From Candidatus Bathyarchaeota archaeon (GTDB lineage Archaea > Thermoproteota > Bathyarchaeia > Bathyarchaeales > DTEX01), in assembly GCA_018396405.1 (NCBI GenBank), contig JAGTQD010000009.1, forward strand, positions 1 through 34,546: a stretch of DNA of 34,546 nucleotides, read 5' to 3'. The notes beneath the pieces were generated by a model, which was not told the DNA's origin, searched no databases, and saw only the letters and a list, made by a program, of their open reading frames with translations. The position numbers and the translations under genes were made by a program. Shown piece by piece: positions 1 to 34,546 of the stretch; positions within the stretch are counted from its first letter, which is position 1; every line of letters starts with the position of its first letter.

Positions 1-9
1 AACAGATAA

Positions 10-27
10 GTTTAAATTTATTATTTA
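10..27 (+). promoter_or_regulatory. AT-rich TATA-like element upstream of rpsE
   Basis: An A/T block (TTTAAATTTATTATTTAG) lies about 60 bases before the uS5 start, in an 85-base stretch with no ORF I can support. It could be an internal promoter of the ribosomal operon. I cannot see whether the TAA at 7-9 is the stop of an upstream gene such as uL18. Confidence 0.3.
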
Positions 28-85
28 GCTCTCTCTGAATTTTGTAGGTGTTAAAGTAAAAGTATGCTGGTGGAAGATATTAGGT

Positions 86-736
86 GTGATGGCTTTGGGC
101 GAAAGGTCTAGCGAAGTGAGTGGGCCAGTGGAATGGACTCCGCGTACAAGGCTCGGTAGGATGGTGCTTGAGGGAAAAATATCCTCTTTAGAGGAGATAT
201 TCGCCAACGGAATGAAGATAAGTGAGCCAGAGATAGTAAATGTGCTCGTACCAAATCTTGAGGAGGAAGTTTTGCATATAAGTATTGTTCAGAGGCAGAC
301 CGATGCCGGTGAAAGATCAAGATTTAAGGCGATAGTTGCCGTTGGAAACAAAGATGGTTATCTTGGCATAGGTGCTGGAAAGGCTACACAGGTGCGCACG
401 GCTATAGAGAAGGCTGCTAGAGATGCAAGGCTGAATATTACTATTATTCGAAGGGGGTGCGGAAGCTGGGAGTGCGGTTGTGGACAACCACACTCACTGC
501 CCTTCAAAGTGACTGGAAAGTGCGGTTCTGTTAGAGTTGAAATCTTGCCTGGGCCAAGGGGCTTAGGGCTTGTTGCTGGAGAAATTGCTAAAGTTATCCT
601 TAGGCTTGCGGGTGTGAAGGATTGCTGGACTAGAAGTTACGGCTCTACGAGAACTGTTCCATCCTTCACGTATGCCGTATTCGATGCTTTGAAGAAGACA
701 TATGAAGTTGTTACTCCATTAGATTGGGCGAGGTAG
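86..736 (+). CDS. rpsE: 30S ribosomal protein uS5 (S5)
   Basis: Small-subunit ribosomal protein S5, which takes part in mRNA entry and decoding accuracy. The 216-residue length fits archaeal S5. An N-terminal archaeal extension (WTPRTRLGRMV) precedes the double-stranded-RNA-binding fold (FKAIVAVGNKDGYLGIGAGK, about residues 80-100), and the C-terminal S5 domain carries the LPGPRGLGLVAG motif. GTG at 86 is directly followed by ATG at 89; either could be the start, with GGTGG at 69-73 as a distant ribosome site. It heads uS5-uL30-uL15-SecY, the usual order at the end of the archaeal spc operon. Confidence 0.97.
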   Translation: MMALGERSSEVSGPVEWTPRTRLGRMVLEGKISSLEEIFANGMKISEPEIVNVLVPNLEEEVLHISIVQRQTDAGERSRFKAIVAVGNKDGYLGIGAGKATQVRTAIEKAARDARLNITIIRRGCGSWECGCGQPHSLPFKVTGKCGSVRVEILPGPRGLGLVAGEIAKVILRLAGVKDCWTRSYGSTRTVPSFTYAVFDALKKTYEVVTPLDWAR

Positions 737-742
737 ATTTCT

Positions 743-1222
743 TTGGAGAAGGGAGATAGATGTTTGGCTGTTGTTAGAGTCCGTGGCACAGTTAATGTGA
801 GAAGAGATATTAATGATACGCTTAGGATGCTTCATCTAGTCCGCAACTGTCATGCAACCCTAATAGATAATCGTCCATCGTATTTAGGAATGCTCCAAAA
901 AGTCCATAATTATGTGACGTGGGGTGAAGTTTCTAAGGAGGTTATCGCCCTACTACTTAGAGAGAGGGGAAGTCTCGTGGGAAACAAGAAGATCACTGAT
1001 GATTATGCTAGAAAGATCGGCTTTGGATCGATTGAGGATCTTGCCGAAGCCATATATAGCCTGAAAGTCGAGTTCCATAAACTTCCAGGTATTAAACCAG
1101 TTTTCCGCTTGCACCCGCCGAGTAAGGGCTATGACGGCAGCATAAAAAAGAGTTATAAGAGTGGAGGCGTAGTAGGTTATAGAGGCGAGGCCATAAACGA
1201 TTTACTTAAGAGGATGATTTGA
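743..1222 (+). CDS. rpl30: 50S ribosomal protein uL30 (L30)
   Basis: Large-subunit protein L30. At 159 residues it is the long archaeal/eukaryotic L7/L30 form rather than the roughly 60-residue bacterial one. The N-terminal ferredoxin-like L30 core is visible (LAVVRVRGTVNVRRDINDTL, then RNCHATLIDNRPSYLGMLQKV), followed by the archaeal C-terminal part ending in a lysine/glycine-rich segment (HPPSKGYDGSIKKSYKSGG). It starts with TTG six bases after the uS5 stop, so it is almost certainly co-transcribed and probably translationally coupled. Confidence 0.95.
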   Translation: MEKGDRCLAVVRVRGTVNVRRDINDTLRMLHLVRNCHATLIDNRPSYLGMLQKVHNYVTWGEVSKEVIALLLRERGSLVGNKKITDDYARKIGFGSIEDLAEAIYSLKVEFHKLPGIKPVFRLHPPSKGYDGSIKKSYKSGGVVGYRGEAINDLLKRMI

Positions 1223-1234
1223 GGGAAGAAAATT

Positions 1235-1666
1235 ATGCCGCATGATCTTAGGAAGATCCGTAAGAAGCGTGGATCAAGAACATGTGGCTATGGGAGAGTC
1301 GGGCAGCATAGAAAAAGTGGATCGAAAGGCGAAAGAAGAGCTGGTAGACATAAACATTTATGGTCTTGGGTCCTAAGATACGAGCCAGATTACTTCGGAT
1401 ATAAAGGCTTCACTTCGCCTAAACAGCTGAGGAGGAAAAATATCAAGTGCATAAATGTGAAGGAGCTGGAAGAAATAGCCCTTAAAATGGCTACTCAAGT
1501 AGGAGAAAAGGAGAAAATAATCATAGATTTGGAGGCAATGGGATACTTAAAGCTTCTAGGTGAGGGAAAAATAACTATGCCAGTCATAGTTAAAGTTCCA
1601 TCATATACTGAGGAGGCATTAAGAAAGGTGAGGGAGGCTGGCGGAGAAATAATATCGGCAAAATAA
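1235..1666 (+). CDS. rpl15: 50S ribosomal protein uL15 (L15)
   Basis: Large-subunit protein L15, 143 residues, normal for archaea (eukaryotic L27a type). The very basic glycine-rich N-terminus (RKIRKKRGSRTCGYGRVGQH) threads into 23S rRNA, and the C-terminal globular domain ends in a K-V-P-SYTEEA-rich segment. The ATG lies 12 bases after the uL30 stop. It is third in the ribosomal run and directly precedes secY, the order conserved across archaea. Confidence 0.96.
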   Translation: MPHDLRKIRKKRGSRTCGYGRVGQHRKSGSKGERRAGRHKHLWSWVLRYEPDYFGYKGFTSPKQLRRKNIKCINVKELEEIALKMATQVGEKEKIIIDLEAMGYLKLLGEGKITMPVIVKVPSYTEEALRKVREAGGEIISAK

Positions 1667-1707
1667 AGTTAATTTGTTAGTCTAAAGTATATTTTTGAGG
1701 GAAAAAT

Positions 1708-3126
1708 TTGGCTGGCAGGTTTTTAAGGGCCTTTCAGCCGTTGATAAAATTTATTCCTGAAGTTAAGGCGCCTGAGCGTAGGGTCAGCTTCGGCGAGAAG
1801 CTTCTCTGGAGTGGCCTTGCATTAATAATTTACTTTATTATGAGCGAGATACCACTCTATGGCCTACATAAAAGTGAGAGCATATTGGTTTATAGGGTTA
1901 TATTTGCCTCAACTCAGGGCACACTAATGGAGTTAGGTATAGGTCCAATAGTCACAGCTGGCCTAATATTACAGTTACTTGCAGCATCAGGCCTCATAGG
2001 TGTTGATTTCTCTAATCCAGAGGATAGAGCGCTCTTTGCGGGGGCAAACAAGGTTTTAGCCATACTTATGACCATCTTTCAGGCGTCAGCTTACCTCCTG
2101 AGCGGTATTCTTCGCGCCATAGGAACCATGCAAGCGATAATAATATTTGTGCAGCTGGTTATCGCTGGCCTGATAGTATTGCTTTTAGATGAGATGGTAC
2201 AGAAGGGTTGGGGAATTGGGAGCGGTATAAGTCTTTTTATTCTAGCAGGGGTCTCTCAGCATATAATGATAGACTGCTTCTCATTAATGCCGCCCTTAGG
2301 TGGCACGGGTGGATTCAGGGGTATAATCCCAGCAATAATAAACTCGCTAGTTACGGGAGCACCTCTTTCAGCCCTCGTCATAAGACCAGCTGGTGATCCA
2401 AGCATTATAGGTTTACTTTTAACAATAGGAATATTTATACTATGCATTTATATGCAGGGGGTTAGAGTTGAAATCCCAATCTCATATTCGAGGTATAGAG
2501 GATTTAGAGGGACATATCCAATAAGCCTATTATATGTCTCTAACCTGCCAGTCATATTTGCATCAGCCCTCTTCGGAAACATACAGATTTTTGGGCAAAT
2601 ATTATGGAATAATTACCGAAATAATCCAATTTTAGGCCCATTAGTAAGGCTTTTGGGCGAGTATAATATAACAGAAACCGGGGTTGTACCGACTGGGGGA
2701 TTAGCCTATTATGTCACTTCGCCAAGAGGCTTTATGGATTTTATAGGGAATCCAATTAGATATAGTGTTTACACTATTCTTTTAGTCATCTTTTGCATTC
2801 TCTTCTCATGGGTCTGGCTACAGGTAGGGGGCCTTGATCCGAGAACTGTCGCTAAGCAGCTAGTGGATGCTGGCCTACAAGTCCCAGGGTTTAGGAGGGC
2901 TGAGAAGCCAATTGAGCTTATTTTAAAGCGCTATATTCCAACAGTGTCACTACTAGGTGGGCTAATTGTTGGTTTACTGGCGGCGGTGGCCGACATATTC
3001 GGTGCGTTTGGTACTGGAACGGGAATACTGCTTTCCGTAGGCATTATCTATCAATATTACCAGCAGATTTTGAGAGAACAACTTGAAGAAGTTTATCCAG
3101 GCATAAGAAAGCTTATCGGGAGGTAG
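1708..3126 (+). CDS. secY: Preprotein translocase subunit SecY
   Basis: Channel subunit of the SecYE-beta protein translocase in the cytoplasmic membrane. The 472-residue protein has the hydrophobic pattern of ten transmembrane helices, the conserved start of TM2 and plug region (GIGPIVTAGLILQLL), the WGIGSGISLFI segment of TM5, and the cytoplasmic loop GVRVEIPISYSRYRGFRG with the ribosome-contacting arginine. The C-terminus has the family GTGTGILLSVGI motif. A TTG start is chosen because GAGGG sits 6 bases upstream. It follows uL15 by 41 bases and is the usual last gene of the spc operon. SecE and Sec61-beta are not in the window. Confidence 0.97.
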   Translation: MAGRFLRAFQPLIKFIPEVKAPERRVSFGEKLLWSGLALIIYFIMSEIPLYGLHKSESILVYRVIFASTQGTLMELGIGPIVTAGLILQLLAASGLIGVDFSNPEDRALFAGANKVLAILMTIFQASAYLLSGILRAIGTMQAIIIFVQLVIAGLIVLLLDEMVQKGWGIGSGISLFILAGVSQHIMIDCFSLMPPLGGTGGFRGIIPAIINSLVTGAPLSALVIRPAGDPSIIGLLLTIGIFILCIYMQGVRVEIPISYSRYRGFRGTYPISLLYVSNLPVIFASALFGNIQIFGQILWNNYRNNPILGPLVRLLGEYNITETGVVPTGGLAYYVTSPRGFMDFIGNPIRYSVYTILLVIFCILFSWVWLQVGGLDPRTVAKQLVDAGLQVPGFRRAEKPIELILKRYIPTVSLLGGLIVGLLAAVADIFGAFGTGTGILLSVGIIYQYYQQILREQLEEVYPGIRKLIGR

Positions 3127-3131
3127 AGGAA

Positions 3132-3575
3132 ATGTCCCTAGGTCTCTTTGAGAACCCCCCATATCTAACATTTTTCGTCGTTCTTATAGCCCTTATATTA
3201 TCTTTTGTAACAGCCGTGTTTAACCGTAAGATTATCGATAGGCAGCTGCTGGCTGAGTTTCAAAAGGAGATCGCTGAGTGGAGGGCTCAGATGGAGATTG
3301 CTAAGAAGACTGGTGATAAGAAGCTTATGGCTAAGCTTAAGAAACAGGAGGCCCGAATAATGCAGATGAGAGCAAAAGTCTCTTCACAACAGTTGAAGGT
3401 TACACTTATCACTTTTGTTCCATTTATGGTCATATGGTGGCTCCTGATACCATATCTCTATAAGGCAGCAGCCTTTATACCACTCTTCGGGGCTAAAACT
3501 AATATACCATTCTTCTTGTGGTATGTCATATGCAGCTTCTTCTTCCACATAATATTTTCAAAGATAATTAAGTAG
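3132..3575 (+). CDS. DUF106 / EMC3-TMCO1-type membrane insertase (archaeal Oxa1/YidC superfamily)
   Basis: A 147-residue membrane protein with one N-terminal helix (about 10-30), a charged amphipathic coiled-coil (about 38-85, rich in K/E/Q/M) and two C-terminal helices (about 90-110 and 122-145). This layout and the position after secY are diagnostic of archaeal DUF106 proteins, which are related to YidC/Oxa1/Get1/EMC3 insertases and are thought to insert small membrane proteins. The ATG lies 5 bases after secY, so coupling with the translocon gene is likely. The function is from family knowledge. Confidence 0.9.
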   Translation: MSLGLFENPPYLTFFVVLIALILSFVTAVFNRKIIDRQLLAEFQKEIAEWRAQMEIAKKTGDKKLMAKLKKQEARIMQMRAKVSSQQLKVTLITFVPFMVIWWLLIPYLYKAAAFIPLFGAKTNIPFFLWYVICSFFFHIIFSKIIK

Positions 3576-3609
3576 TCAGAGAAATAATATCCAGTAAATA
3601 CTATTTTAA

Positions 3610-4254
3610 ATGGTGGTTACCGTGAACTCGAAGATTAAAGGAAGGAAGATAATTATATGTATTTCTGGCTTAGCTGGTTCAGGTAAAAGCACTCTCGCTA
3701 GGAGGATTGCGAGACATTATGGCCTAAAGTTTTATTCTGGTGGTGATGCTCTCAAGGCTGTTGCCTCCGAGATGGGTTATAGTGTATCTGAGCGGGGGTG
3801 GTGGGAGACTGAGGACGGCTTACGCTTTATTGAGGAGCGGCTAAGAAACCTAGATATCGATAAGAAGATTGATGAAAAGATGATGGAGTGGGCTAGGGAA
3901 GGAGATGTTGTGTTAGACAGCTGGACGATGCCGTGGCTTCTCAAAGAAGGCTTTAAAATATGGCTTGACGCCTCGGAGGAGGTTAGGGCGGCTAGGATCG
4001 CTAAGAGGGATAAAATAAGTTTTGAGGAAGCTCTTAAACGTATGAAGGAACGTGAAGCCAGGACAAAGGAGATATATAGGAGGCTATATGGCTTTAAGCT
4101 GGGAGAAGACTTTAGGCCATTTCACGTAATACTTGACGTAAATAATTTAAATGAGGATGAGGCCTTCGAGACACTACGGTTAATAATTGATAGATGGATC
4201 CTAAAAGAAAAAGATAAGTCTTCTCTGGAGGCGCCTTTTAGCGGACAAATATAG
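3610..4254 (+). CDS. cmk: Cytidylate kinase (archaeal type)
   Basis: Phosphorylates CMP/dCMP with ATP. The P-loop GLAGSGKS is at residues 20-27, followed by YYSGG-like nucleotide-monophosphate contacts (FYSGGDALK), and the lid region is arginine-rich (RAARIAKRDKISFEEALKRM). Its 214 residues are slightly longer than typical archaeal Cmk (about 180-200). The order secY-DUF106-cmk is common in archaea, often with adk between, which is absent here. The ATG at 3610 overlaps a GGTGG site (3611-3615) placed 6 bases before an in-frame GTG at 3622, so the protein may start at residue 5. Its 3' end overlaps the convergent peptidase gene by 17 bases. Confidence 0.92.
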   Translation: MVVTVNSKIKGRKIIICISGLAGSGKSTLARRIARHYGLKFYSGGDALKAVASEMGYSVSERGWWETEDGLRFIEERLRNLDIDKKIDEKMMEWAREGDVVLDSWTMPWLLKEGFKIWLDASEEVRAARIAKRDKISFEEALKRMKEREARTKEIYRRLYGFKLGEDFRPFHVILDVNNLNEDEAFETLRLIIDRWILKEKDKSSLEAPFSGQI

Positions 4255-5053
4255 CGCTTGCCAGTAAGAAGAACATGTCACCTGCTAACATAGTTATAAA
4301 GAAGCCCAGTATGATGAAGACTATAAATGGTAGTCCAGGTGTGACCCAAACCTTCCCGTAAAAGTTTGCTGGTAAATCCATTTTAGGCCAGTCTTCATCG
4401 AGGGGTAAACGGCTAAATACCCTTAATTTCCTAACAATTGATCCATCTTCCCGCCTAATAAACTCCTCCATAAGTAGATAGTAATGTTTGCCTGATCGTA
4501 GCCTATTTATATCAACCCTATATCCTGTCAAAAGGGCAAGGGCTTTAGTGAAGTTCCTCTCATGCTCAAGTCCCTCAAAAATTCTCTTATTCTCCACGTA
4601 GTCTTTTAAGTTCTTGATGAGGATTGGTATCACCGATAGTGCTGCTATGAGAACAGCGTTATTAAATGTTGAGATTGGTGGTGGCATGAAGTATTGTAGG
4701 AAGCTTCTGGCGAATAATCCGTTCCAAGGAAGACTTGGTCGAAATGGCATTGCAATAGCTAAGCATATCAGGGCTTTTCCATCAGCCCCGCCGAATAAGC
4801 CAAGATAAAATAGCGCTGTTGAGAGACAAAATGTGATCGCTAAAACTATTATCCACCAAAGCAGAGTCCACATGCTCCAGCCGCTCCAAATCATAGATAT
4901 AAGCGATAACGCTAGGCCTAATGGAGCAAAAATAATCCATACCATGTCTGGAACCTCTCTGCTCCTCAGGTCATGTAGGGAGGCTATGGAGAGAAAGAGT
5001 AGGCAAATGAATACTCTTATTAAATCTATTGGGAAAGACATGCTTACGGACAT
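4238..5053 (-). CDS. Archaeal prepilin peptidase, A24 family with type II C-terminal region
   Basis: Membrane aspartyl protease that cleaves class III signal peptides of archaeal pilins or archaellins. The two catalytic aspartates are visible: D28 in HDLRSREVPD and D91 in GGAD (family GxGD). There are about six hydrophobic segments. After the peptidase core there is a soluble stretch of roughly 80 residues followed by two C-terminal helices, matching what I know as the archaeal A24 type II C-terminus. At 271 residues it is complete. No pilin or archaellum genes are in the window, so the substrate is unknown. Start ATG at 5053; a second in-frame ATG is at 5041. Confidence 0.88.
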   Translation of the reverse strand: MSVSMSFPIDLIRVFICLLFLSIASLHDLRSREVPDMVWIIFAPLGLALSLISMIWSGWSMWTLLWWIIVLAITFCLSTALFYLGLFGGADGKALICLAIAMPFRPSLPWNGLFARSFLQYFMPPPISTFNNAVLIAALSVIPILIKNLKDYVENKRIFEGLEHERNFTKALALLTGYRVDINRLRSGKHYYLLMEEFIRREDGSIVRKLRVFSRLPLDEDWPKMDLPANFYGKVWVTPGLPFIVFIILGFFITMLAGDMFFLLASAIFVR

Positions 5054-5173
5054 CGCTGGTCAAAGTATCTTTCTAAGGTGCTTCCCCAATAAATCTTCCT
5101 AATATTCGTGGTTATATCTCTAAAAATGCCTAATAGAGAAAACAACATAAAAAATGAGGGTAAAGAGGGTCTT

Positions 5174-5746
5174 TTAGGTCTCTTTTCCCAATAGAAGCTT
5201 TAAAAATTCCCTCATAAATGCGGGTAAGTCTGGCCAAGCCCTGCTCGTAACTAGATTACCATCGACAACAACTTCTTGGTCAACGTATTCTGCGCCAGCC
5301 TGTTTAAGGTCTGGTGCAGCCGCCATATAACATGTCATTTTTCTCCCTCTAGCCAGTCCAAAGGCGGCGATCACTAGTGGACCGTGGCATATAGCTGCCA
5401 CAGGTTTCTTGTTCTCAAAGAAGTGCTTTACAATGCGCTCGAGCTCGGGATACGTCCTTATATATTCTGGCGCCCTACCGCCAGGTATTACTAAACCATC
5501 AAACTCCTCCGGCCTAACATCCTTAAAGGAGGTGTCAACCCAGCCGAACCTGTAACCTGGCTTCTCAGTATATGTCTCCCAGCCAGGCTCAAAATCATGA
5601 ACCACAGTAAATATAACTTTCTTTGAGGGGGCTGCTACAACAATGTCTATCCCCGCCTCTTTAAGTCTCCAGTATGGATAAAATATCTCCTGTGCCTCCG
5701 CACCATCTCCGGCAATAATTAAAACTTTAGGCAAACTTCCCACCAT
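5174..5746 (-). CDS. DJ-1/PfpI family protein (protease or deglycase type)
   Basis: A 190-residue class I glutamine-amidotransferase-like protein. The nucleophile-elbow cysteine is C120 in AICHGP, followed by H121, with the supporting glutamate E17 in GDGAEAQEIFYPYWRL; both are PfpI-family landmarks. A central insert (about 50-65, FEPGWETYTEKPGYRFGW) is longer than in minimal PfpI and resembles subfamilies often annotated as intracellular protease or glyoxalase III/deglycase. The actual activity is undecided. It is monocistronic and divergent from the RAM-domain gene. ATG at 5746; a TTG four codons in has a GGTGG upstream and is an alternative. Confidence 0.88.
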   Translation of the reverse strand: MVGSLPKVLIIAGDGAEAQEIFYPYWRLKEAGIDIVVAAPSKKVIFTVVHDFEPGWETYTEKPGYRFGWVDTSFKDVRPEEFDGLVIPGGRAPEYIRTYPELERIVKHFFENKKPVAAICHGPLVIAAFGLARGRKMTCYMAAAPDLKQAGAEYVDQEVVVDGNLVTSRAWPDLPAFMREFLKLLLGKET

Positions 5747-5882
5747 AAAACACTTTATTATCGAGAGAACTTAAGGGTTACTACATTTTTATAGGGAATC
5801 AGCTTCATGAGAGGAAGTGATTAAATATTACGCTGCTAAATATTTCATATGTCTCATCGAGGAACCTTGGGGTGCTGAATAA

Positions 5883-6182
5883 ATGGTGATAAAAGCTTAT
5901 ATATTATTAAAGGTTAGCTCCGGAGCCGAAAAAGATGTTTGTAAAAGGGTAGCCGATTTAGATAATGTGATGGATGCGAGCATTATTTACGGCGAATATG
6001 ATATTATCGCTAAGGTTAACACGCAAGAAATATCTCAGTTAAATGAGCTTCTAGATAAAATCAGAAGCATGCCAAGCGTCATATTGACATCCACAATGAT
6101 AGTTGCACAAGAGTATAAGGGTAGAAATAAGCGTGAAGAAATATTAGGCGCTCAGAGCAAGACTGAGAAGCATGAAAAATAA
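5883..6182 (+). CDS. Stand-alone Lrp/AsnC ligand-binding (RAM) domain protein
   Basis: The 99-residue protein corresponds only to the C-terminal effector domain of Lrp/AsnC regulators: IKAYILLKVSSG opening strand, then GEYDIIAKV and the closing beta strand ILTSTMIVAQEY. There is no helix-turn-helix. Such proteins bind amino acids and oligomerise, and may modulate full-length Lrp proteins; that role is inferred. The tail after residue 80 is highly charged. An ATG start is required because the domain begins at residue 4. Two AATATT-containing A/T blocks (about 5819-5850) upstream could be its promoter. Confidence 0.85.
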   Translation: MVIKAYILLKVSSGAEKDVCKRVADLDNVMDASIIYGEYDIIAKVNTQEISQLNELLDKIRSMPSVILTSTMIVAQEYKGRNKREEILGAQSKTEKHEK

Positions 6183-6451
6183 AAAATCTATTAGGGTCTC
6201 AGACCGTTGTGGGATTTATGGATTTTCATCCCTTTCCTCCTCACCTCCATTATCTGAGGGTCATTGGGGGCCTTCTGAGGTAATGGAGGCTCCCCTCATC
6301 CTGAGCGTGATCGCTACATATTGGGCATGAAGCCCATTTAGTGCTCCACTCATCGAATACAGAATACACTAAACATCCATAAAATCTATCTATATCGAAA
6401 CTGCTGAACAATCCTAGAATCTTCTTTCTCTTAAATTTAATCTTTTCAATT
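6183..6451. other. Mostly gene-free spacer with small inverted repeats
   Basis: This 269-base convergent region holds no recognised gene apart from the short minus-strand ORF listed separately. Visible structure: a 9-base inverted repeat CCTCCATTA (6244-6252) / TAATGGAGG (6281-6289) with a 28-base spacer, and the short palindrome GGTCTCAGACC near 6194-6204. These could act in 3'-end formation of the two converging units, but the T-tracts expected of an archaeal terminator are not prominent. Confidence 0.35.
6250..6411 (-). CDS. Possible 53-residue zinc-ribbon-like small protein
   Basis: An open frame downstream of the dehydrogenase gene encodes about 53 residues from a TTG at 6411 and is open further upstream without a canonical start. 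It contains a CPICSDH motif (two cysteines and a histidine in a zinc-knuckle spacing) after the segment VFDEWSTKWAS, and ends LRRPPMTLR. The composition looks protein-like rather than random, but there is only one CxxC, no obvious ribosome site, and no family I recognise. It may be a real small protein or a remnant of a longer gene. Confidence 0.3.
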   Translation of the reverse strand: MFSSFDIDRFYGCLVYSVFDEWSTKWASCPICSDHAQDEGSLHYLRRPPMTLR

Positions 6452-7507
6452 TTACAGGCAATCTCTATTGATAAACAGTCTCATGTCTCCAAGCACTGCT
6501 GATAATAATTGCATGTCCCTCATGGTCTTAAGGCCAGGTGGAGAGTTGATTACCCTTGGTATTAAGTTTACAATTATGGCTGCCGTGCTAATATCTCCAT
6601 GGACGCATGGCGTTATCCGTTCATTTATTGTTGGTATGCCCTCAATGAATATTGAATCGCACTCCCATGCTGCGCCGACATAAGCTTTAAAAATTAAGGT
6701 AATAAATGGTTGGTCGTTGAGTAATCCATGGGCTTTTTGGCTCACTCCGGCCACAAATCCAGGTTTAACTACGATGAACCCCTCCTCAATTTTTTCTGCC
6801 GCTATTACTGGCTTTATTGGTTCTTCAAGTATGCCATTAAGCTTTATGCCAATTGAATCTGCAATCATAGCGATCGACTGCTTAAGTCCAATATGCCCAG
6901 TTATCTCACCCCTCTTAACTCCCTTATTAAATTCTTCGACGCTCAACCCAGCGCCAATCTTTTTCTGGAATGATGGTCTACGCTTAGAGGCGTTTATGAT
7001 CCTCTCAGCAACTATGCGCTTTATGTCTTGGCATAGCGCCGTCAAAGTTATGATGAGAGTATCCATGAGGAAGCCTGGATTTACACCGGATCCGAGAACC
7101 GTGACTCCATGCTCCTTAGCCATACTATCAATTGCTCTGGCGATGTTCTCATCCACAATGTAGGGATAGGATAGTTCTTCGCAGGTAGATATTATGTTGT
7201 AGCCCCGCCTGATTAACTCTGTTATTTGTGGATAAGCCTTATCTAAGAATGAGGTTGTTGCATGTACGGCTATATCTGCGCTGACATCCAAGTCAGAAAT
7301 ATCCCTTTGAACAATTACGTTAACTTTCTCCTTAACCCCTATTATGTCCCCAAGATCTTTACCAACCTTATCGGGGGAGGGGTCAACAGCCCCAACAATC
7401 TTTACGCCCCTCTTTCTCAAGAGGAGCTTAGCTATTTCAGAGCCTATCTGACCAACACCAACAAGAACAACTCTAACCTCGGAGTCAGGCAGCCTATATT
7501 TTTTCAC
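6452..7507 (-). CDS. 2,4-diaminopentanoate dehydrogenase / dihydrodipicolinate-reductase-like oxidoreductase
   Basis: A roughly 350-residue NAD(P)-dependent enzyme with an N-terminal Rossmann fold (VVLVGVGQIGSEIAKLLL) and the segments HATTSFL and GSGVNPGFLMDTL typical of the group containing clostridial 2,4-diaminopentanoate dehydrogenase. It is much longer than true DapB, and a real dapB is elsewhere in the window, so it is unlikely to act in lysine synthesis. It follows purQ closely and may be the last gene of the purine operon; why is unknown. I choose GTG at 7507 because GGAGG lies 8 bases upstream; a TTG at 7522 would add five residues but has no site. Confidence 0.75.
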   Translation of the reverse strand: MKKYRLPDSEVRVVLVGVGQIGSEIAKLLLRKRGVKIVGAVDPSPDKVGKDLGDIIGVKEKVNVIVQRDISDLDVSADIAVHATTSFLDKAYPQITELIRRGYNIISTCEELSYPYIVDENIARAIDSMAKEHGVTVLGSGVNPGFLMDTLIITLTALCQDIKRIVAERIINASKRRPSFQKKIGAGLSVEEFNKGVKRGEITGHIGLKQSIAMIADSIGIKLNGILEEPIKPVIAAEKIEEGFIVVKPGFVAGVSQKAHGLLNDQPFITLIFKAYVGAAWECDSIFIEGIPTINERITPCVHGDISTAAIIVNLIPRVINSPPGLKTMRDMQLLSAVLGDMRLFINRDCL

Positions 7508-7534
7508 TTGTAGATCCTCCAAGCCACTTTAAAT

Positions 7535-8353
7535 CTAGAATTTTTTCATAACATATTTTATAATAGACTCAAATATCAATTTGCCATCTCCATATCTAGG
7601 TGGGTTCTTCATTCTAGTCCAATCGGGCAGTTGCCAATAATAGTATGCTCTTTCTGGGTGAGGCATTAAACCAAATATCGTCCCATCAGGATTACATATT
7701 CCAGCTATATCATAGAATGAGCCATTCGGGTTCGCCGGAAACCTGCCTTCAGCCGGCTCACCATTTTCGCAACAATATCTAAACACGATCTGATCATTAC
7801 CAATAAGCCTGTTAAAGAGATCTTTTTCCTTTGGCAGAACAAATCTACCCTCAGCATGCGCCACAGGCATTCTTAAAACGGCACCCCTCGGTATAAGCCA
7901 CGTGAAAGCGCATTTACCACTATTCTCATGTCTCAAGTAAACCCACATACATCTATATCCAGATGGAACATTTGTTGCCAAAGCGGCTTCCGGATACTGG
8001 CTGATGCCGTTCAGTCCTGGAAGCAAACCTGCCTCTACAAGGACCTGAAATCCATTACATATGCCGAGTATCGGCTTACCCTCATCAATAAAGGCTTTTA
8101 TCTCCGCGCCAATTCTAGCCATGATGGTTTTCGCCAGTATGGCCCCAGCTCTGACGTAGTCCCCATAAGAGAAGCCTCCTGGGAAGACAAGTATCTGATG
8201 CTCGGCGAGAAGTTCCCTCTTCCTAAATATCTCATTCACATGATATATTGATGCCTTAACGCCAAGATCTTCAAATGACCTCTTGGTCTCCGCGTCGCAG
8301 TTTGTCCCACCAACCCTAATAATGCAGACCCTAATCTCCCCACGCTTCAACAA
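7535..8353 (-). CDS. purQ: Phosphoribosylformylglycinamidine synthase, glutaminase subunit PurQ
   Basis: Supplies ammonia from glutamine to PurL for conversion of FGAR to FGAM in purine synthesis. It is a class I glutamine amidotransferase: nucleophile C99 in GICNGFQ, and H232/E234 in PHPER complete the triad. An oxyanion-type FPGGFSYGD motif is at about 58-65. At 272 residues it is of the longer archaeal kind with extra segments around residues 130-160. TTG at 8353 directly abuts the purL stop, so translation is coupled; the next codon is also TTG. Confidence 0.96.
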   Translation of the reverse strand: MLKRGEIRVCIIRVGGTNCDAETKRSFEDLGVKASIYHVNEIFRKRELLAEHQILVFPGGFSYGDYVRAGAILAKTIMARIGAEIKAFIDEGKPILGICNGFQVLVEAGLLPGLNGISQYPEAALATNVPSGYRCMWVYLRHENSGKCAFTWLIPRGAVLRMPVAHAEGRFVLPKEKDLFNRLIGNDQIVFRYCCENGEPAEGRFPANPNGSFYDIAGICNPDGTIFGLMPHPERAYYYWQLPDWTRMKNPPRYGDGKLIFESIIKYVMKKF

Positions 8354-10738
8354 TCATCCCCAAGGAAAAGTTCTCTTCCATGCATTACAGAGCTCGTTTA
8401 TATCTGTGGTGATTGCAGGTTCATCATTAAGCCCATAAATGATGAAGAGTTCATCTTTTCTAACCCTGCCTATTAACGCGTAACGTACCCCTTTGGCAAT
8501 TGTCTCGAACTCTTCCCTACTGGATTCTGGAACCTCAGCTAAAAACCTACTATTAGACTCCGAAAACATTATGTAATCTTCTCTTCGGATCGGGGCGGCA
8601 TATGGAACATGCTTTAACCATATCTCCAAGCCGAGTCCCCCGGCAATGGACATCTCCGCAGCAGCTACGGCTAAGCCTCCCTCAGAAATGTCGTGGCAAG
8701 CCCTCACAAGCCCCCTGTCAATCGCCCTTCGAATAACCCTCATGTTCCGCTTAGCTTCCCTAAGCCTAACTTTCGGGACGTTCCTTCCAAGGTAGCCCTT
8801 AAGCCTATAATATTCTGAGCCTCCAAGCTCATTATATGTCTGCCCAACAATATATAATAGGTTCCCGGGCTCCTTAAGATCCATCGAGACTATTCTCCTC
8901 GTATCCGGAACTATTCCTATGGCTGTTATCAGTAGGGTTGGAGCAACTGGGCCGAGAGGGGACTCGTTATATAGGCTATCTTTCCCAGAGATAAATGGCG
9001 TACCAAAGCCCTTGGCAAATCTATAGCAAGCCATGCAGGCTTTCACGAGCGAACCAAGCCTGTCGGGTTTTTCCGGGTTCCCCCAAACAAAATTGTCTAG
9101 CAGGGATATTCTCCTTCCCCCGACTGCAACGTTGTTTCTTATGGCTTCATCAATCGCCGAGGCAGCCATCCAGTAGGCATCAATTTTGCCATATCTTGGG
9201 TTCAAGCCGCAGGAGATCACAATGCCCCTCCAAGAGTCGTCTAGTGGTTTTAAGACAGCTGCGTCGCTAGGCCCATTATTTTTTCCGCAGAATGGCTTTA
9301 AGACAGTATTCCCCTTAACCTCATGATCATATGTTCTAACAATAGACTCTTTGCTGGCAACATTGGGCGACGAAAGGATTCTAAGGAGATCTCCAGTTAA
9401 ATCGCTGGGCTTCTCTAAGTGTGGCTCATTTAGTTTGGGTTTAACGATCCTAGCATGCCTTTTAGCTACCGGGGGGCTGAAGAGGAATGGTATATCGATT
9501 TCAGCAACAATATGCCCCCTATAATAAATCCTTAAAACTTTGTCCCCTGTCAATCTGCCTATAGAAGTAGCCTCAACATCCTCGCTCCTAAAAATCTCTA
9601 TAACCCTATCCAAATTATGTTCTGGGACGGTTAACAACATACGTTCCTGGGACTCGGAGATATATATTTCCCAAGGAGCAATATTTGTATACTTCAGTGG
9701 GACTTTATCTAAGTTGACGATGGCTCCGCAGCCAAACTTATATGCGGTTTCTCCAACAGCACTTGAAAGTCCCCCGCCGCCTAAATCGGTTATTGATGTC
9801 GCTAGCTCCTGATCTCTTACGGCGATAATAGCTCTCCTGAGTTTCTCTTCTTCAATGGGGTTAGCTATTTGGACGGCTGGTCTAGAAACCTCCTCGGATT
9901 TCTCAGTTAATTCCAGGGATGCAAATGTGACCCCATGTATTCCATCCCTTCCAGTTCTATCACCAGCGAGGACTAGATGGTCTCCGGCCTTCGCCTTCTT
10001 AACATATTTGCTGATTGGCAATATCCCGACGCAACCACAATAGACAACCACGTTCCCAACGTAGCTCTCATCAAAGTATATGGCTCCGTTAACTATTGGT
10101 ATACCCATGTTGTTGCCATAGTGTCCTATCCCCGCGATAACCCCCCTGAAAATATACTTTGGATGTTTGATTCCGGAAGGAAGTCTAGAATAGTCATAAT
10201 CTAGTGGCCCAAAACCGAGGACATCCATGCATGCTATTGGGTCAGCCCATACGCCAAGTATATCCCGTATAACTCCGCCAATCCCAGTTGCAGCCCCGCC
10301 AAAGGGCTCTATAGACGAGGGATGATTATGGGTTTCAACCTTAACCGCTATACCATAATCTCTCTCAAAACGAATTATCCCAGCATTATCCTCAAAAACA
10401 GAAATACACCACGGTTTATTAAGCTCATACGTAGCCCTTGCTATAAATGTCTTGAACAGAGATTTGATTTCACGACCGTCTGGAAGAATAATTATCCCCT
10501 TAAACGTCTTATGATAGCAATGTTCACTCCAAGTCTGCCCAATTGTCTGTAGCTCAACATCGCTCGGATTCCTGCCTTTATGGGAAAAATAGGCTTTTAT
10601 CGCCTTCATCTCCTCAAGATTTAACGCTAAACCCATCTCCTCACTTATTTTGATAAGATCATTGTCACTCGCCTCTAGAATATTAATCTCGTATAGATCA
10701 AAGGGCATGTCTCTTTTAATATACAACTCTCCCCTCAA
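8354..10738 (-). CDS. purL: Phosphoribosylformylglycinamidine synthase, synthetase subunit PurL (small type)
   Basis: ATP-dependent FGAM synthetase. The 794-residue length fits the small PurL that works with separate PurQ and PurS. Visible landmarks are the SEHCYHKTF histidine region, the ATP/Mg-binding segment KVETHNHPS, the glycine-rich DLGGGGLSSAVGE, ISGKDSLYNE, and HDISEGGLAVAAAEM in the second half, consistent with the duplicated AIRS-like architecture. The TTG at 10738 overlaps the purS stop in a TTGA, a coupling arrangement; an in-frame ATG ten codons later is the alternative start. Confidence 0.96.
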   Translation of the reverse strand: MRGELYIKRDMPFDLYEINILEASDNDLIKISEEMGLALNLEEMKAIKAYFSHKGRNPSDVELQTIGQTWSEHCYHKTFKGIIILPDGREIKSLFKTFIARATYELNKPWCISVFEDNAGIIRFERDYGIAVKVETHNHPSSIEPFGGAATGIGGVIRDILGVWADPIACMDVLGFGPLDYDYSRLPSGIKHPKYIFRGVIAGIGHYGNNMGIPIVNGAIYFDESYVGNVVVYCGCVGILPISKYVKKAKAGDHLVLAGDRTGRDGIHGVTFASLELTEKSEEVSRPAVQIANPIEEEKLRRAIIAVRDQELATSITDLGGGGLSSAVGETAYKFGCGAIVNLDKVPLKYTNIAPWEIYISESQERMLLTVPEHNLDRVIEIFRSEDVEATSIGRLTGDKVLRIYYRGHIVAEIDIPFLFSPPVAKRHARIVKPKLNEPHLEKPSDLTGDLLRILSSPNVASKESIVRTYDHEVKGNTVLKPFCGKNNGPSDAAVLKPLDDSWRGIVISCGLNPRYGKIDAYWMAASAIDEAIRNNVAVGGRRISLLDNFVWGNPEKPDRLGSLVKACMACYRFAKGFGTPFISGKDSLYNESPLGPVAPTLLITAIGIVPDTRRIVSMDLKEPGNLLYIVGQTYNELGGSEYYRLKGYLGRNVPKVRLREAKRNMRVIRRAIDRGLVRACHDISEGGLAVAAAEMSIAGGLGLEIWLKHVPYAAPIRREDYIMFSESNSRFLAEVPESSREEFETIAKGVRYALIGRVRKDELFIIYGLNDEPAITTDINELCNAWKRTFPWG

Positions 10739-10989
10739 GGCTCCGTCTCCTCAACACTATATTCATAGTCGTCTTTAACAGGGTTTGCCAGTAGCCTCCT
10801 ACACATCTCTTCAACTAAAGCCTTAGCTCTCTCAATTGATTCAGTTTCAAAGATGATTCTATATACTTTACTAACCCTGACAGACTTGACAGGATAATTT
10901 AACTCTAAAAGTGCATTTCTAGTAGTTTCTCCTTCAGGATCAATGTGACCTGGCTTTAAGGTAACCTCAATTCTAGCGACATATTTCAT
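10735..10989 (-). CDS. purS: FGAM synthase subunit PurS
   Basis: Small subunit that bridges PurQ and PurL and helps form the ammonia channel. The 84 residues match the family: N-terminal strand ARIEVTLKPGHIDPEGETT, then VRVSKVYRIIFET, and a helix with a conserved NPV near the end (LLANPVKDDYEYSVEE). First gene of the operon purS-purL-purQ on the minus strand. The ATG at 10989 has an A/T-rich upstream (10990-11035) suitable for a promoter, about 97 bases from the divergent tRNA. Confidence 0.95.
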   Translation of the reverse strand: MKYVARIEVTLKPGHIDPEGETTRNALLELNYPVKSVRVSKVYRIIFETESIERAKALVEEMCRRLLANPVKDDYEYSVEETEP

Positions 10990-11065
10990 GAAATATAAAA
11001 AATAATAGCCAAAGGTAAAATATCTTTCTTTTTAAAATGAAAAGAAATCCTTAAGAATCTGGAGC

Positions 11066-11078
11066 AATTTAAGTAAAA
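11066..11078 (+). promoter_or_regulatory. Putative TATA element of tRNA-His
   Basis: The A/T-rich segment AATTTAAGTAAAA ends about 10 bases before the tRNA and is centred some 15-20 bases upstream. It is the only TATA-like element near the gene on this strand. The match is modest. Confidence 0.3.
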
Positions 11079-11100
11079 TGTGGTGCGGCCGCCGTAACGT

Positions 11101-11124
11101 AGAGGTTGAATATAAGGGCCGCGG
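11101..11124 (+). other. Putative tRNA-His intron 1 (D arm, 24 bases)
   Basis: The bases between the 5' D-stem strand (ACGT, 11097-11100) and the D loop (AGCCTGGTA, 11125-11133). The AG at each end (11101-11102 and 11125-11126) makes the exact junction ambiguous by two bases, between tRNA positions 13/14 and 15/16. I could not establish a full bulge-helix-bulge splice motif by eye, so the call rests on the restored cloverleaf. Confidence 0.7.
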
Positions 11125-11141
11125 AGCCTGGTAGCGTACGG

Positions 11142-11171
11142 ACACCAGCACTTCCCGTGCTGGTGGTATAG
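11142..11171 (+). other. Putative tRNA-His intron 2 (anticodon stem, 30 bases)
   Basis: The insertion lies between positions 29 and 30 (or 28/29, since a G is shared at both ends). It is dominated by a perfect 9-bp hairpin CACCAGCAC (11143-11151) / GTGCTGGTG (11157-11165) with loop TTCCC. Removing it joins CGG to GC to give a 5-bp anticodon stem against GCCCG. The site differs from the common 37/38 intron position. Confidence 0.75.
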
Positions 11172-11360
11172 GCCTGTGGAGCCCGGAGGCCGGGTTCAAA
11201 TCCCGGCGGCGGCCTCCATTAATCCTCCTATATATTTGACATTGAGATATTTTCGGATATCCAAGCCGAGAGAAATTTTTCTTCGTTCATTTGTTTTGTA
11301 TAGGATGATATTGGATATTTTATATTTTAATAGTTTGTATAAATTCTGAAGAAATTCTGA

Positions 11361-11380
11361 GGAAAAACTTATTAAATCTT
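11361..11380 (+). promoter_or_regulatory. BRE/TATA promoter of the NEW3-ABC operon
   Basis: GGAAAAAC followed by TTATTAAAT resembles a purine-rich BRE plus TATA box. The box is centred about 27 bases before the ATG at 11401, which would place transcription start at or near the start codon. No ribosome-binding site is visible before that ATG, consistent with a leaderless transcript. Confidence 0.5.
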
Positions 11381-11400
11381 AACAGAGTTATTTTTGTAGT

Positions 11401-12582
11401 ATGAAGCGCGTATTTGCTCTATCTATCCTTTTAATAATCGCTTTGTTTCTAGTCAGCACTATTGGCGATATAGCATCTTTAGCATATAACTCGAAGGAGA
11501 TAGATCTGTACAGCCCCATTTTGAGCATAGAGACCGAGCCAAGAAGTATTTCCATTCCCTTGACTGTTAGCAACCTTGTTAATGAAGGGCGAGAGATATC
11601 GTTTAGCGTGGTTTGCCCACCCGGTTGGCGCTACAACGTATTGTTTAGGGAGTATAATGTTTCAAGAATATCCTTGAGAGAAAGAGAATCAATAGATTTG
11701 ACATTTGTTCTTGATCCATTAGAGACTGTTGAGGGGCAATATAACTTTAGCATCAGCGCGCTGTCTGAGGGGCGGGTCATCTCGAATACTCTAACAATAA
11801 GCGTTAAGATAACAAGACCCACCGCGGTTATAAGCATTGACGTCCCATCGACAGAGGTTTCTGGATCACCCGGCTCGGTCTTCTCATTTAGATTCAACAT
11901 CAAGAATAACGGTTATAAAGACTTAACTCTCAGACTTGCCGCGGAGTTTCCGCAAGGTTGGTATAACCTTGGGTTTAAGCCATCCCCATATGAGACAAAA
12001 GTCATTTCTGATGTAACGGTGAGAGCGCGGTCTACATATTGGAGCTTAACTTTCGATGTCTACTGCCCCGAGGGAGCCGAGCCAGGTGGATACCCAGTAA
12101 ATATTATTGTATCAGAGCCAGCGGAGGGAATATATGAAAAGATTAGTTTGAGGGCTATTGTAACTGGAACGCCGAAAATTACCCTTAAGACGGAGAATGA
12201 TCTATTAAGCTATAACGTCGAGGCTGGCGGAGAAATAGAGATACCGTTAATCATTGAGAATACTGGCACAACACACATACGTGAAATAAGCCTTTACTGT
12301 TATGCCCCAAGCGGCTGGTCAACAGCAGTTACACCAAGCAAGGTCCCAGGTCTACCGAAGGGAGAAAAGACTAGCGCAGCATTATATATAAGGCCGTCTC
12401 CGGGAGCCATTGCCGGAGACTACTCAGTTAGTGTGCGTGCGTGGAGCATGGATGCTACGCATGAGATTACCCTTAGGATAACTGTGACGAAGACCACATA
12501 TTGGGGCATTATAGGCATAATAGTGATAATAGCAGCGGTCTTTGGACTGATGCTGGTCTTCTGGAGGTATGGTAGACTGTGA
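11401..12582 (+). CDS. Membrane-anchored extracellular protein with NEW3-type beta-sandwich domains
   Basis: 393 residues with an N-terminal signal or anchor helix (about 4-27), then a large outside region made of at least three immunoglobulin-like repeats, each with an aromatic P-x-GW turn (CPPGWRY about residue 78, FPQGWYN about 181, APSGWST about 304), and a C-terminal helix (about 365-388) followed by RYGRL. This matches archaeal proteins of the NEW3/COG1470 type. The repeats suggest binding of surface polymer or a partner. The stop overlaps the start of the ABC ATPase, so it probably works with that transporter; the substrate is unknown. Confidence 0.75.
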   Translation: MKRVFALSILLIIALFLVSTIGDIASLAYNSKEIDLYSPILSIETEPRSISIPLTVSNLVNEGREISFSVVCPPGWRYNVLFREYNVSRISLRERESIDLTFVLDPLETVEGQYNFSISALSEGRVISNTLTISVKITRPTAVISIDVPSTEVSGSPGSVFSFRFNIKNNGYKDLTLRLAAEFPQGWYNLGFKPSPYETKVISDVTVRARSTYWSLTFDVYCPEGAEPGGYPVNIIVSEPAEGIYEKISLRAIVTGTPKITLKTENDLLSYNVEAGGEIEIPLIIENTGTTHIREISLYCYAPSGWSTAVTPSKVPGLPKGEKTSAALYIRPSPGAIAGDYSVSVRAWSMDATHEITLRITVTKTTYWGIIGIIVIIAAVFGLMLVFWRYGRL

Positions 12583-13502
12583 AGAACCTTGTAATAAAGA
12601 CTGTTAACCTCACGAAAAAGTATGGTGACTTTACCGCAGTTAAGAGTTTGAATTTAGAGATCTATGAGGGCGAGTTCTTCTGCCTGCTCGGCCCAAACGG
12701 TGCTGGCAAGACAACAACCTTCCTCATGCTCCTCGGATTAACGCGCCCGACATATGGCTCAGCATGGATATACGGTCACGACGTGACTAAGAATCCATTA
12801 GAGGCGAAGAAGAGGGTTGGCTTCGTGCCTGAGGTTCCAGGCTTGTATGATGATTTGACGGCAAGGGAGAACCTAGTTTTTACGGCGGAGCTTAATGGTG
12901 TGCCAAAGGGCATACGGGAGAAGAGGATCATGGATCTCCTTGAGAAGGTGGATCTTAAGGAGTGGGCTGACGTGAAGGTTGGTAAGTTTTCTAGGGGGAT
13001 GAAGCAGCGGTTGGCTATTGCCGACGCTTTAATTAAGGAGCCAAAGGTTCTAATACTTGACGAGCCGACAGCGGGCATCGACCCAAAGGGCTCCGAAGAA
13101 ATCCTCTCCTTACTTGAAATCCTCTCGAAAAACGAGGGAATAACTATTCTCATGTCATCCCACCTCCTACACTATGTTGAAAGATATGGTGATAGAATCG
13201 CGATAATGAGTAGGGGGGAGATCGTAGCCATGGGTGAGCCATCTTCATTAATTAAGGGAGAGAGCGTAATCGAGTTGAATCTAAAAGAGATCGATAATCT
13301 ATTAGTATCAGAACTTGGTGGGATTAAAGGTGTCAAAGAAGTGAGAAGGGAAGGGAATAAGATTATCGTGCTCGCTGGAAAGGATATTCGAAAAGAGATT
13401 TTTGAAGTGATTTCGAGAAGAGGGGATAAAGTTTCTGGAGTAAGCTTTGCACCAAGTCTAGAAAAGATTTATGCAAAATACTTTAAGGAGGAAAAAGCAT
13501 GA
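12579..13502 (+). CDS. ABC transporter ATP-binding protein (ABC-2 exporter type)
   Basis: 307-residue ATPase. Walker A GPNGAGKT at 38-45, signature FSRGMKQRLAIADAL from 137, Walker B VLILDEPTAG with D161/E162, and the switch histidine in MSSHLLHYVE. After about residue 220 there is the C-terminal extension found in CcmA/NatA-type exporters. The signature has FSRGM in place of the usual LSGGM/Q, common in this exporter group. GTG at 12579 overlaps the upstream stop (GTGA), so it is translationally coupled to the NEW3 protein gene and to the permease that follows. Confidence 0.93.
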   Translation: MKNLVIKTVNLTKKYGDFTAVKSLNLEIYEGEFFCLLGPNGAGKTTTFLMLLGLTRPTYGSAWIYGHDVTKNPLEAKKRVGFVPEVPGLYDDLTARENLVFTAELNGVPKGIREKRIMDLLEKVDLKEWADVKVGKFSRGMKQRLAIADALIKEPKVLILDEPTAGIDPKGSEEILSLLEILSKNEGITILMSSHLLHYVERYGDRIAIMSRGEIVAMGEPSSLIKGESVIELNLKEIDNLLVSELGGIKGVKEVRREGNKIIVLAGKDIRKEIFEVISRRGDKVSGVSFAPSLEKIYAKYFKEEKA

Positions 13503-14458
13503 GGGCTACGCCGATCATTAGGAAGGAAGTTGCTGATCACCTGAGTAGTAAAAGATTTCCATTATTAGTTGCCCTTATACTTCTCTCTGGGCTTGCAACA
13601 TCGTATCTTGGCGTTCAATCAATTCTGCAGGGTCCGATGAGGGAGACGGAGCAAACGCTAGCCTTCCTAAGACTATTAACTGGAGGGGGTGGGTCACCGA
13701 CACTATCATTTGCCTACTTTATAGGCTTATTTGGTCCAATTGTTGGCATAGCCCTAAGCTTCGATTCGATTAATAGGGAGATGGCGAGCGGCTCCATGCT
13801 AAAGATCCTTTCAAATCCAATATATAGGGATAGCGTCATCCTTGGAAAGATAATTGCTGGTCTCCTAATTATCCTACTTATAACCTTCAGCAGCACTGGT
13901 ATAGTTGTGGGCTTTAATATGCTTGTGGCGGGCTTCGGGCCAACTATTGAAGGAGCCTTCAGAATTATATATTTTGCAATAACATCATTTCTCTATATAA
14001 GTCTCTGGTTCAGTATAGGTCTTCTCTTCTCAGTCCTATTTAGGAGGACAACGACATCAGCCTTAGCCTCTATAGCCCTCTGGGTCTTCCTCTCCATCTT
14101 CTTCTACCTGATAGCAGACGTAATAGCGGCTGAAATATCGGGAATAAGGTATTATTTTCCAAGCCCACCGATAACTGCTATTATAGCATATTATGAGCTC
14201 AGAAGCGCGATCTCAAGAATCAGCCCACTAACACTTTATACAGAAGTAGCAAATGTCCTCTTAAACCCCGAGATTAGGACGACAGGACTATTCTACGTTT
14301 ACGCGCCGAATCTTCCGTCGCCCCAGCCATTAAATCTTGATATGAGCATGGCTCTTGCATGGCCCTCTTTCTCGGCTCTAATAGCAGGCTTCATAATAGT
14401 TTTAACTTTTAGCATACTATTGTTCCTTAGAGCCGAGATTAGGCCATCATGGGCTTAA
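13499..14458 (+). CDS. ABC-2 type transporter permease
   Basis: 319-residue membrane protein with about six hydrophobic helices. The first follows a short cytoplasmic start (RATPIIRKEVADHLSSKRFP, typical of ABC-2 permeases), and a large outside loop lies between the first two. The last helix precedes a charged end (RAEIRPSWA). The motif SINREMASGSMLKILSNPIYRDSVILGK corresponds in general to the coupling segment of NosY/GldF-type permeases. ATG overlaps the ATPase stop by four bases (ATGA). The three-gene operon is probably an exporter or an extrusion-type system acting on surface molecules; the substrate cannot be told. Confidence 0.88.
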   Translation: MRATPIIRKEVADHLSSKRFPLLVALILLSGLATSYLGVQSILQGPMRETEQTLAFLRLLTGGGGSPTLSFAYFIGLFGPIVGIALSFDSINREMASGSMLKILSNPIYRDSVILGKIIAGLLIILLITFSSTGIVVGFNMLVAGFGPTIEGAFRIIYFAITSFLYISLWFSIGLLFSVLFRRTTTSALASIALWVFLSIFFYLIADVIAAEISGIRYYFPSPPITAIIAYYELRSAISRISPLTLYTEVANVLLNPEIRTTGLFYVYAPNLPSPQPLNLDMSMALAWPSFSALIAGFIIVLTFSILLFLRAEIRPSWA

Positions 14459-14467
14459 TTAGTCGTG

Positions 14468-15763
14468 CTAATGTTCTAGCCATTCAGGCAGCCGCTGCCC
14501 CCTCAATAGATCTTCAAGACTCTCTCTTTCTCTTATAAGAGAGTATCTTCCATCTTTAACTAAGATCTCGGCGCACCTTGGCCTAGAATTATACTGTGAG
14601 CTCATTACAAATCCGTAGGCTCCAGCATTTAATATTGCTAGTAAATCTCCCTCATATACTCCTGGAAAAGGTCTGTCTCTTGCCAGTATATCACCTGATT
14701 CACAGAGTGGACCAGCAACATCATAAACCTCTTCTTCAGGTTGATTAAGCCTATTTGCAACAATGATGTGGTGGTAGGCGCCATACATTACTGGTCTAAC
14801 TAGTAGGTTAAAGCCAGCGTCAACGCCAATAAATTTCTTGAATGGTGTGATCTTTATCGTATTAACTCTTGTTAGAAGTATGCCTGCATCACAGACTATG
14901 TAGCGGCCTGGCTCAACGCAGAAAAATGGTTCCCCCAAATCATACTCCCTAATCTTGCTCCTGAATAATCCGAGCATCCTCTCACTATACTCCTCTAAGT
15001 TTAATGGCTTCTCCCCCAGCCTATAGGGGACGCCCAGCCCGCCGCCAAAGTCCATAAACTCAAACTTTATGCCAAGGCTCCTCCTAACGTGATGAGCTAT
15101 CTCCAAGAGTTTTTCTGCGGCTAGGATGAAGGGCTCGACACTTAATATTCCGGAGCCAATATGCATATGAATCCCAAATCTCTTTACCCCAGCCTCCTTT
15201 GCAATCTCGTAAGCCTTGGCGACGTCCGCCTCACATATGCCAAACTTAGAATTTCTTCCAGCGGTGATCACATGCTCATGGTGCCCAGCCCCTATCTCCG
15301 GGTTAACTCTAACCGACAATATCTCTGGAACGTGTATCTTAATTAGTCTCTTCAGCTGGGAGATGGAATCTATATTGATTACAACGTTGGTTCTCACGAG
15401 AAAGTCGAGCTCATCATTCCTAACACTAGTCCCAGTAAAGAGTATTTTCTCGGGCTGGAAACCAGCCTTTAATGCCAGGAAGACTTCTCCAGGGCTCACG
15501 GCATCTAGATATGCACCTTCATCCCTCAAAATTCTTAGGACCGCTAAGCTCGTGTTAGCTTTAGCTGAATAATAGATTCTAATCTTATCATAGTGTTTTA
15601 GAAGTGCATCCCTTAAGTTACGGAAGTTTTCGCGTATACGGTTCTCGCTCAACACATATAATGGTGTATCAAATTTGTCTGTGAGCTCTACCACTGAGAC
15701 TCCGTCTATATATAGTGTTCCATCTCTATTCTCCAGAAACTTATGAGGGCTTATAAATACCAT
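14468..15763 (-). CDS. lysA: Diaminopimelate decarboxylase
   Basis: PLP enzyme that makes L-lysine from meso-diaminopimelate, the last step of the DAP route. The Schiff-base lysine is K68 in YYSAKAN. Other landmarks are the histidine region GIHMHIGSG, the glycine-rich FMDFGGGLGVPY phosphate-binding loop, EPGRYIV and the active-site cysteine in CESGDIL. 431 residues is full length for LysA. It is the last gene of dapA-dapB-lysC-asd-lysA and converges with the ABC permease gene nine bases away. Confidence 0.95.
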   Translation of the reverse strand: MVFISPHKFLENRDGTLYIDGVSVVELTDKFDTPLYVLSENRIRENFRNLRDALLKHYDKIRIYYSAKANTSLAVLRILRDEGAYLDAVSPGEVFLALKAGFQPEKILFTGTSVRNDELDFLVRTNVVINIDSISQLKRLIKIHVPEILSVRVNPEIGAGHHEHVITAGRNSKFGICEADVAKAYEIAKEAGVKRFGIHMHIGSGILSVEPFILAAEKLLEIAHHVRRSLGIKFEFMDFGGGLGVPYRLGEKPLNLEEYSERMLGLFRSKIREYDLGEPFFCVEPGRYIVCDAGILLTRVNTIKITPFKKFIGVDAGFNLLVRPVMYGAYHHIIVANRLNQPEEEVYDVAGPLCESGDILARDRPFPGVYEGDLLAILNAGAYGFVMSSQYNSRPRCAEILVKDGRYSLIRERESLEDLLRGQRLPEWLEH

Positions 15764-15781
15764 CTGTCGCCTCCTATCTCT

Positions 15782-16843
15782 TTAAATATATCCTTTAGCA
15801 ACCATGAGCTCTGCACTAAGTATCCCTGCTCCAGCGGCGCCCCGAATTGTATTATGACCTAAGCAAAGGTATTTAATTGTCATAACTGGGTCACTACGTA
15901 TCCGTCCAACAACGACGCTCATTCCTCTTCCAGCATCCCTATCGAGCCTAGGCTGAGGCCTATCAATTTCATCCCTAACAATTATTGGTCTCTCCGGAGC
16001 TGATGGCAGCTTAAGCCTCTGTGGCTCACCAATAAAGTTTCTAAATTCTTCCTTGACTTCATCTATCGTCGGTTTATTCTCTAACTCTACATATACTACT
16101 TCTAGGTGCCCATCTTTAACATTAACCCTATTGCAGCTAGCGCTTATCATAAAACTTGCTGGCCTCACCCTCTCACCATCAAATGTTCCAAGTATCTTTT
16201 TCATCTCGTTCTCAATCTTCTCCTCCTCCTTAGCGATATATGGAATAATATTATCAATTATGTCTAATGACGGAACCCCTGGATAGCCAGCCCCACTTAG
16301 AGCCTGCATTGTCGTGACAATAACCCTTCTTAATCCAAACTTCATTAGGGGTTTTAATGTTAATGCAAGTTGTATTGTTGAGCAGTTGGGGTCGGTTGAT
16401 ATGAAGCCGCTCCAGCCCCTCCTACGCTTCTGTATCGGTATAAGCTTAAGCTGCTCCGGGTTAACCTCGGGTATAAGTAGCGGGACATCTTCATCCATCC
16501 TATGGGCAGCAGCCTTACTTATGACGGGAAACTCTGCTGCAAAATATTCTTCAACTGGCCCAGCTATATCTCCCGGGAGCGCGGAGAAAACTATGTCTAC
16601 ATCCCCCGCCTCTTTAACGGATTTAAGAGTCGTGTCAACAACGGTCATCTCGCCCACCTCTTTAGGCATCTCTGTCTCCATGCGCCACACACATACATCT
16701 CTATATTTTTTGCCAGCCGAGCGTTCAGAAGCCGCCAGTACCGAGATTTCAAACCAAGGATGGTTTTCTAGTAGCTGAATGAACCTTTGTCCAACGGCGC
16801 CGGTTGCTGCTAGTATTGCTACGCTTTTACGCTTCAAGGGCAC
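15782..16843 (-). CDS. asd: Aspartate-semialdehyde dehydrogenase (archaeal/fungal type)
   Basis: NADPH-dependent reduction of aspartyl phosphate to aspartate semialdehyde. N-terminal GATGAVGQR-like nucleotide loop (AATGAVGQR at 12-20), catalytic C154 in STDPNCSTIQL, SGAGYPGV loop, and the C-terminal LGHNTIRGAAG. 353 residues fits the archaeal class. The GTG start at 16843 lies inside the 3' end of lysC (17-base overlap), so it is probably coupled. It has the residues required for activity. Confidence 0.95.
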   Translation of the reverse strand: MPLKRKSVAILAATGAVGQRFIQLLENHPWFEISVLAASERSAGKKYRDVCVWRMETEMPKEVGEMTVVDTTLKSVKEAGDVDIVFSALPGDIAGPVEEYFAAEFPVISKAAAHRMDEDVPLLIPEVNPEQLKLIPIQKRRRGWSGFISTDPNCSTIQLALTLKPLMKFGLRRVIVTTMQALSGAGYPGVPSLDIIDNIIPYIAKEEEKIENEMKKILGTFDGERVRPASFMISASCNRVNVKDGHLEVVYVELENKPTIDEVKEEFRNFIGEPQRLKLPSAPERPIIVRDEIDRPQPRLDRDAGRGMSVVVGRIRSDPVMTIKYLCLGHNTIRGAAGAGILSAELMVAKGYI

Positions 16844-18023
16844 CCCTCACAGCTACAAGAGCTTCATTCATCTTACTCTCGTCAATAAATATGTTTATCG
16901 TTGATTTACTCGTTGTAACCTCAACTATGTTTATGCCTCTTGAAGCTAACGCGCCAGTTATTTTTGCAACCCATCCGGGGGAATCAATGAAGTCCGGGTG
17001 AGAGATCTCTATAAGGCCGACATTAGTTAGGCAGCTTAAAGCCTTAACGAAGCCCAGGCTGTGCAGATTGCTCATTAAGCCTTTCAGGTCTTTAGTCACT
17101 ACAAAGACTGTGATTGAGCGTCTACCAGTGCTGACTCCAAGAAGAGTATTTTCACCCAATAACTCAAACAACTGGCTCAGGTTTCTTGGATTTATATCGC
17201 AGATTAAGCTTATGGCAGCAATATTTCTCTCTTCCCTAATCTCAAAGGATCCTGAGTTTAGGACACCCATTATCTCCGTTCCAGGAGACCTCAAATCACC
17301 TGACATAAAGCCAACAACTCTCAACCTTTGGCCAGGAATCTTATATTTTAGAGCTTCAGCCTTAACAATTTTTGCACCGCCATGCGCGAGCTCAAACATT
17401 TCATAAATATCGATTTTGTCTAGTATTCGCGGTTTATTAACAATCTTGGGGTCTGCTGAGAGAACGCCCTCGGTCTCCTTAACGAGCAGGACTTCTCCAG
17501 CTCTTAGGCAATTCGCCAGCACGAGAGCGGTTGTGTCGCTCCCTCCCCTACCAAGCGTTGTTACATTTCCATTTTTATCTCTTCCAAGAAAGCCGCATAT
17601 GACTACTATTTTTCCACTTGAGAGAAGAGGCTCAATATACTTTTGGACGCGTATAAATGTTTCCTGCATGTCTGGTTTAGCATCTCTGAAGTTTGAGTCT
17701 GTTATTATAGGCCACTCCTCATGGCTTGGTTCAATATAGACGGCGTCCGCGCCAAGCGCCCTGAGCGCAGAACAAAAGATTCTTGCGCTCGTCCTCTCGC
17801 CCATCGAGAGAATATCGGCGTAATCTTTATCGCTGATCTTCCCTAGATGCGACATTATATCAATTAAGTTGTCTGTCGTGTTGCCCATTGCGGAGACTAC
17901 AACTATGATCTCCTTAAACCCTGATTTTAAGACCATCTCAGCAGCCTTTCTGATCTTCTCTCCGGTAGAAAGATCTGCGCCACCGAACTTTATTACGACT
18001 CTATCGCTTTTGAGGAAAGCCAC
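16827..18023 (-). CDS. lysC: Aspartate kinase
   Basis: Phosphorylates aspartate, the entry step to lysine and the wider aspartate family. Amino-acid kinase domain (about 1-240) begins VVIKFGGADLS; most aspartokinases have S or T after KFGG, here it is alanine (A16). The SMGERTSARI and TTLGRGGSDTTAL segments are intact. The C-terminal part (about 250-398) looks like two ACT domains, implying feedback inhibition by an amino acid, most likely lysine given the operon. GTG start at 18023 with a G-rich stretch upstream; seven bases separate it from the dapB stop. Confidence 0.93.
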   Translation of the reverse strand: MAFLKSDRVVIKFGGADLSTGEKIRKAAEMVLKSGFKEIIVVVSAMGNTTDNLIDIMSHLGKISDKDYADILSMGERTSARIFCSALRALGADAVYIEPSHEEWPIITDSNFRDAKPDMQETFIRVQKYIEPLLSSGKIVVICGFLGRDKNGNVTTLGRGGSDTTALVLANCLRAGEVLLVKETEGVLSADPKIVNKPRILDKIDIYEMFELAHGGAKIVKAEALKYKIPGQRLRVVGFMSGDLRSPGTEIMGVLNSGSFEIREERNIAAISLICDINPRNLSQLFELLGENTLLGVSTGRRSITVFVVTKDLKGLMSNLHSLGFVKALSCLTNVGLIEISHPDFIDSPGWVAKITGALASRGINIVEVTTSKSTINIFIDESKMNEALVAVRGALEA

Positions 18024-18030
18024 TCCCCCC

Positions 18031-18831
18031 TCATGATAATCCTAGCACATCATTCATACTATAAATTCCAGGCTTGTCTTGTCTATAAACCCACTCTGCG
18101 GCATATAGGGCACCCTGCGCAAAAACGCTTCTTGAGAAGGCTGTATGCTCAATCCGTATTATCTCATGTGGGCCAGCTATAATTACCTCGTGAACCCCAG
18201 GAATCCCACCGGCTCTGACCGCTAATATTTCCAGCTCGCCGGGTTTTCTGACGCTAATTCCCTCTCGGCCATATGTTACGCTGGTATATCCTTTTGCTTC
18301 AGCTATTATCTCCCCCATCTTCTTCGCTGTTCCACTCGGTGCATCTTTTTTGCCTGAGTGGTGCATCTCGATTATGCTGACATCATATTCGGCTGGGAAC
18401 ATCTTTATCATGCGTAGGAGATTGAAAAGTATATTTATGCCTATAGCGAAGTTCGGTGAGAAGACTGCTGGAACTTTATTTGAAACTGCATCCCTGATTT
18501 TCCTCATCTGCTCTTCTGTAAAGCCAGTTGTCCCCATGACTATCTTCTTACCTAAATCAGCCACTATTGGAATATTTACAACTTCAGCCTCAGGCGTCGT
18601 GAAAGATATATAGACGTCAGCTTCCTTGGCTGCCTCCATTATCCTCGATGGATCAACTATTTTGACATTCAAGTCGCAGATTCCAGCCTCCCTTAAAGTT
18701 TTGTTTACGTTTGGGTCATCTTTCGCCGCTATCGCGCCAGTTATCTTAAACCCCCTTGTGATAGCCTCTCTAATTAGCGTGCTGCCCATTCTCCCCGTAG
18801 CGCCTGCAACACATAGTTTAATACTGGTCAT
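18031..18831 (-). CDS. dapB: 4-hydroxy-tetrahydrodipicolinate reductase
   Basis: NAD(P)H-dependent reductase of the DAP route. The N-terminal GATGRMG loop (10-16) binds the nucleotide and the substrate motif is EMHHSGKKDAPSGTA. TTGFT and the FAIGINILF segment are also typical. 266 residues is normal. It overlaps dapA by 14 bases and is followed within seven bases by lysC, so it sits in the middle of the lysine operon. Confidence 0.95.
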   Translation of the reverse strand: MTSIKLCVAGATGRMGSTLIREAITRGFKITGAIAAKDDPNVNKTLREAGICDLNVKIVDPSRIMEAAKEADVYISFTTPEAEVVNIPIVADLGKKIVMGTTGFTEEQMRKIRDAVSNKVPAVFSPNFAIGINILFNLLRMIKMFPAEYDVSIIEMHHSGKKDAPSGTAKKMGEIIAEAKGYTSVTYGREGISVRKPGELEILAVRAGGIPGVHEVIIAGPHEIIRIEHTAFSRSVFAQGALYAAEWVYRQDKPGIYSMNDVLGLS

Positions 18832-19867
18832 AGGCTAGACCCTTCCAGAAATTTTCATTATATAATCGTTTACTTAAATCTACATCAAAGAAGTCTTCAA
18901 TAGGCTTAAGAAGTTCAGGGTTCTTCTCATAAACCGTTCTAACAGCCCTTAAAGCCACTTCCAAGCCCTTCTTTGTCATCTTCCCGAGGGGGCGCCTACA
19001 TGGGCCAGATGGCATACCCAAAATGTTCATGATGGTTTTATATGGAAGCGGGTTCCTAGCCCTGCATGAAACAATACCGTATGGTGTTTCCTCCTCAGTT
19101 TTAACAGTTACAATTGAGAATAATGGCTTTAATGCTTCGTTAAGACTTCTGGCCTCATCAATTCTCTTTTCGAGTATTGCTCTCGTTAATCTTTCAATAG
19201 CATTTGGAACTATGTTTGAGGATACAGAGACAACACCATTTGCGCGTATGTCTGGGTCAACCATTATCTCATATGTTTTATCGTCGTCTCCAGACAATAT
19301 ATAGAAATCGTTGCCGCAAAGCTTTCTGGTCAACCTCATATTCTCAATATTTCCAGTAGCCTCCTTAACAGCCCTAACATTCCTAAATTTTCTATGAAGG
19401 ATGGCTAGGTCTTGTGGGAGCAGTTGTGTTCCAGTCCTGCCTGGAATGACGTATGGTATTATCTGCATCTCAGGAAACATTTCTGCGATTGGCTCAATAT
19501 ACTCTCTCCTTATCTCTAGTGAGCTTGGCCCGTTGTAATATGGATCTACAAGCAAAACGCATTTAATGCCAAGGTCGTAGACTTCTCTTGTCATTCTAAT
19601 AGTCTTATCTGTCGAATTGCTTCCAGTCCCGGCTATAACTATGCATTTGTGGCCGGCATCCTCAAATACCTTCTTTATAACCTCTATACTCTCCTCGTGG
19701 GTTAATGTCGCGCTTTCCCCTGTTGTTCCAACAGCTAATATTCCGCTTACGCCCTCCTCAATTTGGAAATTAACTAATTTCTTTAGGCCTTCAAAGTCTA
19801 TGTCAAATCTATCTTTCATAGGGGTTATAAGGGCTGTATAACATCCATTTAACCTATCTATCTTCAT
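18818..19867 (-). CDS. dapA: 4-hydroxy-tetrahydrodipicolinate synthase (DapA family) with C-terminal extension
   Basis: Condenses pyruvate and aspartate semialdehyde. GTTGES (47-52), Y139 in PYVIPGRTG and the Schiff-base lysine K168 in RAVKEATGN are present. At 349 residues it exceeds the usual 290-300; the extra part is after about residue 300 and includes a CRRPLGK stretch. The usual asparagine after the catalytic-site tyrosine (YNVPGRTG) is a valine. I choose ATG at 19867: GAGG lies about 8 bases upstream, and the longer open frame to 20008 adds a tyrosine-rich, non-homologous leader crossing the promoter. First gene of the operon. Confidence 0.92.
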   Translation of the reverse strand: MKIDRLNGCYTALITPMKDRFDIDFEGLKKLVNFQIEEGVSGILAVGTTGESATLTHEESIEVIKKVFEDAGHKCIVIAGTGSNSTDKTIRMTREVYDLGIKCVLLVDPYYNGPSSLEIRREYIEPIAEMFPEMQIIPYVIPGRTGTQLLPQDLAILHRKFRNVRAVKEATGNIENMRLTRKLCGNDFYILSGDDDKTYEIMVDPDIRANGVVSVSSNIVPNAIERLTRAILEKRIDEARSLNEALKPLFSIVTVKTEEETPYGIVSCRARNPLPYKTIMNILGMPSGPCRRPLGKMTKKGLEVALRAVRTVYEKNPELLKPIEDFFDVDLSKRLYNENFWKGLAYDQY

Positions 19868-19905
19868 TCCCCATGCCTCTAAACGGCAAAATTGGATTCT
19901 ATATC

Positions 19906-19920
19906 TATTTATGTTTTTCG
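19906..19920 (-). promoter_or_regulatory. Promoter of the dapA-lysA operon
   Basis: On the minus strand CGAAAAAC (19920-19913) reads as a BRE and ATAAATA (19912-19906) as a TATA box, which would start transcription near 19882 and leave a short leader with a GAGG ribosome site. The BRE lies in the left arm of the palindrome listed next. Confidence 0.5.
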
Positions 19921-19939
19921 TTTGTAAAATACGAAAAAC
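19913..19939. promoter_or_regulatory. 27-bp palindrome between dapA and the divergent Lrp gene (operator candidate)
   Basis: Perfect 9-base arms GTTTTTCGT (19913-19921) and ACGAAAAAC (19931-19939) flank a 9-base A/T-rich centre. It lies between the lysine operon and an Lrp/AsnC regulator, where an Lrp-family dimer would be expected to bind. Each arm is also directly followed, in its own direction, by a TATA-like sequence, so the symmetry may partly reflect back-to-back BRE elements. Binding by the neighbouring regulator is inferred. Confidence 0.55.
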
Positions 19940-19950
19940 GTAAAAATAAT
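19931..19950 (+). promoter_or_regulatory. Promoter of the divergent Lrp gene
   Basis: ACGAAAAAC (BRE-like) followed by GTAAAAATAAT (TATA-like). Transcription would start near 19972, leaving a leader of about 28 bases with an AAAGGA stretch before the GTG at 20000. Confidence 0.4.
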
Positions 19951-19999
19951 ATCCATAAACTACATAAAACTTTTCAAAAGGAAAAGACAATATCATAAT

Positions 20000-20392
20000 G
20001 TGGATCAAATAGATCTCCAGATATTGCGCATATTAAAGGAGAATTCTAGAATCAAATACGTTGATATAGCTAAGGCTGTCGGCTTAACAGAGGGAGCTGT
20101 TAGAAGGAGGATAAAGCAGCTTAAGGAGAATGGAATAATAAAGAAATTTACAGTTGAAACCAGTATAGAGCTGGAGGGATTAGTTTTAATTGAAACCGAT
20201 GTGGCCAAGACGAAAGAGGTTGTTGAAAGGGTAAAGAAGATCGGCAATAAGGTCTTTGAAGTATCAGGCGAATATGATATTGCCGTGTTTGTATGGGCCT
20301 ATACTGTCGAGGAGCTGAATAGCAAGATAGACGAGATAAGGAGACTGCCAGGAGTCCTAAATACAAAGACATTGATAAAACTTAAAGATTAA
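20000..20392 (+). CDS. Lrp/AsnC family transcriptional regulator
   Basis: 130 residues with an N-terminal winged helix (MDQIDLQILRILKENSRI, then the recognition-helix region LTEGAVRRRIKQLKENG) and a C-terminal RAM effector domain from about residue 52, containing GEYDIAVFVWA. It binds DNA as a dimer or octamer and senses an amino acid. Divergent from dapA across a shared palindrome, so local control of lysine synthesis is the natural guess, by analogy to the LysM regulator of Sulfolobus; this is inference. GTG at 20000. Its 3' end overlaps the convergent prephenate dehydrogenase by four bases. Confidence 0.9.
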   Translation: MDQIDLQILRILKENSRIKYVDIAKAVGLTEGAVRRRIKQLKENGIIKKFTVETSIELEGLVLIETDVAKTKEVVERVKKIGNKVFEVSGEYDIAVFVWAYTVEELNSKIDEIRRLPGVLNTKTLIKLKD

Positions 20393-21264
20393 TTGTTTTT
20401 ACACTTAAGAGCGTTAAGAGCATTATACATTTTCTCATAAGCCTTGGCAAAATCTATATCTTTTGAGAGTAAAATCCGAGTTCTTGTATAAAATTTAATA
20501 AAGGTCTCATGGTCTTTGTTTTCTATAATATCTTTTAAATCCATAGCTTTCTTCATTAGCTTATTTAGATATATGGTAGCATATTTATTGTTCATCTGTA
20601 TCGAGGCGTAGAGTGAAGGATCCTCGCTCATCACAGCTTCGCTCAAAATAAACTGTAGTGTAAACGTTGTTCCACCAAGAGATTTCAGCATCCCTATATC
20701 TTCTTCACAGATAACTGAGGCAAAAATAATGTTTATAAAATGTGTTAAGGATAATGTTAAGGCCATAGCTTTATCATGAATGTCGCAGTCAACTGGAATT
20801 ATTGTTGCTTCTGGGAAAATTTTTTCCGCTAATTCTTTCTCGGCTATTGGGTCTGCTACTGGTATGAGGGCAATCTTTTCGCCGGAGAGTTTCTGGGCGC
20901 CTAGGCCAAAGAGTGGGTGTAGCGATAAAGGTCTTATGCCCTGTTCAGCAACTACTTTTAGAATTGGTAGAACCCCTGACTTGATTGAGGATATCTCTGC
21001 AACGACTGCCTGCCTTCTTATTCCCGGCAATATCTCAGTTAAAACCTTTGGGGTTATGTCTATTGGGGTTGAGATGAATATCAAGTCAGCCTTCTTAGCA
21101 GCTTCAATATTGTTTTCAGATAACATTACATTTAATGATTTAGCAACCTCTCTAGCCTTATCTACCCTAATATCTGATATTATCACTTCGTGACCATGTT
21201 CAAGAAAGTATCTTGCAAACCATGAGCCCATCCTACCAGCCCCGCCAATTATGGCGACAATCAT
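20389..21264 (-). CDS. tyrA: Prephenate dehydrogenase family protein
   Basis: NAD(P)-dependent step from prephenate towards tyrosine. Rossmann loop IIGGAGRMGSWFARYF at 5-20, then STPIDITPKVL, SLHPLFGLGAQ, and the helical dimerisation domain with the LSLTHFINI histidine (catalytic in TyrA). 291 residues is the monofunctional archaeal size. It follows the chorismate mutase gene after 20 bases, so the two form a chorismate-to-tyrosine unit; prephenate aminotransferase or dehydratase genes are not in the window. Confidence 0.9.
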   Translation of the reverse strand: MIVAIIGGAGRMGSWFARYFLEHGHEVIISDIRVDKAREVAKSLNVMLSENNIEAAKKADLIFISTPIDITPKVLTEILPGIRRQAVVAEISSIKSGVLPILKVVAEQGIRPLSLHPLFGLGAQKLSGEKIALIPVADPIAEKELAEKIFPEATIIPVDCDIHDKAMALTLSLTHFINIIFASVICEEDIGMLKSLGGTTFTLQFILSEAVMSEDPSLYASIQMNNKYATIYLNKLMKKAMDLKDIIENKDHETFIKFYTRTRILLSKDIDFAKAYEKMYNALNALKCKNN

Positions 21265-21284
21265 ATAAGACTAGCCTCCACACA

Positions 21285-21596
21285 TTATATGGGACTGGAT
21301 TCTGCGACTTCACGTTGCACGCGTTTAGCCTCTTCCATCAGAAGATTTAGGAGTCTCAGCGAAAAATCTATATTTATACCATGCTTTCTACTAAAATCTA
21401 TAACCTTATCCCTTAATTCATTCTCGACAAGGGGGTCATCAATGGGCATTTTATTTTTAACTTTTATCTCACCGATCCTCCTCGCAAGGGATAACCTCTC
21501 TCCAGATAACCGAATTATTTCGAGCGTTATCTCGGTAACCTTGTCTCTAAGCGTCTTGAGGTCATCAGGGAACAATTTTTCTCCCCAGAAACTCAT
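21285..21596 (-). CDS. Chorismate mutase (AroQ class)
   Basis: 103-residue all-helical enzyme converting chorismate to prephenate. The motifs LRDKVTEITLEIIRLSGERLSLARRIGEIK (N-terminal long helix, with the active-site arginines and lysine) and PLVENELRDKVIDFSRKHGI are characteristic. It is monofunctional and immediately upstream of the prephenate dehydrogenase gene. ATG at 21596 with A/T-rich DNA upstream shared with the divergent carbamoyltransferase gene. Confidence 0.9.
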   Translation of the reverse strand: MSFWGEKLFPDDLKTLRDKVTEITLEIIRLSGERLSLARRIGEIKVKNKMPIDDPLVENELRDKVIDFSRKHGINIDFSLRLLNLLMEEAKRVQREVAESSPI

Positions 21597-21724
21597 GTGG
21601 CTTTTTCAATCTAAAAGCTTTTTCGTGAGCCAATGCTTGGCTGACTACGGCGTGCAATAGATCGGCGCTTAAATCTCTTAAATTTATGGGAGATTTATAT
21701 TTTTATGGGAGAGGGTGGTGATTT

Positions 21725-22639
21725 ATGCATCTACTAAATTTTAAGGGCTGGTCCGGGGAGCAGATAATGGAGGTTGTTAATAAGGGTTTGGAGATAAAGA
21801 GGAATCCATCGGAGTATCGTAATGCCCTGAGCGGAAAGAGCCTAGCCATGATTTTTCAGAAGACCTCAACAAGGACTAGGGTATCCTTTGAGGTTGCGAT
21901 GACTCAGATGGGTGGTCATGCAATATACTTGGATTGGAGGGCAACAAACTTTACTATAGCGGACATTTATGATGAGACACAATATCTTTCACGAAATGTC
22001 GACTGTATATTAGCCAGGATGCTGAGACACTCAGACCTTCAGATTATGGCTAAGGCCTCGCGGGTTCCGGTGATAAATGGTTGTGATGAAAAGTATCATC
22101 CAAGCCAGGTGATCGCTGATCTCATAACAATGAAGGAGAAGAGGGGATCATTGAGGGGCGCTAAGGTTGTTTATATTGGCGTGCATAATAATGTATGTAA
22201 TTCTCTGATTGAGGCGTGCACGAAGGTTGGCATAAAAATAATGACTGTTACACCGATCTTTAATGAGCCCTCAAGAGATGATGAGCTTTTGGCGGAGGCT
22301 AGTAAGACTGGTCTCTGGGAGAGCACGCTTGACATGAAGAGCGCCGTGAAGGATTCCGACTTTGTTTATACTGATACTTGGGTTGACATGGAGTTCTTCT
22401 CGGATCCAAGGTATGCTGAGGAGAGGGAGAGGCGTATAAAGATTATGATGCCATACCAGATAAATAGGGAGAATATGGCTGGAAGCAATGCCTGGATAAT
22501 GCACGATATGCCGATACACAGGGGGTATGAGATAAGCCCCGAGATGATTGAGGATCCGAGATCAATCATTTATGAACAGAGCGAAAACAGATTATATGCT
22601 GCTAAAGCCATCCTATTAAAACTTCTTGGCAGATGTTAA
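21725..22639 (+). CDS. Divergent ornithine-carbamoyltransferase-like enzyme, substrate unknown
   Basis: 304-residue transcarbamylase. The N-terminal carbamoyl-phosphate domain is classical: AMIFQKTSTRTRVSFE with STRTR at 48-52, and HPSQ at 125-128 (HPCQ in ornithine transcarbamylase). The C-terminal amino-acid domain is not: where OTC has DxWxSMG it has DTWVDMEFF (217-225), and the HCLP active-site motif is HDMP (260-263), replacing the cysteine with aspartate D261. It also lacks the GE-containing loop segment of OTC around residues 72-80. I expect a carbamoyltransferase but not ordinary ornithine activity. ATG start preceded by GGTGGTGAT, a good ribosome site. Confidence 0.8.
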   Translation: MHLLNFKGWSGEQIMEVVNKGLEIKRNPSEYRNALSGKSLAMIFQKTSTRTRVSFEVAMTQMGGHAIYLDWRATNFTIADIYDETQYLSRNVDCILARMLRHSDLQIMAKASRVPVINGCDEKYHPSQVIADLITMKEKRGSLRGAKVVYIGVHNNVCNSLIEACTKVGIKIMTVTPIFNEPSRDDELLAEASKTGLWESTLDMKSAVKDSDFVYTDTWVDMEFFSDPRYAEERERRIKIMMPYQINRENMAGSNAWIMHDMPIHRGYEISPEMIEDPRSIIYEQSENRLYAAKAILLKLLGRC

Positions 22640-22666
22640 CCTATGGTGTCTAATAAGCCATAACTT

Positions 22667-22680
22667 TTAAATAACTCGTC
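22667..22680 (+). promoter_or_regulatory. Putative promoter of rpsG
   Basis: CTTTTAAATAACT, a TATA-like element about 50 bases before the uS7 start in the short gap after the carbamoyltransferase gene. The likely transcription start would be near 22700. Confidence 0.35.
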
Positions 22681-22722
22681 ATATCTTCAATAACTAGATC
22701 TACCGAAGACCTCGGTGGGAAT

Positions 22723-23313
22723 TTGGGAGACTTTCCAGAAGACTGGTATAAAAAATATTTGCTCTTCGGTAAGTGGAGCTGGGAGGGCATTGAGGTAAGG
22801 GATCCTGGGCTTAAAAAGTACATATGTCTCAGACCAGTCATCATACCGCACTCTATGGGAAGACATGCAAAAGTAAGGTTTGGTAAGGCTGAGGTTAATA
22901 TAGTTGAGAGACTTGTAAATCAGCTTATGCGGCCTGGAAGAAATGGTGGAAAGAAAGCTAAGGCTATTAAAATTGTCAAGAACGCCTTTGAGATAATCCA
23001 CCTCCAAACGGGCAAAAATCCGATAGAGATTCTTGTTAGAGCTATTGAGAATGCAGCGCCCTGCGAAGATACAACCAGAGTCATGTATGGTGGAATAGTT
23101 TATCACCAGTCGGTTGATGTATCCCCGCAGAGGAGGGTCGATTTAGCCCTACGATGGATCGGGGAGGGCGCCCGCGCATCATCCTTCAGCAACCCGAAAA
23201 CTATAGAAGAATGCTTAGCTGAGGAGATAATTTTAGCGGCAAACAATGATCTCAAGAGCTATGCTATACAGCGGAAGAACGAGCTAGAGAGAATAGCCCT
23301 ACATGCACGTTAA
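22723..23313 (+). CDS. rpsG: 30S ribosomal protein uS7 (S7)
   Basis: Assembly protein of the 30S head. The 196-residue archaeal/eukaryotic (S5e-type) form has [20 protein letters not shown] near the start, [42 protein letters not shown] and [22 protein letters not shown] start at 22723, with GGTGG four bases upstream. In many archaea S7 lies next to S12 and EF-1A; here it stands alone before the formylmethanofuran dehydrogenase genes. Confidence 0.96.
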
Positions 23314-23388
23314 ATTTATTTATACTGGTACAATTTATTTTAACTAAATTTGGCATTAAAGTAGGCTATAAGTTTTGGAGGAATGACC

Positions 23389-25092
23389 ATGGATTTGCTC
23401 ATAAAAAATGGCTATGTTTTTGATCCGTTGAACGGCATTGATGGCGAGATTATGGATATATCTGTTAAAGATGGGGTGATAGTTGAAAAGGTTGACGAGC
23501 ATAACGCCTACGTTATCGATGCTTCCGGAATGATTGTCATGCCTGGCGGAATAGATATACACACCCATATAGCTGGCGCTGAGGTTAACTCCGGCAGGCT
23601 TCTTAGGCCTGAGGATCACGTCCGAGATGTTGAGCCTAAGACCCCTCTAACTAGGTCGGGTGTAGGCTACTCTGTTCCTTCAACATTCACTACTGGCTAC
23701 CGCTATGCGCGCATGGGATATACTTTTCTCTGCAATCCGTCGATGCCGCCGCTCGAAGCTAAGCATACTCACGAGGAGCTCGATGATACTCCAATAGTTG
23801 ATAAAATAACTTATCCATTGCTTGGAGACTGGTGGTTCGTCTTAGAATATTTAAGAGATAGGAAGATTGAGGAGTGCGCTGAGCATGTAGCATGGATGAT
23901 AATTGCGACAAAGGGTTACGCGATCAAGATAGTTAATCCGGGCGGCTTAGAGACATGGGGGTTTGGTGGGAATGTTAAGAGCCTAGATGATCCCGTTCCA
24001 TACTTTAATGTTACTCCAAGAGAGATAATTCGTGGGCTATGCATGGTTAACAAGATGCTTAATCTACCGCATACAATTCATGTTCATACTAACAGGCTTG
24101 GTCAACCCGGCAATTACATAACAACTATTGAGACAATGGACTGTGTAAAGGATTTGGCAACGGGCGATAAGCTTATTATCCATATAACGCACTGCCAGTT
24201 CAGCGCGTTTAAGGGTGATAGCTGGGCGAACATGCGCTCCGGGGCTGATGACATATCTAAGTATGTTAACGCACATAGCCATGTTACTCTAGACATGGGC
24301 CAGGTAATTTTCACTGACACAACAACAATGACTGCTGACGGTCCATGGCAGTATACGCTCTATGGGATAAGCGGGAATAAGTGGGTTAACCATGACGTTG
24401 AGGTTGAGACGAGCTCAGGTATAGTTCCCTTTATATATAGACGTAAAAATTATGTTCATGCAACAATGTGGGCCATAGGCTTAGAGTTAGCCCTACTAAT
24501 AAGGGATCCCTGGAAAATATATTTGACGACGGATCATCCGAATGGAGGCCCCTTCACCGAGTATCCGAAGATAATATCCTGGCTAATGAGTAAGAAGGCT
24601 AGGGAGGAAATCCTCAAGAAAATTAATAGGAAGGCTAGGGCTAGGGCGCTTCTCCCGAGCATAGATAGAGAATATACATTTTATGAGATAGCAATTGTTA
24701 CGCGAGCTGGGCAGGCTAAAGCGTTGGGCTTAAAGAGAAAGGGCCATTTAGGTGTTGGCGCCGACGCTGACATAGCCATATATAATATTGACCCAAGGAA
24801 GGTTGACCCATCAAACGATTATAAGGCTGTTCAGAGGGCGTTTTCTAGGGCCGCATACACAATTAAGAGTGGAGAGATCGTTGTTAAGGATGGGGAAATC
24901 GTTAATACTCTGGATGGAAAAACCTATTGGATAAACTTTGAACCAACATCACAATTAGACCCATTATCAAATGTGGCAGCCGAACTGAAAAAGAGGTTTA
25001 GGGAGTATTGGACCGTTGAGATTGAAAACTATTTTATACCAGAAAGATATCTTAAGCATTCGGCATCAATAACTGTTAGACCGGGGGTATAG
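23389..25092 (+). CDS. fwdA: Formylmethanofuran dehydrogenase subunit A
   Basis: Amidohydrolase subunit that condenses formate with methanofuran in the reversible Fwd/Fmd complex, the entry to the archaeal Wood-Ljungdahl or methanogenic C1 branch. The metal-site residues are visible (numbering from the second ATG): HTH at 58-60, K180 in KIVNPGG (carboxylated lysine), H231 in IHVHTN, H268 in HITHCQ and D382 in TTDHPNGG. About 567 residues is full length. Two ATGs are near: the one at 23383 touches GGAGGA, while the one at 23389 is 7 bases away, so the latter is chosen. Followed by fwdC after 15 bases; fwdB and fwdD are not in the window. Confidence 0.95.
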   Translation: MDLLIKNGYVFDPLNGIDGEIMDISVKDGVIVEKVDEHNAYVIDASGMIVMPGGIDIHTHIAGAEVNSGRLLRPEDHVRDVEPKTPLTRSGVGYSVPSTFTTGYRYARMGYTFLCNPSMPPLEAKHTHEELDDTPIVDKITYPLLGDWWFVLEYLRDRKIEECAEHVAWMIIATKGYAIKIVNPGGLETWGFGGNVKSLDDPVPYFNVTPREIIRGLCMVNKMLNLPHTIHVHTNRLGQPGNYITTIETMDCVKDLATGDKLIIHITHCQFSAFKGDSWANMRSGADDISKYVNAHSHVTLDMGQVIFTDTTTMTADGPWQYTLYGISGNKWVNHDVEVETSSGIVPFIYRRKNYVHATMWAIGLELALLIRDPWKIYLTTDHPNGGPFTEYPKIISWLMSKKAREEILKKINRKARARALLPSIDREYTFYEIAIVTRAGQAKALGLKRKGHLGVGADADIAIYNIDPRKVDPSNDYKAVQRAFSRAAYTIKSGEIVVKDGEIVNTLDGKTYWINFEPTSQLDPLSNVAAELKKRFREYWTVEIENYFIPERYLKHSASITVRPGV

Positions 25093-25107
25093 GCCATCAT
25101 ATTCCAT

Positions 25108-25917
25108 TTGACTCCTAAATATAAGTTTAGAGTGCCAGTCTACGCGGAATGTATATCTCCAGATATTTTCTCTGGTAAAAGCGTTGAGGAAATATTGGCT
25201 CTAAAGGTTTGGGAGGGAAATAAAAACCGCTCTCTCGGAGACCTATTTAATGTGAGCGTTGAGAAGGAAAGCGGGGAAGCAGAAGTTGTAATATATCTTT
25301 CAGGAGACTTCATAAAGGTTCGAAGGGTTGGAGCAAACATGACTACAGGTAAAATTATAGTTGATGGAGACATCGGCATGCACCTTGGGGAGGGAATGAG
25401 GGGCGGCGAGATAATCGTTAATGGCTACGCCGACTCTTGGCTCGGCGGGAGCATGAAGGGAGGTAGGATAGAGGTTAAGGGCTCCGCTGGCGACTATATT
25501 GGGGCACCCTACCGCGGCAGCAAAGATGGAATGAAGGGTGGAACAATAATTATATATGGGGACGCTGGTAGGGAGGTCGGGTGCCTGATGATGGGCGGCC
25601 TAATTAGGATTTACGGCTCAGTTAAGCATTTTGTTGGAATAAATATGGTTGATGGAACAATAGTTATCCACGGAGATTGTGCTGGGAAGGCTGGCGGCGG
25701 GATGAGGGGTGGAAGAATAATTATATGCGGTCATATACCATCTATCCTACCAACATTTACTATCGAGGATATAAGACCTAGCGTGAACGTAGATGGCGAG
25801 AAGATTAGTGGCCCCTTTTACAGGTTTGTGGGTGACGTATCTGATAAGGGTGAGGGAAGGCTCTTTGTATCAAAGGAGAAGAACCCACACCTATCCTTCT
25901 ATGAAAAATACCTGTAG
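25108..25917 (+). CDS. fwdC: Formylmethanofuran dehydrogenase subunit C
   Basis: Beta-helical subunit related to the glutamate-synthase alpha C-terminal domain; structural partner of FwdA/FwdB. It has seven or so GxGxGxxGG-like turns, for example GMHLGEGMRGGEIIVNG, GSMKGGRIEVKG, GAPYRGSKDGMKGGTIIIYG and GGGMRGGRIIICG. 269 residues matches the family. TTG start at 25108, with weak ribosome site in the spacer. Tightly linked to fwdA and to mch, so the three form one operon for C1 transfer. Confidence 0.93.
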   Translation: MTPKYKFRVPVYAECISPDIFSGKSVEEILALKVWEGNKNRSLGDLFNVSVEKESGEAEVVIYLSGDFIKVRRVGANMTTGKIIVDGDIGMHLGEGMRGGEIIVNGYADSWLGGSMKGGRIEVKGSAGDYIGAPYRGSKDGMKGGTIIIYGDAGREVGCLMMGGLIRIYGSVKHFVGINMVDGTIVIHGDCAGKAGGGMRGGRIIICGHIPSILPTFTIEDIRPSVNVDGEKISGPFYRFVGDVSDKGEGRLFVSKEKNPHLSFYEKYL

Positions 25918-25929
25918 GAGGAATAAAAT

Positions 25930-26886
25930 GTGCCCATAAGCATAAACAGGGAGGCAGCGAAGATTGTCAGAGAAATCTGTAGTTACCAAGAAAAATATAA
26001 TGTCATAGTTGAGAGAAGCTTTTCTGGGGCATATATAATTGATGCTGGAATAAAGGCGAAAGGAGGCTTTCTTACAGGTAAGCTTATAGTGGAGATATGC
26101 TTAGGCGGGCTCGGTGGAGCGAACCTCTCAGTGATGCGTCTCGGAGACCTAGAGTTGCCCTCAATAAACGTTTACACGGATCAACCAGTTATCTCAACAC
26201 TAGCCTCGCAAATGGCTGGGTGGAGGATTAAAGCTGGCGACTATACAGCAATGGGCTCGGGCCCGGCTAGAGCGCTAGCCCAAAAGCCTAAGAGTATCTA
26301 TGAAAAAATAGGATATAGAGATGTGTCTGACGAAGCCGTAATAGTTTTAGAGGCGTCTAGAAAGCCCCCAGAAGAAGCAATTAGGGGAATCGCCGAGTCC
26401 TGCCAAGTGGCTCCAGAGAACCTTTATATAATAATGTCCCCTACAACATCGGTCTCCTCGTTAACGCAGGTTGCTGGTAGGGTTGTTGAGGTTGGAATAT
26501 ATAGGCTGGTTGAGATGGGTTTTGATCCTAACGCCATAATTTATGCGTTTGGGGAAGCCCCAATCCCCCCACCACACCCTAATGAAGTCGAGGCAATGGG
26601 TAGGGCCAATGACATGATATTATATGGCGGCTTAGTGCAAGTCATTGTAGATTATCATGATGACGAATTATTAGAGAAGATTGCTAGGGAGGCTGTTTCA
26701 TCAGCCTCAAAGGTTTATGGAAAACCATTTGCCGAGATATTTAGGGAGGCTGGGGGAGACTTCTATAAGATCGACCCGAAAGTATTTGCTCCCGCTAAAA
26801 TAACTATCGTGAATAAAAGGACTGGAAAAGTATTCTCTAGCGGAAAAATAAATTCGGAGATACTGTTAAAGTCTATAGGGTTATAG
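25930..26886 (+). CDS. mch: Methenyltetrahydromethanopterin cyclohydrolase
   Basis: Catalyses the reversible hydrolysis of methenyl-H4MPT to formyl-H4MPT. 318 residues, with the family segments GGFLTGKLIVEICLGGLG, the arginine/glutamate area and PPPHPNEVEAMGRANDMILYGG near 215-240. GTG start at 25930 with GGAGGA (25917-25922) just upstream; the overlapping ATG at 25928 is in a frame that stops at once. Together with FwdA/FwdC it indicates a methanopterin-type C1 pathway. Other genes (ftr, mtd/mer) are outside the window. Confidence 0.95.
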   Translation: MPISINREAAKIVREICSYQEKYNVIVERSFSGAYIIDAGIKAKGGFLTGKLIVEICLGGLGGANLSVMRLGDLELPSINVYTDQPVISTLASQMAGWRIKAGDYTAMGSGPARALAQKPKSIYEKIGYRDVSDEAVIVLEASRKPPEEAIRGIAESCQVAPENLYIIMSPTTSVSSLTQVAGRVVEVGIYRLVEMGFDPNAIIYAFGEAPIPPPHPNEVEAMGRANDMILYGGLVQVIVDYHDDELLEKIAREAVSSASKVYGKPFAEIFREAGGDFYKIDPKVFAPAKITIVNKRTGKVFSSGKINSEILLKSIGL

Positions 26887-26893
26887 GGTTATC

Positions 26894-27940
26894 TTAAGTA
26901 GTTTTCCCCATAGATGCTTCACGCTTCTTCCGCGACATTCTAATTAATAACTCCATGAGTTTATTGTCCTCTAGTGGCTTAGTCTTTATGATTCCCTTGG
27001 ATTCAACCCTCCTTAATATTTCGTCCCCCACATCAGTTCGTGTAATCGTTAATGTCCAGCCATCCAGCCCAAGCCCACCAACAGATATATCAGCCAGCTC
27101 CGCTGAGAAATCCGGGCAGGCGTTACAGAAGCGGCACGCGTATTCCTTAGCTTCTTTTAGTGGAACCGCCTTAACCTGACCATCCCTTATCTTAATGATA
27201 AACTTACCCTTTATGTTAATCTTCTCCACATCTTCTGGTTTAATGCCCATCTTTTCCTGAAGAAGGCCCTTAACCAGACCATCATATACGAAGCTTTCGC
27301 TACAAAATAGGCCTATAGTGAATTTTAGGGCTTCAACATACTTTTTTAATGGGAGCGCCTGTATTCTCCTGATGGCGCATATCTGGCATGGTGTTCCAAC
27401 GAAAGCCATTTTTCCTATCTTCTTTTGGACACCGCTCCTCAATGCTAAAAGGTTTGGCGAATATGTATATCTTGTTCCAGCGCATTGAATAATATCTTCC
27501 TTTGAGAGGGCTAGTACTGGAGTGGCTTTCAGCGGATTCATGACATCTTTGCCCGAAATGGCTGATCCTTGAATGACACCATCCTCAAGCATAGAGACCA
27601 GGATAGATGTTACCACACCTCCATCTTGGCAGACCCTCATAATATTCTCGTCCCTTGTCTGCGCCACTAGAACCCGTTTAAAAACTCCAAACTCCTCTTC
27701 CAGCCTTCTCTCCCGCCCAAATATAAGCTGTTCCAGAGATGTGATAGAAACATTATATCTTGGGCAGACATTAGCGCATATACCACACACTTTACACTCA
27801 CTAATAATCTTCGGGCCCGCATCATAATCTAGACAATTATAGGGGCATGAAACGACGCAGGCGCCGCAGCCAGTGCATAACCCATTATCAATAACGGTCT
27901 TCTTTAGGCTCTCCTCAAAACTAATCTTCTCAATAGGCAT
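26894..27940 (-). CDS. FrhB/FpoF-like iron-sulfur protein (coenzyme F420 dehydrogenase beta family)
   Basis: 348 residues with two [4Fe-4S] ferredoxin motifs near the N-terminus (C22,C25,C28,C32 and C49,C52,C55,C59), followed by the FrhB N- and C-terminal domains (FVGTPCQICAIRR and CRFCNACPDFSAELADISVG). Such proteins bind FAD and F420 or pass electrons from ferredoxin; some partner hydrogenases, heterodisulfide reductases or other oxidoreductases. The partner here is unknown. ATG at 27940 is chosen: GGTGG lies five bases upstream; the open frame runs 13 codons further. It converges with mch, only seven bases apart. Confidence 0.85.
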   Translation of the reverse strand: MPIEKISFEESLKKTVIDNGLCTGCGACVVSCPYNCLDYDAGPKIISECKVCGICANVCPRYNVSITSLEQLIFGRERRLEEEFGVFKRVLVAQTRDENIMRVCQDGGVVTSILVSMLEDGVIQGSAISGKDVMNPLKATPVLALSKEDIIQCAGTRYTYSPNLLALRSGVQKKIGKMAFVGTPCQICAIRRIQALPLKKYVEALKFTIGLFCSESFVYDGLVKGLLQEKMGIKPEDVEKINIKGKFIIKIRDGQVKAVPLKEAKEYACRFCNACPDFSAELADISVGGLGLDGWTLTITRTDVGDEILRRVESKGIIKTKPLEDNKLMELLIRMSRKKREASMGKTT

Positions 27941-28013
27941 ATTAACCACCCAGCGTTTTATTAGAAACGCGGAACACAAATATTTTTTGTTTTTTGATTG
28001 ATATTATATTTTG
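27941..28013. promoter_or_regulatory. Divergent A/T-rich promoter region (FrhB-like and phosphatase genes)
   Basis: A 73-base gap containing long T and A runs (AATATTTTTTGTTTTTTG and ATTATATTTT). It must hold the start signals for both divergent genes. The TATA-like sequence near the phosphatase start is close enough that its transcript may be nearly leaderless. Individual boxes cannot be assigned with confidence. Confidence 0.35.
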
Positions 28014-28943
28014 ATGGACCTAGACCATATATTTAATAGATCATTGGAAGCGGATCAACGGGAATTTCTAGGTTTAATAGGGCAGGTTAACCAAGTATTG
28101 ACGCGCGAGGCTGAGGCTGGTTTAATAGGAGAGGCGAAGGTTACTGGCAGACTTATTTTTATTCTCCCTAAGGGGGAGGCGATAATAGTTGGTGATATTC
28201 ATGGTGACCTCGAGAGCCTAAAGTATATACTCGACGAATCTGGTTTCCTGAATAAGGCACTAGATGGGCGTGACGTTTATCTAATTTTCCTCGGAGATTA
28301 CGGTGATAGAGGAGAATACTCGCCAGAAGTCTACTATGTTATCCTGGCGCTAAAGAATCTCTTCCCAGAAAAAGTTATCCTCCTTCAGGGTAACCATGAG
28401 GGGCCGGAAGATATACTCGCACACCCACACGATCTACCCTACCAAATGAGAAGAAAATTCGGTCTAGATGGCCTTATAGTATATAGGGAGCTTAGCAACC
28501 TCTTCAGGCGCTTTTACACAGCCGTTATTGTGAAGGATAGATATGTAATGCTGCATGGTGGTGTGCCAAGCGGCGCGAGGAGCATTGAGGATGTGGCCTT
28601 CGCATATATAAAGCACCCGGCCGAAAGCCATCTTGAAGAGATTTTATGGAGTGACCCGGAAGACTGGATAAGTGGGAAGTATCCATCGCCACGCGGCGCC
28701 GGATACCTGTTCGGCGAGGATATAACAATGAAGTTCCTTGAACTTCTGGGGGTGAAGTTTTTAATTAGGGGACATGAGCCAGCCGATGAAGGATACAAAT
28801 TTAATCATGGCGGAAGAGTTTTAACGCTTTTCTCTAGGAAAGGGCCACCATACTATAATGCTGAGGCAGCATACTTAATGCTAAGACTTGAGCCCCAGCT
28901 AAACTCTGCTGAGGAGATTAAGCAGTATATTCGGAGGTTTTAG
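28014..28943 (+). CDS. PPP-family serine/threonine protein phosphatase (archaeal PP1/PP2A type)
   Basis: Metal-dependent phosphoprotein phosphatase. The signature metal and phosphate motifs are at GDIHGDLESL (60-69), GDYGDRGEYSPE (94-105) and GNHEGPE (126-132), with the later HGGVPSG and IRGHEPADEGY. 309 residues. GDYGDRG in place of the more common GDYVDRG is a small change that keeps both metal-site aspartates and the arginine. An ATG at 28014 is preferred over TTG at 28011. Only seven bases separate it from the MetE-like gene, so the two are likely co-transcribed. Confidence 0.9.
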   Translation: MDLDHIFNRSLEADQREFLGLIGQVNQVLTREAEAGLIGEAKVTGRLIFILPKGEAIIVGDIHGDLESLKYILDESGFLNKALDGRDVYLIFLGDYGDRGEYSPEVYYVILALKNLFPEKVILLQGNHEGPEDILAHPHDLPYQMRRKFGLDGLIVYRELSNLFRRFYTAVIVKDRYVMLHGGVPSGARSIEDVAFAYIKHPAESHLEEILWSDPEDWISGKYPSPRGAGYLFGEDITMKFLELLGVKFLIRGHEPADEGYKFNHGGRVLTLFSRKGPPYYNAEAAYLMLRLEPQLNSAEEIKQYIRRF

Positions 28944-28950
28944 GCCACAT

Positions 28951-29913
28951 ATGCTAAGGGAATATTATACGTCTACGATCGGCAGCTTCCCGCTCATCGA
29001 CACTGAAGATAATAGAAAGAGGTGCCTAGAAGATTTGATTGCGCTCGGAATAGATTACCCAGCATACCCGCAGCTAACAGACATGGGCAGACAATTCCTT
29101 GATGAGCTAGCCAGCCAAGATAGCGGAATAATACCATATCGGGGAGAGTATAAAATTGCTGGAAGAGAAATAAGCGTTGACGTTAAGCCCCCCGGGCTCG
29201 AACCATTCCTTTGGACCATCAATTATATTGAGAGGAGGGGGTTGAAGATCAAGATTAAAGCTCCAGTGACCGGGCCATTCACTCTAGCGTCCTACATAAT
29301 CATTGATGATGATGGAAGCATGTTCAATAGGGCTATAGCAAATATCGCTTTTGTGGAACAGATCGCGCAGATAGTTTCAAATATGTGCAGCCTTATCTCT
29401 AGAAAGGCTGAGATGATCTCTATAGATGAGCCCATTCTGAGTGTTATTGTCGGTTCAAGGGTCATGTTCAGGTATGGGGAAGGGGAGATTAAAAGGATCC
29501 TTAATACTATTAGGGAAAAATGCGGGGATGTTCTGGCCGGAATACATGTATGCGGAAGGATATCGCCTAAGCTAGCAAGTATTTTGTTAGAAACGGATCT
29601 AGATTTTCTAAGCCATGAATTCCATGATACGCCAGATAATATAAGGGTTTATTCTCCTGAGAGCATTAGGAAGAGTGGGAAAATATTGTCTATTGGGTGT
29701 CTCTCGAGCAGGTATCCTGTGGTTGAGAGCGTGGACGAAATACTTAGTGTGGCAAGGAAGTTTAAGGAATATGGGGAGCGCCTAATATTTACGCCAGACT
29801 GTGGCTTCAGAAACCTTATCATTAATGGTTCAAGAGAGAAAGGATATGAGGTGGCATTAGGAAAGCTTAGGAATATGGTTTTAGCAGTATCAAATCTGAG
29901 GAAGGAAGGGTAA
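28951..29913 (+). CDS. Core (C-terminal-domain-only) methionine synthase MetE-like methyltransferase
   Basis: 320-residue barrel lacking the N-terminal half of bacterial MetE (about 750 residues). The zinc ligands are present with the same spacing as E. coli MetE as I recall it (H641, C643, E665, C726): H199 and C201 in IHVCG, E223 in SHEFHD and C284 in TPDCGF. Short MetE proteins transfer a methyl group to homocysteine, in several archaea and anaerobes probably from a methylcobamide protein rather than from folate. Given the H4MPT genes nearby that is plausible here, but the donor is inferred. ATG at 28951. Confidence 0.85.
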   Translation: MLREYYTSTIGSFPLIDTEDNRKRCLEDLIALGIDYPAYPQLTDMGRQFLDELASQDSGIIPYRGEYKIAGREISVDVKPPGLEPFLWTINYIERRGLKIKIKAPVTGPFTLASYIIIDDDGSMFNRAIANIAFVEQIAQIVSNMCSLISRKAEMISIDEPILSVIVGSRVMFRYGEGEIKRILNTIREKCGDVLAGIHVCGRISPKLASILLETDLDFLSHEFHDTPDNIRVYSPESIRKSGKILSIGCLSSRYPVVESVDEILSVARKFKEYGERLIFTPDCGFRNLIINGSREKGYEVALGKLRNMVLAVSNLRKEG

Positions 29914-29918
29914 TTACC

Positions 29919-31151
29919 TCATATTAGCCCAACATCTTGAAGTATCTTCTTGAACTCCTCCTCCCTTAATGAGGCTTTCCTGCCACGCTCATACTGTTTC
30001 TTAACTTCCTCAACAACCATCATGAGGACTTCATTATCTGGCTCTTTTCCAGTAATCTCAATAATCTTATGTCTTATTATAGCTTTTCCGGAATGCTTAC
30101 CTATTGTTAGCCTACGCACATTGCCGACGAGCTCGGGTGGATATGGCTCATATGTCCTTGGATCATTCAGCACACCATGTGTATGAATTCCTGATTCGTG
30201 GGCAAATGCGTAGGCTCCAACAATCGCCTTATTTGGCGGGACAACGTAGCCAGTTGCCCGGCTTATTAACTCTGCTAAGGCAGTTAGCTTCTGCGTCTTC
30301 CCCTCAAACTTCTTGACGCCATAATGCATGTAAAGGTTCATTAAAACTTTTTCGGTCTCAGCGTTTCCGGCCCTCTCACCTATTCCGAGGAATGTTGTGC
30401 TCAAATATATTCTCTCCCAAACACCATCCGCAGCCCTGACAGCAGCAATAGTATTCTCCACGGCGTTTCCAAAGTCGTCATGCGCATGGATCTCAATATC
30501 CCTTATCTTAGTTTCATACTTTATAGCTCTAATCTTTCTTGGTATACCATTGGGTAAGGGCGCTTTTGGGTCTGAGAGCCCAACACCAACAGTATCGCAT
30601 ATTCTATAGCATTCAGCGCCAGCTTCGGCTACAGCATTAATGAATTTTTTCTCAAATTCCCAGCTAGCCCTTGTGCTATCTTCACCGTGAACGAAAACCC
30701 TTAGCCCATGGTCTTTAGCAGCGTATTCGACGACCTCAACAACCCTATTTAAGAGTTCCTCAGGGCTCTTATCCGGCCACTTAGCCCTGAAATGAATGTA
30801 GGAGACTGGGTGCGATATCCCAACTTCCTCAAAGCCGCAGTCTATTGCATCGTCAATGTCCTCCTTAACGGCCCTACACCACCCAGCCAATCTAACTCCT
30901 AAACCCATCTTCTGGATGAGCTTAACGGCTTCCTTATCAGGCTTCTGGTAATGATGGAGCTCTATCCGCTCGACCCCGATTTCGGCTAATAAGCGAGCTA
31001 TCTCCGCAGCCTCTTCTGGAGAAACAGCTAAGCCCGGCATTTGAATACCGTCTCTAAGCGTCGTATCATCAATTATTGGATCAACATTCAAAGACAATTT
31101 AAAATAGAGATCCTCAAAGGCCATTTTATCGACGAGTTTTGGATCAATCAT
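29919..31151 (-). CDS. Homocitrate/isopropylmalate/Re-citrate synthase family acyltransferase
   Basis: DRE-TIM metallolyase that condenses acetyl-CoA with a 2-oxo acid. DDTTLRDGIQMPG (28-40), EDSTRAS, IHAHDDFGNAV and HESGIHTHGVLNDPRTYE carry the metal and substrate residues. 410 residues lacks the regulatory C-terminal domain of full isopropylmalate synthase. It could be homocitrate synthase, but lysine is made by the DAP route here; Re-citrate synthase or citramalate/isopropylmalate synthase are equally possible. ATG at 31151 is chosen: GGAGG lies eight bases upstream. Last gene of the glnA operon, 29 bases after the second RAM gene. Confidence 0.8.
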   Translation of the reverse strand: MIDPKLVDKMAFEDLYFKLSLNVDPIIDDTTLRDGIQMPGLAVSPEEAAEIARLLAEIGVERIELHHYQKPDKEAVKLIQKMGLGVRLAGWCRAVKEDIDDAIDCGFEEVGISHPVSYIHFRAKWPDKSPEELLNRVVEVVEYAAKDHGLRVFVHGEDSTRASWEFEKKFINAVAEAGAECYRICDTVGVGLSDPKAPLPNGIPRKIRAIKYETKIRDIEIHAHDDFGNAVENTIAAVRAADGVWERIYLSTTFLGIGERAGNAETEKVLMNLYMHYGVKKFEGKTQKLTALAELISRATGYVVPPNKAIVGAYAFAHESGIHTHGVLNDPRTYEPYPPELVGNVRRLTIGKHSGKAIIRHKIIEITGKEPDNEVLMMVVEEVKKQYERGRKASLREEEFKKILQDVGLI

Positions 31152-31180
31152 ACCTTCCACCTCCACATTTTTATTGAGAA

Positions 31181-31450
31181 CTAGCTTGGTTGGTGAAATA
31201 TGGATATAAGGGTCTCAGTCCGCACAACATTTGGATGCTGCTCAATCATTTCATAGATTATCTTATGTAGCTCCTCAAGGCTACTTGCCTCGATGACGAC
31301 GACGGCATCATATCTCCCGAGAACAGAGTTAGCCATTCTAACACCTTTTATACGCCTAGACCTGACAATATCCTCAGATGTTCCAGGCTTCATTCTCACT
31401 AGGACGAATGCCCTCAAAGGCTTCCTTCTCAAATCCTTGCCTACACCCAT
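31181..31450 (-). CDS. RAM-only Lrp/AsnC effector-domain protein, copy 2
   Basis: 89 residues comprising only an Lrp ligand-binding domain: LRAFVLVRMKPGTSEDIV, LGRYDAVVVIEASSLEELH and the final strand TETLISIF. It has no DNA-binding domain. ATG at 31450 with GGAGG eight bases upstream, so the start is secure. It resembles the adjacent gene (shared KPGTS, GRxDAxVxIE and PxxxxTET), indicating tandem duplication. Located between glnA and the acyltransferase, it may sense an amino acid and modulate a full-length Lrp or an enzyme. Confidence 0.85.
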   Translation of the reverse strand: MGVGKDLRRKPLRAFVLVRMKPGTSEDIVRSRRIKGVRMANSVLGRYDAVVVIEASSLEELHKIIYEMIEQHPNVVRTETLISIFHQPS

Positions 31451-31469
31451 AACATTATCCTCCCAAATG

Positions 31470-31721
31470 CTATCTTATCTCGGTCAGGGTGAGCGCCGTC
31501 TCCGTGTGGAGAATGTCGGGATCCTTCTCAATAACATTGTATAACAGATCATGTAACACCTCGAGATCTGGAGTCTCGATTATAACTATTGCATCAAACC
31601 TCCCGTATATTGCATCGGCTTGGACAACTTCTTTAACCTTACTCTTTATCCTTTTAACAACCTCTAATGATGTGCCAGGTTTTGTCTCAATAAATATATA
31701 TGCTCTTATCAATTTCCTCAC
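31470..31721 (-). CDS. RAM-only Lrp/AsnC effector-domain protein, copy 1
   Basis: 83-residue RAM domain with IRAYIFIETKPGTSLEVVKR, YGRFDAIVIIETPDLEVLH and HTETALTLTEI. No helix-turn-helix. Probable GTG start at 31721, 11 bases after glnA, preceded by AGGGA. It is the first of two tandem paralogs in the glnA operon. The constant glnA context suggests that the ligand is glutamine, glutamate or a downstream amino acid; this is inference. Confidence 0.83.
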   Translation of the reverse strand: MRKLIRAYIFIETKPGTSLEVVKRIKSKVKEVVQADAIYGRFDAIVIIETPDLEVLHDLLYNVIEKDPDILHTETALTLTEIR

Positions 31722-31732
31722 TCCCTAAACAA

Positions 31733-33220
31733 TTAATAATCAATATATTTCACAATCTCCCATGGGGATACGTAAAGGCAGTATTGCAGCCACTCTTTCA
31801 TTTTATACTCGATAAAGCTGTCAAAGATGTGGCTTCCTAGTGCTCTTTGGATAACTTCGTCGCTCTTCATCTCCTCGAGGGCTTCTTTGAGAGTTGAGGG
31901 TATCTGACTTATACCGAGGGCCTTCCTCCTCTCTGGAGTCAGCTTATAAATATCCTCATCCACAGGGTCGCCTGGATCAATCTTCTTCTTTATCCCGTCA
32001 AGACCAGCCATTAATAGACATGATAAGGCCAGATATGGGTTACACGAGGGATCAGCACCGCGATATTCAATACGCTTGAGAGCAGCGTATTGTGGCCCCC
32101 TATGATAAACTGGTATCCTGATCAATGCGGATCTATTCCTGCGAGACCAAACAATATATATCGGCGCCTCAAACCCGGGAACAAGCCTTTTATATGAGTT
32201 TACGGTTGGACAGCAAACTGCTGTAAGGGCTTTGGCATGCTCAAGCAGCCCGCCAATGAAGTATCTTCCAGTCTGACTTAGCTCAGCATACTCGTCATTT
32301 TCATCATACATTACGTTTACAGAGTCTCTCCAGAGCGACATATGAACATGCATTCCACTAGCATTGTCCATGAAGATCGGTTTAGGCATAAATGTAGCTA
32401 TCAACCCCCTCTTCTTAGCGATGTTCTTCGCCACAAACTTGTAATACATTACTCTATCAGCGGTCTCAACAAGCGGCCCACACTGAAAGTTAATCTCAAC
32501 TTGACCAGCTGTTGCAACCTCATGATGATGCTTCTCTATCTTAAAACCAAAGTAATCTTCAAGAATAGTTGAAACTTCATTTCTATATTCTGTCGTAGTA
32601 TCCTCCGGCGGAGCCCTGAAGTAAGCGTCCCTAGGACTCAAAATATATCCATTACCCGAGATCTCAGGCGACTCTGGGACAACTCTCGGGGCACCCCAGG
32701 AGTCGCTCTTGCCACCATCCGGGCTAACCCATAGATCCCAAACGAGCTTAGTTGGGTTTATTGATGTGAAGACGAAGTGCTCCATCTCTGGAGCGAAGAG
32801 GCAGATATAGTCCATCTCGGCAGCTGCCTTAACAGCTCTTTTGGCAACATATCCTCTCGGATCGACCTCTGAGGGCTCCCTTTTTCCATATGCTTCACAC
32901 ACGTCACCTATAACTATAGCGCTCTTTTGATCCTCACTGGTAGTCCATGGGATTATACACAGCGTTCTCGGATCCGGCATAAGAACCATGTCTGACTCTT
33001 CAATTGACTTAAAGCCCCGGACAGATGAGCCATCAAAGCCTAGACCGGAGAGGAAGGCGTTTCCCTCAATGAATTCTCTGGAGGACACCACCATATCCTG
33101 CATTAGCCCTCTTATATCAACGAAGGCTGAATGCACCCACCGAACCCTATTCACCTTAATCTTCTCAATAGCTCTCTTAATAGCATCTTCAATATCGTCG
33201 TATTCCAAATGTCCCACCAT
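31733..33220 (-). CDS. glnA: Glutamine synthetase, type I
   Basis: ATP-dependent synthesis of glutamine from glutamate and ammonia. 495 residues. Landmarks: FVDIRGLMQD, GFDGSSVRGFKSIEESDMVL (including the substrate-site aspartate loop), CLFAPEMEHFVFT, EVATAGQVEINFQCGPL, HVHMSLW with catalytic histidine and NRSALIRIP. A DIYKL tyrosine at about 414 aligns roughly with the loop adenylylated in bacterial GSI, but no adenylyltransferase is in view. First gene of glnA-RAM-RAM-acyltransferase; ATG at 33220, or TTG four codons in (GGTGG upstream). Confidence 0.95.
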   Translation of the reverse strand: MVGHLEYDDIEDAIKRAIEKIKVNRVRWVHSAFVDIRGLMQDMVVSSREFIEGNAFLSGLGFDGSSVRGFKSIEESDMVLMPDPRTLCIIPWTTSEDQKSAIVIGDVCEAYGKREPSEVDPRGYVAKRAVKAAAEMDYICLFAPEMEHFVFTSINPTKLVWDLWVSPDGGKSDSWGAPRVVPESPEISGNGYILSPRDAYFRAPPEDTTTEYRNEVSTILEDYFGFKIEKHHHEVATAGQVEINFQCGPLVETADRVMYYKFVAKNIAKKRGLIATFMPKPIFMDNASGMHVHMSLWRDSVNVMYDENDEYAELSQTGRYFIGGLLEHAKALTAVCCPTVNSYKRLVPGFEAPIYIVWSRRNRSALIRIPVYHRGPQYAALKRIEYRGADPSCNPYLALSCLLMAGLDGIKKKIDPGDPVDEDIYKLTPERRKALGISQIPSTLKEALEEMKSDEVIQRALGSHIFDSFIEYKMKEWLQYCLYVSPWEIVKYIDY

Positions 33221-33254
33221 ATCATTTAACAGAAGTATTTTTCATCATGCATTG

Positions 33255-33270
33255 TATATAAACTTTTTGC
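33255..33270 (-). promoter_or_regulatory. Promoter of the glnA operon
   Basis: On the minus strand GCAAAAAG (BRE-like) leads into TTTATATACA (TATA-like, about 33257-33266). The start of transcription is expected near 33235, close to the glnA ATG at 33220. Confidence 0.5.
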
Positions 33271-33289
33271 TCAATATTGAAAAATTTTT
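33271..33289. promoter_or_regulatory. Palindromic operator candidate between glnA and the Lrp gene
   Basis: TCAATATTGA (33271-33280) is a perfect palindrome and is joined to AAAAATTTTT (33280-33289), another one. It lies midway between the divergent promoters of glnA and an Lrp-type regulator, a natural site for autoregulation and control. A/T-rich palindromes are common in such DNA, so the call is tentative. Confidence 0.4.
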
Positions 33290-33298
33290 AAATAAATG
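33281..33298 (+). promoter_or_regulatory. Promoter of the Lrp gene opposite glnA
   Basis: GAAAAA(T) followed by TTTTAAATA resembles a BRE/TATA pair, with transcription expected to begin near 33318-33325, just before the AGGAGG at 33325-33330. That leader would fit translation from the ATG at 33332 better than from 33354. Confidence 0.4.
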
Positions 33299-33353
33299 TC
33301 TTCTTAATTAAATAAATGTTCAGTAGGAGGTATGAACATCGCCAGAGAACGAG

Positions 33354-33806
33354 ATTGATGAATTAGATCTTCAAATAATTAAGTTGTTGCAGGAGGATTC
33401 AAGAATCAGCTATAATAAGTTGGCTAGTAGGCTCGGGGTTTCTGTTGGAACAGTATATAATCGAATAAAGTGTCTTGAGGAAAAAGGTGTTCTAAGGGGT
33501 TACACGGCTATTGTCGATCCTGTAAAGGTTGGATACGGGATAACCGCCATAATACTTGTTCAAGCTGAGGGGACGCATCTAGTTGAGGTGGAGAATGAGA
33601 TAGCAAAGATTGATAATGTTATCACGGTTTATGATATAACTGGAGATTTCGATATCGCTGTAATAGCCAGGTTTAAGGATAGATTTGAAATGAACCATTT
33701 TGTTAAGAGACTATTATCGTTGCCCCATGTAAAGCGCACAGTCACAAATGTCGTCCTAAATATTGTAAAAGAGGACTTCAGGGTAAAAATATCAGATAAC
33801 CTTTAG
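33354..33806 (+). CDS. Lrp/AsnC family transcriptional regulator with non-canonical or damaged start
   Basis: About 150 residues: a winged helix (IDELDLQIIKLLQEDSRISY, recognition helix VSVGTVYNRIKCLEEKG) and RAM effector domain with TGDFDIAVIARF. The conserved first helix begins at an ATT codon (33354), exactly where the paralog at 20000 has its methionine, and no ATG, GTG or TTG lies between that point and the in-frame stop at 33333. A canonical TTG exists only at 33384, which would remove the first helix. An ATG at 33332 after AGGAGG is one frame off; deleting a single base would join it. Probable local regulator of divergent glnA. Confidence 0.75.
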   Translation: MDELDLQIIKLLQEDSRISYNKLASRLGVSVGTVYNRIKCLEEKGVLRGYTAIVDPVKVGYGITAIILVQAEGTHLVEVENEIAKIDNVITVYDITGDFDIAVIARFKDRFEMNHFVKRLLSLPHVKRTVTNVVLNIVKEDFRVKISDNL

Positions 33807-34322
33807 TAGATCCGAGCGCGTTATTATTCCAACGAGCTCACCTTTCCTCATAACTAAGACTCCTGGATGAACCTCTAGCAGCGGCTTTATCACACTTATA
33901 TCAGTATCCTCTGAAACCGTGGGGAGAGGTGGCTCCATAACCTTCTCAACAGGTTCCTCAGATATATTTGGACTTAGATTGCGCACAATTCCCTCCTCGG
34001 TAACCATGCCAATAACCTTTCCCCCCTCAACGACTGGTACCTGCGAAATGCCATATCTCACCATTATCTCACTAACATTCTTTATCTTCTCCTTTGAGGA
34101 CACCGTTATAACCTCTCTAGTCATTATCTCCCTGCATGTCTTTCCACGCTTGCTGGTTAATATTTGAAGAATCTTATTTACTGTGGAGAGTCTTGGATCA
34201 ACCTTTCCACGTTCTATCTTTGCTATGTGCGCCTGAGATACCCCAACAAGCCTTGCAAGTTCACTCTGAGTTAAACCAGCCTCCAGCCTCATCTTTTTAA
34301 GTAATGATCCAGTTATTATCAA
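33792..34322 (-). CDS. XRE-type helix-turn-helix protein with two CBS domains
   Basis: 176 residues. N-terminal Cro/C1-type helix-turn-helix (LLKKMRLEAGLTQSELARLVG, SQAHIAKIERGKVDPRLST, about residues 5-45) followed by a pair of CBS domains (ITVSSKEKIKNVSEIMVRYGISQVPVVE and MEPPLPTVSEDTDI... ending VGIITRSDLLKVI). CBS pairs bind adenine nucleotides such as AMP, ATP or SAM, so this is probably a regulator that senses energy or methylation state. The TTG at 34322 is preferred: GGAGG lies about nine bases upstream; the open frame extends nine codons further. It overlaps the Lrp gene by 15 bases, tail to tail. Confidence 0.85.
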   Translation of the reverse strand: MIITGSLLKKMRLEAGLTQSELARLVGVSQAHIAKIERGKVDPRLSTVNKILQILTSKRGKTCREIMTREVITVSSKEKIKNVSEIMVRYGISQVPVVEGGKVIGMVTEEGIVRNLSPNISEEPVEKVMEPPLPTVSEDTDISVIKPLLEVHPGVLVMRKGELVGIITRSDLLKVI

Positions 34323-34470
34323 ATAAGAATAACCTCCAGTTATAACCAATAAATCTATTTCTTGGCGTAATTAATATTTATTTCCCTCTGGAATTCTAGA
34401 GCTTACACAGAGATTTACAGGAGATTGGTTCAGATTATATATTATATTACATATTTTTTCAGTTTTGTAT

Positions 34471-34487
34471 ACCGAAAATTATATATT
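34471..34487 (+). promoter_or_regulatory. BRE/TATA promoter near the window end
   Basis: ACCGAAAATTATATATT combines a BRE-like CCGAAAA with a strong TATA box (TTATATAT). Start of transcription would fall near 34510. It lies in the 196-base A/T-rich stretch upstream of the XRE-CBS gene and could serve a gene beginning at 34534. Confidence 0.5.
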
Positions 34488-34533
34488 CAGAATACACATA
34501 CTCTTTTGGAAGGAATTTGCGGAAGGAATAGGG

Positions 34534-34546
34534 ATGGAGAACATCG
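34534..34546 (+). CDS. Possible start of the next gene (cut off by the window)
   Basis: ATG GAG AAC ATC begins at 34534 after AAGGAATAGGG, in the right place relative to the promoter above. Only four codons are visible, so neither the product nor the reality of the gene can be judged. Confidence 0.3.

What the first reader, a model, noticed from the sequence alone, without database searches (positions are those of the whole stretch)
11087..11214. tRNA-His split by two non-canonical introns, one in the D arm
The 128-base gene folds into a 74-base histidine tRNA, with the identity pair G-1:C73 and anticodon GTG, only if 24 bases in the D arm (11101-11124) and 30 bases in the anticodon stem (11142-11171) are removed. 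Neither is at the usual 37/38 site. Multi-intron tRNAs are known from some Thermoproteales, but a D-arm plus anticodon-stem pair in tRNA-His is unusual. The second intron is almost entirely a perfect 9-bp hairpin.
Basis: partly seen in the sequence, partly recalled or inferred. Interest (0 to 1): 0.75.

Follow-up and report, generated by a model that had tools for sequence, protein, structure and literature searches.

The report
Archaeal histidine tRNA with two introns
This is the gene for an ordinary histidine tRNA in an uncultured archaeon, but it is interrupted by two short introns at unusual places that the cell's tRNA-splicing enzyme probably removes; the kind is known, and what is new is this lineage, where relatives show such introns persisting and, it seems, being precisely lost.

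Summary
Window 11087-11214 is a tRNA-His(GTG) gene with encoded G-1:C73 that becomes a normal 74-nt tRNA only after two introns are removed. The genome is a Bathyarchaeia MAG. Intron 2 (11142-11171, position 29/30) has both bulges, the central helix and the inner helix of a bulge-helix-bulge (BHB). Seventeen distinct D-arm introns and ten 29/30 introns keep the same splice geometry while their inner helices and loops change, and intronless orthologues confirm the exon junctions. The genome encodes a catalytic and a catalytically degenerate EndA paralogue, as expected for an (alpha-beta)2 splicing endonuclease. A second tRNA-His in the MAG is the orthologous locus of a contaminating species, and it too carries the D-arm intron. 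G007 (intron 1 only) is nested among two-intron species, so a precise loss of intron 2 is the simplest reading. Multi-intron archaeal tRNAs and site 29/30 are known, so this is a new member of a known kind. Splicing is inferred, not observed. In passing I found a conserved circularly permuted tRNA-Arg(GCG) in the same genome, probably the more novel object.

The parts
11087..11214 (+). tRNA-His(GTG) gene, unspliced, G-1 to C73
11087..11102 (+). exon 1, G-1 to G15 (acceptor 5' strand, D-stem 5' strand ACGT = 10-13, A14 G15)
   Evidence: nearly identical in relatives
11103..11126 (+). intron 1, 24 nt, position 15/16 in the D loop
11097..11100 (+). BHB1 central helix, exon strand ACGT; pairs with 11121-11124 (GCGG), 3 of 4 pairs here, 4 of 4 in some relatives
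11104..11120 (+). BHB1 inner helix GGTT (11104-11107) / GGCC (11117-11120)
11127..11141 (+). exon 2, C16 to G29
11136..11139 (+). BHB2 central helix, exon strand GTAC (24-27); pairs with 11166-11169 (GTAT)
11142..11171 (+). intron 2, 30 nt, position 29/30 in the anticodon stem
11143..11165 (+). BHB2 inner helix, 9 bp (11143-11151 / 11157-11165), loop TTCCC
11172..11214 (+). exon 3, G30 to C73, with anticodon GTG at 11176-11178
11042..11057 (+). probable BRE/TATA promoter element (AAGAAATCCTTAAGAA), similar sequence at a similar distance in genus members
   Evidence: inspection of the upstream sequences

Best explanation
This is a functional single-copy tRNA-His(GUG) gene of a Bathyarchaeia archaeon. 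It is transcribed as one precursor, and the archaeal splicing endonuclease (an EndA alpha-beta heterotetramer) cuts two local BHB structures. BHB1: exon bases 10-13 pair with the 3' part of intron 1, and the cuts are AG^A and AG^C. BHB2: exon bases 24-27 pair with the 3' part of intron 2, and the cuts are GG^A and AG^G. A ligase (RtcB type, expected from general knowledge, not searched for) joins the exons into a 74-nt tRNA. The two BHBs use the two opposite strands of the mature D stem (10-13 and 24-25), so each must be opened before the D stem can form. The BHB fit, the conservation and the presence of the two EndA paralogues are shown. Cutting, ligation and expression are inferred.
For: The mature form is called as tRNA-His and the unspliced form is not. 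BHB geometry holds in 17 distinct intron-1 and 9 distinct intron-2 sequences plus Hecatella orcuttiae L084, with inner helices that keep pairing while their sequence changes. Intronless orthologues, 95-96% identical over all 74 nt, exist in related genomes, and intronless orthologues score 56-61 bits as tRNA. Anticodon stem covariation: CGG/CCG in the window versus CAG/CTG in relatives. A promoter-like element lies upstream in the genus. Two EndA paralogues: one with the catalytic Y, H, K and the A. pernix-like loop GPGLEHAP (best PDB match 3p1z, E 7e-48), the other lacking the His. Each relative with a hit in the family has one tRNA-His.
Against: No RNA data. RNAfold does not favour BHB1 in the naked precursor (pair probability about 0) and gives BHB2 central pairs only 0.3-0.4. 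However, canonical 37/38 introns of the same genome mostly also score near 0, so this test does not discriminate. BHB1 in the window has an A.G mismatch at one of its four central pairs. No tRNA-His was found in three related MAGs: G003, G006, G009.
Confidence: 0.93

Rival explanations
1. The gene is a decayed pseudogene with two insertions, and the working tRNA-His is another gene (for example the C79 copy).
For: A second tRNA-His lies on contig C79 of the same MAG.
Against: C79 repeats the same purS/purL locus at 75% identity to the window and is closer (84-87% over purS) to G005 and G007, so it is most simply the orthologous locus of a second species in a MAG with 4.26% contamination. It carries the D-arm intron itself. 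All exons of the window gene are intact and identical to G004, and the two-intron form is kept in seven genomes of the genus.
Confidence: 0.03
2. The D-arm insertion is not spliced out but retained as an enlarged D loop; only intron 2 is removed.
For: The D loop tolerates some length variation, and BHB1 is imperfect in the window (3 of 4 pairs).
Against: Intron 1 fits BHB1 in all 17 distinct sequences (four of four pairs in four of them); the flanking exon is constant; clean intron-free orthologues exist in the same family. With intron 1 left in, ARAGORN does not call the full-length gene and gives only a shortened call starting inside the intron.
Confidence: 0.03
3. The insertions are remnants of a mobile element integrated at the tRNA gene, as proposed for Caldiarchaeum tRNA-Thr (PMC3293823). 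This concerns origin and can be true together with BHB splicing.
For: Two other genomes of the order hold partial tRNA-His copies that could be attachment sites (G025 C10, G027 C14).
Against: No duplicated tRNA piece was found in the genome other than C79 and no integrase was recognised among the neighbouring ORFs by eye (not searched against families). Introns are 18-32 nt and hold little beyond the BHB.
Confidence: 0.1

Closest known systems
Multi-intron tRNA genes of Thermoproteales (Pyrobaculum, Thermofilum; reviewed in PMC4090602, PMC8450103)
   Same: Two or more short introns in one tRNA gene at non-canonical sites, BHB motifs, alpha2beta2 endonuclease; 29/30 is a listed site.
   Different: Different lineage (Bathyarchaeia). 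The D-arm site 15/16 is not among the sites named in PMC4090602, though that list ends in 'etc.'. Intron loops differ between species while positions are fixed.
Caldiarchaeum subterraneum tRNA-Thr(GGU) with introns at 24/25 and 45/46 (PMC3293823)
   Same: Two non-canonical introns in one gene, one of them in the D arm; strains differ in intron number.
   Different: Other tRNA and positions; there a mobile element is implicated, here none was seen.
Split tRNA-His of Nanoarchaeum equitans (PMC2237900)
   Same: A disrupted tRNA-His gene whose parts are joined through BHB splicing.
   Different: Trans-spliced halves there; here one cis-spliced transcript.

Membership tests
Archaeal BHB tRNA intron | Two 3-nt bulges flanking a 4-bp central helix at the exon-intron junctions | tested here: met
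   Intron 2: 4/4 pairs and correct bulges in all. Intron 1: 3/4 pairs in the window, 4/4 in four of 17 sequences, bulges in place.
Archaeal BHB tRNA intron | Outer exon-side helix (h) of the full hBHBh' motif | tested here: inconclusive
   No clear outer helix seen by inspection for either intron; looks like a relaxed form. Not computed systematically.
Archaeal BHB tRNA intron | Removal restores a normal tRNA | tested here: met
   ARAGORN; intronless orthologues, 96% identical.
Archaeal BHB tRNA intron | Excision by splicing endonuclease and ligation in the cell | not testable with these tools
   No RNA data; EndA paralogues found.
Functional tRNA-His | GUG anticodon and G-1:C73 | tested here: met
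   sequence; encoded G-1 at 11087, C73 at 11214.
Functional tRNA-His | Only or main tRNA-His of its genome | tested here: met
   One per genome in family members with a hit; the second copy in the MAG is on a contig judged to be of another species.
(alpha-beta)2 splicing endonuclease host | One catalytic and one catalytically degenerate EndA paralogue | tested here: met
   C32 copy keeps Y, H, K; C20 copy lacks the His. Assembly of the tetramer not tested.
Group I self-splicing intron | Conserved catalytic core | tested here: not met
   No Rfam match in the window; introns of 24 and 30 nt are too short.

The most novel reading that the evidence does not exclude
This group of Bathyarchaeia is a further hot spot of tRNA gene disruption comparable in kind to Thermoproteales: a D-loop site 15/16 not named in the reviews read here, paired BHBs that occupy opposite strands of the D stem so that folding must wait for splicing, introns that persist at fixed sites while their sequence turns over, precise recent loss, and in the same genome a circularly permuted tRNA-Arg.
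Probability: 0.55. Interest if true: 0.55.

Novelty: new member of a known kind. Interest (0 to 1): 0.42.

Why it matters
The tRNA callers used here miss this gene, so such genomes can look as if they lacked tRNA-His. The set of close relatives with both, one or no intron at identical positions lets intron gain and loss in tRNA genes be followed species by species, including one well-placed apparent loss. It also extends the association of an alpha-beta type EndA with non-canonical introns to another archaeal lineage.

Tried and rejected
(1) ARAGORN and Rfam on the raw window and Rfam tRNA on the genome did not find the gene, as expected for a doubly interrupted one. (2) Thermodynamic folding of the precursor as a test of the BHBs: not diagnostic, because canonical introns of the same genome mostly also fail it. 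(3) A split or otherwise rearranged tRNA-His in G003, G006, G009 and G020: no fragments found with 5'- or 3'-exon patterns. G003 and G006 also lack a full-length purL hit, so the whole locus may be missing from those MAGs; G009 has purL, and no tRNA-His was found there. (4) A second intact tRNA-His in the organism: the only candidate is on a contig of another species. (5) A search of the held papers for Bathyarchaeia with tRNA intron, and Bathyarchaeota with permuted tRNA, found none; most subscription papers are not held, so this is weak evidence of novelty.

Full report
What is there. Window 11087-11214 reads GGCCGCCGTAACGTAG | AGGTTGAATATAAGGGCCGCGGAG | CCTGGTAGCGTACGG | ACACCAGCACTTCCCGTGCTGGTGGTATAG | GCCTGTGGAGCCCGGAGGCCGGGTTCAAATCCCGGCGGCGGCC. 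Joining the three exons gives a 74-nt tRNA with an encoded G-1 paired to C73, anticodon GTG and regular stems. ARAGORN calls it tRNA-His in the spliced form and calls nothing in the unspliced form. With only intron 1 removed it calls tRNA-His with a 30-nt intron; with only intron 2 removed it gives a shortened call that starts inside intron 1. This is why ARAGORN, Rfam on the window and an Rfam tRNA search of the whole genome all miss it.

Where it comes from. The genome is a 1.49-Mb archaeal MAG (completeness 95.6%, contamination 4.3%). Its close relatives with the same 3' exon are named Candidatus Bathyarchaeota and Hecatellales MAGs, including Candidatus Hecatella orcuttiae. The gene lies beside a purS-like and a purL-like ORF (names from my reading of the proteins).

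Exact splice sites. Orthologues in related genomes were collected by DNA search and by an exact 3'-exon pattern over named genomes. Intronless orthologues read CGTAG|YYTGG at the D-arm junction and C(A/G)G|GCC at the anticodon-stem junction. Among the intron-bearing copies only 15/16 and 29/30 give the same exons everywhere.

Splice motif. With these sites, both introns show the BHB layout. Intron 1: exon 10-13 (ACGT) pairs with the intron's GCGN (ACGG in L068); bulges AG^A (or AG^G) and A(G/A/T)^Y; inner helix of 2-6 bp. Seventeen distinct sequences fit; three of the four central pairs always form, and the fourth forms in four sequences but not in the window (A.G). Intron 2: exon 24-27 (GTAC) pairs with the intron's GTAT or GTAC (GTGC in L084); bulges (G/A)G^A and A(G/A)^G; inner helix 2-9 bp. 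Nine distinct sequences plus L084 fit. Loops and inner helices differ between species while pairing is kept. In mononucleotide shuffles of the intron an equally good fit arises in 15/20000 (window intron 1) and 0/20000 (window intron 2). A blind scan of the gene for BHB placements finds four, two of which are these.

A structural consequence. The exon bases tied up in the two BHBs are 10-13 and 24-27, which include bases on both strands of the D stem (10-13 with 22-25). The mature D stem therefore cannot form fully while either BHB is intact. This is a deduction from the geometry, not a measurement.

Folding energies. RNAfold does not favour BHB1 in the naked precursor and gives BHB2 central pairs 0.3-0.4. 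As a calibration I ran six canonical 37/38 introns of the same genome; five of the six also come out near zero, and the sixth reaches 0.3-0.5 only at 65 C. So this test neither supports nor refutes the motif.

Splicing enzyme. The genome encodes two EndA paralogues. The C32 protein is closest to the tRNA-splicing endonuclease chain of 3p1z/3ajv and keeps the catalytic His within the loop GPGLEHAP; the C20 protein lacks it. This is what an alpha-beta heterotetramer would look like, the type reported to accept non-canonical sites (PMC4090602, PMC7714728).

Copy number. A second tRNA-His exists on contig C79, with the D-arm intron only. C79 also carries purS and the start of purL, 75% identical to the window's and closer to G005 and G007, so the MAG most simply holds this locus from two species. 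Family members with a hit have one tRNA-His each.

History. On a purL tree the two-intron species of the genus group together. G007, which has intron 1 only, is sister to G008, which has both (support 100/99). Precise loss of intron 2 in G007 is the simplest reading; repeated gain is not excluded. The D-arm intron is present across most of the wider clade, with intronless members in genus g5 and in G031. G022 and Hecatella orcuttiae also have an intron at 29/30, so that site is either old or used repeatedly. A single-gene tree with open forks limits this.

Comparison with the known. Archaeal tRNAs with two or three non-canonical introns are known, above all in Thermoproteales, and 29/30 is a listed site (PMC4090602, PMC8450103). 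A two-intron tRNA-Thr with a D-arm intron is known from Caldiarchaeum (PMC3293823), and a split tRNA-His from Nanoarchaeum (PMC2237900). I found no paper in the held library on tRNA introns in Bathyarchaeia. I therefore file it as a new member of a known kind.

Side finding. While listing the other tRNAs I met a circularly permuted tRNA-Arg(GCG) at C2 of the same genome. Its 3' half lies upstream of its 5' half, joined through a BHB at 37/38, and it is conserved in six genomes of two genera with changing but complementary helices. None of those six genomes has a contiguous copy by pattern search. The permuted archaeal tRNAs reported from Thermofilum pendens are joined at 59/60 (PMC3218864). 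This deserves its own study.

Noticed in passing
G000:C2 about 9830-9950 (L062, L160); also L157, L158, L159, L161, L162: Circularly permuted tRNA-Arg(GCG): the 3' half precedes the 5' half, and the halves join by a BHB at 37/38 with complementary extensions that covary (e.g. GGACTCCAGC / GCTGGAGTCC in L157). Seen in six genomes of two genera, none of which has a contiguous copy by pattern search. Possibly more novel than the finding itself; the archaeal permuted tRNAs of Thermofilum are joined at 59/60 (PMC3218864).
   Followed up: partly
G000: L048, L058, L061, L063, L064: Other tRNA genes that appear to hold two or more introns, including insertions in the variable region. Intron boundaries not worked out.
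   Followed up: no
G000:C79 (L088): The MAG appears to be a mixture of two species: C79 carries a second copy of the purS/purL/tRNA-His locus, about 75% identical to the window.
   Followed up: yes
L150 (G028:C90): tRNA-His in a more distant family has an insertion at a different place in the D arm (after CCTGGTT), so D-arm disruption may have arisen more than once.
   Followed up: no
L145 (G025:C10) and L146 (G027:C14): Partial second copies of tRNA-His lacking a proper 5' part, possibly attachment sites of integrated elements.
   Followed up: no
G003, G006, G009: No tRNA-His found with exon patterns, although completeness is 87-94%; G003 and G006 also lack a full-length purL hit.
   Followed up: partly
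window 11215-11218: The base string TCCA follows C73 here and in many relatives; it is not an encoded CCA in register. Meaning unknown.
   Followed up: no
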